Under the pieces are notes generated by a model. The model saw only the letters and a list, made by a program, of their open reading frames with translations, made no database searches and was not told the origin of the DNA. DNA of 64,000 nucleotides from Amnibacterium kyonggiense. Its GTDB lineage: Bacteria > Actinomycetota > Actinomycetes > Actinomycetales > Microbacteriaceae. Below are positions 1 to 64,000 of the stretch, piece after piece. The stretch is taken from the NCBI RefSeq assembly GCF_004364555.1, contig NZ_SOAM01000004.1, forward strand, positions 186,001-250,000. Reading direction: 5' to 3'. How positions within the stretch are numbered: position 1 is the first letter of the stretch; every line of letters starts with the position of its first letter. The position numbers were made by a program, and so were the translations under genes.

Positions 1-302
1 TCAGCCTGGCCGCGCGAGAGCGGCACACGGACACCACCAACGGGTTCCGCGCGTACAGTGCACGGCTGCTGGCCGACGATCGCATCGCCCCGTTCCGCGA
101 CGTCTTCTCGACGTACGAGCTCCACTACCACCTGGCGATCGAGAGCTCTCGAGACGAGCGCTTCCGAACGGCGGAGACGCCCGTCGTCCGCGCGTACCCG
201 CGCGGCAAGGTCCCGACGAAGATCAGTCCCGTCCGCGGCAACGCGCACGTGTTGGGCGTCCTCGCCCGCGCGGTCACCGGTCGCTACCGGAGCGCATCGT
301 GA
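1..302 (+). CDS. Glycosyltransferase family 2, C-terminal fragment
   Basis: Open reading frame running in from the left edge; only the last 99 codons (frame 3..302) are present, so the catalytic DxD part is missing. The remaining piece begins with a DTTNGFRAYS segment followed by a conserved LHYHLAIE stretch and a VPTKISPVRGN segment. These are features I recognise from the C-terminal part of dolichol-phosphate-mannose-synthase-like GT2 enzymes. The TGA stop overlaps the GTG start of the next gene, so the three genes at the left edge look like one translationally coupled operon. Likely role is transfer of a sugar in envelope glycan synthesis; substrate cannot be told. Confidence 0.75.
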   Translation, partial: SLAARERHTDTTNGFRAYSARLLADDRIAPFRDVFSTYELHYHLAIESSRDERFRTAETPVVRAYPRGKVPTKISPVRGNAHVLGVLARAVTGRYRSAS

Positions 303-1075
303 CGAACGACGACGCGCTCGTGGGCTGGACCGGGTTCGTCGGCGGCAATCTTGCGCGCCAACGGGAGTTCGGACACCGCTTCAGCTCTCGGGACAGCGGA
401 ACGATGCGCGGCCGGCACTTCGGTGACGTCGTGTTCAGCGCCGCTCGAGCCGAGAAGTGGCGCGCGAACGCCGACCCGGCCGCGGACTCGGCTCACGTCG
501 CCGAGCTGGAGGATCTTGTCCGCTCGTTCACCTGCGAGCGTCTCACCCTCATCTCCACGGTCGACGTCTACGACGACCCGAGGGACGTCGACGAGGAGTC
601 CGAGATCGATGAGCGCGACCTGCACGCGTACGGGGCCCACCGACTGCGGCTCGAGCGCACAGCGGCGACCGCCCACGAGCACGTCACGATCCTCAGACTC
701 CCCGGCCTGTTCGGTCCCGGCCTCAAGAAGAACGTCGTGTTCGATCTGCTCCACCGCAACCGGCTCGGGGCGCTGCAGCCCGCGAGCGCCTTCCAGTACT
801 ACAACCTCGATCGCATCGCCGCCGACGTCGCGCGGGCAGAACGAGCCGACCTCCGGATCCTCAACCTCGCCGTCGAGCCGATCACCACGGCCGACGTGGT
901 GCAGGAGGTCTTCGGTCGCGAGCCGCTGCCCGCGCAGTCGTCGCCCGTCGTGCGCTACGACGTCCGAACCCGACACGCGTCCGCCCTCGGCGGGTCCGGT
1001 CCGTACCTCTACGACCGCGCCACGACCATCGCCGAGATGCGCTCCTTCGTCCGATCGGTCGAGGTCGCGGCGTGA
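299..1075 (+). CDS. NAD-dependent epimerase/dehydratase-like protein (extended SDR)
   Basis: 258 aa. The N-terminus has a GWTGFVGGNL segment fitting the GxxGxxG nucleotide-binding turn of extended short-chain dehydrogenases, followed by an LISTVDVYDD segment equivalent to the STxxVYG strand. The usual catalytic YxxxK is seen only as YGAHR, with Arg for Lys, so activity is uncertain. The GTG start overlaps the preceding GT2 stop and the stop overlaps the next GTG start, which supports the start choice and an operon. Probably acts on a nucleotide sugar made for the adjacent glycosyltransferase; the exact reaction is not inferable. Confidence 0.8.
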   Translation: MTNDDALVGWTGFVGGNLARQREFGHRFSSRDSGTMRGRHFGDVVFSAARAEKWRANADPAADSAHVAELEDLVRSFTCERLTLISTVDVYDDPRDVDEESEIDERDLHAYGAHRLRLERTAATAHEHVTILRLPGLFGPGLKKNVVFDLLHRNRLGALQPASAFQYYNLDRIAADVARAERADLRILNLAVEPITTADVVQEVFGREPLPAQSSPVVRYDVRTRHASALGGSGPYLYDRATTIAEMRSFVRSVEVAA

Positions 1076-1887
1076 GACTCGCCGTCTCGAACATCGCCTG
1101 GCAGGCGGAGGACGACGATCGCGTCCTTGCGGCACTCGCCGACGAAGGGGTCGACGCGATCGAGGTCGCTCCGACGCGACTGGCGCCGGATCCCACCTCC
1201 ATCTCGGCCGCCGAGGCCCGCTCGATTCGCAAGGCATTCGAATCGCGCGGCATCGAGATCGTCTCAATGCAGTCGCTCCTGTTCGGGCAGCCCGACCTCC
1301 GCCTGTTCGGTTCGGACGCCGACCGCGATCAACTCCTGGACTACCTGGCGAAGATCATCACGCTGTCGGGACACCTGGGAGCCGAGAAGCTGGTCTTCGG
1401 CTCTCCTCGGAATCGCCTGCTGCCTGGTGCGCCCGCGCGGTCACAAGATCTCGCGGCGGCCACCGACTTCTTTCGCAGGGCTGGATCGCTCGCCTATGCC
1501 GTCGGCGCCGTGTTGTGCATCGAACCCAACCCGGTCGCCTACGGGTGCAACTTCGTCGTCACGACCGACGAGGGCATCCAACTCGTAGACGCCGTGGACC
1601 ATGCCGGATTCGGGCTGCACCTCGACGCCGCTGGTTCGACGCTTGCCGGCGAGAACATCGAGGCTTCAGTGCATGCAGCCGGTACGAGGATCCAACACTT
1701 CCATGCGAGCGCACCGGAGCTGGGCATGCTCGAGACCGAGGTAGTCGATCACGCCGGAGCTTCTCGGGCTCTTCGGGCAACCGGCTACTCCGGCTTCATC
1801 TCGATCGAGATGCGGTCGAGCGATTCAGACACGAACGAGCAGCGAGTTCGAGACGCCATTCACCTCGCTCGACACGCGTACCTGTGA
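1072..1887 (+). CDS. Sugar phosphate isomerase/epimerase, xylose-isomerase-like TIM barrel
   Basis: 271 aa, GTG start overlapping the previous stop by 4 bp. Acidic and histidine residues fall in the order expected for the metal site of AP_endonuc_2 barrel enzymes: Glu in LCIEPNP, Asp in LHLDAAG, His in QHFHAS and Glu in ISIEMR near the C-terminus. A complete barrel appears to be present. With the upstream SDR and glycosyltransferase it suggests a small pathway that makes and transfers an unusual sugar. It ends 4 bp before the convergent GtrA stop, with no obvious terminator between. Confidence 0.82.
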   Translation: MRLAVSNIAWQAEDDDRVLAALADEGVDAIEVAPTRLAPDPTSISAAEARSIRKAFESRGIEIVSMQSLLFGQPDLRLFGSDADRDQLLDYLAKIITLSGHLGAEKLVFGSPRNRLLPGAPARSQDLAAATDFFRRAGSLAYAVGAVLCIEPNPVAYGCNFVVTTDEGIQLVDAVDHAGFGLHLDAAGSTLAGENIEASVHAAGTRIQHFHASAPELGMLETEVVDHAGASRALRATGYSGFISIEMRSSDSDTNEQRVRDAIHLARHAYL

Positions 1888-1891
1888 CCCA

Positions 1892-2305
1892 TCACCTCTT
1901 GCGGAAGAGGAAACGGCTGAAAAGGTAGTTGGCTGCGAACGACACCGGAACGGTGGCCAGCTTGCAGAGAATCGGCGGCCCATCGGTCCAGCTCGTCAGT
2001 GCGCCGATGAGCGCCGAGAACGTGAGGATCGAGGTCGTGTACCAAGCGACGAACAGGACGTACGTCTTCGGCGACGCGCCGACTCCGAAGGTCAATCGTG
2101 TCACGAGCAGGTAGACCAGGGAGATCGACGCGAAGGAGCTGCACAGATTCGACAGCGCAGGGGATACCCCGAGCGCGACGAGTGCCGCGAAGCCTCCGAG
2201 GTCGACGGTCAGACCAGCGAGCGATCCGAGGAAGAATGTTGCGAACCTGCGCAGGGCGGTCGGCATGCGAGGAGCCCTCGAGACGGGCAGCGCGTCCGAT
2301 GTCAT
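1892..2305 (-). CDS. GtrA family membrane protein
   Basis: 137 aa with four hydrophobic helices and the GtrA pattern: the first helix begins FFLGSLAGLTVDLGGFAAL, and the last ends SFAANYLFSRFLFRKR. GtrA proteins are small four-helix membrane proteins linked to export of polyprenyl-phosphate sugars or to arabinogalactan and teichoic-type polymers. The frame is open to 2527, but that would overlap the upstream gene. An AGGGAG ribosome-binding sequence sits 4-5 nt before the ATG at 2305, so I use that start. Upstream on the same strand is a GT-C-like membrane protein that probably uses the flipped lipid-linked sugar. Confidence 0.85.
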   Translation of the reverse strand: MTSDALPVSRAPRMPTALRRFATFFLGSLAGLTVDLGGFAALVALGVSPALSNLCSSFASISLVYLLVTRLTFGVGASPKTYVLFVAWYTTSILTFSALIGALTSWTDGPPILCKLATVPVSFAANYLFSRFLFRKR

Positions 2306-2411
2306 GCGTCTCCCTGGTCCATCCGCGCAGCTACGCGGCTCATCGACGATATTCGGCCTCGCCGCGGCCGCAACAAGAACACGCGGCGCGCGGGTGGTGA
2401 ATCTGAGAACG

Positions 2412-3956
2412 TCACTCGTTCTCCTTGCCGCACCGGTTGATCTGGATCCCCGGAACGACCCCGATCTGCCGACAAGGGAGCCCCGCAGCGGCCAGCGGCT
2501 GCAGAACGAGTGCGTTCTCGTCTTCACGGCCCCCGGTGAGCACGCAGGTATCGGGATGAGCGCCGACGTAATCGACGAGCGCCGCCTGGTAGCGAGCGGG
2601 TTCGTCGATCACCCGGTAGGCCCAGGAAGCACGCCCCATACCGGAGCGTGTATCGACCGCACCATGGACTCGATCCGGGATCCCGTCCGCTTCGGCATAC
2701 AGCTGAGTGGAAGGCTGTGTCCACCAGTCGACGTAGAACGTCGGGCACGTGCCCGCGTACTGCGCGACGGCCTGGCCGGCTTGCTGGCGCATGACACCGG
2801 CGTGCGGAGCGATCGTGACGGTCGCTCCAAGCGCGAGGACCGATCCGATGGTCGCAGCGGCGAGACGCGCATGCCGGCGCGGAGGAGGAACGGCTGCTCT
2901 CATCACATCGGTGATGGCTCGAACGGCGGCTGCGGCGGCGAGCGCGACCATTGGCACTATGAAGAGCATGTGCCTGTCCGCCGAGATCGGCACGATTCCC
3001 GTCCACACGCCCAACCACCCACCGATGACCGCGCAGATCGCAGGGACAGCGGGGAGGAACGTCGCCCGTCTCCAGAAGATCGATACGCCTGCGCCCACGA
3101 GCGCGAGCGTCGTGAGCGAGACGATGTAGTTCGCGTCTGGCTGCGCGACGGATTGCACAATGGAGGCGTAAAGATCGGTCGTGCTCGTCTCCCGGTACGT
3201 CGGGTACGCGGTTTGAAACGCCGAGGCCGGCCGGATCGAGATCAGATACCAGATCCCGTACGCAATGAGGAAGCAGACGCCGCCGACCATCGTCGAGATC
3301 CACCGCGACCCCCCGCGGGCAGCAACAAGGAGAAGCGCGAGACCCGGAGTGACTAGGACGACCGTGTTGCTGAACGGGATGGACAGGATCGCCGCGACGA
3401 GCAGCAACACATCATCCCTCCGAGCATGCGACTGAGCCGCCCGGGCAGTGAGCCACAGCAGTACGCCGGTGACGCAGAACTCGAAGACGTAATGCTTGAA
3501 GTCGCCCGAAATCTGCACGGCATCCAGACTGGCCAGAGCCCAGACGCCGCCGAGCAGTCCAGGGACTTCCCCGAGCAAAGTCCGCGAGGCGAGCCAGGTC
3601 GCGATCCCACCGATGGCGTATGCGATCAGCCCGGGGAGCCTGAGGAGGTCCGGCTGAAATCCGAGCACCTGCAGCAGAAGCTTCTGAATCAGGTAGACGC
3701 CCCAAGGACTGGACTGCTCGAAATGGCTGAGGGGCTGCCACGGCGCGAGCCATCCATCCATGCGCACGGCCTGGACGAGCATCGCCTCGTCGTACCAGAA
3801 ATCGCGGTCCGCGCTGAGCGTGTAGTACGCCGTCAAGGCGATTGCGAGCACGATGATCGCGCCCTGCCACAACAGTGGATGCCGGCGTAGAACTTGCGCC
3901 CAGCGCACTGGCGACGACGAGCGCTCAAGTCGAGGCATCGGGAGTTCGGTCGCCAT
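2412..3956 (-). CDS. Polytopic membrane glycosyltransferase, GT39/GT-C-like
   Basis: 514 aa with a cytoplasmic N-terminus and about 9-11 hydrophobic segments. Just after the first helix an extracytoplasmic loop carries a DRDFWYDEAML segment; the acidic pair (DE) at this place is typical of GT-C enzymes of the PMT/ArnT type that use polyprenyl-phosphate sugars. A soluble C-terminal tail of about 100 residues contains several Cys (TCPTF, TCVLTGG, LPCRQIG) suggestive of disulfides outside the cell. It pairs with the GtrA gene downstream on the same strand. Donor and acceptor are unknown. Confidence 0.72.
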   Translation of the reverse strand: MATELPMPRLERSSSPVRWAQVLRRHPLLWQGAIIVLAIALTAYYTLSADRDFWYDEAMLVQAVRMDGWLAPWQPLSHFEQSSPWGVYLIQKLLLQVLGFQPDLLRLPGLIAYAIGGIATWLASRTLLGEVPGLLGGVWALASLDAVQISGDFKHYVFEFCVTGVLLWLTARAAQSHARRDDVLLLVAAILSIPFSNTVVLVTPGLALLLVAARGGSRWISTMVGGVCFLIAYGIWYLISIRPASAFQTAYPTYRETSTTDLYASIVQSVAQPDANYIVSLTTLALVGAGVSIFWRRATFLPAVPAICAVIGGWLGVWTGIVPISADRHMLFIVPMVALAAAAAVRAITDVMRAAVPPPRRHARLAAATIGSVLALGATVTIAPHAGVMRQQAGQAVAQYAGTCPTFYVDWWTQPSTQLYAEADGIPDRVHGAVDTRSGMGRASWAYRVIDEPARYQAALVDYVGAHPDTCVLTGGREDENALVLQPLAAAGLPCRQIGVVPGIQINRCGKENE

Positions 3957-4137
3957 GGCTCAGCGATGGTAGGTCCCCCCTAGAACAGGGGCCGGACGCC
4001 ACGCCACGACCAATCGCGCCCGTGCACCCGTTTTCGTCGCGCGGGTCTCGCGTCCATGTCCGGCTTTCCGCCCGGGCCCGGTACCTGAAGACCCCCTCCA
4101 TGAGCGCCGAGTCACGAATTCCGGGATAGTTGGGCTG

Positions 4138-6007
<1,870 letters not shown>

Positions 6008-6008
<1 letters not shown>

Positions 6009-7402
6009 TGTCGATCGACCACGACAAGAAGCTGGCCGTCACCGAGACGACTATCCCGGGCCTGGTCCTGGTCGACCTGCCGGTGCCGGGCGACAACCGG
6101 GGCTGGTTCAAGGAGAACTGGCAGCGGGAGAAGTTGCTCGCGCTCGGGCTGCCCGACCTCGGTCCGGTGCAGAACAACATCTCCTTCAACGACGCGGTCG
6201 GCACGACGCGCGGCATCCATGCCGAGCCGTGGGACAAGTACGTGTCCGTCGCGACGGGCCGGATCTTCGGCGCCTGGGTCGACCTCCGCGAAGGGCCGAC
6301 CTTCGGCGCGGCCTTCACCGCCGAGCTCGACCCCTCCCGGGCGATCCTCGTGCCGCGCGGCGTCGGCAACAGCTACCAGACGCTCGAGCCCGACACGGCG
6401 TACACGTACCTCGTCAACGATCACTGGTCGCCCGACGCCGAGTACACGTTCCTCAACCTCGCCGACGAGACGGCCGCCATCGAGTGGCCGATCCCCCTCG
6501 ACCAGGTCGAGATCTCCGCCAAGGACCTCGCTCACCCGCGCCTCGCGGATGTGGTGCCGATGAGGCCACGGAAGACGCTGGTGCTCGGCGGCAACGGGCA
6601 GCTCGGGCGGGCGCTCCGCACGGTGTTTCCCGGCGCGGAGTTCACGACGCGGGCGGACTTCGACGTGACGGACCCCACTGCATGGGGCTCCAAGCACTGG
6701 AAGGACTACGGCGTCATCGTCAACGCTGCGGCCTACACCGCCGTGGACCAGGCGGAGACCCCGCAGGGCCGGCGCGACGCCTGGGCCGTCAACGTGACCG
6801 CGGTCGGCCTGATGGCGCAGGTGGCCGCCGCCAACGGGATCACGCTCGTGCACGTCTCGAGCGACTACGTCTTCGACGGGACCGTCGAGGTGCACGACGA
6901 GGACGAGCCGTTCTCCCCCCTCGGAGTGTACGGGCAGACGAAGGCCGCCGGCGACGCCCTCGTCGCCACCGTGCCGCAGCACTACATCGTGCGCACGAGC
7001 TGGGTCATCGGCGACGGGAACAACTTCGTCCGGACGATGGCATCGCTCGCCGATCGCGGGATCGATCCGGCGGTGGTCGACGACCAGATCGGGCGCCTGA
7101 CGTTCGCCGACGAGATCGCCGCCGGCATCGCGCACCTGCTGCGTGTCGGTGCATCAGCCGGGACGTACAACCTGTCCGGCGACGGCGACGAGGGGTCGTG
7201 GGCCGACATCGCTCGCGCCGTGTTCGCGCTGGTCGGTGCGGACCCGGATCGGATCCGCGGGGTCACCACGGACGAGTACTTCGCCGGCCGGTCCGGGATC
7301 GCTCCGCGTCCGATGCGGTCGACGCTCGACCTCTCGAAGACCCGTGCGGTCGGATTCCGAACGACGACGTGGACCGAGGGACTCGCCGCCTACCTCGGCT
7401 GA
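6008..7402 (+). CDS. rmlCD: Fused dTDP-4-dehydrorhamnose 3,5-epimerase / reductase (RmlC-RmlD)
   Basis: 464 aa. The first ~184 residues are an RmlC cupin: RGIHAEPWDK carries the catalytic His, and AYTYLVNDHW follows. From residue 185 (an internal in-frame ATG at 6560) an RmlD reductase begins with LVLGGNGQLGRAL, then NAAAYTAVDQAE, SSDYVFDG and YGQTKAAGD (YxxxK). It would therefore carry out the last two steps to dTDP-L-rhamnose in one chain. The junction is short and the frame is intact, so this is a real fusion rather than a frameshift artefact. The ATG overlaps the rmlB stop (TGATG). Such fusions are known in actinobacteria. Confidence 0.95.
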
Positions 7403-7562
7403 GCGACCTCCTCTCCCGCCCCGAACGGGGTGATGCGCCACGGCGCGCGGTGGCCGACGATGAACGATTCGGAGTGCGCGGCGCGTCCGAGCCTGCATTC
7501 GATGCGCGTCCAGCAGGCTGCTGCGCGCCCACCCGGCCAGATCGACCTCGGGAGACATCATC

Positions 7563-9110
7563 ATCCGCCTCCGCACGACCGCCTTGATCGCCGCAGTCAC
7601 GGCCGCTCTGATCGGCGGCTCAGCTGCCCCGGCCGTCGCCGCGCCGGCGGACACCGGTGCCGTCGTCACAGGGACGACGTACTACGTCAACTGTGCCGCG
7701 AAGAAGAACGGCTTCGGAACCGCGACGTCGCCCTGGGCCTCGCTCTGGGCCGTCAACACGCACGGTCGATTCAGCGCGGGCGACGTGATCCGATTCAAGA
7801 AGGGCACGACCTGCACCGGGAAGCTGACCCCGAAGGGGTCGGGTGCAGCGGGGGCCCCGATCACGATCGGTTCCTACGGGTCGGGAGCGAAGCCGACCAT
7901 CGCCGGCGGCGGGACCGGCATGGAGACCGCGACCATCACGCTCAAGAACCAGGCGTACTGGACGATTCAGGACCTGCATGTGACGAATCGGAGCAAGGCG
8001 GCGGCGACGACGGCGTTCCGCTCCGGGGTGCTCCTCCTGAACGACAACGGCGGCTACCTCTTCGGCATGACGCTGCAGCGGCTCACCGTCGATAACGTGA
8101 CGAGCAAGCTGTACTACCAGAACGGGCACGACGCGCGGGACTGGGGCGGCATCTCGGTGCACACCGTCCGCCGCGGCGGGGGCGACGGCTTCACCGGCCT
8201 CCGCATCATGAACAACGTCGTGAGCGGCGTCGGGCGGACCGGCATCGTGACCTCGAACCGCGAGTACCCGAACGGCCTCGACCTCGGTCTTCGCATCGCC
8301 GGGAACACCGTGTCGAAGTCCCGAGGCGACGGCATCATCATGCGGGGCGCGCGGAACGCGTCGATCGACCACAACACCGTGAAGAACAACTCGAACATGT
8401 GGCCATGCCCGCAGTGCATGAAGGCCCGAGGGATGGGCGCGAACGCCGGCATCTGGCCGACGTGGAGCAGCGACTCCGTGATCGAGAAGAACAACGTCTA
8501 CGGCACGCACGTCGGCCACGGGGACGGCGAAGGCATCGACCTCGACATCATGGCCGAGCGAATCATCGTCCAGTACAACTGGGTCCACGACAACGACGGC
8601 GGCGGCGTCCTCTTCTGCGGCTCCAAGTCGTCGACCGTGCGGTTCAACATCTTCGAGAACAACAAGAAGTCGGCGATCGCGTTCATCGGCACGGTGCCCG
8701 CGAAGGACTCGAGCGTCTACAACAACACGATGTACGCCGCGAAGTCGGTGAACGCCGGCAACGTCCGGACGTTCAACGGCCTGCACGGCAGCGGCATCAA
8801 GTTCTACAACAACCTCGTCTACAACTACGGCAGCGCCTACTGGACGTTCCCCACGAAGGTCTGGGCCCGCTCCAACACCATCGTCGGCGTGCACGGTCGC
8901 GGTGAGCCCAAGGGCGCCGGTACGAGCCGCACGGACCCCAAGCTCAAGAACCCCGGTGTCGGCGCGACGTCGTTCTCCAGCCTCGGCGGCTACAAGCCGA
9001 GGTACCCGTCCAAGATGCCCCGAGGCATCGCCATCCCGGCGTCCGCGAAGGTCGACTTCTTCGGCAAGAAGATCGACGCGAAGAAGCCGCCGCGCGGCGC
9101 CGCGGGCTGA
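7563..9110 (+). CDS. Secreted right-handed parallel beta-helix protein, paralogue 1 (probable ATC start)
   Basis: About 515 aa. After a signal peptide ending near APAVAAPA comes TTYYVNCAAKKNGFGTATS, the start typical of surface beta-helix proteins, then many short beta-strand/Asn-turn repeats such as NNVVSG, HNTVKNN, NNNVYG and NNTMYA. Cys pairs occur in WPCPQCM and FCGSKSS. The C-terminus is IDAKKPPRGAAG. The start is uncertain: the only in-frame start-like codon is TTG at 7584, which would remove the positively charged n-region. Alignment with paralogue 2 and a GGGAG sequence at 7550-7554 instead point to ATC at 7563. Function could be polysaccharide binding or lyase activity; no catalytic residues are assignable. 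Confidence 0.78.
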   Translation: MRLRTTALIAAVTAALIGGSAAPAVAAPADTGAVVTGTTYYVNCAAKKNGFGTATSPWASLWAVNTHGRFSAGDVIRFKKGTTCTGKLTPKGSGAAGAPITIGSYGSGAKPTIAGGGTGMETATITLKNQAYWTIQDLHVTNRSKAAATTAFRSGVLLLNDNGGYLFGMTLQRLTVDNVTSKLYYQNGHDARDWGGISVHTVRRGGGDGFTGLRIMNNVVSGVGRTGIVTSNREYPNGLDLGLRIAGNTVSKSRGDGIIMRGARNASIDHNTVKNNSNMWPCPQCMKARGMGANAGIWPTWSSDSVIEKNNVYGTHVGHGDGEGIDLDIMAERIIVQYNWVHDNDGGGVLFCGSKSSTVRFNIFENNKKSAIAFIGTVPAKDSSVYNNTMYAAKSVNAGNVRTFNGLHGSGIKFYNNLVYNYGSAYWTFPTKVWARSNTIVGVHGRGEPKGAGTSRTDPKLKNPGVGATSFSSLGGYKPRYPSKMPRGIAIPASAKVDFFGKKIDAKKPPRGAAG

Positions 9111-9136
9111 CCTCCCGGCGACCGCCCCAGCTCCTC

Positions 9137-10681
9137 ATGAGACTCAGAGCCGCCCTGATCGCCGCCAGCACGGCCGCCCTCGTCGCGGCCGTGCTGGTAC
9201 CGGCCGCCGCCGAGGCCGCACCGACGAAGTACTACGTCGACTGCTCGGCGAAGACGGCCGGCACCGGAACCGTCGCGCAGCCGTGGAACCGGCTCGCGCA
9301 GATCCACGACCACGGGGACTTCGCACCGGGCGACACGATCTCCCTCCGCCGCGGAACGACCTGCCACGGCCAGCTGCACCCGTCGGGCAGCGGCGCCCCG
9401 GGCGCGCCCATCACGCTCGGCGCCTACGGCACGCGCGGAGCGAAGCCCACGGTGTCCGGCGACGGGACCCCGAACTACACCGGCGCCGTGCAGCTGCGGA
9501 ACCAGCCCTACTGGATCATCCAGGACCTGAGGGTCACGAACACCCGCGGTGGTCGGTCCACCCAGGTGTACCGGTCCGGCGTCTCGGTCTGGAACCAGGA
9601 CGGCGGCGAGATCCGAGGCGTCATCATCCAGCGCCTCGAGGTCGAGGACGTGGCGAGCTCGCCGAACGAGAAGTTCGGCAGCTCTCGGGAGTGGGGCGGG
9701 ATCACCGTCTCGTCCGGCGGCGTCCAGGGCGACTCCTTCCCGGGCCTCGTGATCCGGGACAACCGGGTCGACCGGGTCGGCAGGTCCGGCATCGCCGTCA
9801 TGAACTGGGAGTTCCCGACCACGTTCAACGAGGGCGTGCGCATCACGGGCAACCGGGTGAGCTGGGCGCGCGGCGACGGGATCGTTGTGTTCGGTGCACA
9901 GCACTCCCGCATCGACCACAACGTCGTCGCGAACGCGGCGGACGAGTGGCCGTGCCCGCTGTGCGGATCGATCACGCCGCTCACGGCGAACGCCGGCATC
10001 TGGCCGGCGCGGAGCTCGCACATCCGGATCGATCACAACGAGGTGTACGGCACGCACTGGCGCGGAGGTGACGGCGAAGCGTTCGACAGCGATCAGGACA
10101 CGCACGACGTCGTGTTCGAGTACAACTACGCCCACGACAACACGGGCGGCGGCATCCTCTTCTGCGGCTCCCGCTCGGCGACGGTCCGCTTCAACATCTT
10201 CGAGAACAACGACAAGGGCGCGTTCACCTTCATCGGCAACGTCCCGGCCGACGGCACGTCGATCTACAACAACACCGTCTTCGTCGGGAAGCAGCTCAAG
10301 CAGACCAAGGTCGTGCGAGCGTTCAACGTGGACAAGGGCCCTGGCGGCGGCACCGTCGCCTTCAAGAACAACGTCTACTTCAACTACTCGACCTACCGCG
10401 GCGGCTGGTGGCAGTGGAACACCCCCGCGGTGACGACCGCCGCCAACACGATCATCGGCGTACACGGCGCCGGCCGGCCTCATGACAGGAGCACCAGCCG
10501 GAAGGACCCGCATCTGCGCAAGCCGGGCTCGGGCGGCATCGGCTTCGCGTCGCTGAACGGGTACAGGCTGCAGAAGGGGAAGAAGCCGCAGCGAGGCGTC
10601 GCCATCCCGGCCGACGTCACCCGCGACTTCTTCGGACGGCGCATCGACCCGAAGCACCCGCCGCGCGGTGCCGTGGGCTGA
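9137..10681 (+). CDS. Secreted right-handed parallel beta-helix protein, paralogue 2
   Basis: 514 aa, ATG start with a clear Sec signal peptide (MRLRAALIAA n/h-region, cleavage near AAAEAAP). It aligns over its full length with the preceding gene: both begin K/T-YYV-CxAK after the signal, share PGAPITLGAYG-like and GGGILFCGSRSATVRFNIF segments, and end in DFFGRRIDPKHPPRGAVG. The two genes are 26 bp apart and form a tandem duplication. Parallel beta-helices of this kind are found in pectate-lyase-superfamily proteins and surface glycan-binding proteins. A strong hairpin follows the stop, so the rhamnose/beta-helix transcription unit probably ends here. Confidence 0.85.
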   Translation: MRLRAALIAASTAALVAAVLVPAAAEAAPTKYYVDCSAKTAGTGTVAQPWNRLAQIHDHGDFAPGDTISLRRGTTCHGQLHPSGSGAPGAPITLGAYGTRGAKPTVSGDGTPNYTGAVQLRNQPYWIIQDLRVTNTRGGRSTQVYRSGVSVWNQDGGEIRGVIIQRLEVEDVASSPNEKFGSSREWGGITVSSGGVQGDSFPGLVIRDNRVDRVGRSGIAVMNWEFPTTFNEGVRITGNRVSWARGDGIVVFGAQHSRIDHNVVANAADEWPCPLCGSITPLTANAGIWPARSSHIRIDHNEVYGTHWRGGDGEAFDSDQDTHDVVFEYNYAHDNTGGGILFCGSRSATVRFNIFENNDKGAFTFIGNVPADGTSIYNNTVFVGKQLKQTKVVRAFNVDKGPGGGTVAFKNNVYFNYSTYRGGWWQWNTPAVTTAANTIIGVHGAGRPHDRSTSRKDPHLRKPGSGGIGFASLNGYRLQKGKKPQRGVAIPADVTRDFFGRRIDPKHPPRGAVG

Positions 10682-10694
10682 TCTCAAGAGCAGA

Positions 10695-10740
10695 ACGCGG
10701 AAGGGCCGGGCGGATTCAACTCCGTCCGGCCCTTCCGCGT
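10695..10740. terminator. Bidirectional intrinsic terminator hairpin
   Basis: A 20-bp stem (10695-10714 with 10721-10740, one G:U pair) closes a 6-nt loop. It lies 13 bp past the beta-helix stop and 3 bp before the stop of the convergent propeller gene. Position between convergent genes and symmetry suggest termination in both directions; there is no long U-tract, as is usual in high-GC actinobacteria. Confidence 0.85.
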
Positions 10741-10743
10741 CGA

Positions 10744-12744
10744 TCACTTCGTTCGAACGCTCCTCGCCGTCGACCACGAGCCCCAGCCCGCCCAGTTCGC
10801 CGCCCGAACGGACACCGTGTACGCGGTGTGCCGCTTGAGGCCCTTGAGCAGCTCGACGCGCTGTCCCGCGGCGACGGTCACCGTCTTCACGGTCCGTCCG
10901 TGCAGCACAACCTGCACCTGATACTTCTGCACCGCCAGAGCACCGCTTGTCGATGCGCCGGACCACTTCACCCGGAGACGCGCAGAACCCACGGAGACAG
11001 AAGGCTTCTGCACCTTCGACGGCTTCTTCGTCGCCGAGACGGTCTTGCCCTTCGCTCTCGTCTTGACGCTGTCGAGCTTCGAGGACGCGCCCGTGCCGTG
11101 GGCGTTCCGCGCCGCGACGCCGACTCGATAGACCGTCGACTTCTTGAGACCGCCGATGACGGCGAGACGCTTCGACCCGGCGATGACCGCCGTCTTCACG
11201 AGTCGATCGCCCTTGTAGGTCTTGACGACGTAGGAGGTCACCTTGTCGTGGGAGGCCGCCTTCGGGGCGCTCCACTTCACCGCGATCGACGTGGCGCCGA
11301 GCGCGACGGCATCGGGGAGCGCTACACGCTGCGGCGACGACTCGTTCGGAGCGGGAGCCCCCTGCGACGGCGAGGAAGGAGTCGGAGTCGGAGTCGGAGC
11401 CGGCGTCGGCGATGCGAGACCGCCGTCGGGCGCTTCAGGCGCTCCCTGGAAGCGAACGAGCCCGGTCTGACGCTGGCCGTTCACCATCGTGAACTCACCG
11501 CCGAGGACCAGGAAGCTGGAACCGGCTGTCGCGCTCCAGGCCCCCTGATCCGAGCCCGTGTAGGTGCCCGTGTTGATGCTGGGGCTCCAGCCCGCCACGA
11601 GAGTCGGAGAAGGCTGACCACCGAAGTCGGCGTAGCCGGTCTCCGAGCTGTGCAGCACGACGCCGGTAGCGGACTGCGAGAACGCCTGCGCCCGACGCCA
11701 CTGCGTCGGCGTACCCGGGCTGCTCCAGCCACCGACGACATTGCCGCAGTCGTGTGCATGGCTCACCACGTAGAGCGCGTCATTGAAGGGAACCGATGAG
11801 TACGAGTCGCCGTGGCAGTCCTCGACCCACTTGACCGACCCGTCCGCCCAATTCATCGCGACGGCTCCCTCGAGGTTGCCGGAGCCCTTGTAGTTGTACC
11901 CGGTCGCATAGACCACCGACCCGCGGCTCGCGAGGCTGTAGATGGCGGACGAGTCCCCGCTGTCATACACGACAGTCGTGGCCAACCAGTTCATCCGAGC
12001 GCCGGTCGCTGAGCTCACCGCTGCCATGCCGGGGGACGCGACCCCCTCAACGGTCGCGAAGCTGCCGCCCAGAAGCACCTTGGTGCCATCAGGCGACATC
12101 GCGACCGCCCGCACCGTGCCGTCAGCGACAGCGGGTGCGAAGCCGAGCAGCCCCCCGGAGGTGTCCACTGCCGCGGCCCGCGATCGCGCGGCTCCGTTGA
12201 CCGAGGTGAACAGGCCGCCAAAGTACACGGCGTTGCCGCGCGCAGCGACGGACAAGACGGTGCCGTTGACATCCGGCGCGAACCCCGGGACCAGGGCGCC
12301 ACTTCGGTCGATTGCCGCGACGTGGTTCCTGGGCTGCCCGTTCACGGTCGTGAAGTTGCCGACGATGTAGATCCTCGAACCGTCAGGCGATGCGGCCATG
12401 CCGCGGACCTGCGCGTTCGTCACCGCCGAGAAGCCCTGCACGGCATCGCCCGTCGCCACATCGAATGCGAAGAGGTTCGAGCGGGGTGTGACGGCCACGC
12501 CGGCCGCCGCGCCGGCAGGCTGCGACTGGTTGAACGAACCGCCCACGTAGTCGATGCCGTTCGAGACGACCTGCGTCCACACGACACCGTTCACCTGTGC
12601 TGTGGGGAGAGCCGTCGAGGACACCGGCGTCGGATTCGCCGGATCCGCTGAAGCCGCAGCGGAGAAGACGAGTCCGGACGCGGCGAGCGTCGAGACGGAA
12701 AGAGCCGCGATCGCAGCACGGAACAGAGGTCGGGGGAACCCCAT
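10744..12744 (-). CDS. Secreted beta-propeller protein with two C-terminal FN3 domains
   Basis: 666 aa. Signal peptide with cleavage near AAASADP (about residue 33). Residues ~50-430 contain propeller-type repeats of the form Y/F-VGGxFTxVNG-x-R (VGGSFN, VGNFTTVNGQ, FGGLFTSVNG, LGGSFATVEG, LGGEFTMVNGQ), as in delta-60/DUF5122-like repeats. A Pro/Thr linker (~442-470) is followed by two fibronectin type III domains (~472-565 and ~580-666). Likely exported and wall-associated, perhaps adhesive or glycan-binding. Transcribed alone from the region 12745-12946, which holds a 22-bp inverted repeat at 12870-12891. Confidence 0.85.
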   Translation of the reverse strand: MGFPRPLFRAAIAALSVSTLAASGLVFSAAASADPANPTPVSSTALPTAQVNGVVWTQVVSNGIDYVGGSFNQSQPAGAAAGVAVTPRSNLFAFDVATGDAVQGFSAVTNAQVRGMAASPDGSRIYIVGNFTTVNGQPRNHVAAIDRSGALVPGFAPDVNGTVLSVAARGNAVYFGGLFTSVNGAARSRAAAVDTSGGLLGFAPAVADGTVRAVAMSPDGTKVLLGGSFATVEGVASPGMAAVSSATGARMNWLATTVVYDSGDSSAIYSLASRGSVVYATGYNYKGSGNLEGAVAMNWADGSVKWVEDCHGDSYSSVPFNDALYVVSHAHDCGNVVGGWSSPGTPTQWRRAQAFSQSATGVVLHSSETGYADFGGQPSPTLVAGWSPSINTGTYTGSDQGAWSATAGSSFLVLGGEFTMVNGQRQTGLVRFQGAPEAPDGGLASPTPAPTPTPTPSSPSQGAPAPNESSPQRVALPDAVALGATSIAVKWSAPKAASHDKVTSYVVKTYKGDRLVKTAVIAGSKRLAVIGGLKKSTVYRVGVAARNAHGTGASSKLDSVKTRAKGKTVSATKKPSKVQKPSVSVGSARLRVKWSGASTSGALAVQKYQVQVVLHGRTVKTVTVAAGQRVELLKGLKRHTAYTVSVRAANWAGWGSWSTARSVRTK

Positions 12745-12869
12745 GGGCAGGCCTCGCTTGGGTAGAGCAAGAAAGCGGCTCGGGTAAGCCGTTCGGGTGC
12801 GGTCAGGCTAAGGCAGTGCAGCGCTCGAAGAAAGGCTCCGGGGCACTGGAACCGTCGAAGAGGGCGCGA

Positions 12870-12891
12870 TTGTCCCCCGATTTGGGTACAA
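12870..12891. promoter_or_regulatory. Operator-like inverted repeat TTGTnCCC-N6-GGGnACAA
   Basis: Two 8-nt half sites, TTGTCCCC and GGGTACAA, mirror each other with one mismatch around a 6-nt spacer. It lies about 130 bp upstream of the secreted propeller gene and 55 bp upstream of the antitoxin gene on the other strand, so either could be controlled. The symmetry suggests a dimeric regulator, but none can be named. A related half site, TTGTACCC, occurs in the intergenic region near 43100. Confidence 0.45.
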
Positions 12892-12927
12892 GGAAACGCC
12901 GCACCAGCTCGCTCCAGACCTTCGACC

Positions 12928-12942
12928 TCAACTCTAAGTTGA
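12928..12942. promoter_or_regulatory. Palindrome just upstream of RHH antitoxin (probable autoregulatory operator)
   Basis: TCAACT-CTA-AGTTGA, a perfect 6-bp inverted repeat with a 3-nt centre, ends 4 bp before the ATG of the ribbon-helix-helix gene. RHH antitoxins commonly bind short palindromes over their own promoters. A site this close would block transcription start or leaderless initiation. The assignment is by position and symmetry only. Confidence 0.55.
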
Positions 12943-12946
12943 ACCC

Positions 12947-13153
12947 ATGGCCATGACGCTCCGCCTCAGCCCCACCGAGGACGAGACCCTCGCCCGCCTG
13001 GCTCGGCAGTTCCGCATGAGCAAGAACCAGGCCGCGGCGCAGGCGATCGACCTGGCCGCGCCGAAGCGCGACCACGCCGAGTTCGTGCAGCGGACGACGA
13101 GCCGCCTGCTCGCCCAGTACGGCGGCCTGATGCAGCGCCTCGCAGAGGCCTGA
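12947..13153 (+). CDS. Ribbon-helix-helix (CopG-like) antitoxin
   Basis: 68 aa. The N-terminus MTLRLSPTEDETLARLARQ reads as the beta-strand plus helix A of an RHH DNA-binding fold, followed by a turn and a second helix (SKNQAAAQAIDLAA). Such small proteins pair with Doc/Fic toxins in actinobacteria. The Doc-type gene lies on the same strand 535 bp downstream, with a reverse-strand gene between them. A palindrome ends 4 bp upstream. The stop TGA directly abuts the TCA stop of the convergent neighbour (zero spacing). The ATG at 12953 is an alternative start. Confidence 0.75.
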   Translation: MAMTLRLSPTEDETLARLARQFRMSKNQAAAQAIDLAAPKRDHAEFVQRTTSRLLAQYGGLMQRLAEA

Positions 13154-13582
13154 TCAGCCGCCGATGACGGCTTGCTGACCGAGGTCGCTCACGAGCGACC
13201 CGATCTCGCCGGCGTTGTCCGCGAGCACGACGAGGACCGGCCAGGCGTCGTCCTCCTCGACGAGCCGCACGATGCGGAGGTCGGAGCGCGCGAGGATCCG
13301 ATCCGCCGCGGCGGTCGCCTCGCCGAGATCGTCCGTGTCCGTCACCTCATCGAGATCCGGCTGGACCGCGAAGACCCGCGGCAGCTGCGCGAGGGCGTCG
13401 GAGAGCTCCATCCCGGTGTCGTCGGACCGGAGGAATGCGAGCGCACCGGCCTCGTCGAGGCCGTCGAGCAGCGCCTCCCAGGGGTCGTCGCCCGATTCGA
13501 GCGCCTCGTCGACCGCCTGTCGCACCGCCTCGTCGTCGTCGAGCAGCGCGCAGAGCCGCCGCCAGTCCCCCGACCGATCCAT
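13154..13582 (-). CDS. Small acidic protein of unknown function
   Basis: 142 aa, strongly acidic, starting MDRSGDWRRLCALLDDDEAV. Has no signal peptide, membrane segment or catalytic motif that I recognise. It loosely recalls small DUF6630-type proteins, but I would not assert this. Placement is notable: it is antisense-oriented between the antitoxin and the Doc-type gene, its stop abuts the antitoxin stop, and its start faces the Doc gene across 106 bp. The longer reading frame to 13816 would overlap the Doc gene; ATG at 13582 is preferred. Confidence 0.65.
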   Translation of the reverse strand: MDRSGDWRRLCALLDDDEAVRQAVDEALESGDDPWEALLDGLDEAGALAFLRSDDTGMELSDALAQLPRVFAVQPDLDEVTDTDDLGEATAAADRILARSDLRIVRLVEEDDAWPVLVVLADNAGEIGSLVSDLGQQAVIGG

Positions 13583-13688
13583 CCTCCGATCCTGCCGCAC
13601 GCGCCCGATCGCTAACCTGGACCAGCGTCCCCCGGCCGGGGGACGTCCCCCGCCCGCCGCGCCCTCGCGCCGGTCCGTCTGGAGTCGT

Positions 13689-14108
13689 GTGTCCGATCCG
13701 TACGCGTCCGCAACCGCGCAGACGGAGTACCTGTCCATCGACGACGTCGTCCAGATCGTCGAGATGTTCAGCGAGGCTCCGCTGCGTGAGGCGGTCCGCG
13801 ACCTCGGGCTGCTCATCGGCGCGGTCGACCGGCCCGCGCTGAAGTACCGCGGGATGGACGTCTACACGCCGCTCGCCATGAAGGCGGCGGCGTTCATGGA
13901 GAGCCTCGCCCGCAGTAACGCCCTCTTCGACGGCAACAAGCGGCTCGCCTGGCTCGCCACGAACGTCTTCCTCGAGCTGAACGGCAAGACGGTGCAGTTC
14001 AGCGACAACGAGATCTTCTCGCTGCTCCGCGAGGTGCAGCAGGGCTATCTCGCCACGAACGAGCTCGCCCACCGGCTGCACACGCGGATCGGGCCCGCGC
14101 AGGGCTGA
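13689..14108 (+). CDS. Doc/Fic-family death-on-curing toxin with altered catalytic motif
   Basis: 139 aa from GTG at 13689, with a GGAG sequence 4 nt upstream. Fic core: DVYTPLAMKAAAFMESLA then the Fic motif NALFDGNKRLAW at residues 77-88 and a typical VFLELNG helix. Doc toxins phosphorylate EF-Tu using the histidine that begins this motif; here that position is Asn (codon aac), so catalysis may be lost or changed, although this could be a trait of a subfamily. The GNKR anion-binding loop is intact. Presumed partner is the RHH antitoxin at 12947-13153. Confidence 0.8.
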   Translation: MSDPYASATAQTEYLSIDDVVQIVEMFSEAPLREAVRDLGLLIGAVDRPALKYRGMDVYTPLAMKAAAFMESLARSNALFDGNKRLAWLATNVFLELNGKTVQFSDNEIFSLLREVQQGYLATNELAHRLHTRIGPAQG

Positions 14109-14189
14109 GTCCGGCCCGGGGCGGCTCCGACACGGGCGCTGGGGCGCCCGGCTCAACCAGCGGGGCGGGGGCGGGCGCGCCCGGGACGA

Positions 14190-16148
14190 CTACTGCTTCC
14201 GCGACCGCCACCGGGCGCGAAGGCGCTTCGCCGCGTCGAGCGCTGTCCGCCGCGCCCGCTTCGCCACCCGCGCGGGCAATGACGCCTTCACCGCGGTCGT
14301 GACCGGCCGGTGCAGCTGCGCACGGCCGTCTCGGCGTACCGTCAGTCTCCGCGGGAGGGCGACGGAGGTCGGTTGCCCCTCCGCGAGCGCGCGCAGCGTG
14401 TACGTGCCGGGCTCGAGGCGGATCGCCGACTCGAGCCGCGCCCCGCGGTCGTCGCCGACGACGGTCGCCGGGAAGCGGAACTCCGTGCCGTCCGCGGCGA
14501 CGGCGAGCAGCTCGAACCGGACCGTCGTCGGCGCGACGACGGTCAGCTTCGGCAGGGCCAGCGAGAACGCCTGCCCCTTCCCGCCGAGCGCGGCGTCGAC
14601 CAGCAGGGGGCCCTCGTTCAGGATGCTCCGCAGGCGCTGGGCGGTGTCGAGCGCGAGCGCGCCCTTCTGCGTCGTGTAGGCGATCGCGGCGCCCGACCCG
14701 GTGAGGGCGCCGGTCGATCCGGAGGAGCGCGGCGCGCTCCGGCGGCTGAGGCCGCCCCAGCGGCTCTGTGCGGTGACGTCCCACACGCCGGGCTGGAGCG
14801 GATTGCCCGCCTGCGCGGTGGCCAGGTCGATCGACGCCTCCCCCTCGACGACCATTCCGACCGTCCCGTCGCCGTTCGGCTCCCGCCGCACGGTCAGGTC
14901 GGCGGGGAAGGTCCAGGTGATCGGGTCGTGGCGCCCGCGCAGGGCGAACGCGACGTCGAAGCGGTCGATGTCGTCCGTGACGTCGAGCAGGGCCTGCGGG
15001 ACGACCTCGGCGGCCTCCGGGGACATGACGCGGAACAGCCGGCCGCCCTCCTCGCGGAACGCGATCGGCTTCCCCGCCTCCATCAGCCGCGCCTCGACGT
15101 GGAAGCGCAGCACCGCACCGTCCCAGCGGACGTCGCGCGCCTCGGACCGGACCGAGATCGCGGTGGCGACCGCGTCCTGCTGGCGCACGAGGTCGGTCCG
15201 GCGGGCGCGGATCAGCGTCGCGCGGATGCGGTCGAAGACGCCGAGGTCCGCGTCCCACTCGACCGGCAGGTAGCGCTCCTGGATGCGGTTCGCCCGGTCG
15301 TACGCCTGCTCGAGCTTCGGGCCGTCCTGGTTCGCGACGGTCGACTTGGTCAGGCGGTGCAGCAGGCGCCAGCGATGCTCGTGCAGCAGGGCCGACTTGC
15401 GCGCGGCCGCGAACTCCTCGGTGTCGAGCGTCGCGTCGATGTAGGCGACGAGGTCGTCGAGCCGGTCCCAGAACTCCGGGGACATCGGCCCGTACGTACG
15501 GGAGTTGTTCGTGTCGGACGCGATCCAGAGGTAGACGGGCGCGCTGGCGAGCAGCGAGACCACCTTCGCGTGCCGGAACACGGCGATGTTCTGGTAGTTG
15601 TCCTCCCAGAGGATGCGGCGCCCCTCCGGGAAGCGGATGCCGTGCTCGTTCAGGAACTCGCGGCGGTAGAGCTTGTGGGGCACCATCGGCCGCAGCAGGT
15701 CGATGTCGCCGCCCGGGAGGATGTTGCCGACGTCGCCGTTCCGCAGCGCCTGCATCGCCCACCACGGGTCGTTCGTCCGCGACTCCTTCGGGCTCACGAC
15801 GTCGGAGCGGTTCGCCTTCGCGAACTCGACCGCGGCCCGCAGCCCGTCGGGGAAGAGCGAGTCGTCGTGGTCCATGAACATGACGTACTCGCCGCGGGCG
15901 AGGTCGGTGCCGACGTTGCGCGGGCGGCTCCCCCACCCGGAGTTCTCGATGCGCTTGACGCGCATGTTCGGCCGGGTCGCGGCGAGCGCCTGCATCCGCT
16001 CGTAGGTGTCGTCGGGCGAGCCGTCGTCGACGACGATCGTCTCGAATCGCTCCTGCGGCAGGGTCTGCGCGTCCAGGGAGTCCATGACCCGCTGGAACGC
16101 GTCGCCGGGCTTGTACGCGGCGATGATGACCGACACCAGCGGCTCCAC
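14190..16148 (-). CDS. Glycosyltransferase family 2 with C-terminal beta-sandwich region
   Basis: 652 aa. N-terminal GT-A domain (1-~230): VSVIIAAYKPG, VVDDGSPDDT, GWGSRPRNVG and the DxD-type MDHDDSLFPD. A helical middle segment follows, then ~300 residues of beta-rich sequence resembling the C-terminal domains of polyribitol-phosphate glycosyltransferases of the TarS type, and a very basic tail. Likely decorates a teichoic-acid-like polymer in the cytoplasm. It diverges from the CDP-ribitol-type fused gene across a 121-bp region, which supports a role in ribitol-phosphate polymer modification. Confidence 0.82.
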   Translation of the reverse strand: MEPLVSVIIAAYKPGDAFQRVMDSLDAQTLPQERFETIVVDDGSPDDTYERMQALAATRPNMRVKRIENSGWGSRPRNVGTDLARGEYVMFMDHDDSLFPDGLRAAVEFAKANRSDVVSPKESRTNDPWWAMQALRNGDVGNILPGGDIDLLRPMVPHKLYRREFLNEHGIRFPEGRRILWEDNYQNIAVFRHAKVVSLLASAPVYLWIASDTNNSRTYGPMSPEFWDRLDDLVAYIDATLDTEEFAAARKSALLHEHRWRLLHRLTKSTVANQDGPKLEQAYDRANRIQERYLPVEWDADLGVFDRIRATLIRARRTDLVRQQDAVATAISVRSEARDVRWDGAVLRFHVEARLMEAGKPIAFREEGGRLFRVMSPEAAEVVPQALLDVTDDIDRFDVAFALRGRHDPITWTFPADLTVRREPNGDGTVGMVVEGEASIDLATAQAGNPLQPGVWDVTAQSRWGGLSRRSAPRSSGSTGALTGSGAAIAYTTQKGALALDTAQRLRSILNEGPLLVDAALGGKGQAFSLALPKLTVVAPTTVRFELLAVAADGTEFRFPATVVGDDRGARLESAIRLEPGTYTLRALAEGQPTSVALPRRLTVRRDGRAQLHRPVTTAVKASLPARVAKRARRTALDAAKRLRARWRSRKQ

Positions 16149-16269
16149 GGCACCTCCTCATGTCGGGATGACGGTCCAGGCTATCCGTCACCGGGGGGAT
16201 GCCCCGAGAAACCGGGGCGGGCCGCCGGGGTCCCCTGCCGCGGAGGAGCCCCCGGTTACGATCCTCACC

Positions 16270-17682
16270 ATGCCTACGACGGAGCAGCGCTTGCGGACGG
16301 TCGCCGTGATCCTGGCGGGCGGCGTCGGGGTACGGGCGGGGCTCGGCATGCCGAAGCAGCTCGCGCGCATCGCCGGGAAGCCGATCATCGAGCACACGAT
16401 CGCCGCCGTCGACGCCGCGAAGTGCATCGACGAGATCTTCGTGATGATGGAGCCGAACCACATGTCGGCCGTCGAGGAGCTCATCGCCTCCGGCCGCTAC
16501 CCGAAGCTCACCGGCGTCCACCCCGGCGGCGCGACCCGCAACGACACGACCCGCCTCGCGCTCGAGCAGCTCGGCGATGAGGAGTGCAAGGTCCTCTTCC
16601 ACGACGCGGTGCGGCCGTTCGTCGACGAGCGGATCCTGCAGGACTGCGTCGATGCGCTCGACCACTACGGCGCCGTCGACGTCGCGATCCCGTCCGCGGA
16701 CACGATCATCCAGATCAACACGGAGACGAACGTGCTCGTCGACGTGCCGCCGCGCGCGCTCCTCCGGCGCGGTCAGACGCCGCAGGCGTTCCTCAACTCC
16801 GCGATCCGCAAGGCGTACGAGCGGGCGGGCAAGGACCGCAACTTCGTCGCGACCGACGACTGCACGGTGGTGCTGAAGTACACGCCGGACGTGCCGATCG
16901 CGGTCGTCGCCGGCTCGGACGAGAATATGAAAATCACCGAGTCGATCGACGTGTTCATCGCCGACAAGCTCTTCCAGCTGAAGACCGCGGAGGCCGAGGG
17001 GATGTCCACGGCCGAGCGCGAGGCGGCCCTCACCGGCAAGACGGTCGTCGTGTTCGGCGGCAGCGAGGGCATCGGCGCCGCGATCGCGGACGCCGCGCAG
17101 CGGTTCGGCGCCTCGGTGTTCTCGTTCTCCCGCTCGTCCACGGCCACCGACATCCGGAAGCGCAAGCGCGTCCGCGCGGCGCTCGACGAGGCGAAGGCCG
17201 CGACCGGGCGCATCGACTACGTCGTGAACTCCGCGGGGATCCTCGAGATGGGCGGCCTGGAGACCTTCAGCCACGAGGCGGTGAAGAAGACCATCCAGGT
17301 CAACCTGCTCGGGCCGATCATCATCGCCCAGGAGGCGCTCCCGCACCTCAAGGAGACGCACGGGCAGCTGCTCTACTTCACCTCGTCCTCCTACACGCGG
17401 GGCCGGGCGAACTACGGCATGTACTCCGCGACGAAGGCCGCGACGGTGAACCTCACGCAGTCGCTGAGCGAGGAGTGGACCGAGGCCGGCGTGCGGGTCA
17501 ACTGCATCAATCCGGAGCGGACGAGCACGCCGATGCGGACGAAGGCGTTCGGTGACGAGCCGGCGGGCACGCTGCTCGCCGCCGAGACCGTCGCGATGGC
17601 CTCGATCGACACGCTCCTCTCCCCCATCACCGGGCAGATCGTCGACGTCCGCCGACGGGACGTCGCACCGCAGCCCGCCTGA
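16270..17682 (+). CDS. Bifunctional cytidylyltransferase / SDR reductase (CDP-ribitol-type, Bcs1-like)
   Basis: 470 aa. Residues 1-~240 are an IspD/TarI-type cytidylyltransferase: VILAGGVGVRAG, MPKQL, PGGATRNDTTRLAL, FHDAVRPF and TDDCTVV. Residues ~260-470 are a classical SDR: VFGGSEGIGAAIA, NSAGILEMGG, SSSYTRG and YSATKAA (YxxxK). In Haemophilus Bcs1 this order makes CDP-ribitol from ribulose-5-phosphate, and I infer the same here. ATG 16270 is preferred over an open frame starting at 16006, which would run through the start of the divergent GT2. A 62-nt palindromic element begins 15 nt after the stop. Confidence 0.88.
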   Translation: MPTTEQRLRTVAVILAGGVGVRAGLGMPKQLARIAGKPIIEHTIAAVDAAKCIDEIFVMMEPNHMSAVEELIASGRYPKLTGVHPGGATRNDTTRLALEQLGDEECKVLFHDAVRPFVDERILQDCVDALDHYGAVDVAIPSADTIIQINTETNVLVDVPPRALLRRGQTPQAFLNSAIRKAYERAGKDRNFVATDDCTVVLKYTPDVPIAVVAGSDENMKITESIDVFIADKLFQLKTAEAEGMSTAEREAALTGKTVVVFGGSEGIGAAIADAAQRFGASVFSFSRSSTATDIRKRKRVRAALDEAKAATGRIDYVVNSAGILEMGGLETFSHEAVKKTIQVNLLGPIIIAQEALPHLKETHGQLLYFTSSSYTRGRANYGMYSATKAATVNLTQSLSEEWTEAGVRVNCINPERTSTPMRTKAFGDEPAGTLLAAETVAMASIDTLLSPITGQIVDVRRRDVAPQPA

Positions 17683-17697
17683 CGCGGTCGCACGCTG

Positions 17698-17759
17698 CTC
17701 CGCCGCTCAGCGGCTGTTCCGCCCGCTTCGGCAGGCGGGATAGCCGCTCAGGGGCGGAG
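17698..17759. repeat. 62-nt palindromic element, copy A
   Basis: Two 26-nt arms (CTCCGCCGCTCAGCGGCT... and its near complement) around a 10-nt loop with CGCTTCGGCA. It begins 15 nt past the stop of the fused cytidylyltransferase gene. Same length and arm sequence as the copies at 18861, 21717 and 43331. Confidence 0.85.
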
Positions 17760-17863
17760 GTCGGTGGCGAGCGCACCGGCCGGGGGCCGCGGCGCCCCCT
17801 CGGCGTCGCTCCTCCACAGGCCTGGGTCCGGTGCGGCGGCTCGATCCGCGGCAAGGTCGCCGG

Positions 17864-18856
17864 ATGGACCCGTGGACCACGCCGCTGATCGTCGTGCGCG
17901 GCGCATCGCACACCGCCGCGGAGCGCCGGAGCATCGCGCGCGATTGCGAGCGCGGTCTGCTCATCCGCGTCCGCCAGGGCGTGTACGTCGCCACCGCCGA
18001 CTGGGACGCGGGCACCGGGGTCGAGCGCGACCTCGCCCGGCACGTCGTCCGGGCCCGGGCACTCGACGCGGTCGCGCCGTGGCGCCCGCTGTTCTCGCAC
18101 TGGACGGCGGCGGTGCTCGCCGGTCTCCCGACCATGGACGCCCAGCTCGACCGGGTCCACGTCACGACCACCGATCCGCGCCGGCGAGGGCTCGACGGCG
18201 TCCTGACCCACGCGTTCCCGGTCCAGCGGGAGGAGGTCCGCATGCTGGGCGGCCTCCTCGTCACCTCCGTCCCCCGGACGGTCGTCGACGTCGCGGGCGG
18301 CTCGCCCTTCCTCGGCGGGGTCGTCACGGCGGACGCGGCGCTGCACCGGGGCGTGCCGCGCGATCTCCTGGAGGCCGCGGTCGACCTCGCCGGCCCGCGC
18401 CGCGCCTCCGGGCGCATCGCGGACGTCGTCGCGATCGCGCATCCGGGCGCGGAGAGCGCCGCGGAATCGGCGAGCTACGTCAGCATGTTCCGCCTCGGGT
18501 TCGAGCCGCCGGAGCTGCAGCACGAGGTCTGGGACGAGCAGGGCCTCGCGGGGATCGCGGACAGCTACGACCGGCGGTCGCGCATCGGCGCGGAGGTCGA
18601 CGGACTCGCGAAGTACCTGGACCCGAGGATGGCCGTCGACGGCACCGGGATGGCGCTCGTGCAGGAGAAGCGTCGGGAGGACCGCATGCGGGCCGGCCTC
18701 CGCGGGCTCGCCCGCTACGGGTACTGGGACGCGAAGGATCCGAGCCGGCTGCGGCCGATCCTCGCGAAGGTCGGGCTGCGGCCCCCGCAGCACCGGCCGA
18801 CCCTCGCCGACTGGGCGGCGACGGCGCGGATCGCGCGCCCGCGGGCCCTCCGCTGA
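17864..18856 (+). CDS. AbiEi-like protein with C-terminal nuclease-like domain
   Basis: 330 aa from ATG 17864 (GTG 17831 is an alternative). The N-terminal part has the winged-helix pattern RGLLIRVRQGVYV typical of type IV antitoxin AbiEi N-terminal domains. The C-terminal half shows AESASYVSMFRLGFEPPELQ, then SYDRRSRIGAEVDGLAKY, an E...D...ExDGxxKY arrangement like DUF559/Vsr-type restriction-endonuclease folds. No AbiEii toxin is adjacent, so the gene stands alone. It is framed by two copies of the 62-nt palindrome, 105 bp before the start and 4 bp after the stop. Function unknown, possibly defence- or DNA-repair-related. Confidence 0.75.
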   Translation: MDPWTTPLIVVRGASHTAAERRSIARDCERGLLIRVRQGVYVATADWDAGTGVERDLARHVVRARALDAVAPWRPLFSHWTAAVLAGLPTMDAQLDRVHVTTTDPRRRGLDGVLTHAFPVQREEVRMLGGLLVTSVPRTVVDVAGGSPFLGGVVTADAALHRGVPRDLLEAAVDLAGPRRASGRIADVVAIAHPGAESAAESASYVSMFRLGFEPPELQHEVWDEQGLAGIADSYDRRSRIGAEVDGLAKYLDPRMAVDGTGMALVQEKRREDRMRAGLRGLARYGYWDAKDPSRLRPILAKVGLRPPQHRPTLADWAATARIARPRALR

Positions 18857-18860
18857 CGGC

Positions 18861-18922
18861 CTCCGCCCCTGAGCGGCAATCCCGCCCGCGCGGGCAGGCG
18901 GGACAGCCGCTCAGCGGCGGAG
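18861..18922. repeat. 62-nt palindromic element, copy B
   Basis: 26-nt arms (left arm CTCCGCCCCTGAGCGGCAAT...) with three mismatches and the 10-nt loop CGCGCGGGCA. It fills the space between two convergent genes, 4 nt past one stop and 8 nt past the other, so it probably also acts as a bidirectional terminator. Confidence 0.85.
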
Positions 18923-18930
18923 CAGGAGGA

Positions 18931-21522
18931 TCAGCGGGTCGCCGGCGCCGTCCACTGCTGGTTCAGCCACGCCTCGCGGGTACGGAGGAAGGTCGACATC
19001 GCGGTCACGTGCGCGTCGTGGGTCGTGTAGCCCCAGAGCTGCCCGTCCTGGGCCGCGGCGGTCGCGATCGCCGCGCGCTGCGTCGCGATCCGGGTCCACA
19101 CGGTGTCGAACTTCGGCTTGAGCACCTGCCACCGCTCCGCGACCCGCTGCTCGAACACCGGGTCCTTCGCGAGCTGCGCCCACCACCCGAGGTTCCTGAC
19201 GTACCAGCTCGTCGACTTCCCCTTCGTCACGCCGTAGTCCATCGTCGACAGGTCGAAGTCCCACAGCGGGCCCATCGTCAGCTTGCCGCCGCGCGGCTTG
19301 GTGAAGAAGGCGCTGGAGAACCACGCGTCGGAGTTCTCCACGAGCTCCTCGACGATGTACCAGTCCACGAACGAGTCGAGGTCGATGTACTGGCGGTAGT
19401 CGCCGCCGGAGTACAGCGCCGTCTCGAAGTCGTCGACGTACTGCTGGATGTACTGGAGCTGCGCCGCGGTCGGCGTCTCCGGGTCCTTGACCGTGATCGG
19501 CTCGCCGTGCGTCGTGTCGAAGCCGACCTCCGTCGCGAGGTCGCGGTTGCCGTCGCGCTCGAGCAGGTAGCCGCCCGTGATCTTCGTCGCGCTGGTGTCC
19601 TTGCTGCTCAGCGCGTCGATGTTCACGCGGTCCGCGTCGACGCGCACCTGCTCGGCCAGCTCGTACAGGCCCTCGTACCGCCCGTTCAGCACGAGCTCGA
19701 CGAACCGCGAGTCCGGCGTCCACGCCATGCTCGTCTGCTTGCCGAGGTACAGGGCGACGTCGTTCCGCAGGTGGGTGCGGTCCTTGTAGTCCGCGAGGAG
19801 CACCCAGTGCTTGTTCGTCGCCATGCCGAGCAGCCCGGCCTTCGCGTCGAGCTTGATCTTGTACGGCTTCTTCGGCAGCGGCCACGTGCTGTTGCCGTGC
19901 CCCTTGATCCCGGCCGTGCCGGTGAAGTCCTGCGTCGGATCGGTCTTCGACGCGATGCTCACCGTCGAGGCGACGTAGTCGTCCGTGTTCGTGATCGGCG
20001 CGGAGGTCGCGAGGTCGACGACCGGCAGGGAGAAGACCGGGACGTAGGCGCTCGCCGGCGCGGACCAGGCGCCGCCGCCGACCGCGGTGCGGCCGCGCAC
20101 CTGGATCCGGTACGCCGCACCCGCGGGCAGGCCGGCGAGCGTCGTGGCCGGGGCGGCGGCGGCCGTGGTGACGGTGGTCCAGCCGGTCGCGTTCGCGCCG
20201 CGGTACCGGACGTCCCAGGCCGTCGGGGTCGGGCCGGTCCTCGGGGCGGCCCAGGTCAGGTCGAGGGCGCTCGTCGCCGAGCGGAGCTCCGCCGTCACCG
20301 CGGTCGGCGCGGCGGGGCGCGCGACCGGCGTCGCGCGCACGGTCGCCGACCACGGACCGCTGTGCGCACCGGACGCGCGGACGGCGAAGACGTAGGCGAC
20401 CCCGTTCTTCAGGCCGCGGACCGTCGCGGTGGTGCGGCTCGTCCGGGTCGAGCGGTGCCAGCGCGCGGTGCCGACGGCGCGGTACTCCCACTGGTAGGTC
20501 TTCACGCGGCCCGCGGCGGGCTTCGACCAGGCGAGCACGACGGACGCGTCGCCGGCCGTCGCGCGCGGCGAGCGGGGCGACGCGACGGGGACGCGATCGG
20601 GTGCCGCCGTGGCGGTGGCGGAGAATCGACCGATCCCTGCCGCAGTGCGGGCGGCGACGGCGAAGCGGGAGGACTTCCCGGCTGCGAGGCCGGTGACGAC
20701 GACGCTCCTGCCCGTCACGACCTGCGCCGCCCACGCGGTCGAGCCGACCTTCCGGCTCCGGACCACGTACGCGGTCGTACCCGACGTCGTGCTCGCCGAC
20801 CAGCTCAGCGCGACGCCGCCGCGCACCGCCTTCGCCGAGAACGCCGTCGGTGCGGCGACGGCGGAGCGGGTCACGATCGGGGACGTCGGTGCGCTCCAGG
20901 CGCCGGCGCCGCGGCTGCTCACGGCGCGGACCTCGAGCTGCGAGGACGGGCGGAATCCGCGGAGTGACGCGGTCGTCGCGGTGACGGAGCGGGCGCCGTG
21001 CCACGCCGCGCTTGCGGAGGAGCGGACGCGGAGGTCGTAGCGGGTGATGGTGCGGCCGCCGGTGTCGGCCGGCCGGTCCCAGCGCGCGACCGCGTCGTTC
21101 GACGCCACGCGCAGCACCTCGAGGTCGGCGACCGGGCCCGCGACCCGCCCCGGGACGCCGGTGACCGCGGCGGACCAGGCGCTGGAGGCGGTCGCGGTCT
21201 CCGCGCGCACCTGCAGCTCGTAGCGGGTGCCGTTCAGCAGCGGCGCGAGCCGGAACGGGCTCGCGGCCGTCGTGCGGGCGGCGGACCAGCCCGACGCGCC
21301 CTTGGCGCGGTACCGCACGCTGTACGCGGTCACCGCGGCGGTCGTCGAGGCGCGCCAGGTCAGGTCGATCGCTTCGGAGCGCGTCTGCACCGCGAGACGG
21401 CTCGGCGCCGCGACCGCGGGTGCGGTGATCGGCGCCGCTTCGGCCGGCGCGGTCACCAGACCGCCGCCGAGCAGGGCGACGACCACCGCGGTGATCAGGG
21501 CGGGGCGGCGGGCTGGGCGCAC
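18931..21522 (-). CDS. Secreted CotH-kinase-domain protein with five FN3 domains
   Basis: 863 aa from GTG 21522, preceded by GGAGG. Signal peptide with cleavage near TAPAEAAP. Five consecutive fibronectin type III repeats occupy about residues 38-500, each with a LxWxxP/S...T.Y.V.YR pattern. The C-terminal ~360 residues are a CotH kinase-like domain: GHGNSTWPLPKKPYKIKLD, HWVLLADYKDRTHLRND, YEGLYELAEQV and GPLWDFDLSTMDYG. CotH domains are atypical secreted kinases or structural proteins of spore coats and cellulosomes. Here the signal peptide and FN3 repeats indicate an extracellular, perhaps glycan-attached protein. Confidence 0.9.
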   Translation of the reverse strand: MRPARRPALITAVVVALLGGGLVTAPAEAAPITAPAVAAPSRLAVQTRSEAIDLTWRASTTAAVTAYSVRYRAKGASGWSAARTTAASPFRLAPLLNGTRYELQVRAETATASSAWSAAVTGVPGRVAGPVADLEVLRVASNDAVARWDRPADTGGRTITRYDLRVRSSASAAWHGARSVTATTASLRGFRPSSQLEVRAVSSRGAGAWSAPTSPIVTRSAVAAPTAFSAKAVRGGVALSWSASTTSGTTAYVVRSRKVGSTAWAAQVVTGRSVVVTGLAAGKSSRFAVAARTAAGIGRFSATATAAPDRVPVASPRSPRATAGDASVVLAWSKPAAGRVKTYQWEYRAVGTARWHRSTRTSRTTATVRGLKNGVAYVFAVRASGAHSGPWSATVRATPVARPAAPTAVTAELRSATSALDLTWAAPRTGPTPTAWDVRYRGANATGWTTVTTAAAAPATTLAGLPAGAAYRIQVRGRTAVGGGAWSAPASAYVPVFSLPVVDLATSAPITNTDDYVASTVSIASKTDPTQDFTGTAGIKGHGNSTWPLPKKPYKIKLDAKAGLLGMATNKHWVLLADYKDRTHLRNDVALYLGKQTSMAWTPDSRFVELVLNGRYEGLYELAEQVRVDADRVNIDALSSKDTSATKITGGYLLERDGNRDLATEVGFDTTHGEPITVKDPETPTAAQLQYIQQYVDDFETALYSGGDYRQYIDLDSFVDWYIVEELVENSDAWFSSAFFTKPRGGKLTMGPLWDFDLSTMDYGVTKGKSTSWYVRNLGWWAQLAKDPVFEQRVAERWQVLKPKFDTVWTRIATQRAAIATAAAQDGQLWGYTTHDAHVTAMSTFLRTREAWLNQQWTAPATR

Positions 21523-21716
21523 GGAGGTCCTCCGTCGGAGCGGCAGTGGATGGCGAGGGACGCGGACCTAAGAACACGGGCCCCGGCGTCGTGTCGAAAT
21601 GGTGCGGGACCTGCGCGTCGGCGGCGCGGCGGCGCGCCGCGACCGCCGGTTCGGCGGGGTGGATGACACCGCAGCACCCTTGGTTCCAGGGGCCGCGGCG
21701 CGGCGCCCCTCGACGA

Positions 21717-21778
21717 GTCCGCCCCTCCGCGGCAATCCCGCCCGCGCCGGCGGGCGGGACTGCCGCTCAGGGGCGGAG
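21717..21778. repeat. 62-nt palindromic element, copy C
   Basis: Arms TCCGCCCCTCCGCGGCAAT... and ...GCCGCTCAGGGGCGGA around CGCGCCGGCG. It lies 14 nt beyond the stop of the glycerophosphotransferase paralogue at 21793 (reverse strand). The remainder of the 270-bp gap between the two reverse-strand genes holds the GGAGG site of the CotH gene and no other feature I can support. Confidence 0.82.
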
Positions 21779-21792
21779 GAGGGCGGGCGCGG

Positions 21793-23510
21793 TCAGGCGG
21801 AGGGCCTCGCGAACGCGCGTCGGCGGCGCTGGACCGCGATCGCCTCGTCGACGGCGGACCGGAAGCGGGCCGCGAAGTCCCCGGTGGCGTCGAGGCGGCG
21901 GCCGAGCTCGAGCCGGGCGCCCGCGCGGACGTCCTCCCCCAGCGCGTCGTCGAGCGCCGCGAACACGTCCGCCGGGAGGTCGCGCAGCAGCGCGCCCGCG
22001 GCGGTCGTCGGGAACTCGGCGGCCATGGCCGCGTCGTCCATGCCCGGCACGGCGGCGAGCGCGAAGGGGACGTCGTGCCGCACCGCCTCGGCGAGCTCCG
22101 GTGCGACGTCGACGACCGCGAACGACGCGATGGAGAGCGCCTCCTGCAGTCGCGCCGCGGGCCACGTCGCGTGCTCCGCGCCCGCGGCGGCGACCCGCGC
22201 GCGCAGCTCGAGCATCGCCACGTGCACGGCCGGCACGCGCGCGCCGGTCGGTGCGGCCGGCACGAAGATCGTGCGGACGTCCTGCCGCGCGAGCAGGGCC
22301 TCGAGGATCCGGTGGCCCTGCCGCGCGAGCGACGAGAGGTCGACCGCGTCGACGACGTTCTCCCACGTCGGCGCGTAGACGACCGTCGGCTTGGTCGGGG
22401 CGGGGCGCTCGGGCGGAGCGGGCGGGCGGATCGGCCCGATCTCCTTCACCTTCGCGTCCGGCACGCCGCTCACCGGGTACGCGTAGCGGGCGCGGCCCGC
22501 GGGGCCGGCGACCCAGACCTCGTCGTACATGCGGGCGAGGGGGCTCCGCGACTCCGGCTCGTCCGAGTCGCCGTGGCCGACGAGCACGTCGTAGATGCCG
22601 GGCACGCGCAGCAGGTGGTTGTTGATGTTCGTGGAGTTCGAGGGGTAGAGCGCGAGGTCGACGGAGGCGACCATGAACAGCTCGACGTCCTGGCTCCGCG
22701 GCGACCAGACGACGGGCACCCCGCAGCCGGTCAGCGCGTCGAGGTGGGAGGCCTCGCGCACGACGACGAGGCACGGCCGCTCGAGCGCGCGGAGCGCGGG
22801 CACCCACAGCAGCACCTGCTCGACGGTGCCGGCTCGGCCGGCGTGGTGGAGGACGACCTCCGGCGCGTGCTGCTCGATCGCGGCGCGGACGGCCTCCCGC
22901 ACCGCCTCGTCCGGCCGGTTCAGCACGAGGTACTGCACGAAGCGGGCGGCGAGGAACACGACGACGACCGCGATCGACACCCACTGGGCGATGATCGCCG
23001 CGGTGTACCGGTCGGTGACCGACCCGATCGCGTAGCCGAGCGGGATGAGGAGGCCGAGCAGGGAGAACGGCAGGTCGAGCGGCGGCACGGGCCGTGTCGG
23101 CCGCGGCGCGGGCAGCCCGGGCACGTCGAGGTTGCGCCAGCTGACGGGCCCACCGGCGCGACGCCACTGCAGGCGTCGCGCGAAGATGCCGGCCGCGTCG
23201 CGGCCGGCGGCGAGGAGCAGCACGGCCACGATCGCGAGGGCGACCGCCGCGCCCCGATCGGGCAGGAGGTTCGCGGCGAGCACCGCGGTCAGCACGTCGA
23301 GCGACAGGACACGGAACCGGATGTCGAGCCCGGTGCTCAGGGCCTCCGGCAGCAGGTACGGCGCGCGGCGGGACAGCACCTGCTCGAGCGCGACCGCGCC
23401 CACGGCCGCGATGAAGAAGAGGATCGGCAGCGGCACGACCGCGGCGATGAGGAGGAGCAGGTACGCGAGGCCGAGCGCGGCCGTGACGACGAGGCGCCGC
23501 ATCCGCCGCA

Positions 23511-23511
<1 letters not shown>
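21793..23511 (-). CDS. Membrane-anchored CDP-glycerol glycerophosphotransferase-like protein, degenerate paralogue
   Basis: 572 aa. Four N-terminal hydrophobic segments, then a TagB/TagF-like GT-B domain. It aligns with its upstream neighbour: VLVGHGDSDEPESRSP against IGHGDSDKVGSFSP, RMYDEVWVAG, and VVYAPTWE. However, the catalytic/donor-binding motifs conserved in the neighbour are lost: KPHP is replaced by VPAA (in TIFVPAAPTG) and the SDISSVITDF loop by VDVAPELAEAV. It may be a non-catalytic partner. The ATG overlaps the neighbour's stop by one base, giving strong coupling. A 62-nt palindrome follows the stop. Confidence 0.82.
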
Positions 23512-28445
<4,934 letters not shown>

Positions 28446-28576
28446 GGGGGTCACCTGGCCCTCGGTTCGCAGGTCGGCGTCGCCGTGGCGCACGGCTGCA
28501 CGAGTGTAACCATGCCCTGGTTCCCCGGGGCGCGACGGGAGGACGCGGGGCGAGTCCTGACGGGGCGCCTCGATGG

Positions 28577-30565
28577 TCACGTCCTGCTCGCCTTCGCTCC
28601 GCCGGACTTGGTCCAGGTGATCCTCCCGTGCTGGAAGGTCTGCGTCGTCGTGCCGTTCTTGACGACCGGCTGCGACGTCGGCCAGCCGAGCACGCCCGCC
28701 TGACCCTTCTTCTGCAGGTACTTCGTCAGGATCGGGCCGGTCATCGAGAACGCGCCCTTGCTCGACGCGTAGATGTTGCCGCCGGTGAAGGCCGCGACCT
28801 TACCGCCGGACACCTTCGTGTTCGACTTCAGCCAGCCGAGCACGCCGGCCGGGCCCTTCAGTCCGAGGTAGCGGGTGAGCGTCGGGCTGTTCGAGATGCC
28901 GTGCACGCCGGCCTTCGCGTTGCTCGAGACGATCCCGTTCGAGAACTGCTGGATCCAGCCCCCGCCGCCCGCGCTCTGCTGCGCGTTCGCGGAGATCGGC
29001 CAGCGGAGGTACCCGGTCGGGCCACCCGCGGACAGGTAGTTCTTCCCGACGGAGCCGGTGACGGTGTACGCGGTATTCGTGACCGTGACGACGCCCGTCT
29101 GGAACGACTGGAGCACGCCCTTCTTCCCGGCGACCGTGAGGGTCGTCGCGTTCCCGGTCGGCCAGCCGAGGGAGCCGGCCTCGTAGCTGCGGGCCTTCCA
29201 GATCGCGAGCACCTTGCCGGTGACCGTCGTCGCCTTGCCGGAGGCGACCACGACGCGGCCGCCCTGGAACGCCTGCCAGGTCGCGCCGCCGTGCGCGGAG
29301 CTCGTCACCGCGTCGCCGGCGGGCCAGCCGAGCGAGCCGAGCTCGTAGCCGTTGGCGCCGAAGGTCGAGTAGATCGGAGCGAGGACGGCCGCGGTGCCCG
29401 CGGTCGAGACGTAGACGGTGCCCTTCTGGAACGCCTGCGCCGTGCCGCCGTTCGTGCCGGTGCGGTTCACCGCGGCCCGCCGGGGCCAGCCGAGGTTGCC
29501 GCCCGGACCGCCGAGCGCGTTGTACTTCGTGAGCACGGAGCCCGCGACGCCGACCGAACCGGCGGGCGAGGTGTAGATCGTGCCCTTCTGGAAGGTCTGG
29601 GAGGTGCCGCCGCCGTTCGCCGTGATGGTCACGGCGTTGCCGGTCGGGTTGCCGTAGGTGCTCTTGTGCGCTGTCCAGTAGGTGTTGATCGCGCCCGTCA
29701 CGACGGTGTGCGTGGAGCCGAACCACGTCGTGAAGTAGAGGAAGAAGTTGCGGTTGCCGTAGGACGAGCAGCCGTTGCCGAGGCCCCAGCCGGCCGCGAG
29801 CGACGCCGCGTTCGGCTGGTACGGCGTGTAGTAGTACAGGCTCGCCGTCGCCTTGTTCTTGATCGTGATGGCCTTCGCGCCGCACGCCGCGTTGGGGTGG
29901 TAGAGCACGCCGTTCGTGCGGCCGACGGGGAACCAGTTGTAGTTCGTCCAGCCGGAGCCCGTCGTGCCGGGCGGGGTCGTGTAGCGGACGAGCCAGTAGG
30001 CGACGCCGTACAGCTGGTTGAACAGGCCGTACTTCGCCGGATCGCACGCGGCGGTGTCGGGGCAGCCGAGGCCGGTCGCCTTGCGGTAGATCAGGGAGAC
30101 GGTCTCGCCCGAGTACGGGGTGCGACCCGTGACCAGGGTCTGCTCCTTCTGCAGCATCACGAGGATGACCTGCGGGTTCACGTTGCAGGCCCTGCCGACG
30201 GCGGCGATGACCTGCGCCGCGGTCTGGCTCTTCTTCGCCGCGATCGCCTTGCACATGGGGTTCGCCGTCATCGCCGGCATGTCGACCTTGACGGTCCTCA
30301 GGCAGGTGGCGCCGGACGCGCAGGTCGGCTGCTTGCCGTTCAGGAAGGTCTGGATCTCGGAGGCGGTCATCGTCGACCCGTTGAACATGACGGCGTCGTC
30401 GATGATGTTCGCCGGGTCGAAGCCGTCGAGGACGGCCGCCGCGGCGGCGGCCTTCGCGGATTGCTCGTTCACCGCGGTGATCCCGACGCCCGCGACGACG
30501 AGGCCGATGCCCGCGGCGATCGCGGCGATGCGCCGGATCCGGGTGCTCCTGCTGCGGGCGCTCAT
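28577..30565 (-). CDS. Secreted LGFP-repeat protein
   Basis: 662 aa with a signal peptide/anchor near the N-terminus (RRIAAIAAGIGLVVAGVGI). Residues ~45-300 form a conserved module with VILVMLQKEQTLVTG, whose Gln-Lys-Glu resembles the helix around the catalytic Glu of lysozyme-like hydrolases. Residues ~310-655 contain about seven repeats with LGWP-type cores (NLGWPRR, SLGWPAG, SLGWPTG, YLRWPIS, VLGWLKS, VLGWPTS), the LGFP repeat that in corynebacterial envelope proteins is linked to wall attachment. ATG overlaps the lipoprotein stop (ATGA). Confidence 0.87.
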   Translation of the reverse strand: MSARSRSTRIRRIAAIAAGIGLVVAGVGITAVNEQSAKAAAAAAVLDGFDPANIIDDAVMFNGSTMTASEIQTFLNGKQPTCASGATCLRTVKVDMPAMTANPMCKAIAAKKSQTAAQVIAAVGRACNVNPQVILVMLQKEQTLVTGRTPYSGETVSLIYRKATGLGCPDTAACDPAKYGLFNQLYGVAYWLVRYTTPPGTTGSGWTNYNWFPVGRTNGVLYHPNAACGAKAITIKNKATASLYYYTPYQPNAASLAAGWGLGNGCSSYGNRNFFLYFTTWFGSTHTVVTGAINTYWTAHKSTYGNPTGNAVTITANGGGTSQTFQKGTIYTSPAGSVGVAGSVLTKYNALGGPGGNLGWPRRAAVNRTGTNGGTAQAFQKGTVYVSTAGTAAVLAPIYSTFGANGYELGSLGWPAGDAVTSSAHGGATWQAFQGGRVVVASGKATTVTGKVLAIWKARSYEAGSLGWPTGNATTLTVAGKKGVLQSFQTGVVTVTNTAYTVTGSVGKNYLSAGGPTGYLRWPISANAQQSAGGGGWIQQFSNGIVSSNAKAGVHGISNSPTLTRYLGLKGPAGVLGWLKSNTKVSGGKVAAFTGGNIYASSKGAFSMTGPILTKYLQKKGQAGVLGWPTSQPVVKNGTTTQTFQHGRITWTKSGGAKASRT

Positions 30566-31119
30566 CCGACCTGCACCGTGCCGACGGCGGACGTGCCGGC
30601 GGACTTCGCGGACTCGTAGCGGACGGCGACCTTCCACGTGCCGGCGGCCAGGCCCGTGAAGGCCACGGCCTCGCAGCCGGTGTAGGAGGACGCGGCGACG
30701 CCGTCGCCCTCCTTCGTGCGGGTGGTCGCGCCGGAGGTCACGGTGACGGTGCAGTGGCCGTTCGACTCGACGACGCCGGGGACGATCGCGGAGACGTCGA
30801 GCGCCTGCGCCTTCGCGTCCCAGCTCGCGCTGGTGACGAACGGCACGACGGCGGTGTGCGGCACTGCACTCGAGGTCGGACCGCTCGTCGGGGCCTCGAC
30901 CGTCGCCGTCGGGGTCGGGAGGGGGGTGTCGCTGGCGACCTCCTCCGTCGGCGTCGCGCTCGGGATCGACGGGTCGAGCACGGGGCCCGACGCGGTCGAG
31001 ACGGCTGCAGCGGGGCCGCCGCCGAGCGTCGAGCAGGACGTCAGCACGACGGCTGCAGCGGCGACGAGCGCCGCCGCGCCGACCGCGCGCACGATTCGGA
31101 TCGGACGTGTTTCCCCCAT
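30562..31119 (-). CDS. Lipoprotein of unknown function
   Basis: 185 aa. Lipoprotein signal peptide with lipobox LTSC (Cys at about residue 29), then a Pro/Thr/Ser-rich spacer typical of wall-spanning lipoproteins and a ~85-residue beta-rich C-terminal domain with two Cys (GHCTVTV and YTGCEAV) that could form a disulfide. Translationally coupled to the LGFP-repeat gene, which suggests they act together at the cell surface. Family not recognised. Confidence 0.8.
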   Translation of the reverse strand: MGETRPIRIVRAVGAAALVAAAAVVLTSCSTLGGGPAAAVSTASGPVLDPSIPSATPTEEVASDTPLPTPTATVEAPTSGPTSSAVPHTAVVPFVTSASWDAKAQALDVSAIVPGVVESNGHCTVTVTSGATTRTKEGDGVAASSYTGCEAVAFTGLAAGTWKVAVRYESAKSAGTSAVGTVQVG

Positions 31120-31332
31120 GCTTCGACGGTACGGACCGCTCGGCGGATGCGGGGGCCGGAACGCGGCGTGTCCGCACCCCAGTCCTGGTGCCCCTCGCGG
31201 ATTCGCGCACTGGTCAGGTGCTGCTCACGCACCGGCAGCCCCGACGACACCTCCGGCGGGCTCAACACGCCCTGGGCGTACGGGCCCGGTGACACGCGTG
31301 CGGGGGTCGGCTCGGTTAGCGTTCAGAGGGTC

Positions 31333-33426
31333 ATGTCCTGGACCGCGGTGGCCCCTCCCGTCGCCGTGGTGCTCGCCGCCGTCTTCGTGCCCGGCTTGGC
31401 CCTCGCCGCGGCGGCCCGTCTGCGGGGCGTCGTCGCGCTCGGCGTCGCGGGCCCGCTCGGGTACGCGATCGTCGGCATCACCGGCGTCGTCGCCGGTGCG
31501 CTGCACGCGCCGTTCGGCTGGCCGGCGCTGCTGGTGGTGACGGCGGTGCTCGTCGTCCTCGCGGTCGCCGTGCGGGCCCTGCTCCGGGCCGTCGGCGCGC
31601 CGGTGCCGCCGTGGGACACGTGGCGGCCCGTCACCTGGGTGCCGGTGGTGCTCGGCGCGGTCGTTGCGACGACGGCGATCACGATCGTCGCGTTCGCCCA
31701 CGTGCCGAGTCCGGACCGGATCACGCAGACCTACGACACGGTCTTCCACCTGAACGCGGCGGCGTCGATCGTCGAGACGGGCGACGCGTCGAGCCTCCAC
31801 CTCTACCGGCTCACGCACCCGGGCAAGGACCTCGCCTTCTACCCGGCGGTCTGGCACAGCCTCACCGCGCTCGGCGCGGAGACCACGGGCGTCGACATCG
31901 CGGTGGCCGCCAACGCGACGTGGATCGCGACGGCCGGTTCGGTCTTCTCCCTCGGCGCCGCGTTCGTCAGCGCCGTCGTGTTCGGCCGCTCCGGGCTGCG
32001 CCGCGACGACGCGCCCGCCGCCCAGCGCACCGTCGTCGCCACGGTGGCCGCGGTGCTCGCGTCGACCTTCGTCGCCTTCCCCTACCTGCTGCTCGACTTC
32101 GGCACGCTCTACCCGAACGGGCTCGCGTACACGCTGCTGCCCGCCGGCGTCGCGATCGTCGCCGCCCTGCTGCCCTTCCCGGAGCGGGCGCCCTGGCGGC
32201 CGGAGTCGCCGCCGGTCCGCTGGCGGACGGGCGTCCTCCTGCTCGCGTGGGGGGGCGCCGCCGCGTTCGCCCACCCCCGCTCCGCGGTCGCGCTGCTCGT
32301 GCTCGCGACGCCGATGGTCGTGGCGTGGTTCGCCGCCCGCATGTCCGCCCTCGCGGCGACCGGCCAGCGCGGCCGCCGTCGCGCGCGGATCACCTGGGTC
32401 GTCGTCGTGCTCATCGCCGCGGCGCTCGTCGCGGTCGTCACGGTGGGGGTGCTGCACTACTACACCTCCGGCGGCCGGCCGATCTCGGACCACCTGAACG
32501 GCGGCCCGGCGCTCGCGCGCGAGTCGTTCCCCCAGGCGCTGCTGCAGGGGCTGCTCGCGACGTCGCTCGTGGCGCCGTCGCAGGCGGCCCTGCCCCCGTC
32601 GGTGCTGCTCGCGGTCGTCGCCTTCGTCGGGCTGATCGCGGCGCTGCTCCGCCCCGGCCTCCGTTGGGCCGTCGTCACGTACCTCGCGCTCGTGCTGCTG
32701 TACGGGTTCGCCGCGGGCAGCGACAGCGACCTCGCGAAGATCGCGACCGGGCTGTGGGACAAGGACAAGTTCCGCATCGTCGCGATCCTGCCGACCATCG
32801 GGGTGCCGCTCGCGGCGTGGACGATCACCGCGGGCGCGGCGGAGCTGACCGCGACGCTGCGCGGGCGGACCGCCCGCCGGCAGGACCCGCGGCCGCGGAC
32901 CGTGGCGCTCGTCACGGCCGGGGTGACCGCGATCGTCGCCGTGACCGCATGGGCCGGGCCGGCCCTCGGCGGCGTGAGCTCGGCGATGGGCGAGGTCTTC
33001 GCGCTGCCCGACCACCAGAAGAAGGGCCTGCTGCTCGACGCGGACGAGGCGGCGCTGCTCGAACGCGTCGGCGAGTTCGTCCCGCAAGGCCAGGTGATCG
33101 TCGGGAACCCGTGGAACGGCTCCGCGCTCGCGTGGGCCCTCGGCGGCCGGCGCGTGCTGTTCCCGCACCTCGGCGGCTACTGGAACTACGACGGCCGGGT
33201 GATCCAGCGGCACCTCGACGACTTCGCGACCGACGATCGGGTCTGCCCCGCCGTGCGGGCGGAGCGGGTGCGCTGGGTGATCACCGATCCGGGTCGGCTC
33301 GCCGGCGACCGGAAGGCGGCGAGCCACTTCTCGTCGATCGACCGGGTCGTGACGAAGCCGGGCGGCGCGGTGCTCGTGGCCTCCTCGGGCTCGACGAAGC
33401 TCTGGCGTCTCACCGCCTGCTGGTAG
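31333..33426 (+). CDS. DUF6541-type polytopic membrane protein
   Basis: 697 aa from ATG 31333. About 12-13 hydrophobic segments plus a C-terminal extracytoplasmic domain (~150 residues) ending in TKLWRLTACW. The loop after the third or fourth helix contains ITQTYDTVFHLNAAASI and FYPAVWHSLTAL, the arrangement I associate with actinobacterial DUF6541 proteins and reminiscent of GT-C enzymes with acidic residues in the first large loop. Probably a lipid-linked sugar transferase of the wall polymer. Diverges from the lipoprotein gene across a 213-bp region with no identifiable operator. Confidence 0.75.
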   Translation: MSWTAVAPPVAVVLAAVFVPGLALAAAARLRGVVALGVAGPLGYAIVGITGVVAGALHAPFGWPALLVVTAVLVVLAVAVRALLRAVGAPVPPWDTWRPVTWVPVVLGAVVATTAITIVAFAHVPSPDRITQTYDTVFHLNAAASIVETGDASSLHLYRLTHPGKDLAFYPAVWHSLTALGAETTGVDIAVAANATWIATAGSVFSLGAAFVSAVVFGRSGLRRDDAPAAQRTVVATVAAVLASTFVAFPYLLLDFGTLYPNGLAYTLLPAGVAIVAALLPFPERAPWRPESPPVRWRTGVLLLAWGGAAAFAHPRSAVALLVLATPMVVAWFAARMSALAATGQRGRRRARITWVVVVLIAAALVAVVTVGVLHYYTSGGRPISDHLNGGPALARESFPQALLQGLLATSLVAPSQAALPPSVLLAVVAFVGLIAALLRPGLRWAVVTYLALVLLYGFAAGSDSDLAKIATGLWDKDKFRIVAILPTIGVPLAAWTITAGAAELTATLRGRTARRQDPRPRTVALVTAGVTAIVAVTAWAGPALGGVSSAMGEVFALPDHQKKGLLLDADEAALLERVGEFVPQGQVIVGNPWNGSALAWALGGRRVLFPHLGGYWNYDGRVIQRHLDDFATDDRVCPAVRAERVRWVITDPGRLAGDRKAASHFSSIDRVVTKPGGAVLVASSGSTKLWRLTACW

Positions 33427-33483
33427 CGCATCCGAGCTCGACGTGGGTCCGACACGCGCGGGGCGCTCGTCCGGCGAGGCGGG

Positions 33484-34629
33484 TCAGTAGTGGAAGGCCT
33501 GGACCAGCGTGATGAGCAGCTGCGTCGTCCTCGCGAGGATGAGGCCGGTCAGGTAGACGACCGCGACGAGCGCCCAGAACCGGTTCACGGTGAGGAGCCA
33601 CTTCGCGCCCCGGTACGCCAGCGCGGTGATCAGCGGCACGCAGGCCGCGAGGATCGGCAGGTTCGGGAGGACGAACAGCGTCGAGCCCGAGCATCCCCAC
33701 CAGATCGAGCAGAAGATCATCGTCAGCCCCGCGGCCCAGAGGCCGGGCGGGAGGCGCTGCAGCACGCGGAGCACCGCGGGGCCGTGCTCGCCGTGCTGCG
33801 GGATGGCGAAGTAGCGCACGACGCCCGTGATGGCCGCGGCGAAGAGGAACATCGCGAGGCTGAACGTCACGAGCCCGGGGAAGTGCCAGGACGCGAACAG
33901 CAGCTGCGTCTGGGCGAGCCAGGTCAGCATCGCGTGGGGCCGGAACTCGGCGGTGAACTCGGCCGCCCGCGCGGCCCACCCGTCGGGCCCGAGCATCGCG
34001 AGCCAGATGATCTGCATCCCCACCGCCGGCACCGCCCAGGCGGCGGCGAACGTCGCGGCCGCCTTCCCGCGCGCGAGCCGGTCCCCCGGCGTCGGCGACG
34101 TGAGGGCGATGCCGATCAGGAACGCGGGGAGCGCGAGCGCGGCGACGGCGAAGAACCCGCTGGCCGCGCCGACGAGGACGCCCGCGAGGACGCGGCGCCG
34201 CGGGAGCGCCACGAGCGCGAAGCCCGCGGCGAGCAGCGACGCGGCGATCCAGCCGCCCTCGGCGGTCGGCGGCCCGTACACGGGCTCGACGACGTCGGAG
34301 CGGAGGTCGAGCGCGAGGACGCCGAGCATCGCGCCGAAGCCGGCCCAGCGGCCCGCCGCCCGCCGCCCGAGCACGAACAGCGACCCGAGCAGCAGCGCGT
34401 GGAACGGGAGGACGAGCGCGCGCGCCACCTCCACGGGGAGACGCACGAGCTCGAGGCCGCGCGCCTCCGCCGCGGTCACGGGGGCGAGCACCGCGACGGC
34501 GACGAAGATCACGAGGTGAATCGCGAGCAGCAGCGAGACCGAGACGACGAAGAGCACGTCGATCGGGGTCGTGCGGCGCTCGGCGGTGACGAAGACGTCG
34601 GCCGCCCGCCGTCGCGTCACCGTGGTCAC
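33484..34629 (-). CDS. Polytopic membrane protein, possible GT-C transferase
   Basis: 381 aa with about 9-10 transmembrane helices, starting MTTVTRRRAADVF. It has one larger polar loop (LDLRSDVVEPVYGPPTAEGG) between helices with an Asp and a Glu, a layout seen in GT87-like mannosyltransferases, but the match is too weak to name a family. Convergent with the DUF6541 gene (57 bp between stops) and 52 bp upstream of the next reverse-strand LCP gene start, so it may head an operon with it. Its position inside the glycopolymer island suggests a role in lipid-linked sugar handling. Confidence 0.6.
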   Translation of the reverse strand: MTTVTRRRAADVFVTAERRTTPIDVLFVVSVSLLLAIHLVIFVAVAVLAPVTAAEARGLELVRLPVEVARALVLPFHALLLGSLFVLGRRAAGRWAGFGAMLGVLALDLRSDVVEPVYGPPTAEGGWIAASLLAAGFALVALPRRRVLAGVLVGAASGFFAVAALALPAFLIGIALTSPTPGDRLARGKAAATFAAAWAVPAVGMQIIWLAMLGPDGWAARAAEFTAEFRPHAMLTWLAQTQLLFASWHFPGLVTFSLAMFLFAAAITGVVRYFAIPQHGEHGPAVLRVLQRLPPGLWAAGLTMIFCSIWWGCSGSTLFVLPNLPILAACVPLITALAYRGAKWLLTVNRFWALVAVVYLTGLILARTTQLLITLVQAFHY

Positions 34630-34681
34630 CCGCCCACGGTAACCGGACGGCCCCGCACGGGTGGCATCGCGCGCCGCCGGT

Positions 34682-36058
34682 TCAGTGCAGCGTCTCCTGG
34701 ACGACCCGGTGGATGCGCGACCAGTCGGGCTCCGCCGGGTCGTAGTGCGGCTTGACGAACTCGACGTCCTTCGTCTTCTGCGAGCGCGACTGCACGGCGG
34801 CGCCGGCGATCACCCCGAGCAGCCCCTGCGGCAGGTCGGTCTGCACGGCGTTCGAGCCCGACTTCGCGATCTTGTCGAACCGGGTCAGGAGGGTGAGCGG
34901 GTTCATCTGGTGCAGCATCGCCTCCTCCAGCTGCCGCTGCCGCGCCATCCGGTCGTAGTCGCCGAGCCTGCTGCCGTAGCGGGACCGGGCGAACCAGAGC
35001 GCCTTGTTGCCGTCGAGGTGCCGCGTGCCCTTCTCGATCCAGACCTTCACGCCGGTCAGCTTCCCGTTCACGATGTGCCCGCCGACCGGCAGCCGCTCCT
35101 TCACGGTCACCGTCACGCCGCCCATGGCGTCGATGAGCGGCTCGAAGGACGTCATGTCGACGAGCACGTAGTACTGGATCGGGATGCCGAGGGCGCCCTC
35201 GACGGCCTCCCGCGTCGCCTCGATCCCCGCGCTCGAGTGGTCCTTCACCGCATCTGGGTAGAGCTTCTGCTCCTTCAGCTGCGCCTCCGTGTAGATGGAG
35301 TTCAGCTGGCAGACGTCGACGTTGCAGCGGCCGCCGGTGCCGTAGCCGTCCGGGTAGAGGCGCCGCATGGGCGAACCGTCGGAGAACGGGATGTGGTTCG
35401 TGTCGCGGGGGAGGCCGAAGCTGACCATGTCCCCGGTGAGCGCGTTCAGGCTGACCACGGAGATGCTGTCCGGCCGCAGCCCGGAGCGCCCGGGGCCCGC
35501 ATCCCCGCCGAGCAGGAGGATGTTGTAGCGCCCGTCGGCCGGCGCCGCCATGCGGGTGCTCGCGAAGGTGGAGCCGATCGTCGAGCGCGCGACGCCCGCG
35601 GCCCACGCGCCCCAGCCCGCGCCGCCGACGCCGATCACGAGGGCGACGGCGAGCAGCCCGCCGAGCACCGCCCGCCCGACCGGGGCGACGCGGTGCAGCC
35701 GCAGCAGGCGGACGGTGTCGAGGGTGAGCAGCGCCCAGCCGATCCCCCACGCGACGACCGCCAGCTGGAGGAGCGTCAGCCCGACGGCGTTCGTCGGGAT
35801 CGACAGCAGCACCTGCGGGAGGAGGAACCACAGCACGACGGCGACGAGCAGCACCGCCCAGCCGAGCAGCCAGAGCCCGAGCGCGACGCGGCCGATCCGC
35901 CTGCTGCCGGCGAGCGTCTGCGCGCTGCCGGGGATCAGCAGGTGCAGCGCGGTCAGCCAGCCCGCCCGCCGCGTCATGAGGCGGGCGTCCCCCGCCGCCG
36001 GGTCGCGCAGGACCGCGCCGTCCGGCACCGGCCGGGTCAGCCCCTCCGCGCTCCGCAT
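34682..36058 (-). CDS. LytR-CpsA-Psr (LCP) family wall-polymer ligase
   Basis: 458 aa. N-terminal cytoplasmic tail and about four transmembrane segments, then an extracellular LCP domain. Key residues look intact: YNILLLGGDAG, SISVVSLN, GLPRDTNHIPF (Arg-Asp for pyrophosphate and metal), and the C-terminal signature ARSRYGSRLGDYDRMARQRQ with the Arg/Arg/Asp/Arg/Gln series. LCP enzymes transfer undecaprenyl-pyrophosphate-linked teichoic acid or arabinogalactan to peptidoglycan, so this is the probable attachment step for the polymers made in this island. Confidence 0.93.
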   Translation of the reverse strand: MRSAEGLTRPVPDGAVLRDPAAGDARLMTRRAGWLTALHLLIPGSAQTLAGSRRIGRVALGLWLLGWAVLLVAVVLWFLLPQVLLSIPTNAVGLTLLQLAVVAWGIGWALLTLDTVRLLRLHRVAPVGRAVLGGLLAVALVIGVGGAGWGAWAAGVARSTIGSTFASTRMAAPADGRYNILLLGGDAGPGRSGLRPDSISVVSLNALTGDMVSFGLPRDTNHIPFSDGSPMRRLYPDGYGTGGRCNVDVCQLNSIYTEAQLKEQKLYPDAVKDHSSAGIEATREAVEGALGIPIQYYVLVDMTSFEPLIDAMGGVTVTVKERLPVGGHIVNGKLTGVKVWIEKGTRHLDGNKALWFARSRYGSRLGDYDRMARQRQLEEAMLHQMNPLTLLTRFDKIAKSGSNAVQTDLPQGLLGVIAGAAVQSRSQKTKDVEFVKPHYDPAEPDWSRIHRVVQETLH

Positions 36059-36133
36059 CCCGGCAGGGTAGATGCCCTCCGCCGCTCCGGAGGGGATTCG
36101 GCGGCCGAGCGCCGATCTTCCTTCAGCGACGGA

Positions 36134-37474
36134 TCAGGAACCTGCGGCCCGCACGAGGCGCCGGATCGCGGCGTAGTCGGGCTTCGACGGATTCACCGTC
36201 GGCGGCGTCAGCCGGATCTCCCGCACCGCCTGCGTCTGCGTCCTGAGGCCGAGGACGGCGAGGTCCGTCACGGTGTCCTGCGGGATGTCGGTGCGGAGCG
36301 CGCCGGAGGACGCGGCGGCGACCGTGCGGAACTGGAGCAGGGCGTTCGCGGGGTTCGCCTGGGTGAGCAGTGCCCGCTCGACGCGCAGCACTCGTTCGAC
36401 CTGGTCCGCGCCGTTCCCGCCGACCGCCTCCCGCAGGTACGCGACCGCTCGCGCGCCGTTCAGCCTCGTCGGTCCCGCGGGGAACGCGACGGACGCACCG
36501 GAGGCGGGGACGTCGACGCGCACGCCGCCGAGGGCGTCGATGAGGGCGCCGAGCGAGGTCGTGTCGACCTGCACCGTGTACACGACGTCGAGGCCGGTCG
36601 CGCCGCTGACGGCGTCCCGCATCGCCTCGACCGCCGCCGTCGTGCCGTGGGCCTTCGCGTCCGGGTACAGGGCGCCGCCGACGACGCGCGCCTCCGTGTA
36701 GACGTCCGCGAGCGTGCACGGCGCGGCGATGCACTCCTCGTACCCGCCCGGGTAGAGCCGGTGCATCGGCGAGGTGGCGGGGAAGGGGACGCCGCGCAGG
36801 GTCGTCGGCACGCCGATGATCGTGGCCGCGCCGCTCCTCGCGTCGATGCGTACGACCGAGACGCTCTTCGGCTCGAGCGCGCCGCCGCCGCGGGGCCGGT
36901 CCATGCCGAGCAGCAGGACGTCGTACTCCGTCGCGGTCTCGGCGGCGGCCGCCTGCGCCGGCGTCGCGGTCTGGAAGACGGAGACGAGCGCACCGCGGGC
37001 GACGCCGGCCGAGTAGGCGCCCCAGGCGGCGGCCCCGGCGCCGAGCACGGCGGCGACGACCAGGCCGCTCGCGACGAGGGGCCGCGACCAGGCCGTCAAC
37101 CGGAGGAGGCGCGTGAGCCGCAGCACGTCGATCGTGACGGCGAGCCAGCCGACCGCGACGAGGAGGAGGCCGACCTGGATCACCGTGAGCCCGAGCGCGG
37201 AGGTCGCGATCGCGACGAGCACCTCCCGCTGCACGAGCCAGGTCAGCAGCGCCGCCAGCACGATCGCCCACAGCGCGATCCAGACGCCGACGACGACGCG
37301 TCCGCCGGCCCGGTTGCCGGCGACCATCTGCGCCGAGCCCGGCACGAGCAGGTGCATGCCGATCAACCGGCCGGCCCTGCGGGTCATCTCGGAGGACGAC
37401 CGGTGGCGCGTGTGACGGAGCGGTCCGTCGGCGGGCAGCAGCGCCCGGTCCGCATGGCGACCGGTGCTGCTCAC
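36134..37474 (-). CDS. LCP-family paralogue with degenerate active site
   Basis: 446 aa, same architecture as its neighbour: several N-terminal helices beginning [20 protein letters not shown], then an LCP-like domain ([23 protein letters not shown]). The functional residues are mostly changed: PRDT is replaced by PTTL ([12 protein letters not shown]), and the Arg-rich C-terminal signature reads [20 protein letters not shown] with the closing Arg-Gln missing. Probably non-catalytic, perhaps a partner of the other LCP protein. GTG 37474 overlaps the purE stop, so it may be co-expressed with purE. Confidence 0.85.
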
Positions 37475-37974
37475 CCGGCCGCCCCGAGCGCGGCGTCCTT
37501 CGCGGCGACCTGCCGCTCGAGGTCCTGCGCGTAGTCGGCGAGCGCGGCCGCCAGACGCGGGTCGCTCGCGCCGAGGATGCGCACGGCGAGGAGGCCCGCG
37601 TTCGCCGCGTTCCCGATCGCGACGGTCGCGACGGGGACGCCGGTGGGCATCTGCACGATAGAGAGGAGCGAGTCGAGCCCGTCGAGCGTCTTCAGGACCA
37701 CCGGCACGCCGATGACCGGGAGCGTCGTGGCCGCGGCGAGCATGCCGGGGAGGTGCGCGGCGCCGCCGGCGCCGGCGATCACGACCCGGATACCGCGGCC
37801 TGCGGCGGCCTGACCCCAGTCGAGCATCGCCCTCGGCGTGCGGTGGGCGGAGAGCACCCGCGCCTCGTACGGCACCCCGAAGCGGTCGAGCATCTCGGCC
37901 GCCGCGCGCATCGTCGGCCAGTCGGAGTCGCTGCCCATCGCGATGCCCACGACCGGCGTCTCCGAGTTCCCCAC
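37471..37974 (-). CDS. purE: N5-carboxyaminoimidazole ribonucleotide mutase PurE
   Basis: 167 aa from GTG 37974. Class I PurE converting N5-CAIR to CAIR in purine synthesis. Diagnostic motifs: [20 protein letters not shown] and [12 protein letters not shown], with [14 protein letters not shown]. The longer frame to 38043 lacks conservation. purK lies 118 bp upstream on the same strand. The intervening stretch shows no feature I can support. Confidence 0.96.
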
Positions 37975-38092
37975 GCGACGATCGTATGGGCGCCGTCGGA
38001 CCTCCGGCCCGGGCCGCGGCAGGGCTCGCGGCGGGTCGTGCACGAACCGCCGGAGGACCGCCGAGTGCTTCCGCTCCGCGGAACTCCCGCCG

Positions 38093-39202
38093 TCAGTCGG
38101 CGAAGAAGGCCGCGGCGGCGCGCGCCACGAACACGGCGTCGTCGAGGTCGTCCGATGTCGCCGTCACGTGGCCGATCTTGCGGCCCGGTCGCGTCGTCTT
38201 CCCGTAGAGGTGCAGCTTCGCGGTCGGCTGGTCCGCCATCAGCAGCGGGACGCGGGCGTCGAGGTCGCCGTCCGCGGGTCCGCCGAGCACGTTCACCATC
38301 GCGCTGAACGGCGCGCGGGCCGCCGGGCTGCCGAGCGGCAGGTCGAGCACGGCGCGGAGGTGCTGCTCGAACTGGCTGGTCATCGCCCCGTCGATGGTCC
38401 AGTGCCCGGAGTTGTGCGGGCGCATGGCGAGCTCGTTCACGAGCACCCGCCCGTCGACGGTCTCGAAGAGCTCGACCGCGAGCACGCCGGTGACGTCGAG
38501 GGAGGCCGCGAGGCCGTGGGCGATCTCGCGCGCGACCCGCTCCACGACGGCGGTCGTGCGCGGCGCGGGTGCGAAGACCTCCCGGCACACGCCGTCGCCC
38601 TGCACGGTCTCGACGAGCGGCCACACGGCGATCTCGCCCGACGGGCGACGCGCGACCAGCTGCGCGAGCTCCCGCCGGAAGTCGATGAGCTCCTCGGCGA
38701 GCAGCGGCCCGTCGGCCAGCCAGTCGTCGGCGTCGTGCGCGGCCGCGACGACGCGGACGCCGTGCCCGTCGTACCCGCCGCGCGGGGTCTTCACGACGGC
38801 GCGGCCGCCGACCCGGTCGAGGAACGCGGCGAGCTCGTCGGCGTCCGCGACCCGGGCCCACGCCGGCTGCGGGACGCCGAGGGCCTGCAGCCGCTCGCGG
38901 AGCACGAGCTTGTCCTGCGCGTGCTGCAGCGCGTCCGGGCCGGGACGCACGGCGACGCCGGCGTCGACGAGGGCCCGGAGGACCTCCTGCGGCACGTGCT
39001 CGTGGTCGAACGTGACGACGTCGACCTCCCGGGCGAACGCGAGCACGGTGTCGAGGTCCGTGGAGTCGCCGATGGTCGTGACCGCGATGCGCGCCGCGGA
39101 CTCCTCCGTCTCCCCCAGCACCGCGATGTCGACCCCGAGCTCGATCGCTGCGGGCACCATCATCCGGGCGAGCTGTCCCCCGCCGATCACTCCGACGCGC
39201 AC
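38093..39202 (-). CDS. purK: N5-carboxyaminoimidazole ribonucleotide synthase PurK
   Basis: 369 aa. ATP-grasp enzyme making N5-CAIR from AIR, ATP and bicarbonate; substrate channels to PurE. N-terminus [16 protein letters not shown]-grasp lysine loop [14 protein letters not shown], and C-terminal [17 protein letters not shown] (metal and ATP ligands) are all typical. GTG 39202 has an AAGGAG sequence 8 nt upstream; the GTG two codons earlier would overlap that site. Confidence 0.96.
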
Positions 39203-39353
39203 GTGTGCCACTCCTTCGTTCAGACTGCTTCCAGGTCCTCTTGCCGATCGTCCGGCGGGCGGCGACCGCGGACGCGGGAGTCGTGTCCTATTGTGCGGCG
39301 ACGTCCGGATCCACAGCGATTCGCCTCCGGGCCCGAGAGAGGAGGAGCGGATC

Positions 39354-39827
39354 GTGCGAGCCGTCCTCGATCGTCCCGTCGTCCGGCAGCTCTGGAAGTT
39401 CGCCCTCGTCGGCGGCGTCGGCTTCGTGGTCGACACGGTCTCGTTCACGCTGCTGCGTCTGACGCCCGCGTTCGAGCACAGCCCGCTGAAGGCCGGCATC
39501 ATCTCGGCCGCTCTCGCGATCGCCGCGAACTGGCTCGGGAACCGGTACTGGACGTTCGGTCCGCACCGCAGCCGCCGCGGCCTGATGGAGGCGGTCGAGT
39601 TCTTCGGCGTCAGCCTGCTCGGCACGCTCGTCGCGCTCGGGTGCCTCGCGTTCTCGCACTACGTGCTCGGCCTCGTCACCGTGCTCGAGGACAACATCTC
39701 GAAGAACGTCGTCGGCCTGGTCCTCGGGTCCGCGATCCGCTTCGTGCTGTACCGCTCGTGGGTCTACCACCCGGGCCGCAAGCACCGCGCCGTGGTCTCC
39801 GCTGAGGAGCCCGCTGCGGTCGAGTGA
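39354..39827 (+). CDS. GtrA family membrane protein
   Basis: 157 aa from GTG 39354 with a strong GGAGGAG sequence upstream. Four helices: WKFALVGGVGFVVDTVSFTLL, then AGIISAALAIAANWLGNRYWTF, FFGVSLLGTLVALGCLAF and the VGLVLGSAIRFVLYRSWVY end typical of GtrA. Second GtrA in the window, not closely similar to the one at 1892. Likely helps translocate or stabilise a polyprenyl-phosphate sugar. Divergent from purK and convergent with the PH-domain gene. Confidence 0.9.
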   Translation: MRAVLDRPVVRQLWKFALVGGVGFVVDTVSFTLLRLTPAFEHSPLKAGIISAALAIAANWLGNRYWTFGPHRSRRGLMEAVEFFGVSLLGTLVALGCLAFSHYVLGLVTVLEDNISKNVVGLVLGSAIRFVLYRSWVYHPGRKHRAVVSAEEPAAVE

Positions 39828-39861
39828 CCGCGGCGCCGCACCGTCCATCGGACGGGGGGGG

Positions 39862-40389
39862 TCAGGCGCCGGGGCCGCGCTCGATGAGGTCGGCGATCGC
39901 GCGGTGCACGAGCTTCGCGCGGGGCACGTCGCGGAGGAGCATCGTGCCCTCCGATCCGGCGTGCACGATCACGTCGCCGCTGCCGGTCAGCAGCTGCAGC
40001 GGCTTCCTCCGCAGCACGGCGTCGGAGGCTCGCGCGAGGACGAACTCGGTGCGCTCGCGGACGAGGAACCCCCGCGTCACGATCAGCCTGCGGCTGGTGA
40101 TGACCGTCACGCGGTTCAGCCAGAAGATCAGCGGCAGCAGCGACAGGACCACCATGAGCCCGGCGGCGACGATCGGCATCGCCGTGTTCAGCCAGGGCGG
40201 GTCCAGCCGACCCCACAGGTAGCCCGTACCGCCGCAGAGCGCGATGAAGAAGATCGCGGGCCAGACGAGGTGCCGACCGCTGCGCCGCAGGCGCACGATC
40301 ACCAGCTCCGGCGCCTCCCTGGGCGGCGGGGTCGACGTGGGCCGACGCTCCGTGCGCACGCGCGTAGCACCTCCGACCCCCACTGACAC
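39862..40389 (-). CDS. PH-domain (bacterial pleckstrin-like) membrane protein
   Basis: 175 aa. A cytoplasmic basic Pro-rich tail, two transmembrane helices ([18 protein letters not shown] and a second, ~65-85), then a bacterial PH domain: [23 protein letters not shown] through [17 protein letters not shown]. Typical of small PH-domain membrane proteins found next to biotin ligase and acyl-CoA carboxylase genes in actinobacteria. Exact function unknown. Its start is 3 bp from the birA stop, so the two are probably one operon. Confidence 0.85.
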
Positions 40390-40392
40390 GCC

Positions 40393-41163
40393 CTATTCAT
40401 AGCGCAGGTGCTCGACATCCCCGCTGGCGCACGCCGTGAAGCCGAGGACCGGGCCGCGATCGACCACGATCCGGCCGTCGAGGTCGACGTCCACGGCCTC
40501 GCCGACCACGGGGTCGCCGCCCGTCGACACCCGCACGCGGCGGCCGACGGTGTCGCTGATCGCGAGCACCGCGGCGCGCAGCCCGCTCGCCTCCGGGTCG
40601 CCGCCGGCGGCCTCGAACGCGCCCGTCAGGGCGAGCAGCCGCTCGAGGTAGGCGGCGACGAGCAGGTCGGCGTCGGTGGGGCCGCCCTCGAGGACCAGGG
40701 ACGTGGCCGTCGGCACGGGCAGGTCGTCCCGCGACAGCGCGTGGTTCAGCCCGGCGCCGATCACGACGCCGGCGCCGGACGGGAGCGCCTCCGCGAGCAC
40801 GCCGCAGACCTTCCGCCCGTCGATCAGCACGTCGTTCGGCCACTTCGCGCGGGCCGCGACCCCGAGGCCGGCCAGCGCCTGCGCCATCGCCGCGCCCGCC
40901 GCGAGCGAGAGCCAGGCGAGGCGCTCCACCGGGACGCGGGGCCGCAGGAGCACGGAGACCGCGAGGGAGGCGCCCGCCGGCGCGGACCAGGAGCGGCCGA
41001 GCCGCCCGCGGCCGGCGGTCTGGTGGTCGGTCGCGAGGACCGACGGCGACGGCCACGCCTCCGGGGCCGCGACGGCGGCCCGCACCAGGTCGGTGTTCGT
41101 GGAACCGGCCTCCGGCACCACCTCCAGACGGGCGACGAGCGCCGAGGATCGCGGCAGTTCCAT
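40393..41163 (-). CDS. birA: Biotin--[acetyl-CoA carboxylase] ligase BirA (single-domain)
   Basis: 256 aa. Makes biotinyl-AMP and transfers biotin to the carrier lysine of carboxylases. Motifs: [18 protein letters not shown] (biotinyl-AMP loop) and [18 protein letters not shown] with the catalytic lysine. There is no N-terminal helix-turn-helix, so it is a class I ligase without repressor function. Its natural substrates are encoded beside it: the carboxylase alpha subunit (51608) with its EAMKMEQ biotin site. Divergent from the carboxylase beta gene across 51 bp. Confidence 0.95.
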
Positions 41164-41214
41164 GTCGGAAGGCTACAAAGGGGCGATCGGACCCCGGCGT
41201 TAGGCTCGGGAGCC

Positions 41215-42810
41215 GTGACGGACACCCCCGGCCCCGTGGCGACGACCACCGCCGAACGACTCGCGGATCTCAAGGAGCGGTACCACGAGGCGGTCACCGC
41301 CAGCGGTGCCGCCGCGATCGAGAAGCAGCACGCGAAGGGCAAGAAGACCGCCCGCGAGCGCATCGAGCAGCTGCTCGACCACGGCACGTTCGTCGAGCTC
41401 GACGAGTTCGTGCGGCACCGCACGACCGCCTTCGGGATGGACGCGAAGCGCCCCTACGGCGACGCCGTCGTCACCGGCATCGGCGAGATCCACGGCCGCC
41501 AGGTCGCGGTGTACAGCCAGGACTTCACCATCTTCGGCGGCTCCCTCGGCGAGGTCGCCGGCGAGAAGATCCTGAAGGTGATGGCGCACGCCCTGAAGAC
41601 GGGCGTGCCGATCATCGGCATCCTCGACTCGGGCGGTGCGCGCATCCAGGAGGGCGTGGTCGCCCTCGGCAAGTACGGCGAGATCTTCCGACAGAACACC
41701 GCCGCCTCCGGGGTCATCCCGCAGATCTCGATCGTGATGGGGCCGGCCGCCGGCGGGGCGGTCTACTCCCCCGCGCTCACCGACTTCGTGATCATGGTCG
41801 ACAAGACCAGCCAGATGTTCGTCACCGGTCCGGACGTGATCAAGACGGTCACGGGCGAGGACGTCGCGATGGAGGAGCTGGGCGGCGCGCTGACGCACAA
41901 CACCCGCTCCGGCGTCGCGCACTACCTCGCGTCCGACGAGGACGACGCGCTCGACTACGCCCGCACCCTGCTCGGCTACCTGCCGGACAACAACCTCTCC
42001 GACCCGCCGGTCTACGCCTCGACCGCCGCGATCGAGGTCACGGACGACGACCGGCGGCTGAACACGGTCATCCCGGACAGCCCGAACCAGCCGTACGACG
42101 TGCACGAGGTCATCGAGACGATCGTCGACGACGGCGAGTTCCTCGAGACGCAGCCGCTGTTCGCGCCGAACGTCGTCGTCGGCTTCGGCCGCGTCGAGGG
42201 CCGGTCCGTCGGCGTCGTCGCGAACCAGCCGTCGGCGATGGCCGGCACGCTGAACATCGACGCGGGCGAGAAGGCCGCGCGGTTCGTGCGGTTCTGCGAC
42301 GCCTTCTCCATCCCGATCCTCACGCTCGTCGACGTGCCCGGATACCTGCCGGGCACCGACCAGGAGTGGACGGGCGTCATCCGCCGCGGCGCGAAGCTCC
42401 TCTACGCGTACGCCGAGGCGACCGTGCCGCTCGTCACGATCATCACCCGAAAGGCGTACGGCGGCGCGTACATCGTCATGGGCTCGAAGCAGCTCGGCGC
42501 GGACCTCAACTACGCCTGGCCGACCGCCGAGATCGCGGTGATGGGCGGCCAGGGCGCCGTCAACATCCTCTACCGCGGCGAGATCCGGAAGGCGGAGGCG
42601 GCCGGGGAGGACGTCGACGCGGTCCGCACCCGGCTCGCGAACGAGTACACGTACAACGTCGCGAGCCCGTTCCTCGCGGCGGAGCGCGGTGAGCTGGACG
42701 GCGTCATCGAGCCGGCCACCACCCGCATCACCGTCGTGAAGGCGCTCCGGGCGCTCGCCTCCAAGCGCGCCTCCCTGCCGCCCAAGAAGCACGGGAACAT
42801 CCCGCTGTGA
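41215..42810 (+). CDS. Acyl-CoA carboxylase carboxyltransferase (beta) subunit
   Basis: 531 aa. AccD/PccB-type carboxyltransferase transferring CO2 from carboxybiotin to acetyl- or propionyl-CoA, for malonyl/methylmalonyl-CoA in fatty-acid and lipid synthesis. Crotonase-type oxyanion loops are visible: [11 protein letters not shown] in the N half, [13 protein letters not shown], then [14 protein letters not shown] and [14 protein letters not shown] in the C half. GTG start 41215. The gene couples to the epsilon subunit by a GTGA overlap. Confidence 0.95.
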
Positions 42811-43016
42811 CCGACCCCCTGCCGATCACGGTCGTCGCCGGCTCCCCCACCGACGAGGAGGCGGCGGCGATCGCCGCCCTGTTCAGCACGCTGCTGCTCG
42901 AGCAGGCGGTCTCGGCCGAGCCGCTGCCCCAGCCCGCCGCTCGGACCGCGTGGGACCGCTCGCGCAGGGCGCTCCGGACCCCGTGGCCGGTCGAGCGCGA
43001 CTGGCGGAGTCGCTGA
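42807..43016 (+). CDS. Acyl-CoA carboxylase epsilon subunit
   Basis: 69 aa. Short actinobacterial AccE-type protein: start with [22 protein letters not shown] and a C-terminal [13 protein letters not shown] stretch that is the usual signature of the family. Epsilon subunits stabilise the alpha-beta carboxylase complex. Overlaps the beta gene by 4 bp. Full length for the family. Confidence 0.9.
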
Positions 43017-43271
43017 TCAGCCGCGGATCGCCCGCGTCCTGACCCTCGAACGGGTGCAAGCGCGACCAGGAGTGAACAACCCGGTCCGAATTTGTACCCC
43101 GAAAGTCCCCCATCCTGCCGACTGTGCATCTGCTGGGAATCCTGCAGACTGGTCGCACCACACGGCGCCGACCCACGGCGCCGCAACCGGACCACTGCCC
43201 GAGTCGGGTAACTCGGGCGTCCGGCCGTGGGCGGGATATTTCGGGTTGTCCCGCCGACTCGGGGGTGCACA

Positions 43272-43300
43272 GGGGCCGGTCTGGGGAGACCGGCCCCTTT
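43272..43300 (+). terminator. Intrinsic terminator
   Basis: Perfect 11-bp GC-rich stem (GGGGCCGGTCT with AGACCGGCCCC) and a GGGG loop, followed by TTTCCCT. It faces the + strand and lies 255 bp beyond the epsilon-subunit stop, which is far for that gene alone and fits termination of an RNA in between. Confidence 0.85.
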
Positions 43301-43330
43301 CCCTGTTTGCCTGGGGAGCGCCGGTCGCTG

Positions 43331-43392
43331 GTCCGCCGCTCAGCGGCTGGTCCGCCTGCCCGCGCGGGCGGAGGTGCCGCGGAGAGGCGGAC
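43331..43392. repeat. 62-nt palindromic element, copy D
   Basis: Arms GTCCGCCGCTCAGCGGCTGG... and its near complement around a C/G-rich loop. Ends 11 nt from the stop of the reverse-strand signalling gene at 43404, i.e. immediately downstream of it, as for the other copies. Confidence 0.85.
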
Positions 43393-43403
43393 TCGGGCTC
43401 GGG

Positions 43404-44426
43404 TCAGGCGGGCGCGGGCTGCGGGCGCGGGAGCTCGAGCCAGAGGTCGACCTCCTCGCCCTCGTCCTCCAGGCCGAGGGCGGCCGCGGTCTCGTCGATC
43501 GTGATGGCCACGACCGTCACGGACTTGTCGGAGCCCTTCGGAGCGGTCCGGATAATGATGCGGTCGGAGTGGACGTGCGCGAGCTTCGCCGCGACCTCGT
43601 CGAGGATCGGCTCCATCAGGCCGGGGTCGACGTCGTCCAGGCCGCCGTCGTCGAGCACCTGCACGAACGCGCCGCGCCGGCGGTGCGCGATGACCTGATC
43701 CCGGAGGGCCTCGTTCAGGAGGCGCCGACCGCGGATCTCGTCCCGGATCGTCTGCTCGAGCACGCGGCACTCGGCGCGCGCGGCGTCGTCGAGGTCGCCG
43801 TCGGTCTCCGCGATGTGGAGCAGCATCGGCAGCGCGACGCGGCTCGTCTGCGTGAGCCGCACCTGCCGCTCGAAGTGGTGCGCGTCCTGCGCGGCCTGCC
43901 ACTCGACGGCCTCCCGCTCGGAGCGGGCGAACTGCTGGATGTCGCGCATCGCGTGCGAGAGCGAGCGGACGCCGAAGTACGCGGCCGCGACCCAGAGCGC
44001 CATCGGCGCCGCACCCACCGCGACGACGCCCGCGGGACCGGCCCAGACGAGCGTCTGCGCGACGACCAGGCCGACGCCGATCCACGCGTGCGCGGGCCGC
44101 CGCCGGAGCATCGTGAGCACGAGCAGGCAGCCGGCGGCGCCGATGTACCAGTGCGCGTTCCCCTGGACGCCGGGACCGGACATGCTGCTCGCGCAGAGCA
44201 GGGCCATGGCGAACGAGGTGCCCGCGTTCAGCCCGGACACGAGCGGGGACATCGCGGACCTGCGGCCCAGCAGCGTCAGGACGAACGCGACGGCGAAGAG
44301 CGCGAGCGCGATGACGACGCGCTCGGGGTGCAGGGACGAGGGCAGCGAGAGGACGCCTGCGCAGATCGTGCACGCCGCGACGACGCTCGCGAGGAGCGCG
44401 ATCAGCGGGCGGGGCATGGGGATCAC
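43404..44426 (-). CDS. Membrane kinase-like protein, signalling cassette 1
   Basis: 340 aa from GTG 44426 (GTGA overlap with the kinase stop). Four to five transmembrane helices, then a helical segment with a very conserved stretch CRVLEQTIRDEIRGRRLLN, and a C-terminal beta-rich domain (DRIIIRTAPKGSDKSV...VDLWLELPRP) placed like a kinase ATPase domain but without N- or G-box motifs. It has a paralogue in cassette 2 (46479) sharing the central block almost unchanged. Probably a non-catalytic partner that senses or tunes the kinase. Family name not known to me. Confidence 0.75.
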   Translation of the reverse strand: MIPMPRPLIALLASVVAACTICAGVLSLPSSLHPERVVIALALFAVAFVLTLLGRRSAMSPLVSGLNAGTSFAMALLCASSMSGPGVQGNAHWYIGAAGCLLVLTMLRRRPAHAWIGVGLVVAQTLVWAGPAGVVAVGAAPMALWVAAAYFGVRSLSHAMRDIQQFARSEREAVEWQAAQDAHHFERQVRLTQTSRVALPMLLHIAETDGDLDDAARAECRVLEQTIRDEIRGRRLLNEALRDQVIAHRRRGAFVQVLDDGGLDDVDPGLMEPILDEVAAKLAHVHSDRIIIRTAPKGSDKSVTVVAITIDETAAALGLEDEGEEVDLWLELPRPQPAPA

Positions 44427-45679
44427 GCCAGCACCGCCTCGCCGTCGGCGGGCGCCTGCGCGGGCGCGGAGGCACCGGCGGGCCATGACAGCACGAAGGT
44501 GGTCCCCTCCCCCAGCGCGGTCCGGAGGTCGACGGCGCCGCTCACGCGGCTCATGCGCTCGATGATCGAGACGCGCAGGCCGAGTCGCTCGGAAGCCACC
44601 TTCGCGGGGTCGAAGCCGCGCCCCTCGTCCTCGACGTGGACGCACACCGCGCCCTGACCGGTCCCCTTGACGAGCACGGAGCGCCGCACCTCGGGCCCAC
44701 CGGCGTGCTTCACGCTGTTCGTCATCGCCTGCACCGCCGCGGACACGAGGGCGTCGGCGACGTTCTCGGGCACGACGTCGGCGTCGACGTCCTGCGTCGA
44801 GAAGGTGAACGCGTCGCCGATCGCCCCGGACTCCTCCCGGATCCGGTCGAGCAGATCGCCGAGCGGGACCTTCGGGCCGACGGAGGACGCGACCGTCGCG
44901 CGGGAGAGCACGCCCATCGTGTGCTTCGCCATCCGCGCCGCGAGCCGCTGCGCCTCGGGCGTGTGCGCGCCGGCCGCGGACAGGAACGTGGTGAGGACGG
45001 AGTCGTGCACGAGGGCGTCGGTGCGGACGCGCTCGCTCTCCGTCGCCTCGTCGATCTGCGCGTCGGCGTAGCGGCTGAGCGCCGCCCCCTGGGCGGAGTC
45101 GACCTGCTTCGCGGCCCGGCGGACGGCGACGACGATGAGCAGCAGGCTGATCCCCACTTCGAACACCGCGGCACCGTCGAGCAGCGCCGACCCGAGCGTC
45201 GCCGCCCCGCCCGAGGCGGTCAGGCGGAGGCCGACGGTCGAGACGGAGACGAGGAGCACGTACACCGCCGCGACCGCCCAGCGGGACGCCACGACGACGA
45301 GCGCGCACGGCACGCCGGCGAGGGCGAAGAGCCACGGCTTCGTGTCGCCGACGTAGGTGTGGCCGATCGTGGCGGGCCAGAGCGCGAGCGCGCCGAAGTA
45401 CACGAGCCCGACGCCGCCGAACACGGCGCGCGTCCACTGGTGGAGCAGCGCAGCGAGCGCGGCGACGACGATCGAGCCGTAGACGGCGACCGCGAGCATG
45501 AGCGTCAGCCCCGGACGGAGGTCCGGCCAGTCCGCGACGAGCGCCGGGATCGTCGTCGCCGCGAACAGCAGGCCGAAGAGGCTGGCCATGCCCGCCAGCA
45601 GCATCTCGATGCGCCGCGAGCCGATCGGCGCGAGCCCCATGCGGGCCGCGAGGTCGCGGCCGCGGCCGTCAGTCGTCAT
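44423..45679 (-). CDS. Sensor histidine kinase, signalling cassette 1
   Basis: 418 aa. About six N-terminal helices without a large outside sensor domain, then a dimerisation segment with RVRTDALVHDSVLTTFL (phospho-acceptor His) and an intact HATPase domain: N-box AMTNSVKHAGG, G1-box VEDEGRGFDP and GEGTTFVLSW. It resembles NarL-partner kinases of actinobacteria. ATG 45679 overlaps the response-regulator stop by 11 bp; the next gene starts within its own stop, so regulator, kinase and partner are one operon. Confidence 0.9.
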   Translation of the reverse strand: MTTDGRGRDLAARMGLAPIGSRRIEMLLAGMASLFGLLFAATTIPALVADWPDLRPGLTLMLAVAVYGSIVVAALAALLHQWTRAVFGGVGLVYFGALALWPATIGHTYVGDTKPWLFALAGVPCALVVVASRWAVAAVYVLLVSVSTVGLRLTASGGAATLGSALLDGAAVFEVGISLLLIVVAVRRAAKQVDSAQGAALSRYADAQIDEATESERVRTDALVHDSVLTTFLSAAGAHTPEAQRLAARMAKHTMGVLSRATVASSVGPKVPLGDLLDRIREESGAIGDAFTFSTQDVDADVVPENVADALVSAAVQAMTNSVKHAGGPEVRRSVLVKGTGQGAVCVHVEDEGRGFDPAKVASERLGLRVSIIERMSRVSGAVDLRTALGEGTTFVLSWPAGASAPAQAPADGEAVLA

Positions 45680-46361
45680 GGAGGGAGGCGTCGGGGTCGA
45701 GGCCCGGCAGGATGCCGTCCTCGACCGCGCGCCGGAGCAGGTCGACCTTGGTCGGCGCGGGACGACCGACCTCGACGTACTTGACCCGGATCCGGTCGAG
45801 GTACTCGCGGACCGTCGACGGGGCGATGCCGAGCTGCTCGGCGACCATCCGCAGGGGCAGCCCCGACGCGTAGAGGTTGAGGACGTCGCGCTCACGCCGG
45901 CCGAGCTGCGCCTTCGCGAAGTCGGTGTCCGCGTCGATGGCGGTCGCCCACTCGAGGTTGTTCAGCACCGCACCGGACGCAACCGTGCGGATCGCCGCCA
46001 TCACGACCGCGGTGGCGGCGGACTTCGGGATGACCCCGGCCGCACCCGCGGCGAGCGCCTCACGCACGCCGGCCGCGCGGTCGGCGATCGAGTGGATGAG
46101 CACCCCGGCGCCGGTCGCCTGGCACGCCTTCACGTTGTCGGTGATGGAGACGCCGTCGCCGAGCGACAGGTCGAGCACGACGACGTCGATCTCACGGCCG
46201 CCCAGGCGGGACAGGAGGTCGGCGACGTTCGCCCCCTCCTCCACGAACTGGTACCCCTCCCGCATGCACGCCGCGAGGAGACCGAGGCGGACCGACTCGT
46301 GATCGTCGACGACCGCGACGCGGACGACATCGGTGGCACTCTCAGCCTGCGCGATCGACAC
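45669..46361 (-). CDS. NarL/LuxR-type response regulator, signalling cassette 1
   Basis: 230 aa from GTG 46361. Receiver domain: VVDDHESVR (acidic pocket), VVVLDLSLGDG (phospho-acceptor Asp), LIHSIAD (switch Ser) and GVIPKSA (Lys). C-terminal LuxR-type helix-turn-helix: LGRRERDVLNLYASG and LGIAPSTVREYLDRIRV. A 635-nt part of this gene (45688-46322) is identical to 48736-49370 in the second cassette, so both regulators should bind the same DNA sites. Downstream of the cassette 2 membrane gene across 117 bp, which may hold its own promoter. Confidence 0.93.
   Translation of the reverse strand: MSIAQAESATDVVRVAVVDDHESVRLGLLAACMREGYQFVEEGANVADLLSRLGGREIDVVVLDLSLGDGVSITDNVKACQATGAGVLIHSIADRAAGVREALAAGAAGVIPKSAATAVVMAAIRTVASGAVLNNLEWATAIDADTDFAKAQLGRRERDVLNLYASGLPLRMVAEQLGIAPSTVREYLDRIRVKYVEVGRPAPTKVDLLRRAVEDGILPGLDPDASLHDD
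45688..46322. repeat. 635-nt perfect direct repeat, unit 1 (within response-regulator gene)
   Basis: Identical base for base to 48736-49370, offset 3048, with no indels. The identity ends abruptly: two mismatches just beyond the left end (45686-45687) and clustered differences beyond 46322. The flanking kinase genes are much less alike, so the tract looks homogenised by gene conversion or recently copied. Confidence 0.9.
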
Positions 46362-46478
46362 GACCGGGCTCCTCTCCGTCAGCGACCCGTCCCGGGCGGG
46401 ACGGCGCGAGTGTATGTGCGGTGGCGCGGACCGAAGCGGCGCGCACGCCGGGGTCCCCGACCCCCAGAACGGGGTGGC

Positions 46479-47495
46479 TCACGCGAGCACCGGCCGCTCG
46501 AGCTCGAGCCACAGGTCGACCTGCTCCTCGTCGTCGTCGACACCGAGGGCGGCCGCGACCGGGTCGGTCGACATCGCGACGACGGTCACAGCCGTGTCGG
46601 AGTCGCGCGGCGCCGTCCGGATGATGATGCGGTCGGACGAGAGTCCCTCCAGGGCCGCCGCGATCTGCGCGAGCATCGGCTCGAGCACCGCCGCGGGGAT
46701 GTCGTCGATGCCGCCGTCGTCGTTGACCTGCACGAGCGCGCCGCGTCGGCGGTGCGCGACGACCTGCTCGCGCACCGCGTCGTTGAGCAGGCGGCGTCCG
46801 CGGATCTCGTCGCGGATCGTCTGCTCCAGCACGCGGCACTCGAAGCGGTCGGCGTCCGTGAGGCCGTCCTTCGCGGCCGCGATGCGGTGGAGCATCGACG
46901 ACGCGAGCCGGGCCGTGGTCGCGAGGCGCACCTGGCGCTCCGCGTGGTACGCGTCCTGAGCGGCCTCCCACTCGAGCGCCTCCCGCTCCGCCTCGGAGAA
47001 GGAGGAGAGGTGGTGCTCGGTGCGGGCGACGGCCCACCCGCCGGCGGCCATGACCGCGATGATCAGGGTCGCGGCGACGACGCCGAACCCGTTCAGCGCG
47101 TCGAATCCGCCCCACGCGTACGTGTGGACGAGCAGGCCGCCCATGAGGATCCAGGCCGCGCTCGCGCGGCGACGCCACAGGAGGACGACGACGAGGCAGG
47201 CGACGCCGCTCACGTACCATGCGCCGCTGCTGTAGCTGTCGTGCACGGGGTCGAGTCCGACGCTGCCGAGCACCGGGAGCAGGAGCCCGGAGGCGACGAT
47301 CACGATCGTCGCCGGCAGCGAGGCGCGCCCGATCCGGACGATGGAGACCCCGAACGCGAGCCCGAAGAAGCCGAGCGCGATGAGGTTCGTGAGCGGCGAG
47401 CGGGCGGTCGCGATCCAGATGACCGCGAACGCGGCGGTGTAGGCCGCGATGGCGGAGGCGAGGCCCGCGGAGAACCAGCGGGGGACGACGATCAC
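46479..47495 (-). CDS. Membrane kinase-like protein, signalling cassette 2
   Basis: 338 aa from GTG 47495, overlapping the kinase 2 stop. Same plan as the cassette 1 protein: about five helices, the block CRVLEQTIRDEIRGRRLLN, AHRRRGALVQVNDDGGIDD, then a beta-rich end (SDRIIIRTAPRDSDTAV, VDLWLELERP). No ATP-binding boxes. The conserved central block against a diverged membrane part suggests a shared interaction with a kinase or regulator and different inputs. It is followed by a 117-bp gap before cassette 1. Confidence 0.75.
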   Translation of the reverse strand: MIVVPRWFSAGLASAIAAYTAAFAVIWIATARSPLTNLIALGFFGLAFGVSIVRIGRASLPATIVIVASGLLLPVLGSVGLDPVHDSYSSGAWYVSGVACLVVVLLWRRRASAAWILMGGLLVHTYAWGGFDALNGFGVVAATLIIAVMAAGGWAVARTEHHLSSFSEAEREALEWEAAQDAYHAERQVRLATTARLASSMLHRIAAAKDGLTDADRFECRVLEQTIRDEIRGRRLLNDAVREQVVAHRRRGALVQVNDDGGIDDIPAAVLEPMLAQIAAALEGLSSDRIIIRTAPRDSDTAVTVVAMSTDPVAAALGVDDDEEQVDLWLELERPVLA

Positions 47496-48727
47496 GCCGA
47501 CACCTCCGCGCGCTCGGGGCGGATCGCGGTGCCGGAGACGACGACGGAGCCCCAGCTGAGCACGACCGCGGTGCCGCCCGCGCTCCCCGCGCGGACGTCG
47601 GCGCGGCCGTCGACGCTGCGCATGAGCTCGGCGGCGTCGCGGAGGAGCGCCGCGCGCTCGTGCCCCGCTTCGGCGGGGTCGAACGCCGCGCCGTCGTCCT
47701 CGAGGACGATGCGGATGCCGTCCGGGCCGAGCTCGCTCATCCGGATCGTGCGGGACGTCGCCTCGTCCGTGTGCAGCGAACCGGCCGTGACCGCGAGCAG
47801 GAGCGCGTCGACGAGCGCCTCCCCCGCCTCGACGGGGAGCACGAGGTCGTGGAGGCTGCCGAGGTCCTGGACGTCCCACCCGGGCAGCACGCCCGCGAAC
47901 CGGTCGGCGGCGTCGCCGAGGACCTTGCCGAACGGCACCGCCGGTCCGGTGTCGCCGGCGCGGCTCACGTGCGCGAGGACGCGGAGGGCGTTCGCCGCCA
48001 TGCGGCGGGCGAGCTCCTCCGCCTCCGGGTCGCGGGCGGCGGCGGCCGCGAGGAAGGTCGTGAGCACGGAGTCGTGCACGAGGGCGTCGGTGCGGACGCG
48101 CTCGTGCTCCGTCGCGTCGTCGAGCCGGGAGCGGCCGTAGCCCGCGAGCGCCGTCTGCTGGGCCAGGTCGGCGCGCTCGACGCCGCGGCGGACGGCGGCG
48201 ATGAGGATGACGAGGACCGTCGACACGGCGATGCCGAAGAGGCCGTTCGCGACGGCGTCGGCGATCCCGAGCCCGCCGCGGAGGACGAGGACCGTCGCGA
48301 TGGCGGCCGAGAGGAGCATCGCGGCCCAGATCGGGGCGGCCGCCCGGCGGAACGCGACGGCGAGGTAGGCCGCGACGACCGGGAGGAGCGCGATGAACCA
48401 CGGCATCGGCGCGTCCGGGACGGGACCGCTGATCGAGAACGGCCAGACGGCGGCGGCCGCGCAGAACAGGATGGAGGCGCCGAGGAACAGGCTCCGCGCG
48501 CGCGACGGCACGAGCCCCGCGACGGTGCCGAGCAGCACCGATCCGGCGACGAGCGCCACGGCGGCGCCGCCGACGGGGCCGGCCATGGTCGGCCAGTCCG
48601 CGACGAGGCCGTCGAGGGTCTGGAGCGCGTAGAGCAGCCCGAACGCCGCGACGATGACGCCGAGGTACTTCTGGAACCGCAGAGCGCCCACGCGGTGGGC
48701 CGACACCCCGCGGAGGTCAGTCGTCAT
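47492..48727 (-). CDS. Sensor kinase homologue with degenerate ATPase domain, signalling cassette 2
   Basis: 411 aa. Membrane half with about six helices, then the same phospho-acceptor segment as kinase 1, RVRTDALVHDSVLTTFL. The ATPase domain is altered: where kinase 1 has NSVKHA (N-box) this one has TAGSLH, and DEGRGFDP is DDGAAFDP. The glycine run near the end (AGGTAVVLSW) remains. Loss of the N-box Asn, which coordinates magnesium-ATP, predicts a pseudokinase. It could still accept phosphoryl groups or act as a phosphatase or in heterodimers with kinase 1. ATG overlaps the regulator stop by 11 bp. Confidence 0.85.
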   Translation of the reverse strand: MTTDLRGVSAHRVGALRFQKYLGVIVAAFGLLYALQTLDGLVADWPTMAGPVGGAAVALVAGSVLLGTVAGLVPSRARSLFLGASILFCAAAAVWPFSISGPVPDAPMPWFIALLPVVAAYLAVAFRRAAAPIWAAMLLSAAIATVLVLRGGLGIADAVANGLFGIAVSTVLVILIAAVRRGVERADLAQQTALAGYGRSRLDDATEHERVRTDALVHDSVLTTFLAAAAARDPEAEELARRMAANALRVLAHVSRAGDTGPAVPFGKVLGDAADRFAGVLPGWDVQDLGSLHDLVLPVEAGEALVDALLLAVTAGSLHTDEATSRTIRMSELGPDGIRIVLEDDGAAFDPAEAGHERAALLRDAAELMRSVDGRADVRAGSAGGTAVVLSWGSVVVSGTAIRPERAEVSA

Positions 48728-49412
48728 GGAGGGGCGCGTCGGGGTCGAGGCCCGGCAGGATGCCGTCCTCGACCGCGCGCCGGAGCAGGTCGACCTTGGT
48801 CGGCGCGGGACGACCGACCTCGACGTACTTGACCCGGATCCGGTCGAGGTACTCGCGGACCGTCGACGGGGCGATGCCGAGCTGCTCGGCGACCATCCGC
48901 AGGGGCAGCCCCGACGCGTAGAGGTTGAGGACGTCGCGCTCACGCCGGCCGAGCTGCGCCTTCGCGAAGTCGGTGTCCGCGTCGATGGCGGTCGCCCACT
49001 CGAGGTTGTTCAGCACCGCACCGGACGCAACCGTGCGGATCGCCGCCATCACGACCGCGGTGGCGGCGGACTTCGGGATGACCCCGGCCGCACCCGCGGC
49101 GAGCGCCTCACGCACGCCGGCCGCGCGGTCGGCGATCGAGTGGATGAGCACCCCGGCGCCGGTCGCCTGGCACGCCTTCACGTTGTCGGTGATGGAGACG
49201 CCGTCGCCGAGCGACAGGTCGAGCACGACGACGTCGATCTCACGGCCGCCCAGGCGGGACAGGAGGTCGGCGACGTTCGCCCCCTCCTCCACGAACTGGT
49301 ACCCCTCCCGCATGCACGCCGCGAGGAGACCGAGGCGGACCGACTCGTGATCGTCGACGACCGCGACGCGCACCACATCGGTGGTGCTCTCGACTGCCTG
49401 CGCGATGGACAC
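48717..49412 (-). CDS. NarL/LuxR-type response regulator, signalling cassette 2
   Basis: 231 aa from GTG 49412. Same receiver and helix-turn-helix motifs as the cassette 1 regulator; the two proteins differ only in about eight residues at the extreme N-terminus (AQAVESTTDVV versus AQAESATDVV) and one near the C-terminus (APLHDD versus ASLHDD). First gene of the six-gene block; its promoter should lie in 49413-49500. Because the DNA-binding halves are identical, this pair can integrate signals from two different kinases on one regulon. Confidence 0.93.
   Translation of the reverse strand: MSIAQAVESTTDVVRVAVVDDHESVRLGLLAACMREGYQFVEEGANVADLLSRLGGREIDVVVLDLSLGDGVSITDNVKACQATGAGVLIHSIADRAAGVREALAAGAAGVIPKSAATAVVMAAIRTVASGAVLNNLEWATAIDADTDFAKAQLGRRERDVLNLYASGLPLRMVAEQLGIAPSTVREYLDRIRVKYVEVGRPAPTKVDLLRRAVEDGILPGLDPDAPLHDD
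48736..49370. repeat. 635-nt perfect direct repeat, unit 2 (within response-regulator gene)
   Basis: Partner of 45688-46322. Identity includes all third codon positions, whereas the kinases beside each copy are clearly diverged. Confidence 0.9.
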
Positions 49413-49555
49413 GGTGGATGCTCCTGGGATCTCGGATCGGTCCATCCACGGTAGGAGCGGCACCCGCCCCGCGTCCCGCCCCTGATCGGGGCTGTGTGGT
49501 CCCCAGTTGTGGTGCCTGCGGAATCCGCACGACGGGCCGGCCGCCCCTCCCCGCC

Positions 49556-49588
49556 GGTCGAGGTGCGAGCGAAGCGAGCCTCGAGACC
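49556..49588. repeat. Short palindromic repeat GGTCGAGG...CCTCGAGACC
   Basis: 33-nt imperfect palindrome with the core GCGAGCGAAGCGAGC, a motif I recognise as a frequent intergenic palindrome in Microbacteriaceae-type genomes. It lies downstream of the reverse-strand methyltransferase gene stop (49623), at 35 nt distance. Confidence 0.55.
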
Positions 49589-49622
49589 ACAGCAGCGCAG
49601 TGATCTGGCCGGAGCGGAGGGC

Positions 49623-50813
49623 TCAGGCGTCGGGGACGAGGCGGGCGACGGCCTCGAGGTGGTGCGTGTTCGGGAACAGGTCGAACGCGGCCAGCGACGC
49701 CGCGCGCCAGCCGCGGTCCGCGAACGTGCCGAGGTCCCGGGCGAGGGCGACCGGGTCGCACGCGACGTAGACGATCTGCGCGGGGCGGCTGGCCGCGATC
49801 GCGTCGACGACCTCCGCGCCGGCGCCGGAGCGCGGCGGGTCGAGAAGCACGGTCGCGCCGGGTCGCCGCGTCCGCTCCGCCTCGAGGAAGGCGTCGACGC
49901 GCGCCTCGACGGCCCGCGCGCGCGGGAGGTCCGCGAGGTTCGCGCGCGCGTGGCCGCTCGCCGCGCGGTCCGACTCGACGGTGGTCACGCGCACGTCCCG
50001 CCCGCCCGCGAGCGCCGCGGCGAGCAGGCCGACGCCGCCGTACAGGTCGAGGTTGTCCGCGTCCGGGTCGAGCAGCGCCGGGTCGACCGCGGCGCGCACC
50101 GCGTCCGTGAGCACCTGGGGGGCGGCCGGGTGCACCTGCCAGAACCCGAGCGCCTCGAGCCGGAACGTCCGATCGCCGACGCGCTCCTCGATCACCGGAC
50201 GGCGGTCCCGCGGGCCGGCCGCGAACGCGTCCCCACCCGCGGCCACGAGGTCGAGCTCGCGGCCACGGGCGCGCTCGGGCAGCAGGCGCTCGAGCGGCTC
50301 GACCGCGAGCGGCAGGTCGCGCACCGGGATCACCCGCTTCGACCGGGCCGCGTAGGGCCCGACGCGACCGCCGCGGTCCACGTGCAGCCGGACGCGGGTG
50401 CGCGACCGGGTGCCGTCGGGTCGCCCGGGCACCGCGGCGACCTCGGGCGCGAGCGCGTCGACCTCCGACGCCGGCAGACGGCCGATGCGGCCGAGCGCGT
50501 CGCGGAGGACCTCCCCCTTCAGCGCCCGCTGCCGCGCGGGTGCGATGTGCCCGAACTCCGCCCCGCCGGCGCGCTGCTCGGGCGCCCGGTCGACGGACGC
50601 GGCGGCCCACACGTGCGGCACGCGGTCCGGGGACGGGTCGAGCACGCGGACCGTCTCCGCGCGCCAGAAGCGGTCGTGCCGGTCGTCCGTGACGCGGGCG
50701 AGCACGCGTTCGCCCGGGATCGCGTCGGCGACGAACACGACTCGGCCGCGGTGCTCGGCGACGGCGACGCCGCCGTGCGCGATCCGCAGCACGTCCAGCT
50801 CGAGGTCCGTCAC
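49623..50813 (-). CDS. Class I SAM-dependent RNA methyltransferase, TrmA/RumA family
   Basis: 396 aa from GTG 50813. N-terminal TRAM-like OB domain (ELDVLRIAHGGVAVAEHRGRVVFV), central domain, and C-terminal methyltransferase: DLYGGVGLLAAALAGG (SAM site), LDPPRSGAGAEVV, and YVACDPVALARDL where the Cys is the catalytic nucleophile for uracil C5 methylation. Target could be tRNA or 23S rRNA uridine; not decidable. The iron-sulfur cysteine cluster of RlmD is absent. Convergent signalling cassette lies downstream, divergent maf upstream. Confidence 0.9.
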   Translation of the reverse strand: MTDLELDVLRIAHGGVAVAEHRGRVVFVADAIPGERVLARVTDDRHDRFWRAETVRVLDPSPDRVPHVWAAASVDRAPEQRAGGAEFGHIAPARQRALKGEVLRDALGRIGRLPASEVDALAPEVAAVPGRPDGTRSRTRVRLHVDRGGRVGPYAARSKRVIPVRDLPLAVEPLERLLPERARGRELDLVAAGGDAFAAGPRDRRPVIEERVGDRTFRLEALGFWQVHPAAPQVLTDAVRAAVDPALLDPDADNLDLYGGVGLLAAALAGGRDVRVTTVESDRAASGHARANLADLPRARAVEARVDAFLEAERTRRPGATVLLDPPRSGAGAEVVDAIAASRPAQIVYVACDPVALARDLGTFADRGWRAASLAAFDLFPNTHHLEAVARLVPDA

Positions 50814-50884
50814 CCCACCAGCCTGGCCCATCCGCTCGTGCGGCGGCGCACGCGGGAGCGCCGCAGAACCGGAAGGCTGGAGGG

Positions 50885-51520
50885 ATGCGGCTCATCCTCG
50901 CGTCCACCTCCCCCGCCCGTCTCGCGCTGCTCCGCGCCGCCGGGATCGAGCCCGAGACCGTGCCGCCCGGCGTCGACGAGGAGGCCGCGGTCGCCGCCGC
51001 CGAGCTGCAGCGGGGCGCGCCGCTCGAGCCGGAGGACCTCGTGCAGCTGCTCGCGCGCCTGAAGGCGGAGGCCGTGGCGGAGGTCGTCGGCACGACGGAC
51101 GCGCTGATCCTCGGCGGCGACTCGGCCTTCGCCTTCGACGGCACGACCTTCGGCAAGCCGCACGAGCCCGCCATCGCGACCGCGCGCTGGCACGCCCAGC
51201 GCGGCGGCACCGGCGTGCTCCACTCCGGCCACCACCTCGTCGACGCCCGCACGGGCGAGGGGTTCGGCGAGACCGCGCGCGCCTCCGTCCGGTTCGCTCC
51301 CGACCTCGATGACGAGGAGATCACCGCTTACGTCGCGAGCGGCGAGCCGCTGTCCGTCGCCGGCGCGTTCACGATCGACGGGCTCGCAGGCCCCTTCATC
51401 GAGCACGTCGACGGCGACCCCTCGACGGTCGTCGGCCTGTCGCTCAGCACGCTCCGCCGCCTGGTCCGCCGCACGGGGACGTCCTGGCCGTCGCTCTGGA
51501 ACCGGCCGCCGTCGGCATGA
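50885..51520 (+). CDS. maf: Maf-type nucleotide pyrophosphatase
   Basis: 211 aa. House-cleaning pyrophosphatase that removes non-canonical nucleotides. Starts with the family signature LILASTSPARLALLRAAG, followed by the conserved GGDSAFAF (Asp; usual GADT) and FGKPHEPAIA segments, then SGHHLVDA. Full length. Precedes the carboxylase alpha gene by 87 bp, the usual actinobacterial neighbourhood, and faces the methyltransferase gene divergently. Confidence 0.93.
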   Translation: MRLILASTSPARLALLRAAGIEPETVPPGVDEEAAVAAAELQRGAPLEPEDLVQLLARLKAEAVAEVVGTTDALILGGDSAFAFDGTTFGKPHEPAIATARWHAQRGGTGVLHSGHHLVDARTGEGFGETARASVRFAPDLDDEEITAYVASGEPLSVAGAFTIDGLAGPFIEHVDGDPSTVVGLSLSTLRRLVRRTGTSWPSLWNRPPSA

Positions 51521-51607
51521 GCTGGTGCGATCGGCACACGGATCGAGGCGGAGGTTTGTAGAGGGTCACCAAAGGGCTTCGGGCGCCTGCGAATACAGTA
51601 AGGATCC

Positions 51608-53413
51608 ATGCCCTCCCCAGAGTCGCGTCGGATCACCAAGCTGCTCGTCGCGAACCGGGGCGAGATCGCCGTCCGGATCATCCGCGCGGCGCGCGACGCG
51701 GGCATCGCCTCGGTCGCGGTCTACGCCGATCAGGACCGCGACGCGCGGCACGTCCGCCTGGCCGACGAGGCGTACGCCCTCGGCGGCGCCACCTCGGCGG
51801 AGACGTACCTCGTCATCGACAAGCTGCTGTCGGTCGCGCGCCGCAGCGGCGCGGACGCCGTCCACCCCGGTTACGGCTTCCTCGCCGAGAACAGCGCCTT
51901 CGCGCAGGGCGTCATCGACGCCGGGCTGATCTGGATCGGCCCCTCCCCCGACGCGATCGAGGCGCTCGGCGACAAGGTCACCGCCCGCCACGTCGCGGAG
52001 TCGGTCGGCGCCCCGCTCGCCCCCGGCACGCTGAACCCGGTCGCGGATGCCGACGAGGTGGTCGCGTTCGCGCAGGAGGTCGGCCTCCCGATCGCCATCA
52101 AGGCCGCGTTCGGCGGCGGCGGCCGGGGCCTCAAGGTCGCGCGCACGATGGAGGAGATCCCGGAGCTGTTCGACTCCGCCACCCGCGAGGCGGTCGCCGC
52201 CTTCGGCCGCGGCGAGTGCTTCGTCGAGAAGTACCTCGACAAGCCCCGCCACGTGGAGACGCAGTGCCTCGCGGACGCGTTCGGGAACGTCGTCGTCGTG
52301 TCGACGCGCGACTGCTCCCTCCAGCGCCGCCACCAGAAGCTCGTCGAGGAGGCGCCTGCGCCGTTCGTCACCGACGAGCAGCGCGAGCTCCTCTACCGCT
52401 CGTCGAAGGCGATCCTCAAGCAGGTCGGGTACGTCGGCGCGGGCACGTGCGAGTTCCTCATCGGCTCGGACGGCACCGTCTCGTTCCTCGAGGTGAACAC
52501 GCGGCTCCAGGTGGAGCATCCGGTGTCGGAGGAGGTCACGGGCCTCGATCTCGTGCGCGAGCAGTTCCGCATCGCCGAGGGCCAGGCCATCGGCTACGAC
52601 GACCCCGAGCCGCGCGGGCACTCCTTCGAGTTCCGCATCAACGGCGAGGACCCGGGCCGGAACTTCCTCCCCTCCCCCGGACCGGTCAAGTCGTTCCGGG
52701 TCCCCGGCGGCCCCGGCGTCCGCGTGGATTCCGGCGTGACGACGGGGGACGTCGTCTCCGGCGCGTTCGACTCGCTGCTCGCGAAGCTCATCGTGACGGG
52801 CTCCGACCGCGCGGACGCGCTCGAGCGGTCGCGTCGCGCGCTCGCGGAGTTCGAGGTCGCGGGCCTCCCCACCGTCATCCCGTTCCACCGCGCCGTCGTG
52901 CGCGACCCCGCGTTCACCGCGGAGGGCGGCCGGTTCGGCGTCTACACGAGCTGGATCGAGACCGAGTTCGAGAACGAGATCGAGCCGTGGAGCGGCTCGC
53001 TCGGCGACCAGGACCCGACCGGGCCCGCGCCCGACGAGCGCCAGACGGTCACCGTCGAGGTGAACGGGAAGCGCATCGAGGTGTCGCTGCCGACCGCCCT
53101 GGCGAGGCCGCAGTCCGCGACCTCCGCGCCGCCGCCCCCTCGCCGCCGGACCGCGGCCGGCCACGCCAGCACGACCTCCGGCAACGCGGTGAAGGCTCCG
53201 ATGCAGGCGACCGTCGTCAAGGTCGCGGTGACGGAGGGCCAGCGCGTCGTGGCCGGCGACCTCGTCGCCGTGCTCGAGGCGATGAAGATGGAGCAGCCCC
53301 TGACCGCGCACCGCGACGGGGTCGTGGGCCGGGTCGCCGCGACCGTCGGGACCACGGTGTCCTCCGGAACGGTCCTGCTCGAGATCCTCGACGAGGCCGC
53401 CGTCCCCGCCTGA
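51608..53413 (+). CDS. Acyl-CoA carboxylase alpha subunit (biotin carboxylase + BCCP)
   Basis: 601 aa. Residues 1-~450 are a biotin carboxylase: [42 protein letters not shown] (ATP loop), [15 protein letters not shown] and [17 protein letters not shown] Pro/Ala linker (~500-530) leads to a C-terminal biotinyl domain with EAMKMEQPL, whose Lys is biotinylated by the BirA at 40393. Partner of the beta and epsilon subunits at 41215-43016, from which it is now separated by the six-gene signalling block. Two hairpins follow the stop. Confidence 0.96.
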
Positions 53414-53423
53414 TCCCCTTTCA

Positions 53424-53499
53424 CGGATCAGGACGGATTCGCGACACGCCGCTGCCACGCCCCGGCGGCACGGCGTGTCGCCCATTCCGTCCTGATCCG
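53424..53499. repeat. Palindromic element of second family, copy 2
   Basis: Outer 14-bp arms CGGATCAGGACGGA / TCCGTCCTGATCCG and inner 10-bp arms CGACACGCCG / CGGCGTGTCG. It shares GCACGGCG(C/T)GTCGCCC with the element at 26551-26632. Begins 10 nt past the carboxylase alpha stop. Confidence 0.65.
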
Positions 53500-53515
53500 C
53501 GCAACGTGCGCAGAA

Positions 53516-53544
53516 GGGCCCGGCGCCTGGGCGGCGCCGGGCCC
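53516..53544. terminator. Bidirectional intrinsic terminator hairpin
   Basis: Perfect 12-bp stem GGGCCCGGCGCC / GGCGCCGGGCCC with a 5-nt loop, 13 bp from the stop of the convergent DUF4397-type gene. Serves both the carboxylase alpha gene and its neighbour. Confidence 0.82.
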
Positions 53545-53557
53545 CTCCGGCTGCGGA

Positions 53558-54238
53558 CTACTTCAGCGCCGGGGCGCGGGTCGCGAGCGCGAGCGTCCCG
53601 TCCTTCGCGCTGCCCCAGGCGTAGACGATCGCGTTCGTCCCGGCCGCCACGGGCAGCGTCGCGCTGAGCACGGTCGTGTTCGGCGACGCGGCCAGCTGCA
53701 CCTTCACGTCGTAGGTGCCCGCGTAGAGCACGCCCTTCGCTTGGTGCGGGTTCTTCAGGTACGGCACCGCGACGAAGCCGTTCACGACGACGCGGACGGG
53801 CGGCGCCGCCGCGACGTGCCGCACGGTCAGACGGGCCTGGTCCTTCCCGACCGGGCGCAGGTCGTTCGTGTACTTCGTGAGGGTCGGCTTGCCCTTCGCG
53901 GTCAGGTGCGCGATCAGCGAGTAGCTCGCGCCCGACTTCAGCGAGACGTGCGCGGCCAGGATCGGGTGCTTCGGGCTCGTCGCGGTCGCCTTCGTCACCC
54001 GGACGAGGTAGCGGCCCTGCTTCAGCGAGAGCGACGGGGAGAAGGTGCCGGGCTGGAAGTCGTCCAGCACGCGCTTCGAGCCGACGTAGACGTCCACGGG
54101 GGTCTTCGGGATGCCGTGGAAGACGCCCACCGTCGCGGGGGCCTTGCCGTAGTGGGCGGGCTTCGCCTCGGCGGGGACCGCCAGGCCGAGGGCGGCGACC
54201 AGGCCGATGACGGCTCCGGCCACGAGTGTGCGTCGCAT
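53558..54238 (-). CDS. Secreted DUF4397-type protein
   Basis: 226 aa. Sec signal peptide MRRTLVAGAVIGLVAALGLAVPAEAK. The mature part has two similar beta-sandwich repeats, the first starting ATVGVFHGIPKTPVDVYVGS, the second RLTVRHVAAAPPVRVVVNG, each with a PVxVxVxG core and a later AGTYDVKV-type strand. This is the pattern of DUF4397 exported proteins. Function unknown. ATG 54238 starts the signal peptide directly; 144 bp to the next gene upstream. Confidence 0.87.
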   Translation of the reverse strand: MRRTLVAGAVIGLVAALGLAVPAEAKPAHYGKAPATVGVFHGIPKTPVDVYVGSKRVLDDFQPGTFSPSLSLKQGRYLVRVTKATATSPKHPILAAHVSLKSGASYSLIAHLTAKGKPTLTKYTNDLRPVGKDQARLTVRHVAAAPPVRVVVNGFVAVPYLKNPHQAKGVLYAGTYDVKVQLAASPNTTVLSATLPVAAGTNAIVYAWGSAKDGTLALATRAPALK

Positions 54239-54382
54239 GGGACTCCTTCGTCTCTCTGACGTGGGCGGGGGATCGCGCCCACGGGAGCACCGTCCCGCAT
54301 CCCGCCCGCAGCGCGCGGGACTCATACGACCTCAGCAGCCTGTTCAGGTCCAGTGCAGGTTCGGGGGGCGCGGTCGTCGATC

Positions 54383-55774
54383 TCAGCGGAGGCGCTCCAG
54401 CGGCTCCCAGAGCGCGTCGAGCGCGACACCGAGGGGCAGCGGTGGTACCGCCGGGCGCTCCTCGCCCTCCCGACGGCCGTTGAGGCGCCGCAGCGCGCCG
54501 ACCTGCTTCTCGAGAGCGCCGATCCCCCGCTCCGGCGGACCGGCGACGAGGTCCTTCAGACGACGACCGACCTCGGCTGCGCGTTCGAGCACGGCGGCCT
54601 CCGGCGGCGCCGTGCGGCGCAGGACCCGCGCGATCCAGGCCTGCGCTCGGTGCGTCGTCGTCAGCTCCTCGAGCCGCGCGAGCGCCGCGCACACCGGCCC
54701 GAGCGGCGCCGCCTCCTCCGCGCGGATGGCGCCGAGCACCACCTGTGTCGCTGCGAGGAGGTCCGCGACGCGCCGCCGCAGCACGTCCCGCGACCGGACC
54801 GGCAGGACGAACCACGACGAGGCCGCCGCGATCAGCCCGCCGACGATCACGGCGAGGAGGCGCGGCAGCAGATCGGCCGGCGAACCCCGCCCGAGCACGT
54901 CGTAGAGCAGCGCCAGCGACGCCGTGACCCCGGCCGCCCACCAGACGTACGAGCGGGACCGCAAGGCGGAGGCGGACACGAGGACGAGCAGGATCAGGGC
55001 CACCCGGACCGGGTCCGGCAGCGGAACCGCTGCCGCCGCCATCCCGGCCGCGGTCCCGCCGAGCGCACCGCCGAGCCGCTCGACGGCCGTGAGCGCCGCG
55101 TGCCCCCGCCCGCGGGCACCGATCTGCACCACGTACGCCGTGATGACGACCCAAGCCCAGTGCCGGCCGAAGAGCAGGAATCCGACGGCGAACGCGGCGA
55201 GCAGCGCGAGGAGGATCTGCAGGGCCTGCCGCGTCGGCGCGTCGAGTCGCCCGGCCGAGCGGGGCCGGCCGGGAGGAGCAGGCGCCTCCACCGCCTCCGT
55301 CCGCACGCGCAGGGCGGTGAGCGCGAGCGCCGTGAGCGCCTGCCCGGCGATCGCGACCAGCGGCACGGCGAGCGCGGCCCCCGGACCGGCCGCGATCGCG
55401 GGAGCCGGCACGACGAGCACCGAGACGAAGGGCGCCGCCGCGAGCCGGCCGATGCGCCGCCCGCGCGGTCCCAGTCGCCGGGCGAGCACGGACGCGGCCA
55501 CCGCGACGGCCAGCAGCACCGCGCCGAGCGGCGGCAGCGCGACGAGCACCCGCCCGAACAGGACGGCGACGACGATGAGCAGGGCGACGACGGGCAGCTC
55601 GGCGAACCGCCGCGCGGGGCGGAGCCCCGACATCGACCGGGCGGCGAGGATCACGTTCGCGACCCCGGTCACCGCGATCGCCGCGGGCAGGCCGGCGAGC
55701 GCGGCGACGAGCAGTGCCAGCCCGAGCGTCGCCGCGGCGGCGAGCCCGACGGCGACCGAGCTGCGGATCGGCAC
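54383..55774 (-). CDS. FUSC-family membrane protein
   Basis: 463 aa from GTG 55774. Two blocks of hydrophobic helices (residues ~5-155 and ~185-310) separated by a short loop, then a cytoplasmic helical tail (~320-463) with SRDVLRRRVADLLAATQVVL. The second block has a WAWVVITAYVV...GRGHAALTAVERLGGALGG segment, the usual FUSC signature found in aromatic-acid exporter-type proteins. Substrate unknown. Its start lies 3 bp past the LpdA stop, so the two are co-transcribed. Confidence 0.82.
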   Translation of the reverse strand: MPIRSSVAVGLAAAATLGLALLVAALAGLPAAIAVTGVANVILAARSMSGLRPARRFAELPVVALLIVVAVLFGRVLVALPPLGAVLLAVAVAASVLARRLGPRGRRIGRLAAAPFVSVLVVPAPAIAAGPGAALAVPLVAIAGQALTALALTALRVRTEAVEAPAPPGRPRSAGRLDAPTRQALQILLALLAAFAVGFLLFGRHWAWVVITAYVVQIGARGRGHAALTAVERLGGALGGTAAGMAAAAVPLPDPVRVALILLVLVSASALRSRSYVWWAAGVTASLALLYDVLGRGSPADLLPRLLAVIVGGLIAAASSWFVLPVRSRDVLRRRVADLLAATQVVLGAIRAEEAAPLGPVCAALARLEELTTTHRAQAWIARVLRRTAPPEAAVLERAAEVGRRLKDLVAGPPERGIGALEKQVGALRRLNGRREGEERPAVPPLPLGVALDALWEPLERLR

Positions 55775-55777
55775 GGG

Positions 55778-57223
55778 TCAGGCGACGATGTGCATCGCCC
55801 GCGCGGCGTCGGTGATGGCGCCGGAGAGGCTCGGGTAGACGCTGAACGCGCGCGCCAGCTGGTCGACGGTCAGCCGGTGCTCGACCGCGAGGGCGATCGG
55901 GAGGATGAGCTCGCTCGCCCGCGGCGACGCGATCACGCCGCCGATGACCGTCCCGGATCCCGTGCGGGCGAACAGCTTCACGAAGCCGTCCTTCATGCTC
56001 AGCATCTTCGCCCGGGGGTTCGTGTCGAGCGGCAGCTTGTAGATCTCGCCCTGCGCGATGCCGTCCTCGATCTGCTTCTGCGTCCAGCCGACGGACGCGA
56101 TCTCCGGCGCCGTGAAGATGTTGCTCGTGACGTTGCGCAGCTCCGTGGGCACGACGGCGTCGCCGAGCGCGTGGAAGACCGCCGTGCGGCCCTGCTGGGA
56201 GGCGACGGAGGCCAGCGGCAGGAAGGTCGTGCAGTCCCCGACCGCGTAGACCGACGGGCGCGACGTCGAGGCGACGCGGTTGACGCGGATGTGGCCGGAC
56301 GGGTCGAGCTGCACGCCCGCCTCCTCCAGCCCCAGTCCGTTCGTGTTCGGCACGGAGCCGACGGCCATCAGGCAGTGGCTGCCGCGGATCTCCCTGCCGT
56401 CCGCGAGGGTCACGACGACCCCGTCGCCCTCCCGCTCCACCCTCGTGGCGCGGCTCTGCGACATGAGGTGCATGCCGCCGCGGGTGAAGACGGTCTCGAG
56501 GAGGTTCGCCGCATCCGCGTCCTCCCCCGGCAGCACCCGGTCGCGGCTCGAGATGAGCGTGACCTCGCTGCCCATCTGCATGTACGCGGAGGCGAACTCG
56601 GCGCCGGTGACGCCGGAGCCGACCACGATGATGTGCTCGGGTACCTCGTCGAGCTCGTAGAGCTGCGTCCAGGTGAGGATCCGCTCCCCGTCCGGCATCG
56701 CCGTCGGCAGCTTCCGCGGACTCGCCCCGACGGCGATCACCGTCGTGTCGGCCTCGAACTCGTCGAAGTCGTGCGCGGTCCTCCCCCGCCCCGTGGAGAC
56801 GACGACCCGGCCCGGGCCGTCGAGCCGCCCCTCACCGATCACGACCTTCACGCCCGCGTGCTCGAGGCTCTCCCGCATGTCCTCCGACTGCTGGCTCGCG
56901 AGGCCCTTCAGCCGCCGGTTCACGGCGCGGAGGTCGACGGAGACGTCCGGCGTGTGGTGGCGGCCGGCGTCGTCGGGCACCGAGAAGCGCACCCCGAGCC
57001 GGGCGATGCGCTGGATCGCGCCCATGGAGTTCGCGGTGGCGATGAGCGTCTTCGACGGCACGACGTCCGTGAGCACGGCGGATCCACCGACGCCGGAGCG
57101 CTCGACGAGCGTCACCTCCGCGCCGAGCTGCGCGCCTGCGAGCGCCGCTTCGTAGCCGCCGGGCCCTCCGCCGACGACGACGACCCGGTGGTTGCGCTCG
57201 AACTCGTAGCTCACGCACGCCAT
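55778..57223 (-). CDS. NAD(P)H-quinone dehydrogenase, LpdA type without disulfide
   Basis: 481 aa, pyridine-nucleotide-disulfide oxidoreductase fold: FAD site VVVVGGGPGGYEAALAG, NAD site IIVVGSGVTGAEFAS, FAD second site VYAVGDCT, and a C-terminal dimerisation domain (TAPEIASVGWT). Where lipoamide dehydrogenases carry CxxxxC, this has GGSAVLTDVVPSKTL: both cysteines are gone. The LpdA-type homologue of mycobacteria reduces quinones, so I infer NAD(P)H:quinone reductase activity. ATG 57223; GTG 57211 is an alternative. A 53-nt hairpin lies 20 bp upstream. Confidence 0.9.
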   Translation of the reverse strand: MACVSYEFERNHRVVVVGGGPGGYEAALAGAQLGAEVTLVERSGVGGSAVLTDVVPSKTLIATANSMGAIQRIARLGVRFSVPDDAGRHHTPDVSVDLRAVNRRLKGLASQQSEDMRESLEHAGVKVVIGEGRLDGPGRVVVSTGRGRTAHDFDEFEADTTVIAVGASPRKLPTAMPDGERILTWTQLYELDEVPEHIIVVGSGVTGAEFASAYMQMGSEVTLISSRDRVLPGEDADAANLLETVFTRGGMHLMSQSRATRVEREGDGVVVTLADGREIRGSHCLMAVGSVPNTNGLGLEEAGVQLDPSGHIRVNRVASTSRPSVYAVGDCTTFLPLASVASQQGRTAVFHALGDAVVPTELRNVTSNIFTAPEIASVGWTQKQIEDGIAQGEIYKLPLDTNPRAKMLSMKDGFVKLFARTGSGTVIGGVIASPRASELILPIALAVEHRLTVDQLARAFSVYPSLSGAITDAARAMHIVA

Positions 57224-57242
57224 TGTGGCCGCTCCCCCATCG

Positions 57243-57295
57243 TGCTCACGCTTCTTGCCGCCGACGTCGTTGCGCGGCGGCAAGAAGCGTGAGCA
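57243..57295. repeat. 53-nt perfect hairpin between divergent genes
   Basis: Perfect 21-bp stem TGCTCACGCTTCTTGCCGCCG with its complement around an 11-nt loop, centred in the 96-bp gap between the divergent LpdA-type and nucleoside phosphorylase genes. Too long for a protein operator; it may be a mobile palindrome or affect both 5' ends. Confidence 0.7.
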
Positions 57296-57319
57296 AGTCG
57301 GGCTCTCTAGGGTGGGGGC

Positions 57320-58168
57320 GTGGCTGCCGCACCGTCGCTCGATGACCCGTCCACCCCGCCGACCGCCGTCGCGCAGCTCGCCGCGGCGGAGATCGCCCGC
57401 CGCACCGGCGTCGAGCAGCACGACGTCGCGCTGACCCTCGGCAGCGGCTGGGGCCGCGCGGCCGAGCGTCTCGGCGAGATCGTCGCGCGCATCCCGGCGG
57501 AGGAGGTCCCCGGGTTCTCCGCGTCCGGCATCCCGGGCCACTCCGGGACGCTCACCTCCGTGCGCCTGCCGAACGGGTCGCACGCGCTCGTGGTCGGGGC
57601 CCGCACCCACTTCTACGAGGGCAAGGGCGTGCGCCGCGTCGTGCACAGCGTCCGCGCCGCCGCCGCGGCGGGCGCGAAGGTCATGGTGCTGACGAACGGC
57701 GCGGGCGGCATCGACCCGTCGTGGACGCCCGGCACGCCGGTGCTCATCTCCGACCACATCAACCTCACCGCCGCCTCGCCGCTCGAGGGCGCGACGTTCA
57801 TCGACGTCACCGACCTGTACGCGAAGCGCCTCCGGGACCTCGCCCGCGAGGTCGATCCGTCCCTCGACGAGGGCGTCTACGTCCAGTTCCGCGGCCCGCA
57901 GTTCGAGACGCCCGCCGAGGTGCGGATGGCGCGCGCGATCGGCGGCACCATCGTCGGCATGTCGACGGCGATCGAGGCCGTCGCCGCGCGCGAGGCCGGC
58001 GTGGAGGTGTTCGGCATCAGCCTCATCACCAACCTCGCCGCCGGGATCTCGGACAGCCCGCTGAACCACGAGGAGGTGCTCGAGGCCGGCCGGAACGCGG
58101 AGGACCGCCTCGCCGACCTCCTGTCGCGGATCGTCCACCGGATCGCCGACGACCTCGCAGCGCGATGA
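57320..58168 (+). CDS. Purine-nucleoside phosphorylase, trimeric type
   Basis: 282 aa. Splits inosine or guanosine with phosphate to base and ribose-1-phosphate. Motifs: LTLGSGWG (phosphate site), VPGFSASGIPGHSG, ARTHFYEGKG, VLTNGAGGID, QFRGPQFETPAE and GMSTAIEAVAAREAG (base-binding region with Met and Glu). Full length. GTG start 57320. Stop overlaps the next ATG (ATGA), so the ribose-1-phosphate product passes to a co-translated phosphomutase. Confidence 0.94.
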   Translation: MAAAPSLDDPSTPPTAVAQLAAAEIARRTGVEQHDVALTLGSGWGRAAERLGEIVARIPAEEVPGFSASGIPGHSGTLTSVRLPNGSHALVVGARTHFYEGKGVRRVVHSVRAAAAAGAKVMVLTNGAGGIDPSWTPGTPVLISDHINLTAASPLEGATFIDVTDLYAKRLRDLAREVDPSLDEGVYVQFRGPQFETPAEVRMARAIGGTIVGMSTAIEAVAAREAGVEVFGISLITNLAAGISDSPLNHEEVLEAGRNAEDRLADLLSRIVHRIADDLAAR

Positions 58169-59808
58169 CGGACCTCGGCGCGCTCGAGGCCGCGGCGCGG
58201 GCCTGGCTCGCGATCGACCCCGACCCGGTGACGCGGGCGGAGACGGAGGCGCTGCTCGCGGCCGGAGACGAGCGCGGGCTCGCCGACCGGTTCGACGGCC
58301 GGCTCGAGTTCGGCACGGCCGGGCTGCGCGGCGCGCTGGGCGCCGGGCCGCTGCGCATGAACCGCGTCGTCGTGCGGCAGACGACGGCCGGCCTCGCGCG
58401 CTTCCTCCTGGCCCGCGAGCCGCGGCCGACCGCCGTGGTCGGGTACGACGGCCGCCGCAACTCCAAGGTGTTCGCGGAGGACGCCGCCGCGGTGCTCGCC
58501 GCCGCGGGCGTCGCGGCGACGCTGCTGCCCGCGGCGCTCCCCACCCCCGTCCTCGCCTTCGCCGTGCGGGACCTCGGCGCGTCCGCGGGCGTGATGATCA
58601 CCGCCTCCCACAACCCGGCGCCGGACAACGGCTACAAGCTCTACCTCGGCGGCGAGGACGCGGGCTCGCAGCTCGTCTCCCCCGCGGACCGCGAGGTGCT
58701 CGTGGCGATCGAGGCGGCCGTCGCCGACGGGGCGGGCGCCGACGGCGGCGATCCGAGCGGCGTCGTGGTCGCGGGTGAGGAGGTGCTGTACCGGTACGTC
58801 GCCGCGACGGCCGGGCTCGCCACCCCTTCCGGCACCCTTCCCTGGGTCTACACGCCGATGCACGGCGTCGGGCTGGCGACCGTGCGGCGCGTGCTGGCAC
58901 GGACCGCGTTCGACGCCCCCTCGGTCGTGCCGGAGCAGGCGCAGCCCGACCCGGACTTCCCCACCGCACCGTTCCCGAACCCCGAGGAGCCCGGCACGCT
59001 CGATCTCGCGACAGCGCTCGCAGATCGGGAGGGGGCGGCGCTCGTCCTCGCGAACGACCCCGACGCCGACCGCCTGGCGGTCGCGGTGCGCACGCCGGAG
59101 GGGTGGAGGCGCCTCAGCGGGAACGAGGTCGGGCTGCTGCTCGGATGGCGGATCGCGTCCCGCTCCGACGTCGCCGGGGGCTCGCTCGCGTCCTCGATCG
59201 TGTCGACGCCGGGCCTCGCGCGCATCGCGGAGCGGTTCGGCTTCCTCCACGTCGAGACGCTGACGGGCTTCAAGTGGATCTCGCGGGTGCCCGGGATGCT
59301 GTTCGGGTTCGAGGAGGCGCTCGGCTACCTCGTCGACCCGGACGTCGTCCGGGACAAGGACGGGATCTCGGCGCTCGTCGCGGTGCTGTCGACCGCGCAC
59401 GAGCTGGCCGGGAACGGCCGCACGCTCCTCGACCTGCTCGGCGAGATCGAGGAGGCGATCGGGCGCTTCGACTCCGACCAGGTGTCCATCCGCGTCGACG
59501 ACCTCCGGGCGCTCGGTGCGATGACCGCGCGGCTGCGCGCGGACCCGCCGACCGCGATCGGCGGGCTGGAGGTGCTCGAGGCCGACGACCTGTCGACCGG
59601 CGACGCCGGCCTCCCGCCGACGGATGCGCTGCGCTACCGCCTCGCCTCGGGCGCCCGCATGATCGTGCGTCCGTCCGGCACGGAGCCGAAGCTCAAGGTC
59701 TACCTCGACGTCGTGTCCGAGGCGCCGACCGCGCCGGAGCGCGCCGCCGCGACCGCCCGCACCCTGGACGCCCTCCGCGCCGCTGTCCGCCCCCTCCTCA
59801 GCATCTGA
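58165..59808 (+). CDS. Phosphohexomutase/phosphopentomutase (alpha-D-phosphohexomutase family)
   Basis: 547 aa. Four-domain mutase: FGTAGLRGALGAGPLRMN, phosphoserine loop MITASHNPAPDNGYK, metal loop ANDPDADRLAVAV, sugar loop GFEEALGYLV and phosphate loop RPSGTEPKLKVYLD. Usually annotated as phosphomannomutase/phosphoglucomutase. In this position, coupled to purine nucleoside phosphorylase, it probably acts as a phosphopentomutase (PGM2-like) interconverting ribose-1- and ribose-5-phosphate, an inference from context. A 6-bp hairpin (59810-59824) follows the stop. Confidence 0.93.
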   Translation: MTDLGALEAAARAWLAIDPDPVTRAETEALLAAGDERGLADRFDGRLEFGTAGLRGALGAGPLRMNRVVVRQTTAGLARFLLAREPRPTAVVGYDGRRNSKVFAEDAAAVLAAAGVAATLLPAALPTPVLAFAVRDLGASAGVMITASHNPAPDNGYKLYLGGEDAGSQLVSPADREVLVAIEAAVADGAGADGGDPSGVVVAGEEVLYRYVAATAGLATPSGTLPWVYTPMHGVGLATVRRVLARTAFDAPSVVPEQAQPDPDFPTAPFPNPEEPGTLDLATALADREGAALVLANDPDADRLAVAVRTPEGWRRLSGNEVGLLLGWRIASRSDVAGGSLASSIVSTPGLARIAERFGFLHVETLTGFKWISRVPGMLFGFEEALGYLVDPDVVRDKDGISALVAVLSTAHELAGNGRTLLDLLGEIEEAIGRFDSDQVSIRVDDLRALGAMTARLRADPPTAIGGLEVLEADDLSTGDAGLPPTDALRYRLASGARMIVRPSGTEPKLKVYLDVVSEAPTAPERAAATARTLDALRAAVRPLLSI

Positions 59809-59809
59809 C

Positions 59810-59824
59810 CCTCCGTTTCGGAGG
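59810..59824 (+). terminator. Short hairpin after phosphomutase gene
   Basis: CCTCCG-TTT-CGGAGG directly after the stop; small stem without a U-tract. Weak candidate terminator between convergent genes. Confidence 0.4.
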
Positions 59825-59870
59825 ACGCCGACTCCTACAGAACGAAGCGTGCGGGGGCGGGGAGGCAGGG

Positions 59871-60149
59871 CTAGTCGAGGGCGTCGGCGAGCTTCGCCTC
59901 GACCTCCGCCTGGTCGAGGATGTTGTCGATCACGATCACCTGCGCGTAGGTGCGCCCGATCGCCGCGACCTTCTCCGAGGTCGCGAGGACGACCTGGGCC
60001 TCCTCAGCGAGCTCGCGCACGTGCTCCGCGTCCGTCGCCGTCACCGTCGCCTCGATGCCGAGGCGCTGCAGCGCGCGGGTCGCGGTGACGCGGAGGATCT
60101 CGCTCGTCCCGACACCCGCCCCGCACACCGTGAGGATCTGCACCGCCAT
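59871..60149 (-). CDS. PTS sugar transporter subunit IIB, orphan
   Basis: 92 aa. Single IIB domain of the lactose/ascorbate type: ILTVCGAGVGTSEILRV, with the phospho-accepting Cys at residue 9 and the glycine P-loop-like turn; the rest fits a Rossmann-like IIB fold. Neither IIA nor IIC is found in this window. It is 9 bp downstream of the adenosine deaminase stop and in the same direction, so it belongs to the nucleoside-salvage operon. Could be a IIB of a transporter encoded elsewhere or have a regulatory role. Confidence 0.85.
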   Translation of the reverse strand: MAVQILTVCGAGVGTSEILRVTATRALQRLGIEATVTATDAEHVRELAEEAQVVLATSEKVAAIGRTYAQVIVIDNILDQAEVEAKLADALD

Positions 60150-60158
60150 CGGCGCCTC

Positions 60159-61268
60159 CTAGTCGATCGCGTCGAAGCCGCTCGTGATCCGGTCGGCGAG
60201 CGCCTCCCGGTCCTCGAGCGGCAGGAACGCGGACTCGGCCGCGTTCAGCTGGAACGTGAGGAGGTCGTCGAGGTCGTAGTCGAACGCCTCCGTCAGCAGC
60301 GCGAGCTCCTTCGACAGGCTCGTGCCGCTCATCAGCCGGTTGTCGGTGTTCACGGTGACCCGGAACCCGAGCTGGTAGAGCAGGTCGAACGGGTGGTCCT
60401 CGAGCGAGTCGCCCCACGCGGCGATCGCGCCGGTCTGCAGGTTCGAGGAGGGCGACAGCTCGAGCGCGATCTGCCGATCGCGGATCCAGCGCGCGAGCCG
60501 GCCGACCGTGACGTACGAGCGGTCGTCGTCCTCCCGTTCGACCACGAGGTCCTCCGCGAGCCGGACGCCGTGCCCGATGCGGAGCGCGCGGCCGTCGAAG
60601 AGCGCGGAGCGGATGGAGTCGAGCCCGTCGGCCTCCCCCGCGTGCACGGTCGCCGGGACGTGCTGCTCGGCGAGGTAGTCGAACGCGACCCGGTGCCGCG
60701 ACGGCGGGAACCCGGCCTCGGCGCCCGCGATGTCGAAGCCGACGACGCCCCGGTCCCGGTGCCGCACGGCGAGCTCCGCGATCTCGAGGCCGCGGTCCGC
60801 GTGCCGCATCGCGGTGACGAGCTGGCCGACCCGGATGCTCCGGCCGCTGCGCTGCACGCGCTCGACGCCCGTGTCCAGCCCGCGCTGGACCGCCTCGACC
60901 GCGCCGTCGAGCGTGAGGCCGCGCTCGAGGTGCTGCTCGGGCGCCCAGCGGACCTCGCCGTAGAGCACGCCGTCGTCCGCGAGGTCCTCCACGAACTCCC
61001 GCGCGACGCGCTCGAGGTTCGGGGCGGTCTGCATCACGCCGGTCGTGACCGCGAACGTCTTCAGGTACTCGACGAGCGACCCGGAGTCGGCCTGCCCGCG
61101 GAACCACGCCCCGAGCGACTCCCCGTCGGTCGCCGCGACCTCGACGCCCGCGTCCTGCGCGAGCTCGAACACCGTCGCCGGCCGGAGCCCGCCGTCGAGG
61201 TGGTCGTGCAGCGACACCTTCGGCAGCTTCGCCGCATCCACATCGCCCCAGAGGAGCCACCCCGCCAT
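60159..61268 (-). CDS. add: Adenosine deaminase
   Basis: 369 aa. Zinc enzyme that turns adenosine or deoxyadenosine into inosine, feeding the nucleoside phosphorylase at 57320. Metal and catalytic residues visible: SLHDHLDGG (His-x-His), TVHAGEADG (His, catalytic Glu), RIGHGVRL (His), LSPSSN and VNTDNR (Asp). Starts MAGWLLWGDVDAAKLPK, usual for actinobacterial members. Separated from the thymidine phosphorylase start-side gene by 66 bp. Confidence 0.95.
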   Translation of the reverse strand: MAGWLLWGDVDAAKLPKVSLHDHLDGGLRPATVFELAQDAGVEVAATDGESLGAWFRGQADSGSLVEYLKTFAVTTGVMQTAPNLERVAREFVEDLADDGVLYGEVRWAPEQHLERGLTLDGAVEAVQRGLDTGVERVQRSGRSIRVGQLVTAMRHADRGLEIAELAVRHRDRGVVGFDIAGAEAGFPPSRHRVAFDYLAEQHVPATVHAGEADGLDSIRSALFDGRALRIGHGVRLAEDLVVEREDDDRSYVTVGRLARWIRDRQIALELSPSSNLQTGAIAAWGDSLEDHPFDLLYQLGFRVTVNTDNRLMSGTSLSKELALLTEAFDYDLDDLLTFQLNAAESAFLPLEDREALADRITSGFDAID

Positions 61269-61334
61269 GGGGTCAGGATAGGCGACGCCGGTCCGGACGC
61301 CCCGGGGACCGGCAGGTCCTCAGCAGCCGGGCCC

Positions 61335-62624
<1,290 letters not shown>

Positions 62625-62658
62625 CGGTCCACGCTACCGACGCCGACCGGGCCCGGGC

Positions 62659-63303
62659 TCACCGCGCTGCGACCGGCCCGACGGTCATGAACGCGGGTCC
62701 CGGCGCGCAGGCGACCGCCTTCGGGTCCGAATAGAAGAACGCCGTCGTCGAGTGCGGCGGGTACACGCGGTAGCCGTCGCCCTTCCGCACCGTGCAGCCG
62801 TCGAGCGGGCCGCCGTTCGTGCCGATGTTCACGATCGACAGCGGTGCGGCGACCGTGTCGCCGGCCTGCAGCGTCAGCGTGCGGACGTCGGACTGGTTCC
62901 GCGTCGCCGGCCTGCCGAGCTGCGTGCCGTTCCCGTCGCCGACCACGGAGACGCCCGGCGTGCCGCGCAGCGCGCACGGGGTGCCGCCGGTGTTCGTGAA
63001 GAGCACCTGGTACCCGACGCTGCCCGCACCGCCGCCGTCCCGATCCGCGATGACGCTCACGCCGAGGTCCGTGCACTGGTTCGCCGGGCGCCCGGGATCC
63101 GGATCCGCGCGCGTCGTCGTCGGCTCGGGCGTCGCGGTGGGCGCCGTCTCGGTCGGCGTCGGGGCCGCGCTCGAGGGCGGGGCGGACGCGGTGGGCGCGA
63201 CCGTGATCGTCGGCGAGGACGTCGGCTGCGTCGCCTGCGACCCGCATCCCGTCAGCGCCAGCACCAGCGCGGCGCCGAGCGCCGCTCCCCCGAGGACCCG
63301 CAT
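62659..63303 (-). CDS. DUF4232-type lipoprotein
   Basis: 214 aa. Lipoprotein signal with lipobox LTGC (about residue 20), then a Ser/Thr/Pro/Ala-rich spacer to ~70, and a beta-sandwich domain with QCTDLGVSV, VLFTNTGGTPCALRG and a closing Cys in KAVACAPGP. This is the DUF4232 pattern common in actinobacterial exported lipoproteins. Function unknown. 34 bp upstream of the thymidine phosphorylase start, so it may begin the operon or be transcribed separately. Confidence 0.86.
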   Translation of the reverse strand: MRVLGGAALGAALVLALTGCGSQATQPTSSPTITVAPTASAPPSSAAPTPTETAPTATPEPTTTRADPDPGRPANQCTDLGVSVIADRDGGGAGSVGYQVLFTNTGGTPCALRGTPGVSVVGDGNGTQLGRPATRNQSDVRTLTLQAGDTVAAPLSIVNIGTNGGPLDGCTVRKGDGYRVYPPHSTTAFFYSDPKAVACAPGPAFMTVGPVAAR

Positions 63304-63387
63304 GGCTGCACCGTAGCCCGCTCCGGCGACCGGCCGGTGGTCCCACGACGGCCGGGACTGCTCCCGCGGTCCTCCTAGGCTCGTCCG

Positions 63388-64000
63388 GTGGCTCCCGTGG
63401 ACCTGCTCATCAGCGATGCGACCGTCCTCACGCACACGGAGGGCGCGGCACCCGGCTACCCGGACGATCCCGGCGCAGCCCGGGCGGTCGCGCACCTGCT
63501 CGAGCACCACGACGTCGGGATCGCGGACGGCGCGATCGCCTGGGTGCTGCCGACCGGCACCGCGGCGCCGGAGGAGCGCGAGGGCGCCCGCGTGATCGAC
63601 GGCCGCGGCCGCCTCGCCATGCCGGGGCTCATCAACTGCCACACCCACTCCGCCATGACGATGTTCCGCGGGTCGGCGGAGGACGTGCCGGTGCACTCGT
63701 GGTTCAACGACCACATCTGGCCGATGGAGGTGAACCTCACGCCGCACGACGTCGCACTCGGGGCCCGCCTGGCGATCGCGGAGATGCTGCTCGCCGGTGT
63801 GACCACCTTCTGCGACCACTACTTCTCGATGGACGAGATCGCGAAGGAGGTGTCGGCGAGCGGCGCCCGCGCCGTGCTGGCGCCGACCTACTTCTCGTCG
63901 GAGGGGGCGGCCGGGCTGGACCGCTCGGCGGCCTTCGCCGCGGAGTGGCACGGCGCCGCCGACGGCCGCATCACCGCGATGATGGGCCCGCACGCGACCT
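63388..64000 (+). CDS. Amidohydrolase, MtaD/SsnA-like, N-terminal part
   Basis: Runs off the right edge; 204 codons present, about half of a typical member. From GTG 63388: VDLLISDATVLTHTEG, then LAMPGLINCHTHSAMTMFRG with the metal-binding HxH, FNDHIWPMEV, LLAGVTTFCDHYFSMDE and MMGPHA. These are signatures of 5-methylthioadenosine/S-adenosylhomocysteine deaminase-type amidohydrolases. Its place next to adenosine deaminase and thymidine phosphorylase fits a role in nucleoside deamination; the exact substrate needs the missing C-terminal part. Confidence 0.88.
   Translation, partial: MAPVDLLISDATVLTHTEGAAPGYPDDPGAARAVAHLLEHHDVGIADGAIAWVLPTGTAAPEEREGARVIDGRGRLAMPGLINCHTHSAMTMFRGSAEDVPVHSWFNDHIWPMEVNLTPHDVALGARLAIAEMLLAGVTTFCDHYFSMDEIAKEVSASGARAVLAPTYFSSEGAAGLDRSAAFAAEWHGAADGRITAMMGPHAT

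Follow-up and report, generated by a model that had tools for sequence, protein, structure and literature searches.

The tandem of two three-gene signaling cassettes in this 64,000-nucleotide stretch of Amnibacterium DNA (the window) is read here, with moderate confidence, as a system in which several sensors, each composed of a histidine kinase (HK) and a third protein (TH), would act on one shared response regulator (RR), and in which TH and one of the kinases, HK-A, would act without catalysis. The upstream cassette is termed A (RR-A, HK-A, and TH-A) and the second B. A frame check of all six genes found them open at the coordinates and in the order given by the initial annotation, and the overlaps of RR with HK and of HK with TH that it described are present in both cassettes. 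The features of the locus are as follows.

48717..49412, minus strand: RR-A, response regulator with a receiver and a LuxR/NarL-type HTH (frame, Pfam)
47492..48727, minus strand: HK-A, membrane histidine kinase with the phosphoacceptor His kept and the N-box Asn and G2 box lost
48074..48076, minus strand: codon of the HK-A phosphoacceptor His (residue 218), computed from the start codon
47771..47794, minus strand: HK-A N-box equivalent, Ala replacing Asn, likewise in two orthologues (alignment)
46479..47495, minus strand: TH-A, kinase-like membrane protein without H box or ATP boxes
46782..46838, minus strand: TH-A conserved block CRVLEQTIRDEIRGRRLLN
45669..46361, minus strand: RR-B, response regulator, almost the same as RR-A
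44423..45679, minus strand: HK-B, histidine kinase with H, N, and G boxes intact
43404..44426, minus strand: TH-B, third protein of cassette B (AlphaFold2 model, mean pLDDT 81)
43713..43769, minus strand: TH-B conserved block CRVLEQTIRDEIRGRRLLN
48736..49370, minus strand: presumed gene-conversion tract, copy A, 635 bases the same as copy B
45688..46322, minus strand: presumed gene-conversion tract, copy B
46462..46473, minus strand: candidate operator CCCGTTCTGGGG, upstream of RR-B, between TH-A and RR-B
49479..49490, minus strand: candidate operator CCCGATCAGGGG, a one-mismatch form of the CCCGTTCTGGGG pattern, upstream of RR-A

TH was found in 221 of the 299 genomes of the window's family. 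From this family to other orders of the class, the TH gene is adjacent or fused to an HK gene in all 107 cases read, which come from sets of 65, 20, and 22 loci, all chosen because they hold TH. In 63 of 65 loci the overlap of the two frames is 4 nt; the two are joined into a single open frame in 2 of the 19 loci from other families of the order and in 9 of 20 from other orders. The description of the third protein as a non-catalytic membrane partner tied to the kinase is borne out by these loci, and TH can be classed as an accessory membrane protein in an HK-RR operon, its membrane nature being taken from predicted helices. It had also been asked whether the third protein always neighbors a kinase; it does so throughout the loci read, among which there was no case of TH without such a kinase or with clear homology to an unrelated family. 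The block ECRVLEQTIRDEIRGRRLLN, reported earlier as shared, is indeed the same in TH-A and TH-B. Adjacency and fusion suggest that TH regulates its partner kinase. Members of the TH family are currently annotated as hypothetical or ATP-binding.

TH is likely a histidine kinase that has degenerated, with neither the His nor the ATP boxes, and it is probably a paralogue of HK, likewise a membrane protein. No H box, N box, or G box was seen in 65 TH rows of an alignment read by eye, and none of 22 TH members gave a HATPase match; a His before a shared ER is common in the family and absent from its distant rows. Comparison of full-length TH and HK profiles gave a probability of 97% (E 1.2e-11), and E 1.2e-10 with 114 and 127 rows; some TH frames score 16–26 bits in the HK model. 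Part of this similarity reflects composition, because a control with reversed full-length HK still gave 15% and E 0.0018. The cytosolic halves match weakly (8%, E 0.004; in another comparison 31%, E 5e-4), close profiles give 8%, so that the link comes from broader profiles only, and BLASTP of TH-A against HK-B gave E 5.5. In the models of both proteins, a hairpin and an alpha/beta domain come after the membrane helices. A Foldseek search with TH returned nothing below E 0.001, the best match being DesK at E 0.055. Assignment of TH to a transporter or other known family was rejected: Pfam gives no match for TH-A and, for TH-B, a single one (E 0.01) that falls short of its cut-off; the best Pfam E value among 22 TH members was 0.0046, with matches scattered over 11 unrelated families; in NCBIfam, TH-A matched nothing and TH-B had a single match at E 0.1; and three PDB sequence matches had E 0.022 or worse.

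The two kinases differ at the ATP site. HK-B matches HATPase_c (Pfam, E 3.5e-9) and has the phosphoacceptor His and the N and G boxes of a histidine kinase. HK-A matches nothing in Pfam up to E 1 and is without the N-box Asn and the G2 box, its His being retained in LVHDSVLTTFL. ATP-site residues of HK-A are lost in all three genomes with the tandem (the window and two others, G001 and G002); in G001 the G1 box is still present and the loss is thus incomplete, and the HK-A of G001 and G002 give sub-threshold HATPase matches (best E 6.8e-4). The gene is nevertheless constrained, with dN/dS of 0.32–0.45 for HK-A vs 0.29–0.43 for HK-B and similar constraint on TH-A; the frames of cassette A are intact, and the cassette order is the same in the three genomes. 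Between HK-A and HK-B of one genome, 28, 28, and 25 of 36 residues around the His are equal. Both read HDSVLTT, and the DxxxQ motif, the phosphatase motif for this type of kinase, is absent. Among the best 50 fold matches listed, those of HK-A include the RetS and DivL structures and those of TH do not. The loss of ATP-site residues in HK-A had not been noticed in the initial annotation.

Both regulators consist of a Response_reg receiver and a GerE (LuxR HTH) domain (Pfam). The receiver residues D, D, D, S, and K are all present in RR-A; D, D, D, and K occur in 61 of 61 RRs, with S or T likewise in 61 of 61. Past codon 15, the RR-A and RR-B genes of the window are 99.7% identical, including one run of 635 identical bases (48736–49370 vs 45688–46322), and those of G002 are 100% identical; differing silent sites amount to 0.017 and 0.000, respectively. 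Between orthologues, the differing silent sites are 0.36–0.41 for HK and 0.33–0.43 for TH. In contrast to the RRs, HK-A and HK-B are 37% identical and TH-A and TH-B 47%. In trees, the HK-A rows form a clade (support 100), as do the TH-A rows (99; the TH tree drew a program warning that long branches had been joined, those of L070 and of six Frondihabitans rows), and an RR-A clade of the three tandem genomes was rejected (p-AU 3.7e-5, with the identical rows of G002 left free). Because the RRs are nearly identical at such low HK and TH identity and the RR-A clade is rejected, RR-A and RR-B are presumed to be kept alike by gene conversion. In G001 the two genes differ at 11% of the DNA and 30% of silent sites, which indicates that conversion there is older or partial. 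In a further genome, G003, the A-type cassette sits on a separate contig; its ATP boxes are intact, and the RR that belongs to it is 75% identical to that of the window. The near-identity of the two RR genes was absent from the initial annotation.

In the sister genus Frondihabitans, each of six genomes has one close RR, and the close HKs number 2–10 per genome (counted by eye). In the tree, the HK-TH pairs of this genus that come without an RR are placed on the same side as HK-A. Not every such kinase requires TH, since 14 Frondihabitans HKs of the family lack it. Four of these 14 have a different receiver-bearing frame ∼0.2–3.5 kb away; at locus L198 it is 0.2 kb upstream of the TH-less HK, on the same strand.

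On the preferred reading, each cassette would be a three-protein signaling unit. HK and TH, presumably made in similar numbers from their overlapping frames, would form one membrane complex, in which TH, having lost the His and the ATP site, may govern HK allosterically, and the NarL-type RR would be phosphorylated by HK. In the window two such complexes would share one regulator, its two genes held identical by the presumed conversion. HK-A is not expected to bind ATP in the canonical manner, and HK-A/TH-A would therefore most likely bring in a second input by joining HK-B: either the His of HK-A is phosphorylated in trans by HK-B, or HK-B is tuned through contact. The His-bearing helix, which serves as the RR docking site in such kinases, is close in HK-A to that of HK-B. 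The earlier proposal that two inputs may converge on one regulator gains support from the presumed conversion of the RRs and from the single close RR with several HKs in Frondihabitans; the two inputs would not be equal, because HK-A has lost ATP-site residues. A broader generalization is put forward only tentatively: that this three-component kind is widespread in Actinomycetes, with a pseudo-histidine kinase subunit co-translated or fused with a true kinase; that the RR is a constant hub, maintained by gene conversion in Amnibacterium and single in Frondihabitans, to which HK-TH plug-ins are added or removed; and that HK-A/TH-A, both catalytically dead, signal only via the neighboring kinase.

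The same loss of ATP-site residues with retention of the His helix would also suit an antagonist, in which HK-A/TH-A docks on the shared RR through the kept DHp helix and drains its phosphate or sequesters it. RetS, which inhibits GacS as a heterodimer (PMC12189002), and DivL, which binds a regulator and has neither kinase nor phosphatase activity (PMC4211667), are precedents. However, both kinases read HDSVLTT with no DxxxQ, and the His kept in HK-A would be needless for a pure sink or scaffold; this role is possible, if rather unlikely. Decay of cassette A as a duplicate, the identical RRs being a neutral by-product of nearness, is quite improbable. The missing ATP-site residues are what decay would produce, and conversion requires similarity and nearness alone, in keeping with G003, where the cassettes lie apart and the RRs differ; yet the loss is common to three species, HK-A is as constrained as HK-B, TH-A likewise, and the frames are intact.

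The identical RRs might alternatively have arisen if an HK-TH pair was inserted beside the main cassette and the RR doubled separately in each genome. A-type HK-TH pairs without an RR do occur in Frondihabitans, but the cassette order and the A and B clades common to the three genomes, as well as the 30% of differing silent sites between the RRs of G001, make this very unlikely. As for TH, it could be a LiaF-like accessory protein, a membrane ligand sensor that inhibits HK and has no kinase ancestry; LiaFSR is comparable in make-up, with an RR, an HK, and a negatively regulating accessory (PMC3543457), and the cytosolic half of TH resembles HK weakly. The full-length profile similarity to HK, the helices, hairpin, and alpha/beta domain in both models, and DesK as best (not significant) fold match argue against it, and we regard it as unlikely.

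The HK1/HK2/TcrA system of Mycobacterium tuberculosis is a split kinase, three proteins among which kinase functions are divided. TH is not half of such a kinase, because it has neither His box nor ATP site and HK-B is complete. In the LiaFSR system, LiaF is a membrane protein and LiaR is of the NarL type. The triad resembles LiaFSR of Bacillus, where RR, HK, and an accessory negative regulator act together (PMC3543457), in its three-part composition. It differs in that TH has no match to such a family (Pfam, NCBIfam) and, in other lineages, forms a fusion with HK; LiaF, moreover, is not called kinase-like in the part of PMC3543457 drawn on here. DivL and RetS are related to HKs, lack all or part of the kinase activity, and influence another HK (PMC4211667, PMC12189002, PMC9491836). 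TH is without the catalytic residues, as a pseudo-histidine kinase would be; unlike DivL and RetS, going by their descriptions, it is encoded beside its HK in the loci read and has no phosphoacceptor. In Corynebacterium glutamicum, paralogous systems cross-talk and native HKs form heterodimers, and a ChrS variant without the CA domain boosts signaling via another, paralogous HK (PMC9491836). That variant is of laboratory origin, does not need its His, and forms no heterodimer in truncated form (PMC9491836), whereas HK-A is natural and common to three species. In Ehrlichia ruminantium, gene conversion occurs between the ntrX regulator gene and a nearby copy, a partial duplicate that disables the gene (PMC9937504); in the window, by contrast, whole regulators are kept alike.

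The initial annotation had considered the unit unlike a standard pair and undescribed. The triad is not confined to the window, given its third protein in 221 of 299 genomes, and both three-component systems and pseudo-histidine kinases have known examples in LiaFSR, DivL, and the ChrS variant. No description of the HK-TH-RR triad was found in titles and abstract openings of the open-access literature, a weak negative as most subscription journals lie outside this scope. A role in a signaling system present in many families within one order would fall to proteins now labeled hypothetical or ATP-binding. The tandem offers a natural experiment in feeding several sensors into one regulator without loss of specificity, and in how a kinase may stay useful after catalysis is lost.

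The pattern CCCGWWCTGGGG is a candidate operator, offered as a lead only. With ≤1 mismatch it lies upstream of 9 of 10 Amnibacterium RRs (mean of shuffles 0.09 of 10), 6 of 8 Frondihabitans HK-TH pairs (0.10 of 8), and 2 of 14 lone Frondihabitans HKs (0.15); it is missing upstream of all 6 Frondihabitans RRs and of all 40 further RRs from the family. Some of these sequences had served to derive the pattern, so the counts are not an independent test. The whole window holds 4 matches vs 1.65 expected, which is not striking since 7 of 100 shuffles give at least that many. Six genomes contain 63 exact matches, many of which fall within predicted genes; the backward pattern gives 15. Ten proteins picked downstream of CCCGWWCTGGGG comprise four without Pfam matches and six with them, namely RTX repeats, a sigma factor, GH18, a pilin-like N-terminus, fn3/pectinesterase, and a ParA-like protein.

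The initial annotation described two adjacent cassettes, A and B, each encoding a response regulator (RR), a histidine kinase (HK) and a third, kinase-like membrane protein (TH). This six-gene layout was borne out in coordinates and order, as was the invariant block CRVLEQTIRDEIRGRRLLN, which is the same in TH-A and TH-B. Pfam identified receiver and LuxR domains in RR-A and RR-B and HATPase_c in HK-B; HK-A and TH-A had no Pfam match, and TH-B had one, under its cut-off. The tandem is present in three of the seven Amnibacterium genomes: that of the window (G000, 3.7 Mb), A. setariae (G001) and G002. G003 carries A-type and B-type cassettes on separate contigs, G004 (RYN_56) and G006 (CER49) carry the main cassette alone, and neither cassette was found in G005 (84% complete). 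Two extra, distant RR-HK-TH triads lie outside the window (G000:C4 65850-68706 and 137123-139859; L156 and L004), and the window's contig thus carries four. Contig JABBOB010000005.1 (L020 / L069) is labelled as an Acidobacteria MAG yet bears the Amnibacterium locus, and is probably misnamed.

TH was found in 221 of 299 Microbacteriaceae genomes and 59 of 85 genera (two-row profile). Across the order, a 22-row profile matched 84 of 396 genomes, Microbacteriaceae counted in, and across the class a broader profile matched 55 of 296. At E 1e-10, 7 of 246 genomes of the phylum gave a match, all 7 from the same class. Neighboring genes were read at loci chosen from the listed TH matches, about one per genus within Microbacteriaceae. 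The family and own-genus set comprised 62 stretches (the window and 61 loci) with 65 TH. An HK adjoins TH in 65/65, overlapping it by 4 nt in 63, and an RR also adjoins for 61; the other four TH lie at contig ends (L076, L077) or behind unrelated upstream genes (L080, L082). An HK start is possible ahead of the RR stop in 54 of the 61 RR-HK pairs. Among 40 loci (L088–L127), accC flanks one side and accD the other in 36, as in the window, and one side only is so flanked in 4. The further set of 20 loci combined the distant G000 triad L156 with 19 loci that represent 11 families elsewhere in the order; it showed an HK with 20/20 TH and an RR with 19/20; HK and TH form a single frame in L151 and L155. 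For other orders (20 loci, 22 TH, after exclusion of three weak TH matches that fell on the HK itself in L181, L182 and L184), an HK match was beside or before TH in 22/22, although fragmentary (27–47 bits) in L183 and L185, and nine loci (L176–L183, L185) have one shared HK-TH frame. By eye, 12 of the 20 loci have an RR close to HK-TH, and in L177, L180, L184 and L186 it follows TH rather than preceding the HK. The initial annotation had asked whether TH always sits beside an RR-HK pair; in all three sets every TH had an HK beside it or fused to it. Since all loci were picked for TH, the counts test the association of TH with HK and not that of HK with TH. A Pseudarthrobacter plasmid (NZ_CP047900.1, L208) has three consecutive genes, one for a LuxR-type regulator, one for an ATP-binding protein and one for a relative of TH (29% identity, annotated as hypothetical).

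The converse association fails in the sister genus Frondihabitans, where 14 HKs of the family lack TH. Each of the six Frondihabitans genomes has one RR at 73%–75% identity to RR-A, the next best reaching at most 47%. Close HKs, defined as those above about 200 bits and not adjacent to the second-best RR, and counted by eye, number 10 in G248, 5 in G010, 4 to 5 in G204, 4 in G286, 3 in G092 and 2 in G154. Among 20 extra HKs whose surroundings were read, TH was beside 6 and a close-type RR beside none; with L080 and L082 counted in, Frondihabitans has eight HK-TH pairs without RR. By tree position these RR-less pairs belong to the HK-A side and the lone HKs to that of Frondihabitans. Weak RR matches near four lone HKs (L188, L196, L198, here 0.2 kb upstream, and L202) and 3 kb from one HK-TH pair (L204) make the regulator of these less sure. 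Frondihabitans plasmid NZ_CP014514.1 (L206, L207, L209, L210) carries two family HKs, annotated as ATP-binding protein, with no adjoining RR or TH.

TH is probably an HK paralogue that lost catalysis. Comparison of TH and HK profiles, for which all E-values are pairwise and not database values, gave a probability of 97% at full length (E 1.2e-11, 297 columns), 80% for the TM half only (E 1.4e-5) and 8% for the cytosolic half (E 0.004; reversed control E 0.18); the reversed full-length control still gave 15% (E 0.0018). With larger sets the full length again gave 97% and the cytosolic half rose to 31% (E 5e-4), against E 0.27 or worse in eight column-shuffled cytosolic controls. The AlphaFold2 model of TH (mean pLDDT 81, pTM 0.51) runs from membrane helices to a long helix and hairpin, followed by a small domain of alpha/beta type in the order strand, helix, three strands. 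Foldseek placed DesK kinase structures first (7 of the top 11), none significant (best E 0.055). Aligning the two by hand on the ER that both have in helix 1 puts a Ser of TH-B at the position of the HK His.

HK-A is itself degenerate. In all three tandem genomes its N-box Asn is replaced by Ala and the GLG motif is gone, with the His box intact; the G1 box DDGRGFDP is retained in G001. HATPase_c was matched at E 0.01 in 19 of 22 HKs. Scanned singly, the three HK-A were all under the cut-offs (no match for P0002, E 0.12 and 0.045 for the others; HATPase_c_2 at best 6.8e-4) and the two HK-B tried passed, indicating that the three misses are HK-A. Values of dN/dS among orthologues, from our own Nei-Gojobori script, are alike (0.32–0.45 for HK-A, 0.29–0.43 for HK-B), which indicates that HK-A is under constraint similar to that on HK-B. 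HK-A and HK-B from the same genome agree at 28, 28 and 25 of the 36 residues that surround the His.

In the window the regulators RR-A and RR-B have 635 identical bases in common; G002 shows 686, and in G001 the two are 89% identical. Their silent-site difference is 1.7%, 0% and 30%, respectively, compared with 33%–43% for orthologous HK and TH. In the RR tree the G000 copies pair (starred), as do the identical G002 copies, and the G001 copies have no resolved place; a clade of the three RR-A was rejected (p-AU 3.7e-5, G002 rows left free). In the HK and TH trees, by contrast, A groups with A and B with B; both are quick trees without a mixture model, the TH tree with a long-branch warning on L070 and the Frondihabitans rows. 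Gene conversion of the RRs best fits these trees and silent sites. G003 is a natural contrast: none of the six neighbors was seen within the 12 kb read around its A-type cassette, whose RR is 75% identical to that of the window. The G002 copies (L069, from 5984 and from 9038) are of odd composition, the first having 64% GC against 72% for the locus, and their silent divergence from G000 is clearly above that of the neighboring HK and TH; judged on sequence, they look as if both had been replaced by a foreign allele.

Many-to-one wiring is known in signaling. HK and TH probably form one complex in which TH sets HK activity, and HK-A/TH-A would feed a second input into HK-B and the common regulator. 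In the ChrS study, an HK without a CA domain can boost signaling via its paralogue; there, however, its own His was dispensable and the truncated protein formed no heterodimer (PMC9491836). Three-component systems and pseudo-histidine kinases are already known (PMC3543457, PMC4211667, PMC12189002, PMC9491836). In the open-access literature searched we did not find described a pseudo-kinase subunit whose gene adjoins that of its kinase in many families, or an RR pair that stays alike while its kinases diverge.

A candidate operator, CCCGWWCTGGGG, lies upstream of the RRs:

46462-46473, candidate operator
49479-49490, candidate operator, one-mismatch form

Elsewhere, CCCGWWCTGGGG sites (L211–L246) precede RRs, HK-TH pairs and also some secreted-protein genes.
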